DNA of 64,000 bases from Desulfosediminicola flagellatus (GTDB lineage: Bacteria; Desulfobacterota; Desulfobulbia; Desulfobulbales; Desulfocapsaceae). Where the stretch lies: positions 1,442,001 to 1,506,000 of the forward strand of contig NZ_CP050698.1 of assembly GCF_005116655.2 (NCBI RefSeq). Direction: 5' to 3'. Made by a program: the position numbers and the translations under genes. Each line of letters starts with the position of its first letter. Position 1 is the first letter of the stretch. Positions 1 to 64,000 of the stretch are shown in pieces. The notes beneath the pieces were generated by a model. It ran no database searches. It had not been told where the DNA came from and saw only the letters and a list, made by a program, of their open reading frames with translations.

Positions 1-672
1 TATGATGCCCCTGTAACCTTACCTTTTGCACCATTGATTAAGGCAAGAAGTTGTGTGTTTTCGAGTTACAGGAATTGGCTTAAGGGACATAGCGTATTAC
101 TTGGTAAAGATAATTACGGGTGTAACGGGGCTGGATACTGGCTGTGTGGAATAGAATCGATACCTCAGAAAGAATATGCTGATTATCTCGCAATAACGCA
201 GGGCTTTAAGTCGAGTCCTTCGGTAATGAATCGCTGGATGGAGAAAAGGGCACCGTACAGGAAGGAGAATAGCAACATTATCATCGGCCCACTGAAGAAT
301 GATCAGCAGCAGTATTTGAAAACTGTCACTTTTTTTGTAAACCCTGATCAACTGGGGTTTTTACTGACTGGGTGCGAGTACCATAACAGCGATGTTGATA
401 CACATCCGGTAATTTCATCCTTTGGATCAGGTTGTGGACAGTTGATTACAATGTTTGAAAATCTTGATGTGCCAAAAGCGATAATTGGAGCAACAGATAT
501 TTCCATGAGAAAATATCTGCCACCTGAAATACTTGCTCTCACTGTAACCAAACCAATGTTTGAGCAGCTCTGCGCTTTAGGGGAAGATAGTTTTCTGTAC
601 AAGCCGTATTGGCGTGGACTGAAAGAAGTAAGGAGTAAAACTAAAAACGAAGAGCAGGTACTGCCTGGATAA
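1..672 (+). CDS. DUF169 family protein (5' truncated by window edge)
   Basis: The reading frame is open to base 1, so the real start lies outside the window. A TTG at 34 is only an internal candidate. At least 224 residues are visible. The sequence resembles the DUF169 family, small cytoplasmic proteins of unknown function common in anaerobic bacteria and archaea. Family-like stretches include KARSCVFSSYRNW near the visible start and the later SSFGSGCGQLITMF and DISMRKYLPPEILALTVT. No membrane segment or signal peptide is seen. It is followed within 25 bp by a strong hairpin, so it ends a transcription unit. Function unknown; family assignment is by recalled similarity. Confidence 0.75.
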   Translation, partial: YDAPVTLPFAPLIKARSCVFSSYRNWLKGHSVLLGKDNYGCNGAGYWLCGIESIPQKEYADYLAITQGFKSSPSVMNRWMEKRAPYRKENSNIIIGPLKNDQQQYLKTVTFFVNPDQLGFLLTGCEYHNSDVDTHPVISSFGSGCGQLITMFENLDVPKAIIGATDISMRKYLPPEILALTVTKPMFEQLCALGEDSFLYKPYWRGLKEVRSKTKNEEQVLPG

Positions 673-693
673 TAGTGAAGGTGTAGAATGAAA

Positions 694-726
694 AAAACGG
701 CATGCGGATTTTCCGCATGCCGTTTT
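694..726. terminator. Bidirectional intrinsic terminator
   Basis: A perfect 14 bp stem pairs 694-707 with 713-726 around a 5-base loop. It is A-rich on the left flank and T-rich on the right, so it can terminate the DUF169 transcript. It could also stop antisense transcription, including read-through from the peptidylprolyl isomerase gene on the minus strand. Confidence 0.85.
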
Positions 727-770
727 GCTCTGTATAGCCTGATTTCAAACTCTACATGAGTCGTTGCTCG

Positions 771-835
771 TCCAGGAGACTATTTGTAATGCCTGATTTG
801 AGATGGAAAAAAGCTCAATCAGACAAGCTCCTGGT
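771..835. repeat. Fragment of dispersed miniature inverted-repeat element
   Basis: Bases 786-834 match the right half of the element at 2057-2214 closely, sharing the run TGATTTGAGATGGAAAA and then CTCAATC and CTCCT. The fragment is itself bounded by CCAGGAG at 772 and CTCCTGG at 828. It looks like a deleted copy. It sits in the gap between the DUF169 terminator and the 3' end of the peptidylprolyl isomerase gene. Confidence 0.65.
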
Positions 836-854
836 TTGTACAGTCGTCTGGCTA

Positions 855-1886
855 TTAGAAATCTACCAGTTCCACATCGAATACCATGAAAGCATTAGGC
901 GGAATCGGACCACGACCGGATGGACCGTATCCGAGATCTGGTGGTATAATAAGAACGCGTTTTTCGCCTTTCTTCATGTCGAGGAATGCTTCATCCCAAC
1001 CCTTAATTACACGTCCCTGTCCTACAGGAAAGTCAATCGGGGTGCCGCGATCGTATGAAGAATCGAATTTGGTGCCGTCAAGAAGTTTGCCTGTGTAGTG
1101 AGCCTTAACCATGGTGCCTGAGTTTGGTTTAGCATCGCCATTACCTTCAGCAACAACAACATACTTGAGTCCGGAAGGAGTGGTGATCGCATCAGGCCAG
1201 TTTTTCTTGATCTGGTTAATCTCGCCTTCCATAGCAGCGAGTTCTTTTTCACGCTGAGCTTTCTCAAAGTTATTAAGCAAACTGTCAAAAGCGGCCTGGT
1301 CAGCTTTGAAAGCTTCTGCCTTTTTACCTACACGGATGATCTCAAGCTTGTTGATCACATCGTCCTGAGCAATTTTGTTTACCACGTCCATGCCTTCAAC
1401 TACGTGACCGAAAACGGTGTGCTTACCGTCAAGCCATGGAGTTGCAACATGGGTAATGAAGAACTGGCTGCCATTGGTACCAGGTCCTGCGTTGGCCATA
1501 GAAAGAATACCTGGTCCTGAATGCTTGAGCGAAGGATCGATTTCATCTGGGAAGGTGTAGCCTGGTCCACCGGTTCCGGAGCCGAGAGGGCAACCGCCCT
1601 GAACCATGAAGTCCGGGATGACACGATGAAACTTAAGGCCGTCGTAGAAATTTTCGCCCTTCATTTTGGCGCCGCCGCCAAGTTCTTTGGTTCCCTCAGC
1701 CAGTCCAACAAAGTTGGTTACTGTCAGAGGGGTTTTTTCAAATTCAAGTGAGCAGATGATCTCTCCCTTGGTAGTATCAAATTTGACGTACAGGCCGTCC
1801 TGAAGCTGCTGGTTTGCCATTATGGGTTCTCCAATAAAGATTAATGTAATCAAAATGAGTACAAAATTTGCTGACACTCTACGCAT
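855..1886 (-). CDS. Cyclophilin-FKBP fusion peptidylprolyl isomerase, exported
   Basis: Predicted to catalyse cis-trans isomerisation of prolyl bonds outside the cytoplasm. With the start at 1886 the protein has 343 residues. ATG at 1886 is preferred over the farther upstream frame opening because GGAG lies 6 bases before it and it begins a signal peptide ([17 protein letters not shown]). A cyclophilin domain follows at about residues 30-185 ([32 protein letters not shown]). After a charged helical linker comes an FKBP domain at about 245-343 ([40 protein letters not shown]). Both catalytic cores look intact. Such dual-family immunophilins are known but uncommon. It is monocistronic, flanked by repeat copies on both sides. 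Confidence 0.92.
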
Positions 1887-2056
1887 GGTTACTCCATTTG
1901 AAAAGAGGGGATTGGGAAAAAAAATACATTCCATCAATAATTACTTCAGACCGTTAACGGATATACCCAATCTGCCTGTAAAAGAATCGGTATTCTCTGT
2001 TGACGATGTGATTAATTCTGGTTTTATTGACCGGGACTTGCATAAACTGTGGCATC

Positions 2057-2214
2057 AGGGGCTGTCTGAAAATGCACTTTTGCTCAAAATTTTCGTTATT
2101 TATAAAAAATAATGCGCGCAGGTAAGCCAAGACTCCTATATTATGTGGCTGTGCTTAATTTATCTACAATGCCTTGATTTGAGATGGAAAATACTCAATC
2201 TGACAGACTCCTAG
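2057..2214. repeat. Miniature inverted-repeat element, copy A
   Basis: About 158 bp with imperfect inverted ends: left AGGGGCTGTCTGAAAATGCA, and the right end read on the minus strand starts TAGGAGTCTGTCAGA. The interior contains AGGTAAGCCAAGACTCC, also found in copy F and partly in copy B. The right half recurs at 786-834. It fills the gap between the peptidylprolyl isomerase gene and waaA, within 55 bp of the waaA start. No coding capacity is seen. Confidence 0.65.
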
Positions 2215-2266
2215 CGACAGTCAAACACAAAGCATTATAACTGTTTGTTCCCCGGAGAGGAACCGT

Positions 2267-3562
2267 TTGTATACGATTTATCAGCTGTTTCTTACATTAT
2301 TGTTTTTTTCTGCGTTGCCATTCATGCTTGTGTACGTGCTTTTAACGGGTAAACATCGTGAAGGTTTGAGTCAACGTATGGGGTTATACAAACGGCTGAA
2401 ACGAAAATCTCCAGGATTTCGAATTTGGCTTCATGCTGCCTCTGTAGGAGAAGTGCAGGCTGCAGATGTGTTGATTGCGGAATTGCGTCAACAGCTTCCT
2501 GATGCCGAATACGTAGTAACCACCATGACAATCCACGGCAGAAAAATTGCGCAATCTCAATTGGGCGATGACATAACATGCCTGCTTGCACCTCTTGATG
2601 TGCCCGGCTTTGTTGACCTGGCAATATATAACATCTTTCCTGATATATATATCTGCCTGGAAACCGAACTCTGGCCTACGTTGTTGCGCAGGCTGAATAG
2701 CCGTTCGACCCCCGTAGTCCTTGCCAACGGAAGGATGTCGGAGCGGTCAGCTAAGCGTTACCTCAAGCACAGGTGGCTGTTTAAAAAAGTCGTAGATAAT
2801 TTTGATGCACTCTGCATGATCAGTGAAATTGATAAAGAGCGATACCTGGCTATAGGTGTACCGGCTGATCAAATCGAAGTAACCGGTAATCTCAAGTATG
2901 ATCGGCAGTCACCGAGTGATGTCGAAATGATTCGCAGACGTTACAGAGAGATTATTCAAATCAATGAAGATACAGAAGTCTTCATCACCGGCTCAACGCA
3001 TACAGGTGAAGAAGAGATACTGATACCGGTCTATCAGGCATTGAGCAAAGACTGTGACATGGTATGGATAGTCGCCCCCAGGCATCTGACCCGACTGGGG
3101 CAGATCGAAGAATTGTTGAGACAGAACAGTATTGAGTTTGAGCTGTTCAGTAACCTTACTTCCGGGCAGCAGAGAAAAAACGCTGTTATTCTGGTTGATT
3201 CATTCGGCGAGCTGTCTGAACTCTATTCAATAGGTACCTATATATTCTGTGGTGGCAGCCTTGTTGAACGTAATGGCCATAATATTCTCGAGCCGGCCAT
3301 CTGGGATAAGGTCGTAATGTACGGTCCGAGTATGGGAGATTTTCAGGATGCGATTGAGCTTCTTGAGATGGCTGACAGCGGTGTACAGGTTGACAGTGGC
3401 AAGGATCTGTTTGAAAAAATATCCAATTTCAGAGAAAACTTTGCCGAGTATAGTCAGGCCTGTGAGCGGGCAGGCATAGTTGCACGCGCGCAGCAGGGTG
3501 CTGCACGCAGGCAGGCACGAATGATCGTATCCCGACTTCTCGATCAGGGCGATCAGGGGTGA
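2267..3562 (+). CDS. waaA: 3-deoxy-D-manno-octulosonic acid (KDO) transferase
   Basis: Transfers KDO from CMP-KDO to lipid A precursor at the inner face of the cytoplasmic membrane, an essential step in LPS core assembly. The 431 residues match the usual family length. An N-terminal hydrophobic anchor (about residues 5-25) is followed by a GT-B fold: WLHAASVGEVQA, CLETELWPTLLRR, GRMSERSAKRY, GNLKYD and VDSFGELSELY are all family-typical. The start is TTG, supported by GGAGAGGAA about 6-8 bases upstream. Its stop overlaps the stop of the convergent gene by 10 bp. No other LPS genes are adjacent. Confidence 0.95.
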   Translation: MYTIYQLFLTLLFFSALPFMLVYVLLTGKHREGLSQRMGLYKRLKRKSPGFRIWLHAASVGEVQAADVLIAELRQQLPDAEYVVTTMTIHGRKIAQSQLGDDITCLLAPLDVPGFVDLAIYNIFPDIYICLETELWPTLLRRLNSRSTPVVLANGRMSERSAKRYLKHRWLFKKVVDNFDALCMISEIDKERYLAIGVPADQIEVTGNLKYDRQSPSDVEMIRRRYREIIQINEDTEVFITGSTHTGEEEILIPVYQALSKDCDMVWIVAPRHLTRLGQIEELLRQNSIEFELFSNLTSGQQRKNAVILVDSFGELSELYSIGTYIFCGGSLVERNGHNILEPAIWDKVVMYGPSMGDFQDAIELLEMADSGVQVDSGKDLFEKISNFRENFAEYSQACERAGIVARAQQGAARRQARMIVSRLLDQGDQG

Positions 3563-6500
3563 GGCTTCTCTGAAGTCATTTGTAGCGGTTTAACCTGAAC
3601 GCGTATTTCAGACATTTTTTCTTTTTCTCCACGAACCACTTTCACCTCTATCGTGCTATCCGAGGCCGTATCGACCATGGCAATACGTATATCCTCCATA
3701 GTGCTGATTGGGTATCCATTCAGGCTAACAAGAATGTCTCCTTTTTGGAGGCCTGCTTCCTGAGCTTTGCTGTGTGGGCTGAAGTCAATAATCTCAATAG
3801 AGTTTTCACCTTCATTTTCATCAGTGCGTTCATTGAGAACAATCCCTATTTTCGGATCTTCTTCAGCAGGCATATGTTCAACCAGAAAAAAATAATCTGC
3901 AACCTTAGAAAGGTTAACGGGTGCAGAACCGTTAAGGATGTTAAGCACAGATGCCTGTTGTACGTTAATGCGTCGTGCGACCCTTGGCGGTATGCCGGAA
4001 TCTTTTCGAGTATGTTGCGATCCCGCAAGTACCACCATTTTCTGACCGGGATTATCCTGCAGATGTTTGATGATGTTCTGAGCCATAGTTTCGTCCCACA
4101 AGGCCTGGGCCTGGATGAAACCACTTGCCAGTCCGTTGCCATGGTTTCCTTCTTGATGAATGGAGTGCATTGAACGCAGACGTTCGGCATAGCCGGGCAT
4201 ATCAAGATTTCGCTCTTTAGGTAGAGCGTTTTGTTCTTCTTCAGTCAGTTCATCGGTTGAGCCGCTTTTATAAACGGTTGAGACTATATCTCTGTTTAGA
4301 TTGAGTCCGATAACAGGGAGTTTTTCTTTTTTGGCAATTTGGAAAATATCTCTAAAAAAACGGTAGTTATATCTCCAAACCTTGAAGTAGTCAGATTTTT
4401 TTAGAAATTCTTTTTCACTCATGGACTGATCTTCAAGCACATACTTGTCAAGTGACTCCTGACTGGTATATGGGAACATCTCCATGCCAATTGCAATGTT
4501 CGGGGTTTTCTGAGAAAGCGCTTCAATGAGGCGCAATTGAAGGCGGTGGTCGCTCACTGAATCGTGGGTTTCACCAATATAGATAACATCGTTTTTCGCT
4601 AATTCATCGACTATCGCATCAAAACTGTTCAGGTGGCTGGTTGCACCACCCTGAGGCAGCTGCTCAAGTATATACTCAAGTCCTGTAGCTGAAGGGGCGA
4701 TGTCTTTGCTGGTATTTCTGCCGTTTGTAAAGGATAGATATGAATACTTTCCATAATGCGTGAGACGTGAGGCAACTGCAGTTGTCTGGTTAAGGCCACT
4801 GCTCGTAACAAGTACAGCCACATGATCAGGGTTTAAAGGGTTTTGCCGGACATCAAGGGTGAAACCATTTTCAGGATGAACGGGGTCCCCGAAAAGCGTA
4901 TGGGCCGCAGTTTGGTTGAGGCCGAGGATGAGTAAATCTTTATCGCGAAGTTCACTATTTTTTACTGAGTTGCCTGCGCGTATGTTCTCTTCGGTTATTT
5001 CCAGAACTTCCAGCAGGGGCTGATAGATAGATTGTGCCTCCTGCGACTCAAACAGAATGAGCGGGTTTTCTGCTCCCATGAATCGTGACCAGACAGGCGG
5101 CAATTCTTCAAGAGTTAGCTGTCGCATAATCGTGTAATCAGGATCGAGATAAAATTGTAAAGGCCGGCCGGGTAAGGGAAGTCGTACTGTGGTCTCAGCG
5201 GTTTTGGTAATAACAGTAAAATCGTGAGCTCCTGAAAGCGTTACAACCTTTACCGGAATGTGCAGCGAGAACGGTGTGTCAGTTGTCTGGTGGAGTGTGA
5301 AGTTAAGAAACGTCTGACCAGTATCCTGTGAGACGACAACGTTGTCAGCGTAAACGTTTGGGGTATCAGTTCTGGAGAGACGTTCTTGAAAAAAATCTGT
5401 CAGATCGGTATCTGAAACAGTATTGAAGATAGCGATGAAATCATGCCATGAGGCAGATTTTCCGTTAAACTCGGAAAAAAATGATCTCACTGCTGCAGAG
5501 AAGGTTTCCTGGCCGACCCGTGTCTCTAACTCACTAAAGAGCATGAGGCCACGTGAATATCCTACAGCTCGACGTGAGCGTGACATTTGCTGGGTGTGGC
5601 TGGCGCTGGTGAATGATGAGAGTGGAATAATATTACTCTCATGGACGTAGCTGAAGTAATTAATGAGAGATTCTTTTCTATAGAGCCGAGCGTCTCCCAG
5701 CTCTTCTCTGTAAGCATGATCAGCTAAATATGATGTTAATGCTTCACACCAGTTGCCGTATTCCATACCTACATCGATACTGTTACCAAACCATGAATGG
5801 AGAATTTCATGGCGTAAAGATGTGTCTTTGATAAACGGTAATCGTAATACAGCCTGGCCGAGCAGAGTGAAGGTAGGCATTCCAAGACCGGTGGGCAGTC
5901 GGTTTGCTACAATCACATAATGGTTGTATGGGAAGGGGCCGATTTGTGCCTCATAGGTGTTTATATATGTTTTTGCTTTTTTGAGGTAATCATCTGCGAG
6001 GTTGGCTTCTTCAGGAAAAAACATGGAGTGAATATTCAGTCCTGCCCTGACCTTAACCGTGTTAATTGTATACGGTGCTGCTGCAAAATGGAGAGCGTAA
6101 GAAGGTTCTGAGAATGTTGCGGTAACTGTATTACCGACACGCCGCAGGGGAAATGAGTCTGATTCGCAGATAGCCTCGAACCCTTCGGGGATAGTTGCAT
6201 CCAAACTGAAAACCATCTTTTTGTCGGGGATAGGGTGCCATGAATCAATGAGCGTGATGCCGGCATTGCTGATCAGATTGGAACTGTTGTTTTCAAAGGT
6301 AGCATCATATGAGATAAACAACTCGCGGTAAAACCTATCTGCGGGAATTATTAGACGGACTCCTTGTGGAGAGGCTATTTCGTTACTGCCTCCGTCTTGC
6401 CTTTTCAGCAGAATGCCTGTTATCTTCAGTTCACCTGTATGAAGTGAGAGCGTCTCACCTGCAGGTATACTGATGCGGGCGGTTGCAGTCAGTTGTTTGT

Positions 6501-6639
6501 GCGGGATATCAAAGGCAAGAGCTAACTGGTAGGTAGCTGCTGATGTATCCGGACCGTCTGCACTTCTGCCGGTATTGGGAATGGCTAAAAAGAATATGGA
6601 CAGAGCGAAATAGAAGGCTATCTTTCCAGTAAGGATCAT
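3553..6639 (-). CDS. M1-peptidase-like / ChaN-like / PDZ fusion protein, exported
   Basis: A 1028-residue secreted or periplasmic protein. Order: signal peptide (1-26); M1 gluzincin-like part (about 30-600) with HEILH at about 276-280; ChaN/haem-binding-like domain (about 665-915) starting at VIYIGETHDS; PDZ domain (about 930-1020, GLQKGDILVSLNG). The zinc-binding signature is HEXXH-X17-E rather than the usual X18. The position expected for the M1 GxMEN exopeptidase motif reads GLGMPTFT, lacking the Glu. It may therefore be a zinc peptidase of altered specificity, or inactive as an aminopeptidase. ChaN-type domains in other bacteria bind haem. AGGA precedes the ATG by 8 bases. A role in haem or peptide handling in the envelope is inference. 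Confidence 0.85.
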   Translation of the reverse strand: MILTGKIAFYFALSIFFLAIPNTGRSADGPDTSAATYQLALAFDIPHKQLTATARISIPAGETLSLHTGELKITGILLKRQDGGSNEIASPQGVRLIIPADRFYRELFISYDATFENNSSNLISNAGITLIDSWHPIPDKKMVFSLDATIPEGFEAICESDSFPLRRVGNTVTATFSEPSYALHFAAAPYTINTVKVRAGLNIHSMFFPEEANLADDYLKKAKTYINTYEAQIGPFPYNHYVIVANRLPTGLGMPTFTLLGQAVLRLPFIKDTSLRHEILHSWFGNSIDVGMEYGNWCEALTSYLADHAYREELGDARLYRKESLINYFSYVHESNIIPLSSFTSASHTQQMSRSRRAVGYSRGLMLFSELETRVGQETFSAAVRSFFSEFNGKSASWHDFIAIFNTVSDTDLTDFFQERLSRTDTPNVYADNVVVSQDTGQTFLNFTLHQTTDTPFSLHIPVKVVTLSGAHDFTVITKTAETTVRLPLPGRPLQFYLDPDYTIMRQLTLEELPPVWSRFMGAENPLILFESQEAQSIYQPLLEVLEITEENIRAGNSVKNSELRDKDLLILGLNQTAAHTLFGDPVHPENGFTLDVRQNPLNPDHVAVLVTSSGLNQTTAVASRLTHYGKYSYLSFTNGRNTSKDIAPSATGLEYILEQLPQGGATSHLNSFDAIVDELAKNDVIYIGETHDSVSDHRLQLRLIEALSQKTPNIAIGMEMFPYTSQESLDKYVLEDQSMSEKEFLKKSDYFKVWRYNYRFFRDIFQIAKKEKLPVIGLNLNRDIVSTVYKSGSTDELTEEEQNALPKERNLDMPGYAERLRSMHSIHQEGNHGNGLASGFIQAQALWDETMAQNIIKHLQDNPGQKMVVLAGSQHTRKDSGIPPRVARRINVQQASVLNILNGSAPVNLSKVADYFFLVEHMPAEEDPKIGIVLNERTDENEGENSIEIIDFSPHSKAQEAGLQKGDILVSLNGYPISTMEDIRIAMVDTASDSTIEVKVVRGEKEKMSEIRVQVKPLQMTSEKPHP

Positions 6640-6710
6640 GGCATATGTCCTGAGCTAAAAGAAATAAATGAGATAATGAATTATCATGGCCCCGCAGAAT
6701 CGGGGCTAAT

Positions 6711-8495
6711 ATGTATATATCTGGAAACAAATTAATGACAAATACAGGTTCGCGCCAAGAAAATTCAGAAGCAACTCAATCTACAGGTAAAATCAGACTT
6801 GTTGGTCTGAATGCGAAATTTATCCATTCCTGCCTGGCGCTTTTTTACATTCGCAATGAATTGTCCGCTCATCTGCCTGAAAATGATGTAGAGATAATGC
6901 AGCTGACCATTAACGATAACAGTTACGAGAGCTTGCTGCAAATCACAAGCGACAGCCCGATGGCAGTGTTTTTCTCAGCAGCAATCTGGAACAGTGATCT
7001 GGTAGCCCAACTTGTGCACGATGTCCGTGCCTGTTTACCGGATTGTCGGATAGTTGTCGGTGGCCCGCAGGCTGGTGTGTTGCGCGAACAGTTACCTGAC
7101 GATCTCTGCACTATGGTAATCGGTGAGATAGAAGCAGTAGGTCAGGATTTTTATACTGATCTTCTTTCTGGCAACCTGTTGCCGGTATATCGTGGCTCAT
7201 TTTTAAAGCAGCAGGATAAATCGCTTGATTACCCGTTTAACGATGATGATTTTGTCACTCACCTCGAAAATCGGCATATTTATTATGAGAGCTCACGAGG
7301 TTGTCCGTTTAGCTGCACCTATTGCCTCTCTGCTTCGGAGCGTGGACTCTATCATAAAGAACTCGATCAGGTGTTCACTGAGCTTCGTCATATTCTACGT
7401 CATAAACCACGAGTTGTTCGTTTTGTAGACAGGACCTTTAATGACGTTCCTGAAAGGGCATTTGCTATCTGGAAATTTTTGATAGAGCAGAATACTGATA
7501 CCCTGTTTCATTTTGAAATTGCACCTGACCGCTTCAGCGAAGAGATGTTCACCTTGCTTGAGAAGGTTGAACATGGTCGTTTTCAACTTGAAATTGGTAT
7601 TCAGTCAACCAACGAAGAAACCTTGGATGCCATAAGAAGACGTGTTGATACCACAAAGATTCATGCAATTATTTCGCGGTTGGCAGCTTTAAAAACAATC
7701 CATCTGCATGTGGATCTGATTCTCGGTCTGCCGTATGAAACTCCTGAAAGTTTCCGGAAATCATTCAGAGATGTCTTTGCCACAGGAGCACATTATATCC
7801 AGATGGGCCTACTGAAGATTCTGCCGGATACACCTATATGTCATGGTGTTGAGGAATATGGTTATAAACACAGCACACATCCTCCGTATTCGATATTTGC
7901 CAATGGTTGGATGAATCATGAGCAGATACGTCAGTTGTACTGGTTTTCTGAGTGTGTTGAGAAGTTTTATAACAATCGGTATTTTGTTTCTCTTTGGAAG
8001 TATTTGCGGGAATCAGGTGAAGAGATGTTTGTCTTTTTTCAACGTCTGCTGGAGGAGGGACAGAAGGTGAATGTCCTTCATAGGGCAGCAACTCAGGAAC
8101 TACTCAGCTCAATCATTATGGCGGCGTGTGAGCAAAGGCAGGATAAGCAACTCATAGCTGAACTGCTGCGATATGACTGGCTCAGATGCGGCCATAGAAA
8201 GCTACCTGCCAGTCTGGATTTTGGCGAAGGAGAGGAGGATCTTGTCACCGCAAGAGACATACTTTATCGCAATTTTCCAGACAATGTAGATGAGTTTTTT
8301 ACCTATAAAACGAGAAATCATTTCTTCAAAAAATCTATATTTATGAAGCTCTCTGCAGAAGCCGCCAGAAAATTGGGATTTACTGACGGGAACAACGATG
8401 CGCGCATCGTTGTCTTGCAGGAGAGGGATACAACTCTTTACCAACACAACATCACACATGTGATGGAATCCTTTCGCGATAGTGAAAATGTTTGA
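6711..8495 (+). CDS. B12-binding radical SAM protein, DUF4080 type
   Basis: A predicted cobalamin-dependent radical SAM enzyme, about 594 residues. The N-terminal part (about 25-150) has a Rossmann-like B12-binding fold (VGGPQAGVLREQLP). The radical SAM core begins at about residue 195 with the 4Fe-4S motif CPFSCTYC, followed by FVDRTFNDVPERA and LILGLPYETPESF. The C-terminal third resembles DUF4080. Substrate unknown; relatives often methylate unactivated carbons or phosphorus, but nothing nearby identifies the substrate. ATG at 6735 is an alternative start, with GGAAA 9 bases upstream. It is divergent from the M1-like gene across about 70 bp. Confidence 0.88.
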   Translation: MYISGNKLMTNTGSRQENSEATQSTGKIRLVGLNAKFIHSCLALFYIRNELSAHLPENDVEIMQLTINDNSYESLLQITSDSPMAVFFSAAIWNSDLVAQLVHDVRACLPDCRIVVGGPQAGVLREQLPDDLCTMVIGEIEAVGQDFYTDLLSGNLLPVYRGSFLKQQDKSLDYPFNDDDFVTHLENRHIYYESSRGCPFSCTYCLSASERGLYHKELDQVFTELRHILRHKPRVVRFVDRTFNDVPERAFAIWKFLIEQNTDTLFHFEIAPDRFSEEMFTLLEKVEHGRFQLEIGIQSTNEETLDAIRRRVDTTKIHAIISRLAALKTIHLHVDLILGLPYETPESFRKSFRDVFATGAHYIQMGLLKILPDTPICHGVEEYGYKHSTHPPYSIFANGWMNHEQIRQLYWFSECVEKFYNNRYFVSLWKYLRESGEEMFVFFQRLLEEGQKVNVLHRAATQELLSSIIMAACEQRQDKQLIAELLRYDWLRCGHRKLPASLDFGEGEEDLVTARDILYRNFPDNVDEFFTYKTRNHFFKKSIFMKLSAEAARKLGFTDGNNDARIVVLQERDTTLYQHNITHVMESFRDSENV

Positions 8496-8544
8496 TCCTT
8501 TAGGGATATAGCGTATAGTACTAGGCACTTTGCTTTGAAAACAT

Positions 8545-8785
8545 ACCTAAAAAAAATATGTTTACCATCGAAACTCAGCTAGCATCATGAGGCGTTAGGC
8601 GTTAGGTGTAAGGAGTGAGGAGTAAAAAATCTTTCAAAATTCAGTCACTCAAATATTACGCAGCCACGGTTGGTTGTGGGATGTTCGGTGGGTAGTGTAG
8701 TTAACGCCTCACACCTCACTCCTAACACCTCACCTGGTCACGCTGAGTTCCGGTGGTAATTCGAAAAAATATATATGTAGAAATT
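8545..8785. repeat. Large imperfect inverted repeat (MITE- or REP-like)
   Basis: The arms 8561-8623 and 8701-8763 are inverted copies. Left TTACCATCGAAACTCAGC matches TTACCACCGGAACTCAGC on the opposite strand of the right arm. Both then continue into GAGGCGTTAGG / GTGAGGTGTTAGGAGTGAGG-type tracts with internal short direct repeats. About 78 bp separate the arms. The element occupies most of the 358 bp gap before serA. It is unrelated in sequence to the other dispersed element family in this window. No coding capacity is seen. Confidence 0.7.
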
Positions 8786-8853
8786 GTTTAAGGTGGCGCT
8801 GCAAAAAAAACGTGGTGCTTATAATCCGGGAAAGAGAATTCGAGGAGATAGAA

Positions 8854-10035
8854 ATGTCCACGTTCAGAATAAAAAAGCAGAACGTAATCGCAGAAGAGGG
8901 TCTTCGCCTCTTTAACGATGCCTTTGAGGTTTCTGCTGATGAGCAGGATCCCCATGGTATTCTAGTGCGTAGTTCTCCTGTTGACGTAGATGACTATCCC
9001 TCACTCTATGCCGTAGCCAGAGCCGGAGCCGGAGTAAACAATATCAATGTGGCAAGGGCGACTGAAAAAGGTATTTGTGTATTTAATACTCCTGGAGCGA
9101 ACGCTAACGCAGTTGTCGATCTTATCTTTCCCATGGTTGGTGTATGGAAGAGAAACATCTATAAAGGACTTCGTTTTTGCGAATCTCTTGCAGACCTTGA
9201 GCCTGAAGATGTGGGTCCTGTAGTTGAGAAGAGAAAAGCGGCCTTTAAAGGTGAGGAGATTGGTGGCAAGACTCTGGCCGTAGTGGGACTAGGGCAGATA
9301 GGTATGCGACTGGCTAATGGTGGCATTCAGCGGCGGATGATTGTCAAAGGGTACGATCCTTCCCCGGCCGTTGAAAATATCCATCAACTCTCACCTGATG
9401 TGAAAATCTGCAGATCATTAAAAGATGCCGTAGGTGACGCTGATCTGGTTTCTATTCATCTCCCTTTAAATGATAGAACCCGAGAGCTGGTTAACGCCGA
9501 ATTTATCAGTAAGATGAAAAAAGGTGCGATTCTGATAAATTATTCCCGCGAGCAGATTGTTGATGAAGAGGCGGTGATAGAAGCGCTCGACAGGGGAGAC
9601 CTTGAAGCATATCTGACAGATTTTCCCACATCGAGAAATGTTGGCCATGATAAAGTGCTGACCACTCCCCATCTTGGTGCTTCTACTTCCGAGTCTGAAG
9701 AGAATTGTGCCTGTATGGCTGTTAAGGAGCTTTCAGCATATCTCAAATATGGCAATGTTGTTCATAGTGTAAATTTCCCTAATATCGAATCCACTCCTGC
9801 AGATGCTGTACACAGCAGGCTGATTGTCATTAACAGGGATGTGCCGGGGATGATCGCATTTATTTCCAATGTATTTGGTAATCATAGTCTAAACATTGCC
9901 AGTTATTTGAACCGCTCTAATGGAACTGTCGGGTATAACATCATTGATGTTGAATCGGCAATTTATCCTGAACTTGTTAAAGAAATTGAACAGAATGAGG
10001 ATGTTATACGTACTCGAATTATTCGTTTCAGTTAA
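8854..10035 (+). CDS. serA: D-3-phosphoglycerate dehydrogenase
   Basis: Oxidises 3-phosphoglycerate to 3-phosphohydroxypyruvate, the first committed step of serine synthesis, using NAD. ATG at 8854 is chosen because GAGGAG stands 6 bases upstream; a GTG at 8812 would add 14 unlikely residues. The protein has 393 residues. The NAD-binding Rossmann motif GLGQIG, the DLVSIHLPL segment, and catalytic His in TPHLGAST are present. The C-terminus carries an ACT regulatory domain (VINRDVPGMIAFISNVFG), suggesting allosteric control by serine or another amino acid. serC is not adjacent. Confidence 0.93.
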   Translation: MSTFRIKKQNVIAEEGLRLFNDAFEVSADEQDPHGILVRSSPVDVDDYPSLYAVARAGAGVNNINVARATEKGICVFNTPGANANAVVDLIFPMVGVWKRNIYKGLRFCESLADLEPEDVGPVVEKRKAAFKGEEIGGKTLAVVGLGQIGMRLANGGIQRRMIVKGYDPSPAVENIHQLSPDVKICRSLKDAVGDADLVSIHLPLNDRTRELVNAEFISKMKKGAILINYSREQIVDEEAVIEALDRGDLEAYLTDFPTSRNVGHDKVLTTPHLGASTSESEENCACMAVKELSAYLKYGNVVHSVNFPNIESTPADAVHSRLIVINRDVPGMIAFISNVFGNHSLNIASYLNRSNGTVGYNIIDVESAIYPELVKEIEQNEDVIRTRIIRFS

Positions 10036-10236
10036 CCGTCTTTGACGCTCTCATGTTGCAGTATAAAAAACATTACGGCTAGACGCTTGTATTTAGGTGA
10101 AGGATGGGAATTTATACTACTTAGGAATGGGATAGTACAAAAAATTGTATGTTTTGACCCCTTAAAGGGATAGGCAAAAAGATGTGATTTTTATAACTAC
10201 CTGAAAGTATTGATTGTTGTTTTGTGTTCTTCATTG

Positions 10237-10252
10237 TGGCATGGTTGGTGCA
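10237..10252 (+). promoter_or_regulatory. Candidate sigma-54 (-24/-12) promoter
   Basis: TGGCATGGTTGGTGCA matches the RpoN consensus TGGCAC-N5-TTGCW, with the invariant GG and GC dinucleotides at exactly the required spacing and only two deviations. The predicted start is near 10264, about 25 bp ahead of a strong terminator. Enhancer sites were not identified. Confidence 0.5.
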
Positions 10253-10263
10253 ATAAAGATTAT

Positions 10264-10335
10264 GCTTTTATCTCTTCTCTCCTTTCTCCTAAGAAAAACC
10301 GACCTGGCTCCCCCGCCTCGTCGGTTTTTCTTATT
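10264..10335 (+). ncRNA. Candidate ~70 nt small RNA with pyrimidine-rich 5' part
   Basis: Between the predicted sigma-54 start and the terminator lies a UC-rich tract at 10271-10290 (TCTCTTCTCTCCTTTCTCCT). It is complementary in type to Shine-Dalgarno sequences. It is followed by a long hairpin whose loop is also C-rich (CTCCCCCGCCTC). No ORF is present. Promoter, anti-SD tract and terminator in this order are the usual layout of a base-pairing regulatory RNA. It could alternatively be a terminated leader of the DUF362 gene 35 bp downstream. Confidence 0.45.
10290..10335 (+). terminator. Intrinsic terminator
   Basis: A 14 bp perfect stem pairs 10290-10303 with 10320-10333 around a 16-base C-rich loop. 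The right arm contains a run of five T (GTCGGTTTTTCTT). It lies 255 bp downstream of serA and 35 bp upstream of the DUF362 gene, so it isolates the two. Confidence 0.8.
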
Positions 10336-10369
10336 TAGGCTACCTTACTTTGTGTTTCTCTTTTAAATT

Positions 10370-11311
10370 ATGAACGTTCTTTCTTCCAATCCCTCAGTAA
10401 TATTACGTAGGTGCAAAGACTATTCAGAGCGAGCTCTTTTGGATAGTATTGATATTGCTCTGTCTAATCTTGAGTTACCTGCCAGCCTGACGGGTTTACG
10501 CGTTCTGGTTAAACCGAACCTTATCAGCAGCAGAGGGCCAGCGCTTGCCTGCACGCATGGTGCTTTTCTGGCGGCAGTTGTTCAGTGGCTGGGGGAGAAC
10601 GGGGCGCAGGTGATAATTGGTGATTCACCTGCTTTTGGAACCACACAGTCGGTGATGGATAAGCAGGGGATTAGTCATCACCTGAGTGGCCTGCAGTACA
10701 AGCAAGTTAAATTCAGCACCCCTGTATCTAAAACGCTTTCAAATAATCTGAGTGTTGATGTTGCTGCAGAAGCGCTTGATTGCGACCTGTTTTTGAATCT
10801 GCCGAGATTGAAGGCTCATAACCAGATGTTTATGACCGGGGCTGTAAAAAATATATTCGGTATCGTTGTTGGCATGCGAAAAGCGATGCTGCATATGGTC
10901 CATGGAAGTTCACATCATGAATTTGCAGATATAATTATTCGCCTGTCGGAACTATTACCTCCGCATCTTTCACTTATAGACTGTATCGAGGTGATGCATC
11001 GTTCTGGTCCTTTGGATGGAGAACTGCTTGGCGTAGGATGTATTGGTGCATCCAGATGCCCTGTGGCTCTGGATACAAGTATGTTGGATATACTTGAAGT
11101 TTCACCTAATCGCAGTCCTCTCTGGAAAGCTGCAACTTCTCTCAATATTATCGGGAGTGACCCGCGAAGAATTGTCTACCCGTTTGATAATCCGGCTTGT
11201 TATCACGGTTCAGGTTTTGTGACGCCAGAAGGTCTTAACCCGGTCAGGTTTAATCCGTTCAGGTTTCTGCTGAGTAGTATCAGGCGGATACGACTTGCTA
11301 TTCGTGCATGA
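10370..11311 (+). CDS. DUF362 domain protein
   Basis: A 313-residue protein matching the DUF362 family: VLVKPNLISSRGP near residue 48, then GDSPAF, DCDLFLNLPRLKAHNQMFMTGAVKNIFGIV, and DCIEVMHRSGPLDGE-type segments. Members often occur with ferredoxin domains and iron-sulfur or radical chemistry, but this one has no cysteine cluster. Its biochemical role is unknown. No clear Shine-Dalgarno precedes the ATG. fabL follows 68 bp downstream on the same strand. Confidence 0.8.
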   Translation: MNVLSSNPSVILRRCKDYSERALLDSIDIALSNLELPASLTGLRVLVKPNLISSRGPALACTHGAFLAAVVQWLGENGAQVIIGDSPAFGTTQSVMDKQGISHHLSGLQYKQVKFSTPVSKTLSNNLSVDVAAEALDCDLFLNLPRLKAHNQMFMTGAVKNIFGIVVGMRKAMLHMVHGSSHHEFADIIIRLSELLPPHLSLIDCIEVMHRSGPLDGELLGVGCIGASRCPVALDTSMLDILEVSPNRSPLWKAATSLNIIGSDPRRIVYPFDNPACYHGSGFVTPEGLNPVRFNPFRFLLSSIRRIRLAIRA

Positions 11312-11379
11312 ATTGTAATAGTTATCACGTCAGCCTCCCCAAATAACCAAAAGAATAACCAGCATCCAGGATACAATAC

Positions 11380-12132
11380 ATGTTTAACATAGAAGGTAAA
11401 GTAGCTCTTATTACAGGTGGTTCTCGCGGTATCGGCAGAGCAATTGCTCTGAGACTAGCGGAAAACGGTGTCGATGTGGTGGTGAATTATGTTCGCCATA
11501 AAAAAGATGCGGAAGAAACGGCACATCTAGTTGAACAGAGGGGTGCCCGCTGTCTGGTGGTGAAAGCGAATGTGGCAAAAGAAGACGATGTCTGTTCGAT
11601 GTTCGAACGGCTGGAAAATGAGTTTGGGCGGCTGGATTTTCTGGTGAGTAACGCAGCTTCAGGCGTTTTGAAACCCGCAATGGAATTGACCGAACGGCAT
11701 TGGAACTGGGCGATGGATATCAATGCCCGTGCATTATTGTCCCTGGTTCAGCATGGTGTACGCATGATGCAGTCCGGCAGTCGCGTTATGGCGGTATCCA
11801 GTTTGGGGTCTGTTCGTGCCATAGAAAACTATACCACTGTTGGCGCCTCTAAAGCAGCACTTGAATCTCTGGTTCGTCATCTGGCTGTAGAATTAGGTCC
11901 ACAGGGGATCATTGTCAATACAATCAGTGCTGGTGCAGTCGATACCGATGCTTTAAAACATTTCCCAAACAGAGATGAAATCCTTGCCACTGCTCTAGCA
12001 CGAACACCTCTGGGAAGACTGACAACACCTGATGATGTTGCCAATATTGCCCTGTTTTTATGTAGTGATCTCGCTTCGATGATTCAGGGGCAGGTTATTA
12101 CAGTTGATGGTGGTTATGCCATTCGCGGCTAA
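11380..12132 (+). CDS. fabL: Enoyl-ACP reductase III-like SDR (FabL type)
   Basis: A short-chain dehydrogenase of 250 residues, predicted to reduce trans-2-enoyl-ACP with NADPH in fatty acid synthesis. The N-terminal cofactor motif is TGGSRGIG. The catalytic spacing is Tyr-X6-Lys (YTTVGASK), as in Bacillus subtilis FabL, not the Tyr-X3-Lys of ordinary FabG-like SDRs. NAASGVL, ENYTTVG, VDTDALKHFPNR and the terminal TVDGG are also FabL-like. AGGA lies 8 bases before the ATG. No other fatty acid gene is adjacent. A different SDR substrate cannot be excluded, but the FabL match is strong. Confidence 0.85.
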   Translation: MFNIEGKVALITGGSRGIGRAIALRLAENGVDVVVNYVRHKKDAEETAHLVEQRGARCLVVKANVAKEDDVCSMFERLENEFGRLDFLVSNAASGVLKPAMELTERHWNWAMDINARALLSLVQHGVRMMQSGSRVMAVSSLGSVRAIENYTTVGASKAALESLVRHLAVELGPQGIIVNTISAGAVDTDALKHFPNRDEILATALARTPLGRLTTPDDVANIALFLCSDLASMIQGQVITVDGGYAIRG

Positions 12133-12135
12133 ATA

Positions 12136-12317
12136 GTTTCGAACCTAAAACTACCCTTGGCTCAATCTCAGCGTTACGCTTGAAATTTTGTCATCAGGTA
12201 AGCGAGGAACAAGACTCCGGGATATCAATTATATACTTGCGGTAAAAATCCCAAGCGTGCCTTGATCTTGAACCAGGTGAGCGCAGACTCTGAATGTTGA
12301 GTTTTAGGATAGGAGCT
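12136..12317. repeat. Miniature inverted-repeat element, copy B
   Basis: The ends are inverted (TCGAACCTAAAACTAC on the left; TCCTATCCTAAAACTCAA on the minus strand of the right). Interior blocks GATATCAATTATATACTTGCGG and GCCTTGATCTTGAACCA correspond to copies C and D. It fills most of the 266 bp fabL-maf gap. No ORF is seen. Confidence 0.6.
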
Positions 12318-12398
12318 AAATGGATTTTTCCTCTATTACGACTAAACGACTACAACGTTTGTTGTGCAACAACTACCATTTAATGAATTACTGGAATT

Positions 12399-13010
12399 AT
12401 GATTTACAAAACGATTAAGCCGTTCACTCTTGCATCACAATCTCCGCGTCGAAAAGATTTTTTTACTGATTTAGGAATCGAATTTACTGTAAATTCCGCA
12501 GAAATTGATGAAACCCCAACGCCAGATGAATCTCCCAAGACCTATGTTGAACGCATCTCTCTTGAAAAAGCGCATGCAGTAAGCCGCCAAAAGAGAAACA
12601 GCTTCGTGCTCGCTGCTGATACTGCTGTCTGTCTTGGTGAGCGAATTCTTGGCAAGCCTGGAAACGAAGAGGAGGCTGTTGAAATGTTGCTTGCTCTTTC
12701 AGGGCACCGCCATATAGTCAGATCCGGATATTGCTTTGTAAATGAAGAGGAAGGGATCGAAGTCCTGGAATCGGTATCGACTGAAGTCTATTTCTCTGAT
12801 TTCGATGAATCTGTGGCCAGAGGTTACGTGGCAACGGGAGAATCTCTCGATAAAGCCGGAGCATATGGCATCCAGGGGAATGGATCTTTTCTTGTAAAAA
12901 AAATAGTTGGTTCGTATACCAATGTTGTTGGATTGCCGATGGCTGAAGTTGTAGCTTCTATGGTTCAGTTGGGAATAATCTCACCTGCTGTGTTAATTAC
13001 TCAGGATTAA
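12399..13010 (+). CDS. maf: Maf family nucleotide pyrophosphatase
   Basis: Predicted to hydrolyse non-canonical or excess nucleoside triphosphates (dTTP/UTP-type YhdE group likely), a housekeeping step linked historically to septum inhibition. The 203 residues are standard length. The N-terminal substrate loop LASQSPRRKDFF, ADTAVCLG with the catalytic Asp, LSGHRHIV, and KAGAYGIQGNG are all present. It stands alone between copies B and E of the dispersed repeat. Confidence 0.92.
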   Translation: MIYKTIKPFTLASQSPRRKDFFTDLGIEFTVNSAEIDETPTPDESPKTYVERISLEKAHAVSRQKRNSFVLAADTAVCLGERILGKPGNEEEAVEMLLALSGHRHIVRSGYCFVNEEEGIEVLESVSTEVYFSDFDESVARGYVATGESLDKAGAYGIQGNGSFLVKKIVGSYTNVVGLPMAEVVASMVQLGIISPAVLITQD

Positions 13011-13362
13011 TCAATATCTTGAAATGACCGATATGTTCTGAGAGGTTGAAGCAGCCTTGATATCTTGACATTTACCATTCAAAAGAGTAATTGTTGCCGT
13101 AACATACTTATATGAAAAGTAATTTTATGTTTTTCCCGTATGCTGCTTTGTCCGCTTCACTCTTTAAGTTCTCTCTGGGGCTCTGTTGTAATGGAACCGG
13201 ACTGGTCTGTAATGAGCGGGAAAAGGAGGCGAAGATCGCCTTCGCTTTACGATTATCGCTCTGTTGACTTGGAATTAAAGCCGATTTTCTGTACTATATT
13301 TCTTAGTTGACTCTTTGTATGCTGCAGCATCAATCCGGTAATTTTGCTGTGGTTTAAAGCTT
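13011..13362. other. Non-coding gap between maf and the HEAT/PilZ gene
   Basis: No convincing ORF is seen. The sequence contains a possible sigma-70 promoter (TTGACA at about 13066 with TAATTG 17 bases on) and a short perfect hairpin AGGCGA-AGA-TCGCCT near 13227. Neither can be tied to a product. The repeat copy E begins immediately afterwards. Confidence 0.4.
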
Positions 13363-13500
13363 GGGAGGTTGTCCGAAAATGCAATTTTATCCCGAATCTT
13401 CGTTGTTTGGAAATAATAGCGTATCCATATAGTTAATATTGCAACGTTATATTTTAAATATCACCGAGATGAGGATGTGCATTTTGAGACGGCTTCCTAG
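13363..13500. repeat. Miniature inverted-repeat element, copy E
   Basis: This is the copy with the clearest ends. Left reads GGAGGTTGTCCGAAAATGCA; the right end on the minus strand reads GGAAGCCGTCTCAAAATGCA, 15 of 20 positions identical. The interior AATCTTCGTTG matches copy D (ACTCTTCGTTG). It ends 43 bp before the start of the downstream gene and so may lie within its leader. Confidence 0.7.
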
Positions 13501-13542
13501 TGGACCGGCAGGAGTGACAGCACTTCATCAGGAGCCTGTTTA

Positions 13543-16500
13543 ATGATTGAGGCAGCCCGACATCAAGAGTTTATTAATACTCTCAAAACATTCAATAATG
13601 CAGCCGTTTCCATTCGGTTGTACCCGGCGAATGCTCCCCAGATTACCAATGCGTTTGAGCGAGGGTATAAAGCCGTAAAACACCATCTGCGTCAGCATGG
13701 TAATTTTACTCTGAGGCTACGCGATGAAGGCCCTGAATTGTGTGGGGTTCCTCTTGATCTTGAAGTGCTTAAGTCCATATCAAATCTTATAGTGTTCAGG
13801 CAATTAGCACATCTTCAGGCTGATCTGTTTCAAATTGATCGAGGTCTTGATCGTAAAATTTTCCAAAAAATACTGGATGTATTTAGTGCCAAGGTCGATC
13901 TGATTAAGCAGCAGGGAGGAGGCCGGGCATACATTAGTGGTTTGGGTCTTGATCGCTATTTCCCAGAAGAAGATGAGTCTTCCCTCCAACCTGAATCCGC
14001 TGATACGAGTGCGTCTGCTGGAACGGAAGAAGAAGGTGATGTTGTCTCTGTTACTGTGCGTAAAGAGTATATCGATGTCCTTCTTGGTCGGGAGCGTCGG
14101 GTAGGAATTGTCACCGAGTTACAAACAGAGCTATCCATACCGGATCGAGGTGCTTCAATTTTGGCTACAGCCATTCGAGGGGTGCTTGAAAGTTTATTGA
14201 AGAAAAAGCAGTTTGTGACCTCTTCAGCCTTTGATATGGTTTTGGAAAACTGTGGCAAGCTGATTGATGCTGAAAAGCGTCAGCAGCTTGTAATGCAGAC
14301 AGGTGAGATTTTACTTAAGAACATTGATTCCCGGTCTGCCATTTTGCTATTAGGTCAGACTCCTGAAAAAGAGAGTGCTAAATCGTTACTCATTTCAATA
14401 TTGCAAAACATCTCTCTTGAATTTTTTGGAGAAATAATTCGCGAATTGCGAAAACGAGCTGCTCAGTTTCGTCTCACGCAGAATGAAGATTCAACGCAGG
14501 TTCGCTTTATCAATTCGGTTACTGAACGATTGCTTGCAACGCCGAAAGGTAAACAGTATCTAGGCCAGGAAAAGGCCAAGTCAATCATGCAGGCTGGTGA
14601 AAAGACACGCCTTGCCCGAAGAGTTCAAGCAAGCGTCAAGTCACTTATGCAGGGTAATAAGGAGGTGTTGAAAAGTGAAGAATTCAATGTTCATCTCCCT
14701 TTTGTCCTGCAGAAAATGGAAGCCGAGGGGCTTGAAAAGGAAGTTCAGGCGGTACTGAAAAGGTTGACTAAGAATTTCCTTGAAGGTGATGCTGAACTTC
14801 GGACCCGGGTTATTAGAAGTTTGTCTCAGGTTGGTGAAAATCTGGCAATGGAGAAGCGCTGGAACTCTCTGGCAACTATTGCAGATCCCTTATTGTATTG
14901 GATTAGGCACTCTGACAATGGTGATTTTATCTTCGAAAAGATATGTCGCGTATTGCAGTCGTTGATGGGGTATTCCTGGACAACTGGAGAACTCAAACAA
15001 GGAGATGCTATTCTTTCGGTTTTCTACCAGATCAGGTCAGGTACTGCAAAAAAATCAGAAGCTGTTCGAACAATAATTGAACGAACTCAGGATAAAAATC
15101 TGGATAGAGCGCTATTATCTCACCTGCTGGAAGAGAGCCTTGCAAAACCGAAAGATGAGATACTTAGTCGCAGGTTAATACTTCAGGGACCGATAGCTTC
15201 GCGATTTCTAGTAGATAGCCTCATCCGTGCAGATAAAACTGAGGACCGTATCAAGATAATTGATCTCTTGACGTATGGAGAACAGTTTCTGGCACCTATT
15301 CTTGTCGAGAAGCTTGATGAACCAATGCCGTGGTACGGCAAACGGAACCTCCTTAAACTTCTGGCAGAGACCGGAGCCCCAGAGCATGTTGACAGTGTAT
15401 ATCCATTCCTCCAGCACGATGATCTCCGAGTGCAACGCGAGGCTTTTGCCTGTCTGTATAAAATAAGTGGTAAAACGCGCAAAAAAGCGCTTCTGCACGC
15501 TCTTTCTGAAGCAAGCGAAACAATGAAGCTGCAAATAGTGAGAGCACTTATACCTTTTGCCGATGCTGAGGTGACAAGAGGGTTGAGTCAACTTCTTGAG
15601 GAACATGAGTTCTACTCTGCTGATTTTCGCGATACCCTGCTCTCTAATGTGTGTCTTGCCATAGCCAGGTGTCCCTATCCCGATTCCGAAAAAGTGTTGT
15701 TAAATTTTCTCGAGATGCAGGGCAAGCGAGGCTATAAAAAAATTGGCACTAAAGTCTGGAGCGCAGCTGAAGCTGCTCTCAAGCAGGCTGAAAACAGTCA
15801 ATTGGGAGAGCGCCAGTTTAAGGCCAAGGTCAGTCAGATTCGAAAGAGTGCAATCAGTCAGGCCGGTGTTGGTCAGAAGGCTTCGACTGAGAAAAAATCT
15901 ATTACCGGACTACCAGAAGAAAAGTCGATTCGTAAACTGCTTGCTGCTGATGATACAGATGTCGCAAAAGGTATGCTGCTTGAGTTGATCGCCAAAATAT
16001 CGAGGTTAAGAAAGTTTTCACAGGCAGAGCAACTGCGTGACTGGCTTATCGATATTGATTCAATGGCTTTAACTGATATTATCAAAGCCGCCGAGATCAT
16101 TGAAGAAGAAAAGCATGCAGCTGTCGACAAGGGACACTTGCAGATATGGTCCGGTCTTTTTGATGTGTTGAGCACAGAAGAATTCAGCATGTTTTATCAC
16201 AGCCTTGAACATAAACTGTACGCTAACGAAGAGATTATAATCAAAAAAGGTGCTAAGCAGACCTCTCTATTTTTTATTAACTCTGGAAGGGTCAAACTAT
16301 TTTATAATGAGCGGGATACTGAGATACTAATAAAGACCTTGCAAAAAGGAGAGATTCTTGGCGTGGGGACATTCTTTGATGCCTCACTCTGGACGCTGTC
16401 GGCAGCAGCTTTAGGGCAGACAAATATCTCGATGTTGCCTTTAGACAAAGTGAGGGCATGGCAGGATGACTTTCCTGCGCTCGAATCCAAGTTGCGCGAT

Positions 16501-16908
16501 TTTTGTCACAGGTTTGAAAGTGTTAATGACATATTCAAAAACTCAGATAAAGACAGAAGGGAATACAAGCGGCATAAGGTGACCTCCCAGCGTGTAGCGA
16601 TAACTTTACTTGATAAAAACGGCAAAACTACCGGTGTGAGCGGAAAAGGTGATCTGTTTGATTTTTCCCGCGGCGGAACGTCATTTTATATGCGGATCTC
16701 GAAAAGAGATAACGCACGACTGCTTCTTGGCAGAGGTCTAAAAGTTACTCTGCCTATTGAAGAAACATCCGGTACTCCTGTGAGTTTTATAGGGGATATC
16801 GTTGCGGTAAAGGCGCATCATGCAATGGAATATGAATATTCTGTACACATAGAATTTAATACTCCGCTGGGTAATTCCCAAATGCAGCAGGTATTGCGTT
16901 TGCTGTAA
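13543..16908 (+). CDS. HEAT-repeat protein with cNMP-binding and PilZ domains
   Basis: A 1121-residue cytoplasmic protein with no signal peptide. Residues 1-150 are unassigned. A long helical middle (about 200-800) contains HEAT-like repeats (for example around VYPFLQHDDLRVQREAFACL). A cyclic-nucleotide-binding beta barrel follows at about 871-985 (LYANEEIIIKKGAKQTSLFFI). A C-terminal PilZ domain lies at about 1005-1121 with the c-di-GMP signatures RREYKRH and DFSRGG. It probably senses c-di-GMP, and possibly a second cyclic nucleotide, through a protein-interaction scaffold. AGGAG lies 8 bases before the ATG. The partner is unknown; the next gene, 62 bp downstream, may be cotranscribed. Confidence 0.8.
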   Translation: MIEAARHQEFINTLKTFNNAAVSIRLYPANAPQITNAFERGYKAVKHHLRQHGNFTLRLRDEGPELCGVPLDLEVLKSISNLIVFRQLAHLQADLFQIDRGLDRKIFQKILDVFSAKVDLIKQQGGGRAYISGLGLDRYFPEEDESSLQPESADTSASAGTEEEGDVVSVTVRKEYIDVLLGRERRVGIVTELQTELSIPDRGASILATAIRGVLESLLKKKQFVTSSAFDMVLENCGKLIDAEKRQQLVMQTGEILLKNIDSRSAILLLGQTPEKESAKSLLISILQNISLEFFGEIIRELRKRAAQFRLTQNEDSTQVRFINSVTERLLATPKGKQYLGQEKAKSIMQAGEKTRLARRVQASVKSLMQGNKEVLKSEEFNVHLPFVLQKMEAEGLEKEVQAVLKRLTKNFLEGDAELRTRVIRSLSQVGENLAMEKRWNSLATIADPLLYWIRHSDNGDFIFEKICRVLQSLMGYSWTTGELKQGDAILSVFYQIRSGTAKKSEAVRTIIERTQDKNLDRALLSHLLEESLAKPKDEILSRRLILQGPIASRFLVDSLIRADKTEDRIKIIDLLTYGEQFLAPILVEKLDEPMPWYGKRNLLKLLAETGAPEHVDSVYPFLQHDDLRVQREAFACLYKISGKTRKKALLHALSEASETMKLQIVRALIPFADAEVTRGLSQLLEEHEFYSADFRDTLLSNVCLAIARCPYPDSEKVLLNFLEMQGKRGYKKIGTKVWSAAEAALKQAENSQLGERQFKAKVSQIRKSAISQAGVGQKASTEKKSITGLPEEKSIRKLLAADDTDVAKGMLLELIAKISRLRKFSQAEQLRDWLIDIDSMALTDIIKAAEIIEEEKHAAVDKGHLQIWSGLFDVLSTEEFSMFYHSLEHKLYANEEIIIKKGAKQTSLFFINSGRVKLFYNERDTEILIKTLQKGEILGVGTFFDASLWTLSAAALGQTNISMLPLDKVRAWQDDFPALESKLRDFCHRFESVNDIFKNSDKDRREYKRHKVTSQRVAITLLDKNGKTTGVSGKGDLFDFSRGGTSFYMRISKRDNARLLLGRGLKVTLPIEETSGTPVSFIGDIVAVKAHHAMEYEYSVHIEFNTPLGNSQMQQVLRLL

Positions 16909-16970
16909 AAGAGTGAATGGCGTAGCTAATACTATATTAATTTGTAATCTCAGGAGATAACACTTTAGCA

Positions 16971-18779
16971 ATGCCTCATCCCGATGACGCAGTATCATTA
17001 TTTTATCTCAAACACCTTAACGGGGTGTGGCAGGACAAGGGTGTTTACACTGCAGAATGTCCGTTTTGCCGCGATCATGGCGTTACCTCTCCAGGAAAGC
17101 TTGTTGTCATCCTGAACCCCGACGGTTTTTTTCACGGATATTTCCGTTGCCTTTCCAGATGTACTGCGGGGGGCTTTGCTCTGCGCTTTGGTACTCTGCT
17201 CAATATAGATCTTGCAGAAGTACCGGGATATGATCCTGATCTGGATTCGCCGTTGAATCCGGCTGATTATCCGGTATCTAACCACAATGGTGAGATGCGT
17301 GCCTGTCATGATCGACTTCCTGATGATGTCTTGACTCTATTTGCCAAAATGCACGTCGGTCGAGATGTATTAGCTCAGATGCAAATTGGATTTAACGGCA
17401 GGTACATAACGTATCCGTATGTGCAGGCTGATGGCAATTGCTATTCTCTGCGTTGTGTCTTCCCGGACAGACCGGAAGATTTTTTCTGGCAGGGTGATGA
17501 ACATTTTTCGGTTGATCCATACAGGATCTTCAACGTCCAGGAGATTGAGCGGTGTCATGGCGGCACCCTGTTTCTGTGTGACGGTGAAGAGAGTGTCCTG
17601 GTTCTGAAGAATCTTGGATATCCAGGTGTGGCAGTTCCCCAGTACCAGGCTTTTGAGGCAATTGATCCTGAACAGTTCAGAGATATTCATACGCTGTTTA
17701 TCGTTGCCAGAAACAGTGCTGAGTCACTGGGGGCAGCAAAAGACTTAGCAGCACGCATCGGGTATAAAGTGCGAATACTCAGTTGGCCTGCAGGTACCGC
17801 GCGTAACGTCGGACTTGCTGATCTTGCTATTGAGTACGGAAAAGAGATACGAAAAGTAGTGGGCAGAATGATTCGATCATCCTCCGCCTTCTCACCTTTC
17901 GCCTCTCCTGAAAGAGAATACCTCCATTTTTTACAAACTCTCTCGGGTAAGCAGGAAAATGCCTACAACGAACTCCGTACCGGATTTCCATTGCTTGATC
18001 TCTCTCTTGACGGTGTGCATGGAATCAATGTGATAGGTGGAGCTCCGAAAGTCGGCAAGTCGGCCTTTACAATCCAGATTGCAAGTCAGATGGCTGAGAA
18101 GGGTATTCCTGTGCTCTATTATGATTTTGAGAATGGGCGACAGCAGGTGTATCAGCGTATATTAAGTCGACTAAGCCGTATTGAGGTGAAGCAGCTGGGC
18201 TCGGGAAATCTTACCGATGATGAGAATCAGAGGTATGAGGCGTCATGTGGTAAGCTTAAAAAAATGATGCAGAATTTCAGGGTGGTAAATGACCGCAAAC
18301 TTACTCCTGATCTGATGCGCAGACATATCGATTTTATTCGCCATGAAACACGCAGTCAGTATACTGTCGTGATTGTAGATAGTTTACATAAATTACCTTT
18401 TAAGGAGTTCAGCGAGCGCAGAACAGGCATAGATGCATGGTTGCGACAGATGGAGTCTATACGGGATGAGCTTCAGGTGTCGTTTCTTGTTATTTCTGAA
18501 CTCACCAGAGGAACAGCCGAGAAAGCCTATGCTGAAACACCTCATCTTGGAGTTTTCAAAGGATCTGGTGATATTGAATATAGTGCAGACAATGCGATGG
18601 TGCTGTTTGCTGATAATGACCAGGATGATGGGAATGAGAGCAGGGGGAGACAATCCACTCTTTGGATTGTTGCTTCCCGTGAGCACAGGCCTGGACCTGT
18701 AGCCCGTTATATGTTGGACTACCCCTATTGGGGATTTATTGAACAACCGTTTACGAATATAGATCCTGTTGTTACTTAG
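16971..18779 (+). CDS. Primase-helicase-like protein (zinc finger, TOPRIM-like, RecA/DnaB-like ATPase)
   Basis: A 602-residue protein with the layout of T7 gp4 or Twinkle. An N-terminal zinc-finger-like region has CPFC at about 30-33 and CLSRC later. A TOPRIM-like segment follows (GTLFLCDGEESVLVLKNLG, then TLFIVARNSAE). The C-terminal RecA/DnaB-type ATPase has Walker A GAPKVGKS at about 358-365, VLYYDFENG, and VVIVDSLHKL as Walker B. No phage or plasmid gene is near. The TOPRIM-like acidic residues are only partly recognisable, so primase activity is doubtful; it may be a DnaB/RadA-like ATPase. AGGAG lies rather far (13 bases) upstream of the ATG. Function in the cell is not known to me. Confidence 0.7.
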   Translation: MPHPDDAVSLFYLKHLNGVWQDKGVYTAECPFCRDHGVTSPGKLVVILNPDGFFHGYFRCLSRCTAGGFALRFGTLLNIDLAEVPGYDPDLDSPLNPADYPVSNHNGEMRACHDRLPDDVLTLFAKMHVGRDVLAQMQIGFNGRYITYPYVQADGNCYSLRCVFPDRPEDFFWQGDEHFSVDPYRIFNVQEIERCHGGTLFLCDGEESVLVLKNLGYPGVAVPQYQAFEAIDPEQFRDIHTLFIVARNSAESLGAAKDLAARIGYKVRILSWPAGTARNVGLADLAIEYGKEIRKVVGRMIRSSSAFSPFASPEREYLHFLQTLSGKQENAYNELRTGFPLLDLSLDGVHGINVIGGAPKVGKSAFTIQIASQMAEKGIPVLYYDFENGRQQVYQRILSRLSRIEVKQLGSGNLTDDENQRYEASCGKLKKMMQNFRVVNDRKLTPDLMRRHIDFIRHETRSQYTVVIVDSLHKLPFKEFSERRTGIDAWLRQMESIRDELQVSFLVISELTRGTAEKAYAETPHLGVFKGSGDIEYSADNAMVLFADNDQDDGNESRGRQSTLWIVASREHRPGPVARYMLDYPYWGFIEQPFTNIDPVVT

Positions 18780-18926
18780 TGTCCGTTGGAAAATTACCAG
18801 TTGGCCTAATATCAGCGTTATGTGTACAATTTATAACCTTGGGATATTAAATATATGTCTGCGGTAAAAGTAGAACACACGCCTCAATTTTGAATCATCT
18901 GCTGACTTTTCGGATAGAAACTCTTT
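18777..18926. repeat. Miniature inverted-repeat element, copy C
   Basis: Begins inside the stop codon of the preceding gene. The right part ATATATGTCTGCGGTAAAAG, then ACGCCTCAATTTTGAAT and CTTTTCGGATA, aligns with copies B and D. The ends are inverted: TCCG..AAAA..CAG on the left and ATCCGAAAAGTCAGCAG on the minus strand at the right. It lies in the 244 bp gap before the GspE-like gene. Confidence 0.6.
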
Positions 18927-19023
18927 AGCTTTTAACATTCGATGTACTGCTTCTGTATACCTGTATCAACGATTTCAGAGTTGAGTTAACTCCTTTATTT
19001 ACACTTGACCAGCAAGGGTAGGA

Positions 19024-20901
19024 ATGAAGGGAAGAATGATTAACAGTGACGTCGGTGAGATTATATCCATCCTGCTTTCCAAAGGTATTCTGCGGGAAAA
19101 GGATGTGTTGTACGCTCGGCGTATTCAGGAAAAACTCACAAGCCCGCAGCCACTTCTCAATATATTAAAAGACCTTAAGCTGGTAACAGACGATGTTGTT
19201 CGTGAGACTATCCAGCAGTCAGATAAGACTATTCGTATAGGCGAGATGCTGGTTGAACTCGGTCATATTTCCAAAGATGATTTGCTTGCTGCCTTCAATA
19301 TTAAAAAGGAAGATGAGAGTGACCTGAAAATCGGTGAAATCCTTATAAAGTATAATTTCATAGAGGCCGGTCAGTTTAATTCAATTCTATCAATGCAGTT
19401 GGGATATCCTCTGGTCTATCCTACTCTGGCAAATGTAGACAGGAAGGCGGTGGAGAAAGCATCACTCAATGTGCTGAGAAGAAACAAGTTTTTACCACTC
19501 AAGAAAAAAGGGGACGAAACTGTCGCAGCCCTAAGTGATCCCACTGATCTTGAGACCATTACTCTTGTAAAAAAACTTTTCGGTAATCAGGTCATACTGG
19601 CTTTGAGTGATCAGAAGGCGCTCAGGGATACCATCAGGTTTTTAGAACAGCAAAAGGATGGTACTGCAGTAATTGATATCGATAATAAGACGGTTGTCGG
19701 CATTGCAAACTCAATTATCCTTGCTGCTATAAAGGCTGATGCAAGCGATATTCATATTGAACCTCTCAATGACAAACTCCAGGTCCGTTTTCGTCTGGAT
19801 GGAGTGTTAAGTCACTATCAGGATTTCCCTAAAGATGTAATCCTGCCTCTTTCCAGCAGGCTTAAAATAATGTGCAAAGCCAATATCGCAGAGAAGCGTC
19901 GTCATCAGGGTGGCCGGATGCTCTTTGACTATGATGAGGGGAAAGTCGATATACGTGCATCATTTTATATAACTGTCCACGGAGAGAAAACGGTATTGCG
20001 GTTGCTGCGCCAAAAGCAGGAACTGATTGATATACGATCTCTGGGCATGCCGTCTCGAATTCTTAATCGTTTTCTGGAAGAGGCACTTTGTCAGCCGGGT
20101 GGCGTTTTGCTGGTAACAGGGCCTACAGGGTCGGGTAAGACTTCTACAGTGTATGGATGTATTCACTATATTAATAGTCCCCAGATAAGTATAATTACGG
20201 CAGAAGAGCCGGTTGAGTATCTTATTGACGGCGTGGCTCAATGTTCGATTGACCCGGTTATAGATCTGACTTTCGAAGAGACACTCAGACATATTGTTCG
20301 CCAGGATCCTGATGTGATAATGATCGGTGAAATACGGGACAAATACTCTGCAGATATGGCAATGCAGGCGGCTTTAACCGGGCATAAGGTGTTATCAACG
20401 TTTCATACTGAAGATTCAATTGGAGGTCTCATCCGTCTTTTACATATGGATATTGCACCGTTTCTTGTGGCATCAACCGTTGTGAGTGTAGTGGCACAGC
20501 GTCTGCTTCGCAAGGTCTGCCCATCGTGTGCTGAACCGGCGAAGATAACCCCGGCTCAGTTACAGCGACTTGGTTGTAGTTACGATGATTTGGCAAGCGG
20601 CAGCTTTATGAAAGGTCGTGGTTGCAGAGAGTGCCGTCAAACCGGTTATCAGGGCCGTGTAGGTGTATTTGAACTACTGGTATTAAATGAATTGATAAAA
20701 GCAGCAATTCTTGAACAGAAACCAAGCCATGAAATTCGATCTATTGCTATAGAACATGCCGGGCTGGTAACGTTGTTTGAGGATGGTCTGGTTAAAGCGG
20801 CCCTTGGGATTACCACCATTGATGAGATAGTCAGGTGTTTACCACGATTGATGGCTCCGCGGCCACTACAGGTAATTCAGCGATTGTGTGGAGATGTATA
20901 A
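19024..20901 (+). CDS. GspE/PilB/MshE-like secretion ATPase
   Basis: A 625-residue hexameric ATPase of the type II secretion / type IV pilus assembly family. The N-terminal region contains two MshEN-like motifs (IRIGEMLVELG and LKIGEILIKYN), which in MshE bind c-di-GMP. The catalytic part has Walker A GPTGSGKTS at about 366, TAEEPVEY, and the His box STFHTEDS. A C-terminal zinc module follows (CPSC at about 498 and CREC at about 536). No pilin, secretin or inner-membrane partner is adjacent, so the machine it powers is unknown. ATG at 19036 is an alternative start. The HDOD gene overlaps its stop by one base, so the two are co-transcribed. Confidence 0.87.
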   Translation: MKGRMINSDVGEIISILLSKGILREKDVLYARRIQEKLTSPQPLLNILKDLKLVTDDVVRETIQQSDKTIRIGEMLVELGHISKDDLLAAFNIKKEDESDLKIGEILIKYNFIEAGQFNSILSMQLGYPLVYPTLANVDRKAVEKASLNVLRRNKFLPLKKKGDETVAALSDPTDLETITLVKKLFGNQVILALSDQKALRDTIRFLEQQKDGTAVIDIDNKTVVGIANSIILAAIKADASDIHIEPLNDKLQVRFRLDGVLSHYQDFPKDVILPLSSRLKIMCKANIAEKRRHQGGRMLFDYDEGKVDIRASFYITVHGEKTVLRLLRQKQELIDIRSLGMPSRILNRFLEEALCQPGGVLLVTGPTGSGKTSTVYGCIHYINSPQISIITAEEPVEYLIDGVAQCSIDPVIDLTFEETLRHIVRQDPDVIMIGEIRDKYSADMAMQAALTGHKVLSTFHTEDSIGGLIRLLHMDIAPFLVASTVVSVVAQRLLRKVCPSCAEPAKITPAQLQRLGCSYDDLASGSFMKGRGCRECRQTGYQGRVGVFELLVLNELIKAAILEQKPSHEIRSIAIEHAGLVTLFEDGLVKAALGITTIDEIVRCLPRLMAPRPLQVIQRLCGDV

Positions 20902-21737
20902 TGAGTGGAACGAAATCATTTATTGATGCAATAGAAAAGTTTATCCAATCAGGCAAGGTCAATCTTCCGGTATTTAATCCTAACGCAATGAGGGTGCAGC
21001 AAGAGTTGATACGAACTGATCCTGATATGCATGTGATCGAAAAACTGATTGTGAGGGATCAGGCTCTGGCCAGTGAAGTGTTGAAAATTGCAAATTCATC
21101 GTTTTACCGTGGTCTCGTTGAGGTTAAAACAGTTAAGGCAGCAATTATCCGGCTTGGTATGCGGGAAATTGGCAGGGTTGTTTTGATTGCGGCTTCAAAA
21201 ACACAATTCAGAATAGGTGATAAGGAACTCAGATATATTATGCAGAAACTTTGGCAACACTCGGCAGGTAATGGTATTGCTGCTAATTGGATTGCCAAAA
21301 AATGTGATTACGAAGAGCTCGGGGGGCACGCATTTTTTGCAGGCCTGCTGCATGATATCGGTAAACTCTTTCTCGTAACTGCTATTGAGCAGGCAAAGCT
21401 AAGAAAAAGCGGAAAAATAACCCGGGCTCTACTGATGGAAGTAATAGATACTCTCCACACCGCAGAGGGATATGCATTGATGAAAAAATGGAATATGCCG
21501 GATCAATATGCGGAAATTGTGCGTGATCATCATGAGCCTGAGGTAGATCCTAAAGACACACTGCTCGTCATTATCCGACTTGCCGACAAGGTCTGTCATA
21601 AGCTTTCTATCGGCCTCAAATCAGATCCGGATATCAATCTCGCAGCAACTCCTGAGGCCCATATCCTTGAACTTACTGAAGTTGATCTTGCTGAACTTGA
21701 GATCCTGCTTGAGGATTCAAAAGCACTGGTCAAATAA
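20901..21737 (+). CDS. HDOD domain protein
   Basis: A 278-residue cytoplasmic protein of the HDOD family, a degenerate HD-type fold used as a signalling output or scaffold in motility and c-di-GMP pathways. The pattern LPVFNPNAMRVQQEL, LKIANSSFYRG, AAIIRLGMREIGRV and LLHDIGKLFL is typical. ATG at 20901 is chosen because it overlaps the TAA of the upstream ATPase (TAATG) and has GGAG upstream. The LLHDIGK segment keeps an HD-like pair, but the complete phosphodiesterase motif is not seen, so enzymatic activity is unlikely. Confidence 0.88.
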   Translation: MSGTKSFIDAIEKFIQSGKVNLPVFNPNAMRVQQELIRTDPDMHVIEKLIVRDQALASEVLKIANSSFYRGLVEVKTVKAAIIRLGMREIGRVVLIAASKTQFRIGDKELRYIMQKLWQHSAGNGIAANWIAKKCDYEELGGHAFFAGLLHDIGKLFLVTAIEQAKLRKSGKITRALLMEVIDTLHTAEGYALMKKWNMPDQYAEIVRDHHEPEVDPKDTLLVIIRLADKVCHKLSIGLKSDPDINLAATPEAHILELTEVDLAELEILLEDSKALVK

Positions 21738-22007
21738 AGGTTCTGAGCATTCTCTTTATTATCCTTTCAGCGTGTGTATAGCCGTTTTGTGTCGTGCACT
21801 GTTTTGATGTTTTTTCTGTAATTAGACTGCGCCAATCCGGTGCTGTTGAACGTGCCACTGACTCTTGCTATCTCTAAAATATCCTTTTCTTTTCATCGTA
21901 AAAAGCCCTCCGGTTAATGGACAAGCCTAATCTGTATTTGGTACAGTTATCAGGACGGTGATAAAAGCGTAATCCTCCAGTAAAACCAAACCAATTAACT
22001 GAAAAGC

Positions 22008-22429
22008 ATGATGAAAATAGCATATTCTCGATGGAATAAGCTTTGGGGATCGGTATTTGATCTAATTGTAATACTCTGTGTTTACGTGTCAGGTGGTGGT
22101 GCCCTGGCGACGGAAGATGATTTTCTTGAAATTGATCTTACCGAATTGATACAGGTAACCATTATATCTGTTGCTACAAAGAGTCAGCAACTTTCAGATG
22201 CCTCGGCCGCAGAATAACCCTTTCACCCGATACACTGAAACTGACACTGGGGCAAAAGGTTGAACACAATGATTTTACTCGAGTTGAGGTGCAGCCTACT
22301 GCTCAACTCCTTTGGAACGTCGCAGAAAATGCTGTAGCCTGGGCAAGTGGAACGTGGAGTGTATTTGAATGCAATGTTTACGTTTTAACGCTTCTGTTAG
22401 CAGTATCACATACCTTTTCCAACAGGTGA
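22008..22429 (+). pseudogene. Remnant of a TonB-dependent receptor
   Basis: The first 69 codons encode a signal peptide and the typical start of a receptor plug (DLTELIQVTIISVATKSQQLSDA), then stop at 22215. In the next frame from 22214 the translation continues as a receptor barrel fragment (TLSPDTLKLTLGQKVEHNDF, VQPTAQLLWNV) and ends at 22427-22429. At least several hundred codons between plug and barrel, and probably the C-terminus, are missing. This is a gene collapsed by deletion plus frameshift. Two bases later the yfiR-like gene begins, so the remnant probably remains as the transcribed leader of the signalling operon. An outer-membrane receptor was presumably the original sensor partner. 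Confidence 0.75.
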
Positions 22430-22430
22430 A

Positions 22431-22961
22431 ATGCGTAAGATTTTCATAATAATAGCTCTAGCTATCGGTATGTTGTGTAACACCGGGGTTACCTTCAGTG
22501 CCGAGAGGGATGCTGTCGAGTATAAGCTCAAGGCAGCATATATGTTGAATTTTGCAAAATTCATCAATTGGCCGGATGTACATGACGGGGAAGAAACGTT
22601 TCGCATATGTGTTTATGGAAAAAACCCTTTTGGGTCGGCTCTTGCCGGCGCTGAGAGAAAGAAGATAAAGGGAGAAGTAATAGAGCTTGTTTTGACGAGT
22701 GACCCAGCCGAGCTTAAAGACTGCCGTCTGGCATTTGTCAGCTCTTCGGAAGTAGACAGAATAGATACGCTATTTGAAACGCTTTCCGGCAAACCAATAG
22801 TAACAGTTAGCGATATTGAAGGGTTTGCCACTGCAGGTGGTACGATTGAGTTTGTATCTGTAGGAGATAAATTACGATTTGTGATTAACCATACACAGGC
22901 AAAATCAAGTAACGTGAAAATTACAGCGTCACTCTTAGGGCTTGCAGTCGAGGTGTTATAG
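22431..22961 (+). CDS. YfiR family periplasmic protein
   Basis: A 176-residue protein with an N-terminal signal peptide (residues 1-24) and a YfiR (DUF4154) domain. YKLKAAYMLNFAKFINWP, RICVYGKNPFG, and the terminal LGLAVEVL are family hallmarks. In Pseudomonas, YfiR binds the periplasmic CHASE8 domain of the diguanylate cyclase YfiN and holds it inactive. Here the next gene, 3 bases away, is a CHASE8 histidine kinase, so a parallel inhibitory interaction is likely. AGGTGAA directly precedes the ATG. Confidence 0.88.
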   Translation: MRKIFIIIALAIGMLCNTGVTFSAERDAVEYKLKAAYMLNFAKFINWPDVHDGEETFRICVYGKNPFGSALAGAERKKIKGEVIELVLTSDPAELKDCRLAFVSSSEVDRIDTLFETLSGKPIVTVSDIEGFATAGGTIEFVSVGDKLRFVINHTQAKSSNVKITASLLGLAVEVL

Positions 22962-22964
22962 GAA

Positions 22965-25808
22965 ATGTACGATAACTTTCATACACTGCCGATTAGAAAC
23001 AAGCTCAATCTCATAATATTGCTCGCCTGTACCATGTCATTGGTCCTTACAGCAACCGTATCTCTGGTCAGCCAGTGGATTTTAGTGCGGGAGCAACTCG
23101 AGGATGAGCTGAAAACCCTGGTTGAAGTTATCAGCAAGAACAGTACAGCAGGTCTGACTTTTCAGGATCAGACCAATCTCAATCAAATTCTTGAATCGCT
23201 GGAGGCAAAGTCAACAGTTGTTTCAGCAGATGTCATCACTCCTGATGGAGAGGTGTTTGCCAGCTATAGAAACACAACACACATAGTACCTGAAGATCAA
23301 ATCAAAAATAGTGAGGAAATACTCGCTGAGCCGTTCGGTGTGAAAAATTCGTTTAACTACGCACGATTTAACCAACCTATTCTCCTGGAAGATGAGCAGA
23401 TAGGGTTACTCACGATGACTGTCAGCAGGAAAGAACCTAAACAGATTCTTCTCTTTGTAAGTTTTATGATACTCTGCATTAATGGAGTCGTATTAGGAGC
23501 AGCAGCACTGCTTTCAGGGAAAATGAGTAATGTGATTTCAGCACCGATCACAGCCCTATCCCGGGCAATGAAAAAAGTATCGGACGAACGTGAGTACAAC
23601 CTCCGTGTACCGGTCTATCATGAAGATGAATTGGGCATGTTGGCTAGAGGGTTTAACGAAATGCTGGTGCAGATTGAGCAGCGGGATGAATATCTGGAAG
23701 AGCAAGTCATCAACAGAACCAAAGATCTTGTTGAGGCGAAGGAGATAGCTGAGAATGCTAATCGTGTGAAGTCTCAATTTTTGGCAAACATGAGTCACGA
23801 GATCCGTACACCCATGAATGGTGTTCTCGGAATGGCTGAACTTCTACAGTCGACTGAGTTAAATAGCGAGCAGGCAAGGTTGACAAAAACCATTCAAGGG
23901 TCTGGTGAGGCACTGCTTGAAATAATTAATGACATTCTCGATTTTTCAAAGATAGAAGCTGGAAGACTTGAGCTTGAAATGATTGATTTTGATCTGCGAC
24001 TTTTGATTGAAGATGTTATGCAGCTGCTTGCGCCCAGAGCCCATGCTAAACGGCTAGAGGTTGCCGCATTTTTCGACGATGGGACCCGTACATCATTAAA
24101 GGGCGATCCAAACAGACTCAGGCAGATTGTTACCAACCTTGTAGGGAATGCAATTAAATTCACAGAAGTCGGGGAAGTTATCGTACGTGTTAAGACACAG
24201 CCTGTTGAGGGAGGCAGGGAACGGCTACTCGTAGATGTTGTTGATTCCGGTATTGGTATTAGTGATGAGAGTAAGCGACAACTGTTTACACCGTTTTCAC
24301 AGGCTGATGATTCGATGACCAGAAAATTTGGTGGTACAGGACTTGGGCTGGCAATTTCGCGTCAACTCGTTGAGATGATGGGTGGGGAGCTTGACTGTAC
24401 AAGTGTCCTGGGGAAGGGATCAACATTTCATTTTCATGTTGATCTTGTAGCAAGTTCTGCTGAAGATGTGAAAATGAAGCAAAAACACAAGAATGCATTG
24501 CGAGGATACCGGATACTGGTGGTTGATGATAATGCTACAAACAGGGCGATAGTTACCCATCAGTGTAAAATGTGGGGAATGTCAGCTGAAAGCGCACCGA
24601 ATGGTAATGAAGGATTGGAAAGGCTCTACGCTGCAGAAAGAGAGGACAGCCCTTTTGATTTTGTTGTGCTGGATATGCATATGCCTGACATGAACGGCCT
24701 GGAGGTCGCGCAGGAGATTCGTAAAAATTCAGGGTTCGATAAGCTTCGGATGATAATGTTGACATCGGTAGGGCTTCGTGGTGACGCAAAAATGGCAAGG
24801 GAATGTGGTATTGCAGCGTATTTAACTAAACCTGTCAGGCAAGCTGAATTGTACGCTGCCTTTGTTAAGGTGTTAAGTTTCGACCATGAAGTGACCAGTC
24901 ATCCAATAATAACCAAATATAATATAGTTGATAACGTACCTAAATTTTTTATCAAGGTTCTTGTTGCAGAGGATAATGAGACAAATCAGGAGGTTATTCG
25001 TGGTATGTTGCTGCAGTTTGGTTGTGAAGTGACTCTTGTGAATAATGGCCAAAAGGCTGTAGATGCTCTTAATAAGAATGACTATGATCTGGTTCTGATG
25101 GATTGTCAGATGCCACTAGTGGATGGGTATAAAGCAACAGAAATCATTCGTGAAAAAGAAGAGAGGGAAGGTAAAGAAAATACGGCGACAATTGTAGCTC
25201 TGACTGCTCATGCGCTTGAGGGCGACAAAGAGAGATGCATTGAATCAGGTATGAACCACTATATGAGTAAACCGTTCAGGCAGGATGATATTCAGGATCT
25301 CCTTACCAGGCTCTTTCGAAATAAAATGGAGCGTCCTGAACACGTATCCGGTGTTGAGTTACGTGAGGTTACGGAAGAAATTGAAGCACTTGAGAAAGCT
25401 GAAAGTGCTGAAGATATATCACTATTATCTGGCGAAAACGGCGGTTTTGGAGGCTTTGCTACTTTGGACCTGTCTGTTCTTGACAACCTCAAGGATCTGC
25501 AGATTGAAGGTGAACCATCCATTTTAAGTAAAATTCTACAAGCGTATTTAGAGAATTCAGATCCGCTCATGCAGATCTTACAGGATTATCATGTTGCCGG
25601 GGATAGAGACGAGCTGCAAATGGCTGCTCATACGCTTAAATCAAGTAGTGCAAATGTAGGTGCTCTTGCCCTTGCAGATATGTGTAGACGACTTGAAATG
25701 CGTTGCAGAGATCAGGTAATGGAAAATTGCAAAGATTTGATTCATGCGATTATGGAAGAATATGATGAGGTGAAACAATTATTAAGCCAGGAGTTGGTTG
25801 ACTTATGA
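22965..25808 (+). CDS. CHASE8-HAMP hybrid histidine kinase with two receivers and HPt
   Basis: A 947-residue membrane sensor kinase. Transmembrane helix at about 17-40; periplasmic CHASE8 domain about 45-160 ([27 protein letters not shown]); second helix about 165-190; HAMP; HisKA with NMSHEIRTP (His about 278); HATPase ([19 protein letters not shown]). Two REC domains follow (phospho-acceptor Asp in VVLDMHMPD and LVLMDCQMP). A C-terminal HPt has [13 protein letters not shown]. The phosphorelay His-Asp-His is complete, so the signal can be passed to the REC domain of the next gene product. CHASE8 plus the YfiR gene upstream suggests control by a periplasmic inhibitor. The downstream ATG overlaps its stop (ATGA). 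Confidence 0.93.
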
Positions 25809-27934
25809 TCTATGGAACACCTAACAGGGAAAACCCACTGGCCCTGATCATTGATGATGATCTGTCAATGAGACTGGCTATGGAGGCGGCACTGAAAAAA
25901 GTAGGGTTTGCTTGTATCCTGGCTGAGAATGGACGAAAGGGAATAGATCTGTTTAGGGAAAATAATCCAGATCTGGTTTTGCTTGACGTGGTAATGCCGG
26001 AGATTGATGGTTTCGAAACCTGTACAATGTTACGAGGATTGCCTGGTGGAGGATTGACACAAATTCTCATGGTGACCGGCCTTGATGATGTCGAGTCAAT
26101 CGATTTGGCATTTAAAGTTGGAGCCGATGGCTTTATTTCCAAACCGATCAATTGGGTGATTCTCGGGCATAGAAGTCGATATATGCTGCGGGCGGGACAG
26201 GCATTCCAGGAGCTGAACCGGTCGAGATTCAGGCTTGAGAAAACCCAAAAAATGGCAAGGCTTGGCAACTGGGAGGTTGATCTCGTAAGTGGTCAGTTTC
26301 TCTGTTCAGATCAGGCGAGTTATCTGCTGGGACTTAATGGTAATAGCGGTAACGTTACGTATGATGGTTTCTTTCACAATATTGAGGCAGAAGATCGGGA
26401 AGATGTACAGGATAAAATTGATACGGCCATTAGAGAGGAAAAACCGGTACGGTTACTTTACAGGGTGTATCACGCTGATGGTACAATGCGTCACATCCTT
26501 AACCAGGCAGAAATTCTGTATAACGATCAGGATGTTCCGATCCTGCTTCTGGGTGCAGTACAGGATGTAACCCGACAGAAGGTCGCAGAGGAAGAAATAC
26601 GTAAACTTGCTTTTTATGATGGATTAACAGGTTTATCCAACAGATTACTGTTTATGAATCGTATGGAGCAGGAGATAGTAGCCGCTAAGCGCAACAATTC
26701 AACGTTTGCCCTGCTGTATCTCGATCTTGATCAGTTCAAACGTATTAATGATACGTTCGGCCATTATATCGGCGATCATCTGTTGAAAAAAATAAGTGTT
26801 GCACTTCTAAAATCTATCAGGTGTACAGATACTGCATCCCGCATTGGTTGTTCCGAGAATCCTGAGGAAATGATTGCCAGGCTGGGAGGTGATGAATTCA
26901 CCATTATTTTAAATGATATTCATGAAGCAGAGCATGTAGCATTGGTAGCACGCCGGATAATAAAAGAGGTGCCTAAATCTCATATTATAGAAGGGCATGA
27001 GATAACTGTGACGACAAGTATCGGAATCAGTATGTACCCCACGGACGGAAGTGACGCTAATGTTCTGTTAAAGAATGCCGATACTGCGATGTATCAGGCT
27101 AAGAACATAGGAAGAAATAACTATCAGTTTTATCGAGAATCATTAAATGTTCAGACTGTAGAACGATTTTCTCTCGAAAGAGACATTGCCAAAGGATTGG
27201 AACGGGATGAGTTTCTCCTCTATTATCAACCTAAAATTGATGTTAAAACCGGGAAAATAGTAGGTGCTGAAGCGTTAATCAGATGGGATCACCCGGAGCG
27301 GGGAATGGTGCCGCCGGGTAAGTTTATTTCAATAGCTGAAGAATCAGGTCAGATTGTTAAAATAAACAGATGGGTAGTTACGTCGGCAAGCAAACAATGG
27401 CAGCAGTGGATAGTTGACGGGTATGAACCTGGTGTGGTTGCTGTGAATCTGTCAGGGTACCAGTTTGCCCAGCAGAATGTGTTGGAGACACTGTCAGATG
27501 CTTTATCGAGTGCGGGGCTTGAAAATCGGTTTTTCGAGATTGAGATCACAGAAAATATTCTCATGCAGAATATTGAGGAGACATCCCAGATTCTCCAGGA
27601 GCTAAAAGCGATGGGGATTGCAGTTACTCTTGATGATTTTGGGACCGGGTATTCGTCCCTCAGTTATTTAACATCGTTTCAGGTGGATAGAATAAAAATC
27701 GACAGGGCGTTCGTTATGAGTTGTACTGAACAGCCGACGAACCTGATTATCATCAAGGCTATTATTGCAATGGGGCACAGTCTCGGCATTAAAATTGTAG
27801 CAGAAGGTGTGGAAACTCTGGAGCAACTCGATATTATACGCAATTACGGAGCTGATGAGGCGCAAGGGTTTTATTTTTCTAAACCAGTCCCTGCAGAAGA
27901 GTTTGTGGAGCTCCTCAAAAAATGGCAAATATAG
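25805..27934 (+). CDS. REC-PAS-GGDEF-EAL response regulator
   Basis: A 709-residue cytoplasmic regulator. An N-terminal receiver (Asp in [10 protein letters not shown]) is followed by a PAS/PAC sensor (about 145-255), GGDEF domain with intact LGGDEF at about 359-363, and an EAL domain with GAEALIRW (about 487) and [10 protein letters not shown]. Both catalytic signatures look complete, so synthesis or breakdown of c-di-GMP is possible; which dominates cannot be told from sequence. The 4-base overlap with the hybrid kinase gene strongly suggests this is the kinase's output: YfiR - CHASE8 kinase - c-di-GMP enzyme. Confidence 0.93.
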
Positions 27935-28014
27935 CCCCCCGACAGCTGCCGGGGAGCATGTTGAAATCAGATAGTTACAGTATGTAAATGTTGTTTTCTA
28001 ATCGCATTATCTGC

Positions 28015-28168
28015 TAAATAGTGCCCGACCGAAAACGGTGCATTCCATCTAACTCTTCGTTGCTTTTCAAATTTTTATTTATAGAATATCAATAATATAC
28101 TTTGGGTGAAAATCTGAATCGCGCCTCGATATTGAACAGAATGGTGAGTTTTCGGATAAAAACTAAAT
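28015..28168. repeat. Miniature inverted-repeat element, copy D
   Basis: Left end CCGAAAACGGTGCATTC; the right end on the minus strand CCGAAAACTCACCATTC, 13 of 17 positions identical. The interior CTCTTCGTTG matches copy E and CGCGCCTCGATATTGAA matches copies B and C. The right edge reaches the stop codon of trmFO (28163-28165). The element lies between the 3' ends of two convergent genes. Confidence 0.65.
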
Positions 28169-29476
28169 AGAGTTTTCTTTCATCCAGTTTTCAAGATCGG
28201 CCAGGCCAGTCTCGGCCCGCATTTGACCACGAAATCTTTTAGGCACCTTTTTTTTCCAGGCCGGGAAGAGGCCAAAATTAACATTCGAGGGCTGGAAGTT
28301 TTTCGCCTCGCTCATCGTGAGGTGGTTAATCAAAGCACCGAGAGCAGTAGTTGGTGGCGGGGCAGGTGTTTCTTGTTCCAGAGCCTTTCTTGCAGCATTA
28401 ATACCTGCAAGCAGGCCCATGGCGGCAGACTCCACATATCCCTCAACTCCTGAGAGTTGCCCTGCAAGCAACATGTTCGGCCGTGATGTAAATTCCAGGC
28501 CCGGAGTAAGAATTTCGGGCGCACAGATAAATGTGTTTCTGTGGATGGAGCCGAATCGTTCAAACTCCGCATTTTCCATACCCGGTATCATCCGAAAGAT
28601 CCTTTTTTGTTCTCCGTAGGTGAGCTTAGTCTGGAAGCCAACCATGTTGTAGGTTGTTCCTTCCCTGTTCTCCATGCGCAATTGTACAACAGCATGCGGG
28701 TCATTTCCGGTTCGAGGATCAGGCAGGCCAACCGGCTTCATCGGCCCGAATCTGAGGGTTTCATCTCCTCGTGAACGAATAATCTCTATGGGCAGGCAGC
28801 CTTCAAAATATTTAGGATTTTCGAAGTCCTTTAAGGGAACATACTGCGCATTAGCAAGTTCAGTTATAAATGTCGTGTATTGCTCTTCATCCATTGGACA
28901 GTTCAGGTAGTCACCGGGACCGTCATCGTATCGTGATTTACGGTAGATAATATCCATATCCAGTGAATCCGCATTAACGATAGGGGCAATGGCATCATAG
29001 AAGGCGAGTCGGTCTCGTCCTGTGAGTTTTATAAGGGCTTCTGTCAGTTTTGGAGAGGTCAGGGGGCCGGTAGCGAGAATAACAATAGTATCGGGATCAT
29101 CCGGGAATTCTGTAATTTCTTCCCGGACGATGGTGATATCGGGATGTTGCTCAAGCGTTTCAGTAATCTTTGCGGAAAACTGATCCCGGTTAACAGCAAG
29201 AGCTTTGCCGGCAGGAACTTCACACTCAAATGCTGTTTTCATGATAAGGGAATTACACTTCCGCATCTCTTCTTTGAGTAAACCTACGGCAGAGGTTACA
29301 TCGTTAGACCTGAACGAGTTGCTGCAGACCAGTTCAGCCAGTCCGGGTGAGCTGTGGGCGGGGCTGTAGTTGTGGGGTTTCATGTCATAGAGAGTAACCT
29401 TACAACCACGTTGTACTGCTTGCCATGCCGCTTCTGATCCTGCGAGACCGGCGCCGATAATAGTGATATTTTTCAT
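28163..29476 (-). CDS. trmFO: Methylenetetrahydrofolate-tRNA uracil-5-methyltransferase (FADH2-oxidizing)
   Basis: Forms ribothymidine-54 in the tRNA T-loop using methylene-THF and FAD. About 437 residues. The FAD-binding motif GAGLAGSEAAWQ opens the protein, followed by SPGLAELVCSNSFRS, ATGPLTSPKLTE, and GQLSGVEGYVESAAMGLLAG, all characteristic. The ATG at 29476 starts at the conserved MKNITIIG; a GTG at 29500 would add eight residues without a better ribosome site. A convergent neighbour and repeat copy D lie at its 3' end. Confidence 0.95.
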   Translation of the reverse strand: MKNITIIGAGLAGSEAAWQAVQRGCKVTLYDMKPHNYSPAHSSPGLAELVCSNSFRSNDVTSAVGLLKEEMRKCNSLIMKTAFECEVPAGKALAVNRDQFSAKITETLEQHPDITIVREEITEFPDDPDTIVILATGPLTSPKLTEALIKLTGRDRLAFYDAIAPIVNADSLDMDIIYRKSRYDDGPGDYLNCPMDEEQYTTFITELANAQYVPLKDFENPKYFEGCLPIEIIRSRGDETLRFGPMKPVGLPDPRTGNDPHAVVQLRMENREGTTYNMVGFQTKLTYGEQKRIFRMIPGMENAEFERFGSIHRNTFICAPEILTPGLEFTSRPNMLLAGQLSGVEGYVESAAMGLLAGINAARKALEQETPAPPPTTALGALINHLTMSEAKNFQPSNVNFGLFPAWKKKVPKRFRGQMRAETGLADLENWMKENSI

Positions 29477-29534
29477 AGTGATATATTGTAAATCAAGCAC
29501 AGATGCTTGAGTTTATCTGTAATTAATGAACTGA

Positions 29535-30080
29535 TTACGGGAACTGAACCTGTACCCGCACTTTTCTTCTTCCCCAGACCAACGCTTCATTATGAGAGTT
29601 GAAATAGAGGTCAATCCTGTCTTTACCTTTGATGGCACTGCCTCTATCTTCCACGCGGCCCCATCCGTATCCTGGCACGTACATTTTGGTGCCGAAGGGA
29701 TAGTAGCGCGTATCTGCAGCAATGGTGCCTTCATCGGCCAGTATCGACCAGGGCATTACGCGAAATGGGATCATATACGGTTTTTGAACTGTGTCCATGG
29801 AAAAGAGACCCGGTTGGGGCTCATGGGGCATTGTCCCGCTGGCGGTATGACCGCTGTATGGCTTGCCACCTTTGCTCGTATATTTATTCCAAAAATCGAG
29901 TTTAAACGCTGCACTGCTGCCACGTTCCCAGCCACAGCAGGAGGAACATCCGCAATATGCTGTTGCCTCAATCAGCCTGCCGACTGGTTTTTTGGCGCAA
30001 CCGGCAAGCATTGCAAGAACCAGTAATGAAAGTAATAGGAACAGGCGGGCAGGTTGTGAAGGGGACGTTTGAAATATCAT
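29535..30080 (-). CDS. 3D domain lipoprotein
   Basis: Probably about 182 residues from ATG at 30080, which overlaps the mutL stop (ATGA). It begins with a lipoprotein signal peptide (LAMLAGC, Cys about 28). A cysteine-rich segment follows (AYCGCSSCCGW). The C-terminal 3D (Asp-Asp-Asp) domain contains GTIAADTRYYPFGTKM, VEDRGSAIKGKDRIDLYF. This fold resembles the catalytic double-psi barrel of MltA-type lytic transglycosylases, so a cell-wall hydrolase or carbohydrate-binding role at the outer membrane is likely. Translational coupling to mutL probably has no functional meaning. Confidence 0.85.
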   Translation of the reverse strand: MIFQTSPSQPARLFLLLSLLVLAMLAGCAKKPVGRLIEATAYCGCSSCCGWERGSSAAFKLDFWNKYTSKGGKPYSGHTASGTMPHEPQPGLFSMDTVQKPYMIPFRVMPWSILADEGTIAADTRYYPFGTKMYVPGYGWGRVEDRGSAIKGKDRIDLYFNSHNEALVWGRRKVRVQVQFP

Positions 30081-32023
30081 GTTCTGTGGAACCATTTTTT
30101 TAAGTCGTTCTGGTTGAATTGTTTCACTACCGGGCGCCCATGGGGACAATGAGAGAACAGGTTTGCTCTGGCCATCCTGTTAAGCAGGCTGTCGATCTCC
30201 CGGTGGCTTAGAGTTGTTCCGGCTTTCACTGCAGCCTTGCACGCCATTGTGGAAAGTATGGTGTCAATCCTGTCACCACTATCCCTGCGGTTGGATTCAC
30301 TTCCGAACTGTTCAAGAACATCGTTCAGTAACTCGGTGGGATTGGCCTGCCCGGCGAGTGCCGGAATGGCAGATATAATAAACGAATTACCGCCAAACTC
30401 ACGCAGGGAGAAACCCATATGATCAATTTCTTCTTGATGTTTTTCAACGAGCTGAACCTGAAATAGCGTCAGTTCGACAGTTTCTGGAAAAAGCAGAGTC
30501 TGACGGGCGACATTGTTTCCGAGATATTGCTGGCGAAGTTCTTCGTAGAGCAAACGTTCATGAGCAGCATGCTGGTCGATAACCAGCAACCCTTCACTGT
30601 TGCGACAAAAAATATAGAGATCACTAAACTGCCCGACTATCTGTAAACCATGGCCTACTGGTGCTTTGGGAAGCAATGACGCTGGCTGTGCAGGTTCCTG
30701 TGGCTTACTGACTGCTGCAACAGGTCGTTCCGTTTGCGGTACCGGTTCGCAGGTCTCGAATAGCCCGATGTCGTTGCCTGGATGAGGTGGTTCGGCCGGT
30801 AAATCATGTGGCGGCTCGGGGATGAACGGTTCGCTGCTGCTGAATTGCCGATCTTCCATCTGGGGAGACGGGGGAAACATTGGTGTAGGACGTGGTGCTG
30901 CATTTTTTGTCTTTCTGTCCTGAATGTCGGGAACCGGCGAAAAAGGGTTTTCAACAGGCTGTTCTCTTTCGACAGGAACTGTAGTCGCCGTTGGTTTATT
31001 ATGACCGAACATTGCAGTCTGCAAACGTCTCTGCTCATTATTCATTGCAGAAGCTACAGCCTGGCTGATCAAATAATGAATATCCCTGCTATTGCCGAAT
31101 CTGACCTCATGTTTCGCCGGATGAACGTTTACATCAATCTCGGAAGGAGGAAGAATCAGGTGGATAAGTCCTGCTGGATTTTTACCCTTCATCAGAAAAC
31201 CGCGTAAACCTTCTGCGACCCCATGGGTCATCATGCGGTCTTTGATAGCTCTACCATTGACAAAAAGTCTGAGCCGTGCGGGACCAGTATGGAGTTTTTC
31301 CGGTGGAATTAGAAATCCGTAAACTCTGCGTTCAGGAGTGGTCGCATGTTCATCTCCTATACAGATATACCTGCCGTTGTAATGTATTAACTGAGACAGA
31401 CGTTCTTCGAGTGAAAGTGTATTATCCAGATATATTGTGCGCTTACCGTTTACAGTAAGTGAAAAAGTGATCTCAGGATTAGCGAGTGCGTAATTTTTAA
31501 TTACCTCATCAATATGGTTCAGTTCAGTTCTGACTGTGCGTAAAAACTTCTTTCGGGCCGGTGTGTTTCCAAAGAGATTTTTGATCTCAAATATTGTACC
31601 TACACTGCAACCTGCCTCATGCACTTTCTGCAATTTGCCAAACTGAATTTCAGCTCGTGTACCAAGTTCGGCATCAGCACGTCTGGATATAATGGTCATC
31701 TTTGAGACCGATCCAATTGATGGGATTGCCTCGCCGCGAAATCCAAGCGTACCAATAGCAGTAAGATCTTTGTCTGTATGAATTTTAGATGTACCGTGTC
31801 GCTCAAGACTGAGGAGGACGTCATCTTCATCCATACCTTCACCATTATCAATAATGCGAATCAGTCTGGTTCCACCACCTTCAATTTCGACTTCGATTCG
31901 GCTTGCACCTGCATCAAGGCTGTTTTCTAAAAGTTCTTTGACGACTGAAGCGGGACGTTCAACAACTTCACCAGCGGCTATCTGGTTAGCTAGCTGGTCA
32001 GGGAGAATACGGATTTTGGACAT
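30077..32023 (-). CDS. mutL: DNA mismatch repair protein MutL
   Basis: Couples MutS mismatch recognition to strand removal. 648 residues. The N-terminal GHKL ATPase has VVERPASVVKELLENSLDAG, DNGEGM and GFRGEAI. A proline-rich linker (about 330-450) precedes the C-terminal dimerisation domain. This contains DQHAAHERLLYEE, fitting the DQHA-X2-E-X4-E endonuclease motif, and CPHGRP near the end. It is therefore likely a nicking MutL, as in bacteria lacking MutH. mutS is not in the window. The 3D lipoprotein gene starts within its stop codon. Confidence 0.96.
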   Translation of the reverse strand: MSKIRILPDQLANQIAAGEVVERPASVVKELLENSLDAGASRIEVEIEGGGTRLIRIIDNGEGMDEDDVLLSLERHGTSKIHTDKDLTAIGTLGFRGEAIPSIGSVSKMTIISRRADAELGTRAEIQFGKLQKVHEAGCSVGTIFEIKNLFGNTPARKKFLRTVRTELNHIDEVIKNYALANPEITFSLTVNGKRTIYLDNTLSLEERLSQLIHYNGRYICIGDEHATTPERRVYGFLIPPEKLHTGPARLRLFVNGRAIKDRMMTHGVAEGLRGFLMKGKNPAGLIHLILPPSEIDVNVHPAKHEVRFGNSRDIHYLISQAVASAMNNEQRRLQTAMFGHNKPTATTVPVEREQPVENPFSPVPDIQDRKTKNAAPRPTPMFPPSPQMEDRQFSSSEPFIPEPPHDLPAEPPHPGNDIGLFETCEPVPQTERPVAAVSKPQEPAQPASLLPKAPVGHGLQIVGQFSDLYIFCRNSEGLLVIDQHAAHERLLYEELRQQYLGNNVARQTLLFPETVELTLFQVQLVEKHQEEIDHMGFSLREFGGNSFIISAIPALAGQANPTELLNDVLEQFGSESNRRDSGDRIDTILSTMACKAAVKAGTTLSHREIDSLLNRMARANLFSHCPHGRPVVKQFNQNDLKKWFHRT

Positions 32024-32123
32024 AAGAGAAACGAATTAGTTGCGAGTTCAAGGGTAAGTGGTACATTGATTTTGATTCTCAAAGATACAGAACCATACAT
32101 ATTTTACCAATAGTATTCTCCAC

Positions 32124-34004
32124 GTGTCAGACAAAAATACCAGCTCACCACGACAAACGCAGGCCCGTAAGGCGACTAAACGAAAAAAACCCTGCAATGA
32201 AAAGCACATAATAGGATTTCTCTTTTTTATCTGTTTTCTGCTTACCGGTTTTCTCGGGTCAATGTTGTTTACCCTGAAAAGTCTTGAAATACCGGACGTT
32301 CGTTCTGTCGCAAAATATACTCCTCCACAGGCGACTGTCATTTATGATCGTCATGGCCAGGTGATAGAGCGGGTCTTTGCAGAGAACAGGACGGTGGTTT
32401 CTCTTGATGCGATGAATCCGCTATTGCCAAAAGCCTTTGTTGCAGCCGAGGATGGCCGTTTTTTCGAACATGCCGGCCTTGATCTGATTTCTGTTTTACG
32501 TGCTGTTTTTGTAAATATTCGTAGCGGACGTAAAAGTCAGGGTGGTTCCACTATTACTCAACAGGTGGCTCGTGCACTTCTGCTTACGCCAGAGAAAACA
32601 TATATACGAAAATTCAAAGAAGCTATCCTGGCCTGGAGGATTGATACACTCCTTACGAAAAATGAAATACTGTATATCTATCTCAATCAGATTTATCTTG
32701 GTGAGGGAGCTTATGGGGTAGAAGCTGCCGCCCAGGTCTATTTTGGTAAACACTCCTCTAATCTGACCCTCTCAGAAGTCGCACTTCTTGCGGGTCTGCC
32801 TCAGGCACCAAGCAGATATTCACCAATTAAACACCTTAAACGTGCACGTGCCCGGCAACGATATGTGCTGAACAGGATGGCTGAAGACGGCTACATTTTA
32901 CCTGATTCAGCGCGCAATGCGTTTGCTTCAAATCTTCGAATAAAGAAAAGTCGCAGTTCCTATGATAGTGCTAACGGCTATTATCTTGAAGTGGTTAAGA
33001 AGCAGGCTTTCGAAAAAATTGGTATGCCGTTGGAGCAGGCAGGAGCACATATTTACACATATCTTGATCCTGCGATGCAATATAATGCAACTCAAGCTGT
33101 TATCAATGGTATTCAGGCTGCAGGAGCCCGGCAGACTCTTCGCAAAGATAGACCCGGAAAGGCCCCGCAGGGAGCCCTTGTCTGTTTGGAAAGAAATAGT
33201 GGAAGGGTGCGGGCCTTGGTAGGAGGGGCAGATTTTAAAGTATCTCCATTTAACAGAGCAACTCAGGCAAAAAGACCGGCGGGATCAATTTTCAAACCTT
33301 TTGTATATGCTGCCGCTTTACAGAGTGGCTGGCAGCCGCTCTCAATTATCAGTGACGCCCCCCTCTCTATTTCAGGGGGTACGCATGGAAAATGGCAACC
33401 GAAAAATTATTCCGGGGAATATCATGGTGACACTACACTTGAGACAGCACTTGCTAAATCGTATAACGTCGCGACAGTCAGGTTGATGCAGAAGGTTGGA
33501 GTGAAAAAGGTTCATGCAATGGCTGAAGCAGCGGGGATACAATCAAAAATGCCCCCTGACCTTTCTCTGGCACTTGGAGCGGTAGATGTTTCTTTACTAG
33601 AAATGACTGCAGCTTACGGTCCATTCGCAAATGGCGGAAGATACACCAGCCCTACGTTTATTGATCATATTACCTATGGTGGAGAACGGCTTAAAAATGA
33701 CCTTCCGATGAAAATTCAAACCTTATCTGCCGATACAGCGCTAAAAATGAGAACTATGCTTGAAGGTGTTGTGAAGCAGGGAACAGGTACGAGGGCTGTG
33801 GGTTTGCCAGGTATTACCGGTGGTAAAACCGGGACCTCGGATGAAAACAGAGATGCGTGGTTTGTTGGTTTTAACGGTAACTATGTAACCGGCGTCTGGG
33901 TTGGGCACGATCGTAATGAAACTCTGGGCAATAAGGAAAGCGGTGGGAGAACTGCGGTACCGATATGGCGAGAATTTATGGGAGCAGTACGAAGTGTGAA
34001 GTGA
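32124..34004 (+). CDS. Class A penicillin-binding protein (PBP1A-like)
   Basis: A bifunctional peptidoglycan glycosyltransferase/transpeptidase in the cytoplasmic membrane. 626 residues with GTG start. A positively charged tail and one transmembrane helix (about 28-50) lead to a GT51 domain (AAEDGRFFEHAGLD, GGSTITQQVAR, NQIYLGEGAYG). The transpeptidase domain has SxxK (GSIFKPF), SxN (SYN) and KTG (GGKTGTS). It is shorter than E. coli PBP1A, lacking the OB-fold insert. It is divergent from mutL with about 100 bp between starts. Confidence 0.94.
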   Translation: MSDKNTSSPRQTQARKATKRKKPCNEKHIIGFLFFICFLLTGFLGSMLFTLKSLEIPDVRSVAKYTPPQATVIYDRHGQVIERVFAENRTVVSLDAMNPLLPKAFVAAEDGRFFEHAGLDLISVLRAVFVNIRSGRKSQGGSTITQQVARALLLTPEKTYIRKFKEAILAWRIDTLLTKNEILYIYLNQIYLGEGAYGVEAAAQVYFGKHSSNLTLSEVALLAGLPQAPSRYSPIKHLKRARARQRYVLNRMAEDGYILPDSARNAFASNLRIKKSRSSYDSANGYYLEVVKKQAFEKIGMPLEQAGAHIYTYLDPAMQYNATQAVINGIQAAGARQTLRKDRPGKAPQGALVCLERNSGRVRALVGGADFKVSPFNRATQAKRPAGSIFKPFVYAAALQSGWQPLSIISDAPLSISGGTHGKWQPKNYSGEYHGDTTLETALAKSYNVATVRLMQKVGVKKVHAMAEAAGIQSKMPPDLSLALGAVDVSLLEMTAAYGPFANGGRYTSPTFIDHITYGGERLKNDLPMKIQTLSADTALKMRTMLEGVVKQGTGTRAVGLPGITGGKTGTSDENRDAWFVGFNGNYVTGVWVGHDRNETLGNKESGGRTAVPIWREFMGAVRSVK

Positions 34005-34082
34005 TTGTATAGAGAGCGTGAAGCATTTATAGGCGTATTATGGGGTGGGATATCCGTGAATGGACAGGCGGTTTGTACAAGC

Positions 34083-34111
34083 TGTGACAGCGGAGAAAAT
34101 CCGCTGTCACA
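34083..34111. terminator. Hairpin downstream of csp and PBP genes
   Basis: A perfect 12 bp stem TGTGACAGCGGA / TCCGCTGTCACA with a GAAAA loop lies between two convergent genes. There is no strong T-run on either side, so termination would be Rho-assisted or the hairpin protects 3' ends. Confidence 0.6.
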
Positions 34112-34124
34112 AAGAGCTATATGA

Positions 34125-34325
34125 CTAGATCTTTTTTACATCTTTTGCAGCTGGTCCTTTCTGACCATCTGTAATCTCAAAGCTTACTCTGTCACCTTCA
34201 GCAAGAGATCTGAAACCATCGCTCTGTATTGCTGAGTGATGAACGAATACATCCTGTCCACCATCTTGCTCGATAAAACCAAACCCTTTTGCGTCATTAA
34301 ACCACTTGACTGTACCTTCTGGCAT
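34125..34325 (-). CDS. Cold-shock protein (CspA family)
   Basis: A 66-residue single-domain nucleic-acid chaperone. RNP1 (KGFGFIEQ) and RNP2 (DVFVHHSAI) are intact. AGGAG lies 8 bases before the ATG. About 238 bp of non-coding sequence precede it, consistent with the long regulated leader common to csp genes. Several copies per genome are usual. Confidence 0.95.
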
Positions 34326-34563
34326 TGCAGCTACTCCTGTGTTTGTTAGTGGGGTGTGCCCCTGTTTTCAATACCCCGAAATGCCTAAGCAAACTCAGGG
34401 CGCCAACCTGATAACCAGATTGGATGGTACTACGTAGTTTTATTAGAAAATATAGAATGGAATCTGTATTTTTAAAATCTAGGCTACGTATATCTTTTAC
34501 GTTTATTTACGTCTAATACTTACACTGCTTGTGTACAACATGAGGCGAGTACGTACAAGCCTT
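34326..34563 (-). promoter_or_regulatory. Probable long csp leader
   Basis: The 238 bp before the cold-shock gene hold a hairpin (34403-34410 with 34416-34423) and repeated TACGT/ACGTA motifs near 34434, 34484, 34499, 34508 and 34550. On the minus strand TTAGAC followed 17 bases later by ATATAC offers a weak sigma-70-like promoter. A thermoregulated 5' UTR is likely from known csp biology but cannot be proved here. Confidence 0.35.
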
Positions 34564-34839
34564 TTATCTGCGACGTTTACCCTTTTTCTGGGGTTTTGCT
34601 TCACGACACACTAGCTGACGATGTTTGTACTCATGCTTATTGAGTGTTTCCATTGCCTTATGGCCGTCTGAGCGGGTCGCCATCTCAATAAAGGCAAAAC
34701 CTTTTGATCGACCAGAAAATTGATCGGTGACAAGGTTTGCAGTTATAACCTCTCCGTATTGTGTAAAAAGCTCAAGAACTTCAGCTTGATTAATATCATA
34801 AGGGAGGTTGCCAATAAAAAGTTTCAATTCCTGCTCCAC
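34564..34839 (-). CDS. RRM-type RNA-binding protein
   Basis: A 91-residue protein made of one RNA recognition motif with RNP2 LFIGNLPYD near the start and RNP1 SKGFAFIEM at about 45-53. A basic tail (KPQKKGKRRR) follows. The start is GTG; no ATG exists upstream in frame and the ribosome site is weak. Glycine-free RRM proteins of this size occur in cyanobacteria and delta-proteobacteria, often cold-responsive. The neighbouring csp on the same strand suggests a shared RNA-chaperone role. Confidence 0.9.
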   Translation of the reverse strand: MEQELKLFIGNLPYDINQAEVLELFTQYGEVITANLVTDQFSGRSKGFAFIEMATRSDGHKAMETLNKHEYKHRQLVCREAKPQKKGKRRR

Positions 34840-35037
34840 TGTCTGTGACCAGCACGATTTTTTGTCGGCAGCGAAAATGCAAAGGAAACTGCAAGAAAGT
34901 GTCGAGAAGCACTATGCGTGATCTGATTTTTGTTAGGCGTGGTTGCACGCTACACCAGTTGCGGCTACCTTACAAGAAAATAACTGTCTGAATCCAGAAC
35001 AAGAAAACAGCGTATAACTATATAGAAAACGGTAAGA

Positions 35038-35069
35038 CAGGGTCTTCACGAAGAAAAGTGAAGACCCTG
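35038..35069. terminator. Hairpin downstream of pit
   Basis: A perfect 12 bp stem CAGGGTCTTCAC / GTGAAGACCCTG with an 8-base loop, 26 bp past the pit stop on the minus strand. It probably terminates the pit-DUF47 operon; the following T content is modest. Confidence 0.7.
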
Positions 35070-35094
35070 CTTGAAAAAGGGAGTGGCAAAAATA

Positions 35095-36360
35095 TTAACC
35101 GAAAATACCTTTTAATGTAAAGAAGAACAGCATGGCCATAAGGGCACCTGCAGGCAGTGTTACCAACCATGAAATTATGATATTGAAGACAACACGGAGA
35201 TCAAGTGCGCCGACACCTCTGGCGAGGCCAACACCAAGGACCGAGCCTACAAGAATATGAGTTGTTGATACGGGTAATCCTGTTCTGGAGGCTAAAACTA
35301 CAGTTGTAGCAGCAGCAAGCTCAGCACAGAATCCACGAGATGGTGTGAGTTCAGTAATCTTCTTACCAACAGTGAGCATTACTCTGTAACCGAGAGTGAT
35401 GAGACCAAGAACGATACCGCCACCACCGAGAAGCAGAATCCATATTGGAAGTTCTGATTCCTGCATTACTTCACCGCCGGAAGATACGATACTGACAACT
35501 GCAGCCAGAGGACCGATACCGTTTGCCACATCATTTGAGCCATGGGCAAAAGCCATCGCACACGCAGTAAAGAGCATCATTGGTGTGAAAACCTTCTCAA
35601 CGCTGGCAAAGTGAAATTCACGATTTGCCCCTATATCTTCTTTAATATTTCGGATAAAGAACCATCCGAGGCCGGCTGTTGCCAGGCCGATTAGAAAAGC
35701 GACAGCGAAACTCTGACCAGAAGAGAGATCAATACTCAGGTGTTTAAGTCCTTTAAATAAGGTGACAAGAGAAATAACAAAACCAACAAGAAAAATGTAG
35801 GCCGGGGCATATTTCTTTGCATTTCTGAGTGGGTGATCTGTGTCAAATATCAGTTTTCTAGTACTCATCACGAGTAGAAAAGCAATAGTTCCACCAACCA
35901 TTGGGGAGATGACCCAGCTGGCGACTACGCTACCAACTTTGCTCCATTTGACGGCATCTGGCCCAATGCCGACAAGGGCAAAACCAATAAGCGCACCAAC
36001 AATAGAATGTGTAGTGGATACCGGCCATCCTTTGGTGGATGCTATCATCAACCAACAGGCTGCGGCAAGCAGCGCTGCTAACATACCATATACAAGAATT
36101 TCAGGGTTGTTTACGATGGCGGATGGGTCAATAATACCTTTACGAATTGTCTTCGTAACATGACCACCAGCTAAAACAGCTCCGAGAAATTCGAAGATAA
36201 TGGCAATACAAATAGCCTGCTTAACTGTTACCGCGCCTGCACCAACCGAGGTACCCATTGCATTGGCAAGATCGTTAGCGCCAATACCCCAGGTCATATA
36301 TAAACCAAAAATAACCGCCAGAATTACTAATGCGGTTCCATAAGTTGCGATGATTTCCAT
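35095..36360 (-). CDS. pit: PiT-family low-affinity phosphate transporter
   Basis: An inner-membrane H+- or Na+-coupled phosphate permease, 421 residues with about ten transmembrane helices. The duplicated family signature is seen twice: GANDLANAMGTSVGAGAVT near residue 27 and HGSNDVANGIGP near 275. PVSTTHSIVG and PVSTTHILVG also mark the repeat. It is 9 bp downstream of the DUF47 gene, forming the usual two-gene unit. GGGGAGAAA precedes the ATG. Substrate could also be sulfate or another anion in this superfamily. Confidence 0.93.
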   Translation of the reverse strand: MEIIATYGTALVILAVIFGLYMTWGIGANDLANAMGTSVGAGAVTVKQAICIAIIFEFLGAVLAGGHVTKTIRKGIIDPSAIVNNPEILVYGMLAALLAAACWLMIASTKGWPVSTTHSIVGALIGFALVGIGPDAVKWSKVGSVVASWVISPMVGGTIAFLLVMSTRKLIFDTDHPLRNAKKYAPAYIFLVGFVISLVTLFKGLKHLSIDLSSGQSFAVAFLIGLATAGLGWFFIRNIKEDIGANREFHFASVEKVFTPMMLFTACAMAFAHGSNDVANGIGPLAAVVSIVSSGGEVMQESELPIWILLLGGGGIVLGLITLGYRVMLTVGKKITELTPSRGFCAELAAATTVVLASRTGLPVSTTHILVGSVLGVGLARGVGALDLRVVFNIIISWLVTLPAGALMAMLFFFTLKGIFG

Positions 36361-36369
36361 TTTCTCCCC

Positions 36370-37056
36370 TTACTTGGACAGGAAAAGCAATAAGCGGTCA
36401 GCCATGTTCTCTGACTGGTCGGAAATATTTCCGAGTAACTCTAAAATCTTGTACCAGAACATAACTGAAACAGGATCAAGCTCAGATTCGATACTAAAGA
36501 GTGCACGACGTGCTCGATGCAGAATGGTGTCGATGTTATGCTCACTGCGACGTACACCGGCGATCATCGCATTTACTTTGTCGAATTCACGGCCTCCAAA
36601 TCCAACCTCGAGCAGCTCATCAAGTTGCTCGATCATGTCTTTGGCATCAGAGGTGATTTCCATTGTGCCTTCGAGCAGTTCATCAAGTAACGCCTTGATC
36701 CCTTCAGGCACATCCATGTCGCGAAAAGAGACAATCTGGCTGATTGATTCAGCGGTATCTGCTATCGAATCCTGATCACTTATGAGGCCAAGTAAATCTT
36801 TTCTGTCTACCGGCATGAGAAGTGAAGTTGGCATATTGAGTCGAAACGTCGATTTTACTTTATCTGCGGCGGTTTCAAGTTCATCAATCTGCTTGGAGAG
36901 TTCCTTGATCTGTTGCTGGTCCTTGACATAAAGGGCATCAAACAGTGGTGGAACAAGGCAGATACAAGAGAAAACAATACGCATGTGTTCCTGTATCGGC
37001 TTGAAAGGTGAGCGTCGGAACAGGCCCGACAAAGGGGTGGTTGATCGAATAGGCAT
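36370..37056 (-). CDS. DUF47 / PhoU-like Pit accessory protein
   Basis: A helical cytoplasmic protein of about 228 residues related to PhoU and usually encoded beside pit. It probably regulates or gates the transporter. ATG at 37056 is preferred because MPIRSTTPLSGLFRRSPFKP fits the family N-terminus and AGAGG lies 9 bases upstream; the frame is open farther upstream. It forms a coupled pair with pit. Confidence 0.88.
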   Translation of the reverse strand: MPIRSTTPLSGLFRRSPFKPIQEHMRIVFSCICLVPPLFDALYVKDQQQIKELSKQIDELETAADKVKSTFRLNMPTSLLMPVDRKDLLGLISDQDSIADTAESISQIVSFRDMDVPEGIKALLDELLEGTMEITSDAKDMIEQLDELLEVGFGGREFDKVNAMIAGVRRSEHNIDTILHRARRALFSIESELDPVSVMFWYKILELLGNISDQSENMADRLLLFLSK

Positions 37057-37493
37057 GATCATTAACCTCTTTTTTAAAAGTGTTTTGCCAAATGGCTCGT
37101 TGCAAATAAGCGACACGAATCGCTACGACAATGTTCTCTATGTTAAGAACACATTAAAAATCGGATAACTTAACCTGAAGTGGTCTTAAATGCCACCTGA
37201 ATTGTCAACGTTTATTTACACTGAAATGTCTGTAAAACAACGGCTTAACCTTGTCCTAATGAAACTCTAACATAAATTTAATATATGGCAAAATGCCTGG
37301 TTTGAACTTCACCTTTTCTGCAGTCCGGCTGAAGAGAAGGTGATATATTAAGGTTTTGCCTTGGCGGATCATAGCCGGGATGTACTCGTGTAAAATGATA
37401 TCGCTATGATGGCATGATATCAAGAACTGAAATTTCGGTAGGTGACGAATTGTCGTTGGTGATTTGGAGAAGGTGTTTGGATAACACTGTCTA
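37057..37493. other. Non-coding gap upstream of pit operon
   Basis: No convincing ORF or recognised RNA family. It probably contains the promoter and any phosphate-responsive site of the pit operon on the minus strand, but I cannot identify a clear Pho box. Repeat copy F follows. Confidence 0.4.
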
Positions 37494-37672
37494 AAAGGCT
37501 GTCAGAAATTGGCATTTCTGTGGAATTTTCCCTTATCTGCCAAACTCTTCAAAAATTTTTTAAGAATAATGATCGCAGGTAAACGAAGACTCCGATATCA
37601 AAAGTATGGGAGTACGTATTTTCTGAAAATGTCTCGATCTTGAGCAAAACACCTATTCCGGGCCAACCTTCT
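37494..37672. repeat. Miniature inverted-repeat element, copy F
   Basis: Left end AAGGCTGTCAGAAATTGGCA; the right end on the minus strand begins AGAAGGTTGGCCCGGAATAG. The interior AATAATGATCGCAGGTAAACG plus AAGACTCC is nearly identical to copy A. GTCTCGATCTTGAGC matches the consensus right part. This is the longest and most diverged copy, lying just downstream of the kinase-FHA-phosphatase gene. Confidence 0.6.
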
Positions 37673-37713
37673 GGGAACTAATCTGAGAATAGTGATTTGT
37701 ATATAAGCACCCT

Positions 37714-39792
37714 TTATTCGAGATCATTAATAAGTTTTGTAAGAGGTTCTGCTGGATAACTGAGTGGTATGAGATCGTCTTTAATTTGTTGCAGGATGGT
37801 TGCTCCTTCCTGGTGAGCACTGAAAATAATGTGATGATTTTTGATGGTCCCTACATTTTTCCATATAGATCCAAACGGATCGAGAGGCGTGTGGCCAACG
37901 ACAAATGGTACTCCTTTGGGCATATCCAGCGTTTTTCTGAATCGTTTTATATCGCTTTTATTATATCCGCTTAAGTAGTGAGGGCGCTGGAGACGATTTT
38001 TGGTTATTTCGTGTTGCAGGATTGGATTATTTGCTATGTTGATAAGGTCATCAAGGGTGGCATCGGATCGCGGTGGCGCAGCATGGCAGGCGTAAAAGTA
38101 TGGAGATTTTATTATATATGGGAGTTTTGAATAGTATGTTTCCATCTCGTCTACATACTCCTGCCCCCGAAGTTCACGAAGCCGCTCCTTCATCAGGATC
38201 CCCTGAGATATACCGTTTTTAGATATATCTGCAGAGAAGCTGTCGTGGTTTCCTCTGAGATAAAAGAAATTTTCAGGAAATCGAAGTTTGAGTGTGAAGA
38301 TAAGATCCATCATCAGGATCGAACTATCCATATCTTCCATTTCTTCAAGAATCTCAGAGTGAATGGCATCGCCTAATAGCACAAGTGTTGCAGATTTACT
38401 GCGCAGGCATCCGATGAGGCAATTCTCACTAAGAATTTTCAACAAGTTATCGACCTGAGCGTGCAGGTCTCCGACAATGACAGGAACAGCGCGTTGCTGA
38501 AGGTCGACAATTCCTCCGGCTTTTCCTTCAGAGGTCAATGGACGCATTGGCTCTGCATCCATGAGTTCATTCACCTTACGGATACGGTCCAGTGCAATAT
38601 CAGGCGGGAGTAACGTGATGGATCCGCCAAAGAGTTGCCGCAGGGATATAAATGCTTTGTAGCGATTAGCCTGAACACGCTCACGATAATCAAGGTTATC
38701 AAAACGGACAAGCTTCACTCCGATTTCCTCTTCGAGTGGGGTGATGGTGAGATCACCACGGCTATTAGTTATTGCAACATGTCGTTTTGCTACTTTTTTG
38801 GAAAATCGAAGAATGTCGTCATACTCTTTGTTTGAGCGACCAAGAATTACAGTTTCTCCATTTTTAATTCGTACAAATCCAGATGGTGCCATAGTTGAAC
38901 AGGCAAGAGGAGTATTAATTATCCAGTTCTTCTTCATCTCCTTTCGCTTAATGCCAAGAGGGAGTTCTGGATGAAAGCAAAGTCGCTGATCACCAAGGAG
39001 CATTTCAAAGGTTTTGCCATCATGAGCAATGCGATTGACACCTGTAATTCGCTGAACATCATGGGTAATTGTGAACCAGTTGCTTTGACGCAACCCGAAA
39101 ATCTCCTTCCAGCCGGAAATGTTTTTTAAACTAGGGCGTGGAGGCTTTTTGGTAATCGCCCACCTCGGGACAGCTGCAACACCTTTCTCGGCAATGCGCA
39201 TAGGTGGCCCATCCAGACCTTTACGAATATAGACGTTAATTCCGGCCCTATGCATATAGAGCGCCATCTCCTGATAAGCAAGATTCTGTTTGTTCACCAT
39301 TTCGATGGTCAAATCAGAATCTACAGGGAAATACCCCTGAATCTGCCGTGCCTTTCTTCGCTCATAAATAACTTCAGGATCTGGCAATAGAAATTCGAAA
39401 ATATATCGGTTGATATAATTTGTACGAAAGATGCTGTCGCCACCCGGTGGAATCCTTACCCTTGAAAGTTCAAGGGGAGGAGGAGGTGAAATATCAAGCC
39501 ATTCTTTGTCAAAAACTGTAAAAGCTTCTTTATATCCCTTAAACGGCATGCCGAGGTGTACTTCACGCGGTCTGTAAATAAGGGATTGATCCCGCCACCA
39601 TCCCTTACGGGTGAGGTCGATATAGCCTTCATTCGGCCAGCCTCTGATCTGGTTTATATAATATGATTTTCCTGCACCCGGGGGGCCTGTGACAACAAGC
39701 TGAAGGTACTCGAGGCCAATCGGCATAGCAATGCCGCGTATTTCCTGAATGTCCTTGATGGGGACAAGTATTTTTTTTAGTAAATCTTCCAT
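37714..39792 (-). CDS. P-loop kinase - FHA - metallophosphatase fusion
   Basis: A 692-residue cytoplasmic protein with three apparent modules. Residues 30-215: P-loop kinase-like domain with Walker A GPPGAGKS (35-42) and a possible lid RRKARQIQG (145-153). Residues 305-365: FHA-like phosphothreonine-binding domain (ILGRS, KRHVAITNS). Residues 435-660: calcineurin-type phosphoesterase with GDLHA, GDAIHSE, GNHD, ACHAAP and VGHTP, all metal-ligand motifs. Animal PNKP also joins FHA, phosphatase and kinase but with a HAD phosphatase; bacterial Pnkp has kinase plus calcineurin phosphatase plus ligase. This order is different. It may act on nucleic acid ends or on phosphoproteins. No ligase or RNA-repair partner is adjacent. 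Confidence 0.75.
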   Translation of the reverse strand: MEDLLKKILVPIKDIQEIRGIAMPIGLEYLQLVVTGPPGAGKSYYINQIRGWPNEGYIDLTRKGWWRDQSLIYRPREVHLGMPFKGYKEAFTVFDKEWLDISPPPPLELSRVRIPPGGDSIFRTNYINRYIFEFLLPDPEVIYERRKARQIQGYFPVDSDLTIEMVNKQNLAYQEMALYMHRAGINVYIRKGLDGPPMRIAEKGVAAVPRWAITKKPPRPSLKNISGWKEIFGLRQSNWFTITHDVQRITGVNRIAHDGKTFEMLLGDQRLCFHPELPLGIKRKEMKKNWIINTPLACSTMAPSGFVRIKNGETVILGRSNKEYDDILRFSKKVAKRHVAITNSRGDLTITPLEEEIGVKLVRFDNLDYRERVQANRYKAFISLRQLFGGSITLLPPDIALDRIRKVNELMDAEPMRPLTSEGKAGGIVDLQQRAVPVIVGDLHAQVDNLLKILSENCLIGCLRSKSATLVLLGDAIHSEILEEMEDMDSSILMMDLIFTLKLRFPENFFYLRGNHDSFSADISKNGISQGILMKERLRELRGQEYVDEMETYYSKLPYIIKSPYFYACHAAPPRSDATLDDLINIANNPILQHEITKNRLQRPHYLSGYNKSDIKRFRKTLDMPKGVPFVVGHTPLDPFGSIWKNVGTIKNHHIIFSAHQEGATILQQIKDDLIPLSYPAEPLTKLINDLE

Positions 39793-39930
39793 GTATGCTC
39801 ATATTCGTGAAGGTAATGCGAGAATGATAGTTTAATCCTGCTATTGCAAGCGTGTCAAGAACAGGTGACGAACAGGTGTTGATATTGTACATTTTCGTCT
39901 TCAACACTTTTGAAGCGGGATAACTATGCT

Positions 39931-40434
39931 ATGAATAATACAATATCTACACACTTCTTCCCAGTTTCCGGGAAATCCTCCTGTCCGTTTCTGGGATTTA
40001 ATCTATCTGTAGACAGGGAATGTCTGGTTCGTGTTGATTTTGTACTCTCTATTGAACAGCGATGGCAAAACGTAGATGAGCCTACAGAGGTGATGCAGCT
40101 TGCAGGAGAGCAGATATTTGCCTACCTGACATGCGAATTGCGGGAGTTTTCATTGCCGATATTTTTGCATGGAACGGAATTTCAACGCGATGTATGGCGT
40201 GAAATTCTAAATATTCCATTTGGTAAAGTCAGGTCATATGGACAAATAGCAAAAAATCTTGGAGATTTGAATTTGTCGAGAGCTGTCGGCCAGGCAGCAA
40301 ATAAGAACCCGATACCACTAGTTATTCCATGTCATAGGGTTGTTGGCAGTTCAGGAAAGCTCACTGGGTTTGCATCCGGGCTACCAGCAAAGTCATTTTT
40401 GCTGGCTCACGAGATGGGGGGATTGCTTTGGTGA
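39931..40434 (+). CDS. ogt: Methylated-DNA-protein-cysteine methyltransferase
   Basis: Suicidal repair of O6-alkylguanine by transfer to its own Cys. The active-site motif IPCHRVVG with Cys is intact, as is the helix-turn-helix segment VRSYGQIAKNLG before it. About 167 residues from ATG at 39931; a TTG at 39910 would add seven. It is divergent from the kinase-FHA-phosphatase gene. ogt is used in the broad sense (Ogt/Ada-C family). Confidence 0.92.
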   Translation: MNNTISTHFFPVSGKSSCPFLGFNLSVDRECLVRVDFVLSIEQRWQNVDEPTEVMQLAGEQIFAYLTCELREFSLPIFLHGTEFQRDVWREILNIPFGKVRSYGQIAKNLGDLNLSRAVGQAANKNPIPLVIPCHRVVGSSGKLTGFASGLPAKSFLLAHEMGGLLW

Positions 40435-40618
40435 TTTTTGTGGAAAAAAAAGCGTATTATCAGTTGAATACAGATGTATTTTTTTTCTCAGCCTTTTAGT
40501 ATGCAATACGAGATAGTTCATAACTGTTAAGAAGCATTGAAAAATACAACACCTTTTTCCGTAATGATTATATAGTATGTTTATATGACACGTATAATCG
40601 GCAAAGGAGTGACCTTTT

Positions 40619-40891
40619 ATGGAAATAATTATTGGCTCTATGCCACCTCTTGCACCACAGCCAGAGAAACCATTAGAAAAAAACAGTCCTCTCATTGAAG
40701 GCCAGCTTTTGCACGTACGTAAGCCGAGAAAGGGTATCGCCGGTCCGTCGGGGATGGAACGGAGGGGGAAGAAGGTCAGGGATCCTCTTAAGGGCCGGGT
40801 GTTGACCATCATGGTACCTGATGGGAATCTTCTCCCTTCGGACATTGACAGTGCAAACTATAGTGTTCAGGTGCGTTTTGTTCGTAAGTGA
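40619..40891 (+). CDS. Small protein of unknown function
   Basis: Ninety residues beginning MEIIIGSMPPLAPQPEKP. A strong AAAGGAG lies 8 bases before the ATG, and the frame is closed by a stop at 40889-40891, just before a hairpin at 40922. Proline- and basic-rich, it ends in a beta-like segment (GRVLTIMVPDGNLL, YSVQVRFVRK). No signal peptide or cysteine cluster. I recognise no family. The strong ribosome site makes it likely to be real. Confidence 0.6.
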   Translation: MEIIIGSMPPLAPQPEKPLEKNSPLIEGQLLHVRKPRKGIAGPSGMERRGKKVRDPLKGRVLTIMVPDGNLLPSDIDSANYSVQVRFVRK

Positions 40892-40921
40892 TGAGACAAT
40901 ATAAGGATAGAAATAAAAAAA

Positions 40922-40947
40922 CCCGTCAGTAACATGTTACTGACGGG
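40922..40947 (-). terminator. Intrinsic terminator of glutamate synthase operon
   Basis: A perfect 26 bp palindrome, half-site CCCGTCAGTAACA, followed on the minus strand by a run of eight T. It lies 28 bp beyond the stop of the last glt gene. Confidence 0.85.
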
Positions 40948-40974
40948 GGATACGAGTGGTCTATCTATCTCGTA

Positions 40975-43332
40975 TTAGTATGGATTCATCGTCCATATTC
41001 CACAAGGGCAGGTGTCTGCACAAAATCCACAGGCAATGCACTTCTTATCATCAGAAACATACTCAAAACCGTAGTCAGTTTTGAACTCATCGCTGTTTTG
41101 TGATCCCTTTGCGATATCCCTTCGGCTGATAGCTCCGGTAGGGCAGATGGTTTCACAAAGATGACAGTCACGGCACGAGGCGCAGGACAGACATCGGTCT
41201 GCCTGATCAGTCTCAGATAAACCTGTATCGGCTGGTGAGTAGTGACTTATTGTCAGTGCCTGCTGGAGGATCACCGGTTTTTCAAACGGTCTCCACTCTG
41301 TACCTTTACACTCGGCGATAATGAATTCCGCAGCCTCTTTACCGGCACCGAGGGCATTGGTTGCAAGACCAGGCTTCTCGACGTCACCGATAGCGAGAAC
41401 TTTGCTGTTTGAAGTGACATGGGCTTTGTTTGTAGTAATCCATGCCGCACCACCAACAGTGATTGTTTCAACACTTTCAGGAAGAAACGAAAGAGCAGGT
41501 ACATCACCGATGGAAATTATTACCGATTGCGCGGGAATGAGATCTCCTTCCTGAGTTATCAGTCCTTTATCGGTAACTTCTTTGGTGAAAACAGGCCAGC
41601 GGAACTGGGAGCCAAGAGCTTCGGCCGCTTCTTTTTCTTTACCGAAGGCAAGTGGTTTCTGAATATCAACCAGAGTGACCTTTTCTGCCCCGAGTCGATA
41701 TGCTTCACAAGCCACGTCGCAACCTACGTTACCTGCACCGATTACAACAACTTCCTTACCTACTGGTATTGGAGAATCACTCTTTGCGGCTTTCAGGAAA
41801 TCAAGAGCGGCTGTTACTTTTTCGTGGCCGGGGAACTGAAGCCTGCGTGGCTCGTGGGTACCGATTGCTATAACGACATAATCAAAAGAATCCTGTAATT
41901 CAGCAAACAGAGATTTAGTCATCTCGGTGTTGAGCGATACTGTTACATTGGGCATGGAAGTAAAACGCTCGATTTCGATATCCCAGATAGCGCGAGGCAA
42001 TCTTTCCCATGGAATTACCTGGGCGAGCTTGCCACCAAGCTGGTCACCTGATTCATATATGTGCGTCTCAACTCCGGACAGGGCAAGTTGCCAGGCAACG
42101 TTCATACCGGCAGGACCACCGCCGATAATAGCTACCTTTTTGCCCAGTGCCTCAGCAGGTTTGGGGGCATCAAAGTTTCCTACTGATCGTCCGAGAATCT
42201 GCATGTCAATGGAGTCATCGACATTTGATCGTGAACAGTTATCCATACAGAGGTTCGGGCAGACAGCACCACATACTGATGCTGGAAGCGGGGTGTACTT
42301 CAACAGCATTTCATAGGCTTCGTCAGTTTTACCTTCACGAATGAGGCGGAGTCTATCTACGGTGGGGATATGAACAGGACAGTAATAGGTACATGGTGCT
42401 GCCGATTCGCAATTAGCCCACCAGGGTTTCTTGCGGCGCAACTCACCTGTAACAATTGCAGGGATAGGAGATCTATCAAGACCCGGAGCCAGGTCGCGCA
42501 GCGGGTCACCACCAAGTGCCTTTTTCCAGTGATTGTCACGAAACTCTGCCATAGGCATAGGGCCGGACCACATCAGTGCACGTTCCTGGGGGGTAACAGC
42601 GATCAGCACCTGCCACTCGTCACGTTTTGTCAGATCTTCAAGCAGCTCTGTGCGGTTAACCTTTTGCAGGTAGTCCGGCATGTTATCAGTCAGCCACTGC
42701 CACTGTTCATCGTTTGGTTTATCCAGTCGTGCATTGGTTGTGGAGTAGGACTCATCTGTTTCACCACGGAAATAGATAACTCCACCAACCATTCCAACGC
42801 ATGGACGATAACCGAGAACGTTATTAGGATTTTTGGCATCAACACCGCAGACAACCGCAATTCCGCCACAGTTGAACTCGGCGAATGAATCACCGGTTGA
42901 ACCCATAACCCAGAGTTCGGGTTTGGCGTATTCAGGGTTCCATTTGGTCATGGATAGGCCACGGGCCCCGATGGAGCCACCGATAAAGACCTTGCCTGCG
43001 GCCATGGCGTTACATATACCATTGGTCGCATCGCCAAGAACAGTGATCTCTGCACCGATATTGAGATAGCCTACATCATCGGAAGAAGCGCCATCGCAGA
43101 CGATGGTGGTTCCTGGCATACCCATACAGCCGAGTCGCTGGCCGGAAGGCCCTTTAACATGTATATGTAATCCGTCTTCATGCTGCAGCCGGATACCGAT
43201 ATTATGCTGACCATAGGATTCGAGAGATAGCGACGCTGACTCAGACGCAGCCTTGCGCACCAGCTTCTCAAACTCCATGGAACTGATTCGTTGGCCGTCT
43301 TGATTCAGGCCTTTAACAACAGTCGTAGTCAC
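40975..43332 (-). CDS. Glutamate synthase GXGXG/NADPH-oxidoreductase/ferredoxin subunit
   Basis: A 785-residue fusion. Residues 1-240 form the GltB C-terminal GXGXG beta-helix (LGCMGMPGTTIVCDG, GKVFIGGSIGARG). Then comes a GltD-like FAD/NAD(P)H oxidoreductase with cysteines for 4Fe-4S clusters (CTYYCPVH, CGAVCPNLC), FAD motif AIIGGGPAGMN and NAD motif VIGAGNVGCD. At the end is a two-cluster ferredoxin (CASCRDCHLCETICP, CIACGFCADTCP). It supplies electrons for glutamate synthesis. GTG start with GAGGAG 8 bases upstream. It is the third gene of the glt operon. Confidence 0.9.
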   Translation of the reverse strand: MTTTVVKGLNQDGQRISSMEFEKLVRKAASESASLSLESYGQHNIGIRLQHEDGLHIHVKGPSGQRLGCMGMPGTTIVCDGASSDDVGYLNIGAEITVLGDATNGICNAMAAGKVFIGGSIGARGLSMTKWNPEYAKPELWVMGSTGDSFAEFNCGGIAVVCGVDAKNPNNVLGYRPCVGMVGGVIYFRGETDESYSTTNARLDKPNDEQWQWLTDNMPDYLQKVNRTELLEDLTKRDEWQVLIAVTPQERALMWSGPMPMAEFRDNHWKKALGGDPLRDLAPGLDRSPIPAIVTGELRRKKPWWANCESAAPCTYYCPVHIPTVDRLRLIREGKTDEAYEMLLKYTPLPASVCGAVCPNLCMDNCSRSNVDDSIDMQILGRSVGNFDAPKPAEALGKKVAIIGGGPAGMNVAWQLALSGVETHIYESGDQLGGKLAQVIPWERLPRAIWDIEIERFTSMPNVTVSLNTEMTKSLFAELQDSFDYVVIAIGTHEPRRLQFPGHEKVTAALDFLKAAKSDSPIPVGKEVVVIGAGNVGCDVACEAYRLGAEKVTLVDIQKPLAFGKEKEAAEALGSQFRWPVFTKEVTDKGLITQEGDLIPAQSVIISIGDVPALSFLPESVETITVGGAAWITTNKAHVTSNSKVLAIGDVEKPGLATNALGAGKEAAEFIIAECKGTEWRPFEKPVILQQALTISHYSPADTGLSETDQADRCLSCASCRDCHLCETICPTGAISRRDIAKGSQNSDEFKTDYGFEYVSDDKKCIACGFCADTCPCGIWTMNPY

Positions 43333-43402
43333 TTATAAACTCCTCATGTCAGATAAGAGGGCAGCATTGCCGGCCCTGTTATTAGCGTTTTCGTTAGATC
43401 GT

Positions 43403-45043
43403 CTAGCAGACATACTTGATCTGCAGTCTGTCAGCGGCATCTTTATCAGCAATTCCCAGTGCATCGGACATGCCGATAGGCAGACTCTGTGAACGACCAA
43501 GCGGAGCCATGATCTTTTTCACCTCGGTGTTGATGGACATGTAGACATCTGCTACACGTTCGGCGACCTTGTCTGGATCGAGGCGACGATAGAGTTTTGT
43601 ATTCTGGCTGGTGATACCTTTGGGGCAGATACCTACATTACATACATTGCAGCGATTCTTTTCGTTACCGAGACATCCCGCCACAGCCTGCATAATGTAT
43701 TTACCAATGTGTACACCGGATGCTCCGAGCATGACCAGAGCCATGCCGTTTTGGGCAACGTTGCCATTTTTACCAATACCGCCAGCAGCAAAGATTGGTA
43801 TCTCGTTCTGCTTACCCTGGGCAGCAAGATCGAGGTAACACTCACGGACACAGGAGGCAACAGGATGGCCGGTGGCGTCCATGGAAACGTTATACGCTGC
43901 ACCTGTTCCGCCGTCGATACCATCGATCATCAGGCCTGCTGCATACGGATTTCGTACGAGGTTGTTCAGAACTGACTTGGCAGAGGTTGACGCGGAAATC
44001 TTAGGATATACCGGCACCTTGTGATCAAAGGCCATTGATAATGTCTGGATCATCTTCATAACACTTTCCTCAATAGAGTAGAGTGTCTGATGGACAGGGG
44101 GCGAAGGCAGATCAACAGCTTCAGGTACACCTCGTAAACGGGCGATAAGCTTTGAAACCTTGTACCACATGAGAAGTCCGCCATCACCCGGCTTTGCGCC
44201 CTGGCCGTATTTGATTTCAATGGCGGCAGGCATGCACTGCATTTCGGGTATTGCACGGATGATTTCATCCCAGCCAAAATAACCGGATGCGATCTGCAGG
44301 ATGATGTATTTAAGGTAAGGACTCCTGAGGACCCATGGAGGACAACCACCCTCACCGGTAGCCATAACAACCGGGATACCGAGGACTTCGTTACAGTAAG
44401 CAACACCCTGGAGCATTCCCAGCCACATGTTTGGCGAAAGTGCGCCAAACGACATCGAACCGATGACAAACGGGAAGATCTCGCGAGTAGGAGGAATCCA
44501 GCCACCGTTTAACGTCTTGTCGAGATAGTCTTCCGGTGAAAGAACACGACCCAGCGTTGTCGAAACGTTGAACTCATGGCGTCCTGCATCAAGTGCGGGA
44601 TCTGTAAGCATCGATATCCTGTCGAACATGATGCGATCAAGCAGGGTCGGTCCTGAAACGTTTCGACGTCCACCACGTTTGCTTGGTTCGCCTTTTATAT
44701 TATTAAAAAAGACGGAACGGTTTTCGTTGGTGTTCGGGACGGGCATGATAGCCTCGTTCGGACACACCATAGAGCACATGGAACACCCAATACAGGCATT
44801 GCCCATAGTGGTCTTCTGACGAATACCAACAAACGTCTGGTAATCGCTTCCACGTTTTTTGCTCAGTATATCGAGTTTTGGCATCCGCTGTCGCCGGTAA
44901 GTAAGCTCGATAGCCTCTTTCGGGCAAACGGAGGTGCATTGTCCACAGAGTGTACAGCGGTCTTCACGATGTTGGATGATCCACTGTAAGTCAGTGTATG
45001 TCAGGCTGCTTGGGGTAACGGAAACTGATCGTGTTGAGACCAT
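43403..45043 (-). CDS. Glutamate synthase FMN-binding (central) subunit with ferredoxin domain
   Basis: A 546-residue protein. Two N-terminal 4Fe-4S motifs (CTLCGQCTSVCP, CIGCSMCSMVCP) precede the FMN-binding TIM barrel (GSMSFGALSPNMW, MATGEGGCPPW, IKYGQGAKPGDGG, DGIDGGTGAAYN). It catalyses the reductive step: 2-oxoglutarate plus ammonia from the amidotransferase gives glutamate. Matches the archaeal-type split GltB. It overlaps the end of the amidotransferase gene by 43 bp, with AAAGGAA 8 bases before its ATG. Confidence 0.92.
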   Translation of the reverse strand: MVSTRSVSVTPSSLTYTDLQWIIQHREDRCTLCGQCTSVCPKEAIELTYRRQRMPKLDILSKKRGSDYQTFVGIRQKTTMGNACIGCSMCSMVCPNEAIMPVPNTNENRSVFFNNIKGEPSKRGGRRNVSGPTLLDRIMFDRISMLTDPALDAGRHEFNVSTTLGRVLSPEDYLDKTLNGGWIPPTREIFPFVIGSMSFGALSPNMWLGMLQGVAYCNEVLGIPVVMATGEGGCPPWVLRSPYLKYIILQIASGYFGWDEIIRAIPEMQCMPAAIEIKYGQGAKPGDGGLLMWYKVSKLIARLRGVPEAVDLPSPPVHQTLYSIEESVMKMIQTLSMAFDHKVPVYPKISASTSAKSVLNNLVRNPYAAGLMIDGIDGGTGAAYNVSMDATGHPVASCVRECYLDLAAQGKQNEIPIFAAGGIGKNGNVAQNGMALVMLGASGVHIGKYIMQAVAGCLGNEKNRCNVCNVGICPKGITSQNTKLYRRLDPDKVAERVADVYMSINTEVKKIMAPLGRSQSLPIGMSDALGIADKDAADRLQIKYVC

Positions 45044-46143
45044 ATGGTTAATTCCTTTCTATGGGGAGGGATTATAACTGTATGTTCACGCATTGGCTGG
45101 AAATCGAGCGAAGGATCGCGATCCGGAACCATAGCATCTACACCGCAAATTTCTGAGGCAATTGCCCAGACGCCTTCTCGGCCACCAACAGTTGCAGGAC
45201 GGAGTTTCTTCTGGTCCATAGCAAGCATGCAGGTTTCGTCGGGAAGAGTGCCAATTACAGCGTTGGGGCCATCAATGATGAGTCGGCGGCAAACATTGCG
45301 CAACCCTGTGAGAAATTCTCCCTGAGGGTGTGCGGCAAGTTCTTTGGTTGAGAGCGGAGTAATAATGTGCTTATACGCCTCAAGCGGAAGTTTAAGCTGC
45401 TTCAGGGTATAATGCAGAATATGGGCGAAAACCTCAGAGTCACTCTGGTAACCCATATAACCCGGAATGTCTTTTCCGAGCAACCAGTCTCTAACAGGGA
45501 CAAAAGCACTGTTCTCACCATTGGTCATGGTGGCAATTCCCTGAATAAAAAATGGGTGACATGCATAGAGGTTGATACCGTAATTGGTATTCTGCCGTCC
45601 CTGTGCCATGCACACTCGTGATTTAATCTGATTATCCCATAACGAGAGCGCATTTCCGATCTCAAGAGGCCAGCCGACCTCTTTGATCACCGCTACATCA
45701 GGATAAAAGGAGAATACTGTCAGGTCGTTACCGTTTTCCTCACCTAGCTTGCGCAGCGCAAGGCGGGTGTCAAGAAGTTCAAGCTCACGATCTTCAGTAG
45801 ATTTCTCTTTGAAAGCGGTAGGCATTCTGTAAGCACGGAGGAAATACCGATAGCGGTCCTTGGCTTCAATGAGCTCGGGGCGCATGGTGAAGCGATGATC
45901 ATACTTGAGTTCATAGCCTCTTTCGTCCATGTATTGGTCCAACCGGTGCTCTGCTTTTTTGGAGTGAGCAATACCTGAAAGAATGGGGAAACGAGGGTTG
46001 TATTTGAAATCTTCGAACTCCATACCGCGAAGCAATAGGCCAAGTCCGGAGCCATCATAACCTTCCTGCATGGCTTCCATTGCCTGGAGCACTTCGTACG
46101 GAGAGAATGGTTCATTCGCTGTTTTTAGGGCTAAGCGACACAT
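45001..46143 (-). CDS. Glutamate synthase amidotransferase subunit (class II)
   Basis: A 380-residue class II glutamine amidotransferase that releases ammonia from glutamine. Cys2 is the N-terminal nucleophile (MCRLALKTANEP). AHSKKAEHRLD, SDSEVFAHILH and ARGRE-like equivalents support the fold. AGGAGAAATC precedes the ATG. First gene of a three-gene glt operon with a sigma-70 promoter about 130 bp upstream. Together the three proteins replace the single large GltB plus GltD. Confidence 0.9.
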   Translation of the reverse strand: MCRLALKTANEPFSPYEVLQAMEAMQEGYDGSGLGLLLRGMEFEDFKYNPRFPILSGIAHSKKAEHRLDQYMDERGYELKYDHRFTMRPELIEAKDRYRYFLRAYRMPTAFKEKSTEDRELELLDTRLALRKLGEENGNDLTVFSFYPDVAVIKEVGWPLEIGNALSLWDNQIKSRVCMAQGRQNTNYGINLYACHPFFIQGIATMTNGENSAFVPVRDWLLGKDIPGYMGYQSDSEVFAHILHYTLKQLKLPLEAYKHIITPLSTKELAAHPQGEFLTGLRNVCRRLIIDGPNAVIGTLPDETCMLAMDQKKLRPATVGGREGVWAIASEICGVDAMVPDRDPSLDFQPMREHTVIIPPHRKELTIWSQHDQFPLPQAA

Positions 46144-46274
46144 GATTTCTCCTGCTGATAATAGAAAATATGCCCGAGAGGGCTAAGTTAACGAGTCTAT
46201 AGGATACAAGCCGGGATGGGTGTTCCTGCCGGATGAACAAAGACAAAAGATGGTGCTGTAGTGCTGAACACGAA

Positions 46275-46303
46275 TATCTAGAAAAATATGCCAAGAAAGT
46301 CAA
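46275..46303 (-). promoter_or_regulatory. Candidate sigma-70 promoter of glt operon
   Basis: On the minus strand TTGACT, 17-base spacer, TAGATA. The transcript would start near 46268, giving a leader of about 125 nt before the amidotransferase gene. No known riboswitch matches the leader. Confidence 0.5.
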
Positions 46304-46414
46304 GAAAAACTGCAAATATTACAAAAATGCAATATTTGGTGCTTTAGCTTTTTAGGAGTATGACCGAAAAGTATATGATGCAATCCGATTAATAAAAGAC
46401 GTAGGAGGGATGCA

Positions 46415-47686
46415 ATGAAAATTGTTTCTTCAGCTTTGGGCATGGACGCGTCGACGGGTTACACGGATGTAACAAAAACAGGAGTGAAATTGACAGCTGG
46501 TTCAATTTCGCAATCGGGAGTTGATGGATTTAACTTACAGCTTCCTGAGTGGAATTCAGGTATTTCAAAAGTAGAGGTGAACAGGCAGAAAAACGGCATC
46601 GAAAGTGTCTCAGTAGTCCAGGGGACAGAAGAACAGAAAGTTCATACCCAGTCTCAGGAACAGGTTGTTGAGAATCTGGTGACAGAGGTGATTGGAGGTA
46701 GAGTCACTGTTCGAGAGTTGAATGGAAATGGTCCATTAAGCGAATTACCTCAAAATAGAGATACTGCAACTGGCCGAAACGTGGTAGCTGGTCTGGAAGG
46801 AGGGTTGACCAGGATATCGTTGGGATTGGAGCGGGTGGAATATTCCCGTGAAGCTCTTGAGGTGCGAACTGCCGGAACTGTTGTTACAGAAGATGGGCGT
46901 GAAATTGCAATGCGTATGCAGCTAAACATTGAAAATGAAGAGGTCTCGCGGGAGAGTTTTTGGGCCGAGAGAATTTCTTCACGATTCATAGATCCTCTGG
47001 TGCTCAGTTTTGATGATGGTCTTGCTGTATTAGATGACAGCGAATTCTGTTTTGACCTTAATTGTGATGGGGTGACAGAAGAGATAAGCAGGCTAAAGTC
47101 AGGAAGTGGTTTTTTAGTGTTTGATCAGAATGGTGACGGAACCGTAAATGATGGAAACGAACTTTTTGGTCCGCGTACCGGTGCCGGCTATGAAGAATTA
47201 CACATATACGACGAGGATGGTAATAACTGGATTGATGAAGGCGACCCGATATTTGACAAACTTCAGCTCTGGATGGGTGCGGGTCAGGATGATGCTGTGC
47301 TCGTCAGTTTAAGAGATGCTGGAGTAGGAGCTTTGTCGCTTGCAAGCATTGATGCACATTTTAACCTGAAAGATAATGGCGGCAGGGTTATTGGCCAGGT
47401 GAGCCAGGCCGGTCTATTTATAACTGAAGACGGAAATGTTCGCCCTATGTCTGAAGTGGATCTGGCCGTTAAGGATGATGAGTTGCCTGATGAACAGTCA
47501 GGATTTTCATCGATTGTCCAGGGGGTTTTAAGTGACTTGCGGGAGATTATTTCGGAAAGACGAAGAAGAATGACGCGTCTTGCGGAGTTGCAATTACGTA
47601 ATGATGATGTCGAAAAGCGTGAAGATTGGCTTTTACGACGCCTTTGGGAGTTGCGTGAAGAAGAGCCCTTTCAGCGTAAGAGCTAA
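46415..47686 (+). CDS. EF-hand-rich conserved protein
   Basis: A 423-residue protein of a broadly conserved, uncharacterised proteobacterial type. No signal peptide is evident. The centre holds calcium-binding-like loops: DLNCDGVTEE (about 213), DQNGDGTVNDGNELFG (about 237), DEDGNNWIDEGD (about 265). The LFGPRTG and GVGALSLASI segments are also typical of the type. The N-terminus is Ser/Thr/Gly-rich and the C-terminus a charged helix. Possibly secreted by a leaderless route, but this is unproved. GGAGG lies 7 bases before the ATG. Monocistronic. Confidence 0.75.
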   Translation: MKIVSSALGMDASTGYTDVTKTGVKLTAGSISQSGVDGFNLQLPEWNSGISKVEVNRQKNGIESVSVVQGTEEQKVHTQSQEQVVENLVTEVIGGRVTVRELNGNGPLSELPQNRDTATGRNVVAGLEGGLTRISLGLERVEYSREALEVRTAGTVVTEDGREIAMRMQLNIENEEVSRESFWAERISSRFIDPLVLSFDDGLAVLDDSEFCFDLNCDGVTEEISRLKSGSGFLVFDQNGDGTVNDGNELFGPRTGAGYEELHIYDEDGNNWIDEGDPIFDKLQLWMGAGQDDAVLVSLRDAGVGALSLASIDAHFNLKDNGGRVIGQVSQAGLFITEDGNVRPMSEVDLAVKDDELPDEQSGFSSIVQGVLSDLREIISERRRRMTRLAELQLRNDDVEKREDWLLRRLWELREEEPFQRKS

Positions 47687-47781
47687 TTCCAGTATCTGAA
47701 ACGCATATCTTTATCGGCACATTTTTATGTGGTGTGCACTGGTATCAGAATATGTGTGGTACTGCGCTTTCAGTCCAAAAA

Positions 47782-47823
47782 AAACCCGGTCTTTCTACCA
47801 GTTGGAGTAGTGAGGCCGGGTTT
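47782..47823 (-). terminator. Intrinsic terminator of tatA pair
   Basis: AAACCCGG (47782-47789) pairs with CCGGGTTT (47816-47823) around a loop that itself folds (CTAC/GTAG). On the minus strand the stem is followed by a run of eight T, 45 bp past the downstream tatA stop. Confidence 0.8.
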
Positions 47824-47867
47824 CAATTATTGGGACAGTAAGATGCTGCAGGAAGAAACTGTATCTT

Positions 47868-48113
47868 CTACTTAAGAATTTTGCCGATGTTTTTTACCTG
47901 ATCAACTTTACTCTTGATCTCAGCTGCTTCTTTCACGCCAGGAATGTCACCAACAAGATTCTTGGTTCCATCTTCAACATCGCCAATACCTTTCTTAAAC
48001 GATGATATTGCTTTGCCAAGCCCATGGCCAATCTCCGGGAGTTTTTTGCCACCGAACACCAGTACGGCAATTGCGAGTATGATGGCCAGTTCTGGGGCGC
48101 CGAGTCCAAACAT
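47868..48113 (-). CDS. tatA: TatA/E-type twin-arginine translocase component
   Basis: An 81-residue pore subunit of the Tat system that exports folded, often cofactor-containing proteins. One short transmembrane helix (ELAIILAIAVLVFGGKKLPEI) with the invariant FG and hinge, then an amphipathic helix and charged tail. AGGAG precedes the ATG. It is the second of two tandem TatA genes; tatC is not in the window. Confidence 0.93.
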   Translation of the reverse strand: MFGLGAPELAIILAIAVLVFGGKKLPEIGHGLGKAISSFKKGIGDVEDGTKNLVGDIPGVKEAAEIKSKVDQVKNIGKILK

Positions 48114-48159
48114 GAGATACTCCTGTGAGGTTGTTAATGATTAGGGCGATGGAATGCGA

Positions 48160-48354
48160 TCAGGCGGTTTTGTCGCTATCTTCTTTTTTTTCGTCGTCCA
48201 GTTTCTTTGGCTCACTATCCTGGCGGGTAGCTTCTTTAAAGTTTTTAATGCCTTTTCCAATTCCGGAGCCAATCTCAGGAAGTTTACCAGCTCCAAAAAT
48301 GATTACTATAATAACCAGAATAACAATAAGCTCTGGCATTCCAAGTCCGAACAT
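48160..48354 (-). CDS. TatA/E-type twin-arginine translocase component (second copy)
   Basis: A 64-residue TatA paralogue with the same opening [20 protein letters not shown] and a shorter, acidic tail ([15 protein letters not shown]). GAGG lies 7 bases upstream of the ATG. 46 bp separate it from the second gene, so they form an operon. The pair could be TatA/TatE or a TatA plus TatB-like division of labour; neither is long enough to be an obvious TatB. Confidence 0.9.
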
Positions 48355-48575
48355 AATTGTACCTCAGCAAAAGAAATTACTGTAAACAGGCGTTCTTCAT
48401 AGTGTTGAAGGTGGCCTAAAAATATACCAACGTGACTTTAGAGTAGTATCTGCATAAAGTCAAGTGTGTTGCTGCATGGACCAGTTCAAGAGTGTATAGG
48501 CAGATGATTAAAATTTAAATTATGTGATAACATAGCGTTAGGGTGTCAATGTACATTAATCTTCACCGTATTCGG

Positions 48576-49892
48576 TTAGTGCATTGCACGAATCATTTTG
48601 CCCATGGATGTCATTTTTTCAAGAATATCGTTTTCGTCGATCGTTGTTAAGCGTTTGTCCTTCATTACTATCCTGCCATTAATCACAGAGTGAATAACAT
48701 CACCTCCCCGTGCTGCATAAACAAGATGCGACGGAATATTATAGCATGGAGTGAGATGAGGTTGGTTCATATCCAAAACGATACAGTCTGCTTTTTTTCC
48801 TGCTTCTATTGATCCTATCATATTTTCAGCTCCGAGGGCGATTGCTCCACCCATGGTCGCAGCATGAAGTGTGGTTTCAGCGTCCATGACGGTAGGATCA
48901 AGAAGTACTCCTTTATGGATTTTGGCGACGCTACTCATTTCGCCAAACATATCCACATCATTGTTGCTTGCGCTACCATCGGTCCCTAGAGCGATATTGG
49001 CTCCGGCTTGGAGTAGTTCGACAACAGGAGCTGTGCCGGAGGCGAGTTTCATATTGGATTCAATGCAGTGACTGATCTTGACTCCACGCTTGGCAAGAAG
49101 TGTTATCTCGTGATCTTCGAGTATAACACAGTGAGCAGCAAGAGTGTTGCTGCCAAGTACACCAAGATTTTCGAGATGCATGGTTGGAGTTAATCCATAT
49201 CGTTCCATGCAGGTTGCAACTTCCGGTCTGTTTTCTGAAAGGTGTATATGGTAGAGACAATTCTCTTTATCAGCGACGTGTGCCAGTCGTTGAAGAAGTT
49301 CCGGGGAGCATGTGTAAACACTGTGCGGGTCTGCTGTTATATTTACCAGAGGATTGTCGCGATATTGATCGAACATCTCGGCAATATAGGCAAAACCATT
49401 TTCGAGATTTCCATAGTTTGGGGAGGGGAAGTCGTAAAGAACTTCTCCGACCCAGGCACGGATTCCGGATTCGTCTGCGGCTTTGGCCACTTCTTTTGCA
49501 AAGAGGTACATGTCACAGAAACTCGTGGTTCCAGATTTAATCATCTCGGCAATAGAGAGCATTGTCGAATGGTAGACCATTTCCGGGGTAAGTTTCGATT
49601 CAATAGGAAAGATATGTTCTTCAAGCCAGGTCATGAGTGGCAGATCGTCGGCAATTCCACGAAAACACGCCATTGCTGCATGGGTGTGGGTATTGATAAG
49701 ACCGGGCATGATAAGACCATTCTCTGAGTGTAGCCTTTCAGTATCAGGGTATTTTTCCCAAAGTGCATTTGTGGGACCAATCTCGAGGATGGAATCACCT
49801 GCAACAACAACTCCGTGTTGAGTTAACAATGCGCTCTGTTTTGCTGATGGAAGGAGGTATTCTCCGCTGATAATGAGATCGGGTTGCGACAT
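48576..49892 (-). CDS. mtaD: 5-methylthioadenosine/S-adenosylhomocysteine deaminase
   Basis: A zinc-dependent amidohydrolase of 438 residues that deaminates MTA/SAH to the inosine forms. HTHAAMACFRGIADDLPLMTWLEEHIFP, HIHLSEN, and TDGSASNNDVDMFGEM match the MtaD/SAH deaminase group. GGGAG lies 7 bases before the ATG. Next upstream on the same strand is a purine nucleoside phosphorylase, which could cleave the product. This suggests by-product salvage from S-adenosylmethionine. Confidence 0.92.
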   Translation of the reverse strand: MSQPDLIISGEYLLPSAKQSALLTQHGVVVAGDSILEIGPTNALWEKYPDTERLHSENGLIMPGLINTHTHAAMACFRGIADDLPLMTWLEEHIFPIESKLTPEMVYHSTMLSIAEMIKSGTTSFCDMYLFAKEVAKAADESGIRAWVGEVLYDFPSPNYGNLENGFAYIAEMFDQYRDNPLVNITADPHSVYTCSPELLQRLAHVADKENCLYHIHLSENRPEVATCMERYGLTPTMHLENLGVLGSNTLAAHCVILEDHEITLLAKRGVKISHCIESNMKLASGTAPVVELLQAGANIALGTDGSASNNDVDMFGEMSSVAKIHKGVLLDPTVMDAETTLHAATMGGAIALGAENMIGSIEAGKKADCIVLDMNQPHLTPCYNIPSHLVYAARGGDVIHSVINGRIVMKDKRLTTIDENDILEKMTSMGKMIRAMH

Positions 49893-50055
49893 TGTTTACT
49901 CCCGTAGCGAGTGAGATAATGTGATTATAAGCTGCTATTACAGTAGACTAAGCAAGTCGTTCTGGAATAGGTCGTACTGAAGATACCAGTCAAATGCTCA
50001 AGGGACAACCGTTTAGCTGATTTCCGGTGGTTGGGATTTAGATGTTTAGCTGAGT

Positions 50056-50910
50056 TTAGATCCGGACAGTATTCAGGTTGCCAACTATCTTAGCGATAAG
50101 GCGTTGAAGTTGCGGCGTAACTCTGGCGGCAGTTTCCAGTATGTCCTCAAGCAGTATCGGTTGAAAATTGTCAGGGTCATTTACGTTGGAAACGACCGAA
50201 AGTCCAAGAACTTCCATTCCTGCATGCCTGGCGACCAATACCTCTGGAACCGACGACATTCCAACGGCATCCGCACCACTGTCACGTAAAAATCGTGTTT
50301 CGGCAGGAGTCTCAAGACTTGGGCCTGGAATACAGACATACGTACCGCTGATAACATTTTTAAGACCGCACTTGCTGGCACAGTCAAGTGCAGTTTTGAT
50401 AAGGCCGGGATGATAGGGTACGGAAAGGTCGGGAAAACGTGGGCCCCATTCATCATTGTTGGGGCCTCTCAGCGGGTTTTCTCCCAAAAAATTAAGATGG
50501 TCCCTGATGGCCATGATAGACCCCGGAGCAATTATCGGATTAAGGCCGCCGGCAGCATTGGTCACCAGTAGGAGTTTTGCACCGAGTAATGAGAGGACCC
50601 GAATGGGAAAGGTTACCTCTTTGGTCGAATATCCTTCATAGAAGTGGAATCGACCCTGGAGTACCGCGACAGGTTCGCCATTAAGGCGACCCAGAACAAG
50701 ATTGCCTTGATGGCTCTCTACGGTGGATGCAGGAAAGTGAGGGATTTCGCTGTAGGGTAATACTGATTCTACATCTATCTCTTTAACAAAATCGCCAAGT
50801 CCTGTACCAAGTTGAATTACAGTTTTTGGCATGAACGGGAGTGTGTTGCGAAGAAACGCAACACACTCATTAACGTTCAGAACGTATTCGGAAAATGGAA
50901 TCTCAGGCAT
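50056..50910 (-). CDS. Purine nucleoside phosphorylase (PNP type I family)
   Basis: A trimeric-type PNP of about 284 residues: GTGLGDFVKEID near the start, HFPASTVESHQGNLVLG, LLVTNAAGGLNP, and MSSVPEVLVARHAGMEVLG. It cleaves inosine/guanosine-type nucleosides with phosphate. A methylthioinosine substrate from MtaD is possible. Starts at 50919 or 50910 overlap the thrC stop, so it is translationally coupled; 50910 is given because MPEIPFSE looks like the natural N-terminus. Confidence 0.9.
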   Translation of the reverse strand: MPEIPFSEYVLNVNECVAFLRNTLPFMPKTVIQLGTGLGDFVKEIDVESVLPYSEIPHFPASTVESHQGNLVLGRLNGEPVAVLQGRFHFYEGYSTKEVTFPIRVLSLLGAKLLLVTNAAGGLNPIIAPGSIMAIRDHLNFLGENPLRGPNNDEWGPRFPDLSVPYHPGLIKTALDCASKCGLKNVISGTYVCIPGPSLETPAETRFLRDSGADAVGMSSVPEVLVARHAGMEVLGLSVVSNVNDPDNFQPILLEDILETAARVTPQLQRLIAKIVGNLNTVRI

Positions 50911-52300
50911 GACGTGCATGAGCCTTGAGGTAATCCTGAATTGCGTTGCTGTCAGCATCCATCAGCTCGCAGCGGGCTTCTTTTTCCATAAGACCTGCAA
51001 TAGATTCAGGAATTTCTGGCTCACGCCCTATGGCATTGAGAACTGCGTCACCAAATTTCGCAGGGTGGGCGGTTGCCAGACAAACCATTGGCACTCCCTT
51101 CTTACGATGATGTTGAGCAGCTTTTACACCAATAGCTGTATGGGGGTCGAGAATATAGTTGTGATCTTTATAAAATTGCTTGATCGTCGCGGTAACATCT
51201 TCCTCTGAGACAGCTAAGGAAGCAAAATCGCGTCGAACCTGATCATCATAGCTACTTAAGTCAATCTTTCCTTCACGGCTGAATTCAAGCATGAGATCTC
51301 TAGTACGCTCAGGCTCACTGTCAAGCAGGTAGTAGAGGTAGCGTTCGAAGTTGGATGCAGACTGAATATCCATTGAAGGACTTGAGGTCTGAACTACCGA
51401 ACTAAGCGAATAGTCACCATCTTTTACAAATCGTGACAGGATATCATTTGAGTTTGTTGCTAGAATCAGGCGGCGAATGGTTCCCTCAGGCAACATACGC
51501 TTAGCGATGTAGCCTGCAAAGATATCACCAAAATTTCCTGTCGGGACAGAGAAGTCAAGGGTACTGTCTTTCTCATGTGAACTGATATGCAGGCAGCTCC
51601 AGACATAGTAGACAACCTGTGCCAGGACACGCGCCCAGTTAATGGAGTTGATCGCGCCAAGGTTGTAGGTGTTCTTGAAGTCGATATCGCCGAATATTTT
51701 TTTGACGATAGCCTGCCCGTCATCAAAAGAACCGCGGATAGCTATGTTGTAGACATTGTCATCTAACACAGTAGTCATCTGCTTTTCCTGAACCGGACTG
51801 ACTCGCTGATGCGGGTGGAGAATGAAAATATTAACCCGCTCTTTACCTCTTACGCCGTAGATTGCAGCACTGCCGGTATCTCCGGATGTTGCACCGAGAA
51901 TATTCAGTACGGAGTCGTCACGATCGAGCAGATACTCGAACAGGTTGCCGAGAAACTGCAGGGCCACATCTTTGAACGCCAGTGTCGGGCCATGAAACAG
52001 TTCAAGTATGTGAAGATCTCCGCAATGAACAAGCGGGGTGACGTCCTTGTGATTGAAAGTGCTGTAGGACTTGTCGATAAGTGCGCGAAGATCACTGTTG
52101 GGTATATCATCGATAAATCGTGACATGACCTCAAAAGCGAGTTCACTATAGCTCAGTTCCTGCCATGCCTGCATTGTCTCGCTGCCGATTCGGGGGATGG
52201 TCCTTGGCAGAAGAAGGCCGCCATCTTCAGCGAGCCCCATGAGTACAGCACGGGTAAACGGAATGTGGGCGATGCCGCCTCGTGTACTTAAGTATTGCAT
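50903..52300 (-). CDS. thrC: Threonine synthase
   Basis: PLP enzyme converting O-phosphohomoserine to threonine. About 465 residues from ATG at 52300 (MQYLSTRGG, the common family start); the frame extends 19 codons farther without a better site. PLP Lys lies in HGPTLAFKDVALQ, and ATSGDTGSAA and PTGNFGDIFAGY bind the cofactor phosphate. Coupled to the PNP gene downstream. Confidence 0.95.
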   Translation of the reverse strand: MQYLSTRGGIAHIPFTRAVLMGLAEDGGLLLPRTIPRIGSETMQAWQELSYSELAFEVMSRFIDDIPNSDLRALIDKSYSTFNHKDVTPLVHCGDLHILELFHGPTLAFKDVALQFLGNLFEYLLDRDDSVLNILGATSGDTGSAAIYGVRGKERVNIFILHPHQRVSPVQEKQMTTVLDDNVYNIAIRGSFDDGQAIVKKIFGDIDFKNTYNLGAINSINWARVLAQVVYYVWSCLHISSHEKDSTLDFSVPTGNFGDIFAGYIAKRMLPEGTIRRLILATNSNDILSRFVKDGDYSLSSVVQTSSPSMDIQSASNFERYLYYLLDSEPERTRDLMLEFSREGKIDLSSYDDQVRRDFASLAVSEEDVTATIKQFYKDHNYILDPHTAIGVKAAQHHRKKGVPMVCLATAHPAKFGDAVLNAIGREPEIPESIAGLMEKEARCELMDADSNAIQDYLKAHARHA

Positions 52301-52417
52301 AGTTATGAGTTCGAAGTGTTTGTGGCCATAAGCTCGGGCACTATATTTGTTGTGCATTGCAGAATGTTTTGGAATCGTCTGTTTTGCATAGTGACCCGAG
52401 ATGGCTATTGAGGGAAG

Positions 52418-52798
52418 TTATTCTTCGTCTTCAAGCGGGATTCGAACAGCATCATGCCATAACCCTTCAAGGTCATAAAAGTCGCGCTGCTCATGGTAAA
52501 AAATGTGAACTACAACATCGTCGAAATCAAGCAGCACCCACATACCTTCCTGCAGACCTTCTGCTTTGGATGCTTTGACTCTTTTGGAGCGAATGCCGCC
52601 TTCAATTGCTTCGGCAAGGCCCTGGACGTGCCTGGTGGAACGACCACTCATGATAACAAAATAATCAGTGAAGGAGGAGAGGCCATGAACATCTAAGAGG
52701 ACAACATCTTCACCTTTGGTATCGAGTGCGATTTGTGCACATACTTTGGCAACTTCAAGTCCGCTTCTATCGCGGTATTCTTTTTTGATTTGTTTCAT
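52418..52798 (-). CDS. rsfS: Ribosomal silencing factor RsfS
   Basis: A 126-residue Iojap-family protein that binds ribosomal protein uL14 and blocks 30S-50S joining during nutrient limitation. DVHGLSSFTDYFVIMSGRS, HVQGLAEAIE, WVLLDFDDVVVHIFYHEQRDFYDLEGLW are hallmark segments. It lies between thrC and topB rather than with nadD. Confidence 0.95.
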   Translation of the reverse strand: MKQIKKEYRDRSGLEVAKVCAQIALDTKGEDVVLLDVHGLSSFTDYFVIMSGRSTRHVQGLAEAIEGGIRSKRVKASKAEGLQEGMWVLLDFDDVVVHIFYHEQRDFYDLEGLWHDAVRIPLEDEE

Positions 52799-52837
52799 AA
52801 TTACTTGTGCCCTTTAATATTGGGGCTGTCAAATTTT

Positions 52838-55285
52838 TTATGCCTTCTTGCGTGGCTTGCGCGGTGGAAATTCAAAACTGATTTTTCCATTTTTGGCAAT
52901 GAGCAAGTAGGCGTCAAACGGTCTTCTCTTCTTGGAAATAAAGCCTGTAATTAATTCTGTTTTCCCATTTGTGAGAAGTTGATTTATGTTAGCAGGTTGA
53001 ATTTCTTTTGAAAGAATTATTTTACCAATTTTTAGTCCTTTTTTGTCATCTCCGTCAAGAGCTGACTCAGACATGTAGCCGACAGGTGTTTCATAAACGG
53101 GGGTGTTGTCAATAGGCGAGTTACCAAGTGACGGTCCCTGTTTAATAGCTTCAATATCCAGATCGTCAGTGGAGTCGGCGAACATAAAGTCCACTTTCTT
53201 GTTGGTAATCTTAACTGAAGCGGTAAATTGTTTACCCCGTTTTGACCGGAAATCACTAAAGGGCCCAAGTGTTTCTCCCTTAAGGAGGCAGACGATTTCG
53301 TCTTCACTCATGACGCGACCACCAAGTATTTTTCGTAAGGATATCGATTCATCTTCAGATATCCAGGCAGTAGGGGTGCTGAAAAAACGGATACCATTAA
53401 CAGGGCTGAATGGAGCTTCAGCCCGGACTTCTGTTTTTTCAAAGTTTTTAATCTGATTGGTTATATGGGCAGTGAGGTCACGAATATCTTTCATGAAACG
53501 CTCACGAGTCATTTGGCCCCGTAATATCTGGTTGAGTTTATATTCCCACTCGCCGGTCATCTCTGGAGATGCAAGAACTTCGATTTTCATAGCTTCAAGC
53601 AGTGAAAGCAGCTCAAATGCTTTTCCTGTTGGAGTAAGTTCCTTACCCTCTCTGACCAGATATTTCTCATGAAGGAGTTTTTCAATGATTGCTGCACGTG
53701 TGGCCGGTGTTCCGAGACCACGTTCTTTCATTGCATCAGCAAGCCCTTCATCGTCGATAAGCTTGTCAGAATTCTCCATGGCCGAAAGGAGTGTTGCTTC
53801 TGTGAATCTTGGCGGCGGTGTTGTTTCCTTACTTTCTTTTTCAACTTCAGTACACAGAACTTCTGCTCCGTCAGGGAGTGGTTGCAGGAGTTTCTCGGCT
53901 TCTGCACCTCCACCATAGATAGCTTTCCATCCAGCCTCAAGGAGTATTTTCCCTTCAGTGATGAAGGTTTCTTCCTGTACTATTGAGAGCCTTTTTGTGT
54001 TCTGATACACCGCTGCAGGGTAAAATACTGCAAGAAATCGCTGAACGATCATCTGATATATCTTTTCTTCGGGCTCAGAGAGTTTGGAAGGGATAACATT
54101 GGTAGGGATAATCGCGTGGTGGTCAGAAACCTTTGCATTATTGAAAATGCGTTTATCCGCTTTTATATACCCTTTTTCAAGAGAAATTCCCGCATATTTA
54201 GCAAACTTCCATTCTGTCTGCTTTTTTGTTGTTTTTATCGCAGTCTGGACATAATCCTCGGGGAGGAATCTGCTATCAGTACGAGGATACGTTAATACTT
54301 TATGCTTTTCGTACAATGCCTGGGCAAGTCCCAGAGTATTTTTTGCAGAAAAACCAAATCTTGAGTTTGCTTCGCGCTGGAGAGCTGTCAAATCATAGAG
54401 TTGGGGTGAGTTTTGGGTAGAACGTTTGCTGGTTTCTTTGACGTCAGCGGGTTTTCCTGAACATTTTTCTATGATCGAAACAGATTTTTCCGGCTCCCAG
54501 ATTCGGTCAGCCTTGGCGTAAGCGTTATTCGGGTCTTTTTTGAAGTGTGGATCTATCCATTTACCGGTATAACGGCTTCCATCTGCATCGAAAGTGGCCA
54601 GCAGGTTGTCGTATGGCACGGGAACAAATGCACGGCGAAAATTTTCCCGCTTAACAATAAGAGAGAGAGTTGGTGTCTGCACCCGACCACATGGCGTCAG
54701 GAAAAAACCACCTTTTCGTGAGTTGAAGCCTGTCAGAGCTCTGGTAGCATTGATACCTATCAGCCAATCAGACTCGGAGCGGCAAAGGGCTGTATCTTCG
54801 AGAGCTGTCATTTCATCGTTGCTGCGAAGGGAATCAAATCCTTTCTTGATGGCATCTGTGGTCATTGACTGAAGCCATAAGCGCTTAAAACTCTTGCGTG
54901 CTACGGAATTGTTCCACACATAATTAATTATGTATTTGAAGATGAGCTCGCCCTCACGCCCGGCATCACACGCATTAATAATTTCTACGACATCTTTGCG
55001 ACGAATGAGTTTTTGGAGCACGTTGAGCTGACTTTTAGTGCCATCAAGTCCTTTGAGTGGAAATTTTTCCGGCAGAATAGGAAGGGTCTCCATATTCCAC
55101 TTCTGATATACGGGATCAATCTCTTCGGGATAGCAGATGGATACAAGATGGCCGATAGCGTATGAGACTATATATTCGTCACTTTCATAGTGTGTTTTGA
55201 ATTTTTTAAATTTACCGGGGAGGACTTTGACAAGGTCGCCGGCAACGCTTGGCTTTTCTGCTATTATGAGTGTTTTTACCGTCAT
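52838..55285 (-). CDS. topB: DNA topoisomerase III (type IA)
   Basis: An 815-residue type IA topoisomerase that decatenates DNA and resolves recombination structures. The TOPRIM domain (LIIAEKPSVAGDL, DAGREGELI) starts the protein; the active-site Tyr lies in LTYPRTDSRFLPEDY (about 331). The C-terminal part carries beta-rich repeats without the zinc cysteines of TopA. It is chromosomal here, with no plasmid genes near. Divergent from the rimP cluster. Confidence 0.93.
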   Translation of the reverse strand: MTVKTLIIAEKPSVAGDLVKVLPGKFKKFKTHYESDEYIVSYAIGHLVSICYPEEIDPVYQKWNMETLPILPEKFPLKGLDGTKSQLNVLQKLIRRKDVVEIINACDAGREGELIFKYIINYVWNNSVARKSFKRLWLQSMTTDAIKKGFDSLRSNDEMTALEDTALCRSESDWLIGINATRALTGFNSRKGGFFLTPCGRVQTPTLSLIVKRENFRRAFVPVPYDNLLATFDADGSRYTGKWIDPHFKKDPNNAYAKADRIWEPEKSVSIIEKCSGKPADVKETSKRSTQNSPQLYDLTALQREANSRFGFSAKNTLGLAQALYEKHKVLTYPRTDSRFLPEDYVQTAIKTTKKQTEWKFAKYAGISLEKGYIKADKRIFNNAKVSDHHAIIPTNVIPSKLSEPEEKIYQMIVQRFLAVFYPAAVYQNTKRLSIVQEETFITEGKILLEAGWKAIYGGGAEAEKLLQPLPDGAEVLCTEVEKESKETTPPPRFTEATLLSAMENSDKLIDDEGLADAMKERGLGTPATRAAIIEKLLHEKYLVREGKELTPTGKAFELLSLLEAMKIEVLASPEMTGEWEYKLNQILRGQMTRERFMKDIRDLTAHITNQIKNFEKTEVRAEAPFSPVNGIRFFSTPTAWISEDESISLRKILGGRVMSEDEIVCLLKGETLGPFSDFRSKRGKQFTASVKITNKKVDFMFADSTDDLDIEAIKQGPSLGNSPIDNTPVYETPVGYMSESALDGDDKKGLKIGKIILSKEIQPANINQLLTNGKTELITGFISKKRRPFDAYLLIAKNGKISFEFPPRKPRKKA

Positions 55286-55743
55286 ATTATATAAGGGGTG
55301 AAAGTTGGCTGGATGAGTTTTCAGTCCGACCGCTCACCGTTGTAAGCTCACGATGGTTATAAGAGCATATAGGAATAGAGTAGGTTTGGCAATTCGTGAA
55401 AACTCATGCTTAACCCTGAACTGACAAATTCGTGTATTGACTGAGGGGCATACCCTCGTAGAAATAGAAGGTTGTTCTATAAGCCAGTTTGCAGTTTGTC
55501 AAATGTATTTTCAAATATTTTTATAGCATAGCGGCTGTTTCAAGCGGTAATTATATTACGAATTTGTTGTAATCCCGTTGGGGTTGGGCTACTTAAAGTA
55601 GCTGGCAGCAATGTTTATTTAGAGTTCAAAATCATCCTATGAATGATTTATTGCTAGCTTTCAGTGACTTTTTTTAACAGAATTGCAAGAATATACGTTA
55701 GTAACTTTCACTGCTTTGCCAATGCGTATTGCATGCTTCGCAC
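55286..55743. other. Non-coding gap between topB and the rimP leader
   Basis: Nothing convincing in about 450 bp. No ORF with a ribosome site and no repeat copy is seen. It must contain the topB promoter on the minus strand. Confidence 0.4.
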
Positions 55744-55772
55744 TTGACAGGGGGGGAGTTATGTGTTTAATT
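55744..55772 (+). promoter_or_regulatory. Candidate sigma-70 promoter ahead of rimP
   Basis: TTGACA (55744-55749) with a 16-17 base spacer and TTTAAT/TTAATT. The predicted start is about 55779, giving a roughly 185 nt transcript to the terminator at 55963. Confidence 0.55.
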
Positions 55773-55778
55773 TGTTCA

Positions 55779-55963
55779 ATTGAAAGGCCGGGTTTTCATA
55801 ACAATCAGGTCGCTAGTCACTGCAGTTCAGGTGTCTGGCATTTCTCTCGTCTTTCAATAGGTTGGTTTGTTGCAGAGGCAAGAAATTAACCTGATTCGCT
55901 GGCATATTTCCGGTGTTCGTTTGCTGGAAGGATTTTGAAAGTGGGCTTTGCCCGCTTTTTTTT
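55779..55963 (+). ncRNA. Candidate structured RNA or rimP-operon leader
   Basis: Between the promoter and a strong terminator lie nested pairings: CCGG 55788-55791 with 55910-55913; AATCAGGT 55803-55810 with ACCTGATT 55889-55896; CTGCA 55820-55824 with TGCAG 55871-55875. A mutually exclusive alternative pairs ATTGAAAG 55779-55786 with CTTTCAAT 55851-55858. Size and rod-like nesting resemble 6S RNA, but no conserved 6S sequence was confirmed. It may instead be an attenuating leader of the rimP-nusA operon. No ORF with a ribosome site is present. Confidence 0.45.
55938..55963 (+). terminator. Intrinsic terminator 100 bp upstream of rimP
   Basis: AAAGTGGGC / GCCCGCTTT (one G-U) with a TTT loop, followed directly by a run of T to 55963. 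It ends the candidate RNA or attenuates the downstream operon. Confidence 0.85.
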
Positions 55964-56060
55964 ATGTCTGATTGCCGGTGTTAATAATAAATATGTGTGT
56001 AATTTAATCCGGTTAGAAAAAATTTAAATTTGCACCTCATGTCGACCAGGTGCCGTGCTG

Positions 56061-56516
56061 ATGAGTGAATTTGTAATAGAAAAAATTGAAGAGTTTGCCG
56101 CAACCTTACTACCTGCGATGGGCCTTGAGCTGGTTGAAGTTCAATTTCGCCGTGAAGGGCATGGGTGGGTGTTGAGGGTGTTTATAGACGCTGTGGATGG
56201 CATCACTGTTGAGCACTGCGCCGATGTAAGTCGTGAAGTGAGTGTTTTTCTTGATGTTGAAGAGTTGATTGATCATCCGTTTAACCTTGAGGTCTCTTCG
56301 CCGGGCGTCGAAAGGGCACTAAATACTTTAGCTGATTTTGAACGACACATCGGCAAAAAATCCCGAATTAGAATGCGGGAGACAGTTGATGGACAGAAAG
56401 TTTTCGTGGGAATTATTCATCAGGCAGATGAGGAAGCAGTTGAGTTGCTACTGGAAGATGAAAGCGTGGTCCGGCTACCTGTTGAGTTCATCAGGAAAGC
56501 TCGTCTGTCATTATAG
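56061..56516 (+). CDS. rimP: Ribosome maturation factor RimP
   Basis: A 151-residue 30S assembly factor. LLPAMGLELVEVQF, LRVFIDAVDGITVEHCADVSREV, and SSPGVERAL are conserved. ATG at 56061 or GTG at 56055 can serve as start (AGGTG upstream). It is the first gene of the rimP-nusA-infB cluster. Confidence 0.94.
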   Translation: MSEFVIEKIEEFAATLLPAMGLELVEVQFRREGHGWVLRVFIDAVDGITVEHCADVSREVSVFLDVEELIDHPFNLEVSSPGVERALNTLADFERHIGKKSRIRMRETVDGQKVFVGIIHQADEEAVELLLEDESVVRLPVEFIRKARLSL

Positions 56517-56605
56517 AATCTGGACTGCAATAGAAATTCAGGAATACTGAATGCGGATTTCCTCATGCAGGTAGAGGCAGGAAGTAATAAGCATGGAGCA
56601 AGAGA

Positions 56606-58036
56606 ATGGTATCGGAGCTTAAGCGCATAATCGACCAGATCAGCAGGGATCGCGGGTTTGACAAACGGTTGCTTGTCGAAGCAATTGAAGAGGCAGTCCA
56701 GTCTGCCGCAAGAAAAAAACTTGGCAGCCGAAGGGATATCGAGGTTCGTTACAATGACGAATTTGGCGAAGTCGAGGTGTTCCAATTCCGCAGTGTTGTG
56801 GAGGAACCCGAAGACGAGCAAACCGAAATAGCCTACGAGGAAGCAATCGCTCTTGATCCTGATGTTCAGATGGGCGATGAGCTTGGCGAGAAGATGGAAG
56901 ACATTACGGATCTTGGCAGGATTGCAGCTCAATCAGCCAAACAGGTAATTATCCATAAAATGAAGGATGCCGAGCGTGAAGTTATTTTTGAGATGTTTAA
57001 AGATCGGCAGGGTGAAGTTGTAAGTGGTATTGTTCAGCGTTTCGAGCGAGGTAACATGATAGTTAACCTTGGCCGAACTGATGCAATACTCCCGAAAGAT
57101 CAACAAATCCCTAAAAGATCGTTCAAGCAGGGTGACCGTATTCGTGCTTATCTTATGGATGTTCGACAGAATGCCAGGGATTCGCAACTTATTCTTTCAC
57201 GGACCTGTGATGATTTTCTCGGTAAATTGTTTCAGATGGAAGTTCCTGAAATTGCTGAGGGAATTGTGAGGATTATGGGCGTTAGTCGTGAGCCTGGATT
57301 CAGAGCAAAAATAGCTGTAAGTTCTTCAGAGAGTGATGTTGATCCTGTTGGTGCCTGTGTAGGTATGAAAGGATCGAGGGTTCAGAACGTGGTTCAGGAA
57401 CTTCAGGGAGAACGAATTGATATCGTAACATGGTCTCCTGATCCTGCGAAATATGTCTATAATGCGCTCGCTCCGGCACATGTGAGTATGGTGCGGGTAG
57501 ATGAAGACGCAAATTCAATGCTTGTTGTAGTACCGAATGACCAGTTGTCGCTTGCCATTGGTCGCCAGGGGCAGAATGTTCGACTGGCGTCAAGGCTGCT
57601 TGGTTGGAGAATTGACGTAAAGAGTGAACAGCGATGGAACAATCTTCAGGATGCCGGCTATCAGACGATTCTGGCACTTCCCGGAGTTGAAGAGTCTCTT
57701 GCTGATCAGATTTTTGCAAAAGGAATTACTTCAGTTGCCGATTTGGCAACAAAGAGTGTTGAAGATTTGCTGGTGATTAGGCAATTAGATACCGAAACTG
57801 CAGGACGTCTTCTTGCTGCTGCTAAAATTGCAGCAGCAGATATGCCGCCTTTACCAACCGAGCCTGAAGCCGATGAGATTGAAGTAACCGGTGAAACGGA
57901 CGTGGTAGAAGCTGTTGATACGGATCAGTCTGAAATTGAAGAAGAAGTTCAGGTGTTACCGGAAGAAGAGGGAAGCGAGGTTGAAAGTGATAACTCGGAT
58001 TCTGATTCTTCAGATACTGAAGTAGAGCAGCAATAA
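56606..58036 (+). CDS. nusA: Transcription termination/antitermination factor NusA
   Basis: A 476-residue RNA polymerase-binding factor. N-terminal domain, S1 domain (EVVSGIVQRFERGNMIVNLG), KH1 and KH2 (PVGACVGMKGSRVQNV, LAIGRQGQNVRLASRL), helix-hairpin-helix-like region, and an acidic C-terminal tail. GGAG lies 7 bases before the ATG. Rather than the two AR domains of E. coli there is one HhH-like segment and the acidic tail. Confidence 0.96.
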   Translation: MVSELKRIIDQISRDRGFDKRLLVEAIEEAVQSAARKKLGSRRDIEVRYNDEFGEVEVFQFRSVVEEPEDEQTEIAYEEAIALDPDVQMGDELGEKMEDITDLGRIAAQSAKQVIIHKMKDAEREVIFEMFKDRQGEVVSGIVQRFERGNMIVNLGRTDAILPKDQQIPKRSFKQGDRIRAYLMDVRQNARDSQLILSRTCDDFLGKLFQMEVPEIAEGIVRIMGVSREPGFRAKIAVSSSESDVDPVGACVGMKGSRVQNVVQELQGERIDIVTWSPDPAKYVYNALAPAHVSMVRVDEDANSMLVVVPNDQLSLAIGRQGQNVRLASRLLGWRIDVKSEQRWNNLQDAGYQTILALPGVEESLADQIFAKGITSVADLATKSVEDLLVIRQLDTETAGRLLAAAKIAAADMPPLPTEPEADEIEVTGETDVVEAVDTDQSEIEEEVQVLPEEEGSEVESDNSDSDSSDTEVEQQ

Positions 58037-58047
58037 CAGGTTCGTAA

Positions 58048-58254
58048 GTGAGAGAACCGATTCGAACTTGTATGGCATGTGGGCAAAAAAACGCAAAAAC
58101 CAATCTGATGCGTTTTGTATGGCACAATGATGCCCCAATGCCAGATAAGTCTGGATATAAATCTGGCAGGGGGGCTTACTGCTGCAAGTCTGAAAAATGT
58201 ATGCAGAAGTTCCTAAAGCAGAACAAAAAATGGAAAAGAGTATTTCGCCTTTAA
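58048..58254 (+). CDS. YlxR (DUF448) RNA-binding protein
   Basis: A 68-residue protein with RTCMACGQK near the start and GRGAYCC later, typical of YlxR. It is found between nusA and infB in many bacteria and may regulate RNase P or translation. GTG start. Confidence 0.92.
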   Translation: MREPIRTCMACGQKNAKTNLMRFVWHNDAPMPDKSGYKSGRGAYCCKSEKCMQKFLKQNKKWKRVFRL

Positions 58255-58359
58255 GGAAATAGTATCTATAATAGCTCATAAGGACGGAAAAACACCGCTG
58301 ACGGAGTTTCCATTCCATGGGTTGGATGGCTTGGAGAGAAGGAAATACGGGAGTAAAGA

Positions 58360-61251
58360 ATGAGCAGGGTTAGGATTTATGAACTGGCCAAAGAGGCCGG
58401 AATGAGCAGCAAAGCGTTAGCTGATAAGCTGGTGGACGAAGGGTATGATATTAAAGGCCATAGTTCCACAGTGGATGAAGAGACAGCTGCCCGAATCCGT
58501 AAGACAGTATTAAAGGATTCAGACACGGAAATGGTCGAAAAGAGAATCAGTGGAGATCAGGGAGCAACTGTGATTCGTCGCAGGTCTACAGTTATACGCC
58601 GAAAAGCAAAAGCAGACGCTGACGATGCTGAAGATGCCGATCAGATCGACACGGATTCTGAAGATTCGTATGAGTATGATGCTGATGATGAGGCAATACT
58701 TCGGGACATGGCTAATGATGATGCTGATGAATTCGATGAACATGATGTTGCTGAGCAAGCAGATGAATCTTCTAAGCCTGAACCTGTTGCTCCACGAAAC
58801 GACAACGTCGCCAGAGTAATCGCAAGGCCGGAAGTCAAGGTGACCCCAGCCGTTGAACCTGTTGAAGCAGTGACCCCTAAGGTTGAAGAAACTGCTCATG
58901 TTGAAGCTGCGCCGGAAGACGAAATAGCGTCCAGCGGTACTGAAACTGTGCAGGAAACACCTGTAGAACCAACCTCAGCCGGAGCTGAAGTGATAGAATC
59001 TGTAAAGAAAACCGAAGAACGGACTACTGCGAATAAGGCAGAAAAGCCAGCTAAAGAAGTTACGTCTGCAAAATCCGTAAAGCCTGAGAAAAAACCAGTT
59101 AAGCCGGCTCAAAATCCAGCTCGAAAAGGTATGGCCCGGATTGTGGGTACCATAGAACTTCCTATCGAAAAAGAGGCAGCTCCCTCCAGGCATCGCAAAA
59201 AACCGGTTAAGCCTTCTACTGCTCCCCGTAAACCACGTCCTGCTCAGCCAGCGAATGGCGGACCTGTTCCACCAGCACCTGTAGCAGATGCAGCACGCGG
59301 AAAAAAACGTGGCAAGCGTGGAGCTGATGCGACTGCTGAGGACAAACGTCGTCAGAAGGGTGGGAAGAAGGGCGGCAAAAATGTCAAGTTTACCCATTTT
59401 GGTGATGATTATAATCGCAGTCATGGTAAACGCGGCAGAAAAGGCAGAGGGGCGAAAGAGAGACTTGTACAGCCTGCTGCTGAGATGAAGGCCAGCAAAA
59501 GACGTATTGTCATTTATGAAACCATGAGTGTAAGTGAGCTTGCCAGCCGCATGCGGATTAAGGCGAGTGAGGTTATAGCAAAACTTATGGGTCTTGGTGT
59601 TATGGCGACAATCAACCAAGCTGTTGATGTTGATACCGCAACCTTGATTGCAGCGGATTTTGGCTACGAAGTAGAGCAGGGTATTACTGAGGAAATCGGT
59701 ATCCAGTTGCTTGAAGAGACTCAGGAGGGTGGAGAAGTTGAAGCACGTTCTCCTGTTGTTACTGTCATGGGTCACGTTGATCACGGTAAAACCTCAATTC
59801 TTGATGCTATTCGGAAAACTGACGTTGCTGAGGGCGAGGCTGGAGGTATTACTCAGCATATAGGTGCATATCACGTGCGTTCAAGTGCCGGCGATGTCAC
59901 ATTTGTAGATACTCCAGGCCATGCCGCGTTTACTGAGATGCGCTCACGAGGAGCACAGGTCACAGACCTTGTTATTCTTGTTGTAGCAGCTGATGATGGC
60001 GTGATGGATCAGACCCGTGAAGCAATTAACCATGCGCAAGCTGCTGGTGTACCGATTCTTGTAGCTGTAAACAAGATCGATAAGGACAACGCTGATATTG
60101 ATCGAGTTAAGCGTGAGCTTGCTGATTACAACCTTATTCCTGAAGAATGGGGTGGCGAGACAATTTTCTGCGAGACTTCAGCAAAATCTAACATCGGCAT
60201 AGATGAGTTGATGGAATCAATTCAGCTCATGGCTGAAATTCTTGAGCTTAAAGCTGATAAGAAAAGAAATGCAAAAGGTCGGGTTATTGAAGCAAAACTC
60301 GATAAAGGACGAGGTCCTGTTGCCACTGTATTGGTTCAGGAAGGTACTCTGAATGTTGGCGATAACTTTGTTGTCGGTCAGCATGCTGGTAAAGTTCGTG
60401 CGATGCTGGATGATCGGGGTCGCAATATCATGAGTGCCGGACCTGCTATACCTGTTGAGGTTCATGGCCTTTCAGGTGTTCCACTGGCTGGTGACGAATT
60501 TATTGTTGTTACCGATGAGAAGATGGCGAAAAATGTCAGCCAGGTACGTGCGATGAAAGCACGTGAGGTTGAACTTGGTTCAATTAGTAAAATCTCTCTT
60601 GATAAACTCTTTGAGCAAATGAGTGAAGGTGAGGTTCAGGAACTGCGCGTTATTCTTCGTGCTGATGTTCAGGGAACTCTTGAAGCTTTTGCCAAGGCTG
60701 CGGAAGAATTATCAACCAAGTCTATCAAGGTTCGTGTACTTCATGAAGGCACAGGAACGATTACTGAATCAGACATTTTGCTTGCCTCGGCATCAGAAGC
60801 AATCATTATAGGGTTCAATGTTCGTCCGAGCATGAAGGTTAAAGAGCTTGCAACCAAAGAAAATGTTGATGTTCGCTCTTACGATGTAATCTACCACGCT
60901 CTTGATGATATCAGGAAAGCGATGGTAGGTATGCTCGAGCCTACCTATGAAGAAGACGTTATTGGTACTGCTGAGGTTAGAGAAACATTCGGTGTACCAA
61001 AAATCGGCACCATCGCTGGTTGTGGTGTAATGGATGGCAAGATTCAGAGAAATGCAGGTGTTCGCGTTCTTCGTGATGGCGTTGTCATTTACACTGGTAA
61101 GATCAGTTCCCTCAGGCGCTTCAAAGATGATGTTAAAGAAGTGGCCTCTGGTTACGAATGTGGAATTGGTGTTGAAAACTTTAATGATATCAAAGTTGGT
61201 GATCACCTCGAAGCATTTGTTATGCTTGAGGTAGAAGCGACTCTGGAGTAG
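58360..61251 (+). CDS. infB: Translation initiation factor IF-2
   Basis: A 963-residue GTPase that positions fMet-tRNA on the 30S subunit. It begins with an IF2-N helical motif ([20 protein letters not shown]), then a long charged Glu/Pro/Lys-rich linker (about 60-380) and a second IF2-N-like motif ([20 protein letters not shown]). The G domain has GHVDHGKTS at about 470, [11 protein letters not shown] and NKIDK. The C-terminal domains are complete. GGGAG lies about 6 bases before the ATG. The long linker is variable among bacteria. Confidence 0.97.
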
Positions 61252-61261
61252 TAGGTATAAC

Positions 61262-61681
61262 GTGAGTATTTGGGATCCAAAACAAACGCTGGACTCTGTC
61301 GGCCTCGGCCGACAGGAACAGAAGAGGTCGACAAGGGTGGCTGACGCCATTCGTAATGAGTTGGCGGTATTTATGTTGCAAAAGGTTCGTGATCCAAAGC
61401 TTGCCGAGGTTTCTATCTCGCGAGTGGAGGTCACGGATGACCTGAGAGTGGCACGTATTTTTTTCACCTTGCTTGCTGGGAATAAGCGGGCAAAGGCGAC
61501 TGAAAATTCGCTGCACAAAGCGAAAGGTTTTATGCGAACGCACCTTGCCAAAACGCTGAACATGAGATACACACCTGATCTTCAGTTCAGATATGACGAG
61601 ACTGCAGATAAGGTTGCTCATGTTGAATCCATCTTCCAGGAAATCGAAAACGAACGAAAAGAGCGTGGCGAAGATTCCTGA
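61262..61681 (+). CDS. rbfA: Ribosome-binding factor A
   Basis: A 139-residue cold-associated 30S maturation factor with a KH-like fold: [33 protein letters not shown], and LRFRYDET-like segment. GTG start 10 bp after infB. It overlaps nrnA. Confidence 0.94.
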
Positions 61682-62663
61682 ACTATTGGTAGAAAGAATT
61701 CATTCTGCCGATCGTATTGTTCTACTGACTCATGTGCGCCCTGACGGGGACGCACTTGGGTCATCTTTCGGTTTTGCCGATATCCTTAGAGGTCTCGGCA
61801 AAACTGTCTGTGTTTTTCTTGAGGAAGCTGTATCTCCCCTTTACCAGTTCCTGCCCGGTTGTGATTCTATCGTCACTGATGTTGGTCAAATAGTTGAATT
61901 TACTAAGGAAAGCGGCGCGTGTCTGACAATTGCGCTTGATGCTGGAGATGGTAATCGCCTTGGTATTACTCCGGAAGAACTGAAAAGCCTTGAGCCTGTA
62001 CTGGCAATTGATCATCATAAATCTCACAAAGACTACGGGCTGGGCCGCTGGGTCGACCCGACTAAATCGTCTACTGGAGAAATGATTTATGAGCTTGCAT
62101 TGAAACTCGGTGCCGAGGTTTCGTATGCTGCTGCAGTAAATCTTTATGTTGCTATCTGTACAGATACGGGGTCGTTTAGATACGACTCAACCCTACCGCG
62201 AACCTTCCAGATTGCTTCCGAACTTGTGGAAAAGGGTGTGAAACCTCATGATGTTTCACAGTGTTTGCACGACAATGTAAGTCTGCAAAGGATTAAATTA
62301 CTTAAAGAAGTTTTGGAAACCTTGAAGGTTTATGAAGACGGCAAGCTGGCATTTGTCCATGTGACCGGTGACATGCTTGATCGAAGCGGTGCCAGTACTG
62401 ATGATCTCGAGGGGTTAGTAGATTATCCAAGATCTCTTGGAAGTGTTAAAGTTGCTGTCTTTATTAAAGAGATTATGGAAGGAGAGATTTCTGTGAGTCT
62501 CCGAGCTAAGGGCGAATGTGATGTTGCCGAAGTAGCAAGCCGTTTTAAAGGCGGTGGGCATAGAAATGCAGCAGGTTTTCGTTTTAGTGACAAAACAATT
62601 GATGAGGTTCACTTACTTGTTCTCAATGAGTTAAGTGGTACTTTGAAAAATAGTGTGGAATAG
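61665..62663 (+). CDS. nrnA: DHH phosphoesterase, NrnA-like (oligoribonuclease/pAp phosphatase)
   Basis: A DHH-DHHA1 enzyme of about 333 residues. [38 protein letters not shown], and the terminal [10 protein letters not shown] are all conserved. It degrades nanoRNA and/or converts 3'-phosphoadenosine 5'-phosphate to AMP. Likely GTG start at 61665, overlapping the rbfA end by 17 bp; an upstream in-frame ATG at 61593 would lie deep in rbfA. Confidence 0.9.
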
Positions 62664-62687
62664 TCCGCTCGTAATACGTGTATATTT

Positions 62688-63458
62688 ATGTCAGAGTTTC
62701 ATGCGGGAATATTCCTGATTGATAAGCCTGTTGGACCGTCGTCTTTCACTATGGTCCGGCACATGAGAAAATTACTTGGTATAAAAAAAGTCGGTCATGC
62801 AGGAACGCTTGATCCTTTTGCATCCGGGTTATTGATTGTCTGTGCTGGTAGACCGGCCACCAAGATGATATCATTGTTTATGGATGGCGAGAAAGAGTAT
62901 ATCGCTACCCTTTGCCTCGGTAAACAGACCACAACACTTGACCCTGAAGGCGATGTTGTGGAGGAGCACCCGGTTGGCTCGTTGAAGCACGACAGAATTG
63001 AGGCGTGCCTTGCAAATTACAGAGGGGAACAGATGCAGACTCCCCCTGCATATTCAGCGTTGAAGCATAAAGGAAAACCTTTATATTACTATGCTCGTAA
63101 GGGTATTGAAATTATAAAAGATCCGCGTAAAATTCATATACACGAATTAGAGCGTATTGACAGTTCCTCTGATCTGAGTGGTGATTTCCCCGAGATCACT
63201 GTGCGTGTAGTCTGTAGTAAAGGTACGTATATCAGGACATTAGCAGCAGATATTGGAGACGCACTTGGCTGTGGAGCATACCTTACCGCGTTGAGAAGAA
63301 CTCGAAGCGGTCCTTTTTCCATAGAGCGATCAGTTGATGGAAAGTTGCTTTCAACACCTGAGGAGCGTGAAATGATTCTGCAGAAGATGTTATCGGTTGA
63401 AGATGTCGCTAATCTGTTGCAATATTCTTCAGAGTTGACTATTCTGAAAGATTCGTAA
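62688..63458 (+). CDS. truB: tRNA pseudouridine-55 synthase
   Basis: A 256-residue enzyme forming pseudouridine 55 in the tRNA T-loop. The catalytic Asp lies in GHAGTLDPFASGLL; TPPAYSALKHKGKPLYYYAR and CSKGTYIRTLA are conserved. It is the last gene before rpsO. Confidence 0.96.
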   Translation: MSEFHAGIFLIDKPVGPSSFTMVRHMRKLLGIKKVGHAGTLDPFASGLLIVCAGRPATKMISLFMDGEKEYIATLCLGKQTTTLDPEGDVVEEHPVGSLKHDRIEACLANYRGEQMQTPPAYSALKHKGKPLYYYARKGIEIIKDPRKIHIHELERIDSSSDLSGDFPEITVRVVCSKGTYIRTLAADIGDALGCGAYLTALRRTRSGPFSIERSVDGKLLSTPEEREMILQKMLSVEDVANLLQYSSELTILKDS

Positions 63459-63476
63459 TTGGAAGTTTTTTTTATT

Positions 63477-63514
63477 ATGATTCATTGGGGCACGCCACCT
63501 GTTCAATGAATCAT
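63477..63514 (+). promoter_or_regulatory. Hairpin in the truB-rpsO intergenic leader
   Basis: ATGATTCATTG (63477-63487) pairs perfectly with CAATGAATCAT (63504-63514) around a GC-rich 16-base loop. It is 19 bp past the truB stop with no T-run, so it is not a typical terminator. It may be an S15 autoregulatory structure, an RNA-processing site, or a stabiliser. Confidence 0.45.
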
Positions 63515-63640
63515 GCACCGGTTCAGTAATCTGACCCGGATTTTTGCCTCTGAGTCCATCTAACTCAATGGCGAAAATAAAATTGAAATTAAATTATACC
63601 TATTTGATCATATAGTGCATACCGTAACAGGAGGAATGCT

Positions 63641-63910
63641 GTGGCCCAGACAACAGTAACAAAAAACGAGATAATCGAGAAATATAAGACTCATTCATCA
63701 GATACAGGTTCATCAGAGGTGCAAATTGCTCTTCTGACAGATCGTATTCTTTATCTTACCGAGCACTTCAAAACTCACAAAAAAGATCATCATTCCCGCC
63801 AGGGTCTGTTGAAACTTGTTGGTCAGCGTAGAAGCTTGCTCGACTATCTCAAGAATAAAGATGTTAACAAATACAGAGAACTCATTCAAGAACTCGGTAT
63901 TCGTAAGTAG
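63641..63910 (+). CDS. rpsO: 30S ribosomal protein S15
   Basis: An 89-residue primary 16S rRNA-binding protein: [49 protein letters not shown] start with GGAGG 6 bases upstream. In many bacteria S15 represses its own mRNA and pnp follows; here the window ends. Confidence 0.97.
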
Positions 63911-63959
63911 TCAGCACTCGTCTGTGGTATTCACTTACCTACGGTAGTGCCATTGTATG

Positions 63960-64000
63960 CCTCAGGTTGTTCCGGTACCACTGGAAACAGCCTGAGGTTT
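63960..64000 (+). terminator. Hairpin after rpsO (runs to window edge)
   Basis: CCTCAGGTTGTTCC pairs (with G-U) to GGAAACAGCCTGAGG, followed by T at the window edge. It may be a terminator or an attenuator before a downstream gene such as pnp, which is not visible. Confidence 0.7.

Follow-up and report, generated by a model that had tools for sequence, protein, structure and literature searches.

Genes at the locus

Within the window, a stretch of 64,000 nucleotides from the Desulfosediminicola flagellatus genome, positions 37714-39792 hold an uninterrupted open reading frame on the minus strand that begins with ATG and encodes a protein of 692 amino acids. This is a real gene, present as a single copy in its own 6.75-Mb genome, and it is followed by the genes for a putative regulator and a transporter. 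The features of the locus, with the evidence that identifies them, are as follows.

37714-39792, minus strand: gene for a 692-residue protein with P-loop kinase-like, FHA-like and PPP-type phosphatase parts (open reading frame; orthologs in 84 of 258 genomes of the order)
39193-39708, minus strand: P-loop kinase-like domain, residues ~29-200, with Walker A at 36-43, D59, D95, R146 and R149 (conserved motifs and fold matches)
38677-39072, minus strand: degenerate FHA-like domain, residues ~241-372, with GR at 318-319 and RH at 337-338 (hhalign, Pfam below cut-off, beta-rich model)
37717-38676, minus strand: PPP-type metallophosphatase domain, residues ~373-692, with the PPP N-terminal helices (Pfam Metallophos, VIA, invariant ligands)
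36370-37056, minus strand: DUF47 / TIGR00153 (PitR-like) regulator, directly downstream (PF01865, E 1.4e-50; TIGR00153 above cut-off)
35095-36360, minus strand: Pit-family (PHO4) phosphate transporter with GANDLANA and GSNDVANG motifs (PF01384, E 1.1e-121)

The transporter has an aspartate in each of its two GANDVANA-type motifs, the residue that marks phosphate as opposed to CysP-type sulfate transport in the passages of PMC5840216 cited here, and because both phosphate-type aspartates are kept a sulfate-transport reading was set aside. Both NCBIfam models score below their cut-offs on this protein, CysP at 130 bits (cut-off 400) and PitA at 96 bits (cut-off 800). DUF47 proteins of the PitR type are described, in the cited passages of PMC13170248, as regulating phosphate homeostasis together with a cognate Pit transporter. 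The two downstream genes form such a Pit-PitR pair, whose regulator is PhoU-like; no enzymatic partner of the kind encoded here is described in the cited passages of PMC13170248 and PMC5840216.

The initial annotation saw no obvious repair-operon context around the gene. Its conserved neighbours are indeed not repair genes, but a conserved context of another kind is present: 66 of the 76 testable genes have a co-oriented DUF47 gene directly downstream, at distances of 35-672 bp, and at almost every one of the 22 loci inspected a Pit gene comes next after it. Contig ends cut the gene in five of the ten exceptions (G206, G030, G233, G018 and G234), and in two others DUF47 is on another contig (G093 and G205). 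The gene is not strictly dependent on the DUF47-Pit pair, since two genomes (G016 and G120) carry it intact without a close DUF47 and Pit, and another (G229) has kept it with Pit and without DUF47. Co-transcription is not assured, because the gaps measure 200-670 bp in many genomes.

The gap between the gene and DUF47 in the window (37057-37713) is the longest seen, at about 0.66 kb, the median elsewhere being about 0.23 kb; no structured RNA was found at Rfam gathering thresholds between 30 and 48 kb, a region that includes this gap. A minus-strand gene for a 91-residue RRM RNA-binding protein (PF00076, 34564-34839) follows the Pit gene. On the other side, an MGMT-type gene (PF01035, 39910-40434) is divergently transcribed and adjoins the reading frame; it is the sole repair-like neighbour, and is found at 5 of the 22 loci.

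Domains of the 692-residue protein

The three parts of the protein were compared in an alignment of 31 orthologs, in which mean column identity is highest in the kinase part (74%), followed by the phosphatase (66%) and the middle (60%), and in an AlphaFold model built on the ortholog alignment (pLDDT 80.5). The order of kinase, FHA-like and calcineurin-like parts that had been proposed from the sequence is broadly right, although the FHA-like part is degenerate and the kinase subfamily is tied. Of the profiles that the initial annotation named, Metallophos lies above its cut-off, whereas AAA_33 and FHA fall below theirs.

The Walker A motif noted near the N-terminus is confirmed as GPPGAGKS at residues 36-43, and is conserved in the 31 orthologs with its G and K invariant and its last position S or T. 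K42 and D59, the latter being the acidic residue after strand 2, are invariant, as in P-loop NTP-dependent kinases, and D95 is kept in 30 of 31. The kinase assignment had been made to hinge on a catalytic aspartate and lid arginines, and D59 and the candidate lid arginines R146 and R149 are conserved in 31/31. In structural comparisons the modelled domain matches nucleoside and nucleotide kinases with VIA Z scores of about 8 (rmsd 3.6-4.5 over 120-137 residues); YorR, deoxyadenosine kinase, an archaeal adenylate kinase and a bacterial polynucleotide kinase tie at the top, PPK2 and zeta toxin lie slightly below this tier, and the best Foldseek match is an adenylate kinase (E 1.9e-3). Pfam AAA_33 matches only 1 of 24 orthologs (E 0.2), with profile similarity limited to the P-loop, and a PDB profile search with the kinase slice returned nothing significant. 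On the evidence of the model, the N-terminus is P-loop kinase-like, with no single subfamily favoured by the tied folds. A guanylate-kinase-like reading of 'RPRE..LG' was discarded as a visual resemblance only.

For the middle segment, the FHA-like motif set that had been described survives only in part. The GR...RH pattern is retained (G318 in 31/31 orthologs, R319 in 27/31, R337 and H338 each in 29/31), whereas the serine of SxxH is kept in 3/31, with Ala or Gly in most, and SxNGT is missing. Pfam FHA (PF00498) does not match the window protein and reaches 4 of 24 orthologs below cut-off (best E 0.007). An hhalign comparison of the middle segment with 30 local FHA domains from relatives aligned on GR...RH with a score of 24.7, which was equalled by 1 of 300 column shuffles and is thus above chance. 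The segment is beta-rich in the AlphaFold model; FHA chains are not visible in the whole-protein fold-search lists, which are filled by the other two domains, and a PDB profile search with the FHA-like slice gave nothing significant. Sequence support for an FHA relationship is weak but above chance, and the domain, which judged from the alignment has lost most of the phosphopeptide-binding residues, should be regarded as FHA-like and degenerate, without phosphothreonine binding being assumed.

The C-terminal domain is the sole Pfam match in the window protein (Metallophos, E 3.5e-7, above cut-off). The complete set of calcineurin-type metal motifs that had been reported is present as GDLHA, GDAIHSE (also GDAVHSE), GNHD, CHAAPP and VGHTP, and the bimetal ligands D442, H444, D475, N515, H570 and H634 are all invariant in the 31 orthologs, as is H516. 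Residues 383-687 of the model align with PP5 at VIA Z 26.0 (rmsd 3.0 over 266 residues), and the likeness to PPP Ser/Thr phosphatases such as PP5, PP1 and PPZ1 extends through the fold (Z ~25-26), the N-terminal helices and the metal ligands. It is set apart from these enzymes by 14-21% identity, by GNHD in place of GNHE, and by GDAVHSE in place of GDxVDRG, such that the signature arginine is an invariant serine (Ser479) in the 31 orthologs; because of this replacement the phosphatase chemistry may be altered.

Distribution and transfer with the DUF47-Pit pair

The orthologs in 84 of 258 genomes, a count that takes in a few fragments at contig ends, are confined to Desulfocapsaceae (f1, the host family) and a second family of the order, f12; nearly all are full length, with identities of ~50-77%. 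In the rest of a 395-genome sample of the phylum no full-length ortholog was found outside these two families, the matches there being weak and limited to one domain, phosphatase or P-loop. The expectation that homologues with intact motifs would be conserved in Desulfobacterota is borne out for the enzyme motifs across the order, in its two families, and the FHA-like motifs are not intact. Two orthologs (G197:C74:17280-19351 and G179:C148:28645-30716) are each split into two adjacent open frames, with breaks near residues 420 and 204 respectively, reflecting either a frameshift or an assembly error. The protein has no match in phage, plasmid and viral collections at the sensitivity used, and an origin as a defence or mobile element was rejected on this result and on the lack of a PADLOC hit. 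No paper naming the kinase, FHA-like and phosphatase architecture was found in a literature search.

The gene and a particular type of DUF47-Pit pair occur together. Among 243 genomes of the class, 72 have the gene with the close DUF47, nine the gene only, two the close DUF47 only and 160 neither, so that the close DUF47 type is found in 72 of 81 genomes with the gene versus 2 of 162 without it; the genomes are related, and a Fisher value for this co-occurrence is therefore not a clean probability. Genomes without the gene commonly have a divergent DUF47-Pit pair (~28-33% and 45-50% identical, respectively) with no such gene upstream. The coupling also holds between sister species inside genera g29 and g37: those with the gene have the close pair (Pit 84-88% identical), and those lacking the gene have either a divergent Pit (~36-49%) or no Pit. 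One genome (G193) has the close pair and lacks the gene. In another, G012, a divergent DUF47-Pit pair (L113:6311-8299) stands in the slot taken up in relatives by the three-gene cassette, between glutamate-synthase genes on one side and PBP1 and MutL on the other, and the gene is absent; this is a case of cassette replacement.

The phylogenies point in the same direction. The f12 genera g37 and g29 nest within the f1 genus g1 in the gene tree (100/100), and the DUF47 tree agrees (98/99), the Pit tree being unresolved at this node. The gene tree also places another f12 group as sister of the f1 genus g7 (99/96), and here both the DUF47 tree (85/82) and the Pit tree (100/96) are compatible. The simplest interpretation is that a cassette comprising at least the gene and DUF47 was transferred between families.

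Possible roles of the kinase-phosphatase

The best reading of a kinase-phosphatase that is retained, exchanged and transferred along with one particular Pit-PitR pair is that it is the enzymatic partner of that pair. We propose, with a probability of about one half, that the protein combines two activities as a signalling or regulatory enzyme and belongs to one cassette with the PitR-like (DUF47) regulator and the Pit transporter. This proposal draws on the computed three-part architecture, the invariant catalytic-type residues of both enzyme domains, the gene order, the co-occurrence and the joint transfer. The P-loop domain would transfer a phosphate of an NTP to a protein or a small molecule, and the PPP-type domain would remove the phosphate so added, plausibly constituting a reversible phosphorylation or messenger switch, with the FHA-like domain acting as a scaffold or docking module and not as a classical phosphothreonine reader. 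The balance of the two activities would be coupled to the influx of phosphate through Pit, PitR serving as a partner or a target, and would tune phosphate uptake or the response of the cell to it.

More tentatively, the protein could be a third, enzymatic component of Pit-PitR systems, in which a kinase and a phosphatase on a single chain write and erase a signal of phosphate status, either a nucleotide messenger or phosphorylation of PitR or Pit. Pit and PitR are generally depicted as a system of two proteins, and little is understood of the way in which they report phosphate status; were this possibility true, the protein would represent, in bacteria, a counterpart of bifunctional kinase/phosphatase switches, travelling as a cassette with a transporter. 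Conserved and co-transferred in one of the major groups of sulfur bacteria in sediments, the kinase-phosphatase offers a candidate for the missing signal that can be tested, and its substrate should be findable by biochemistry.

The main rival, which we nevertheless consider unlikely, is that the protein functions in polyphosphate or dinucleoside polyphosphate metabolism, the P-loop domain making or using polyphosphate or NTP and the PPP-type domain hydrolysing it, thereby storing or releasing the phosphate imported by Pit. Polyphosphatases and Ap4A hydrolases are among the enzymes with PPP-type folds, the gene has a phosphate-transport context, PPK2 is among the fold matches of the kinase domain (Z 6.6, up to 166 residues aligned), and the host family is rich in true PPK2 genes (in 23 of the 25 f1 genomes searched). 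However, PPK2 presence tracks the family and not the 692-residue gene, and the four PF03976 matches in the host's own genome do not include the locus at 37714-39792, where profile similarity does not extend beyond the P-loop; membership in PPK2 was rejected for want of a profile match, despite the place of PPK2 among the tied folds.

A still less probable account holds that the gene is linked to the transporter genes by historical hitch-hiking, its product serving an unrelated housekeeping function. In favour of this account, two species have the gene but no transporter pair, and in one genome the pair occurs although the gene is absent, but the coupling within genera, the replacement at the slot without the gene and the joint transfer between families all argue against it.

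The least probable is PNKP-like end healing, with the kinase and phosphatase acting at the 5' and 3' termini of broken RNA or DNA, which would suit the Z of 7.6 for the clostridial polynucleotide kinase 4gp7, the 17 residues from Lys42 to Asp59 (presumably the spacing in that kinase) and GNHD and GHTP motifs that we take to resemble those of the bacterial Pnkp phosphatase, but which is possible without specific support, given that adenylate, deoxynucleoside and other kinases score equally, conserved repair neighbours are lacking (the MGMT gene adjoining at few loci) and the cassette is linked to Pit. The initial annotation had favoured a rearranged or intermediate PNKP in DNA or RNA end repair, and this is not supported. 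Bacterial Pnkp (kinase, PPP-type phosphatase and ligase; TIGR04075) likewise joins a P-loop kinase-type N-terminus to a calcineurin-like phosphatase in one chain, but the window protein has an FHA-like part between them, lacks the PPP signature arginine and ends with the phosphatase, no ligase or adenylyltransferase domain being found by Pfam in 24 orthologs; TIGR04075 does not match at the locus, its only hit in the genome being elsewhere and below cut-off, and the neighbours are phosphate-transporter and not RNA-repair genes. Eukaryotic PNKP (FHA, HAD phosphatase and kinase) shares kinase-like, FHA-like and phosphatase parts, but in another order, with a phosphatase of HAD and not Metallophos/PPP type, and the FHA-like part here is degenerate. 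Membership in PNKP was thus rejected on the HAD, ligase and family-model tests; under the looser alternative, the protein may be a phosphoprotein enzyme. Control of phosphate uptake is more likely than DNA or RNA repair, because the gene is kept and passed on with one phosphate-transporter pair.

The PPK2 genes of the host family are an observation in their own right: f1 genomes have up to four matches each, and the other families of the order gave only two weak hits, which suggests a polyphosphate signature at the level of the family.
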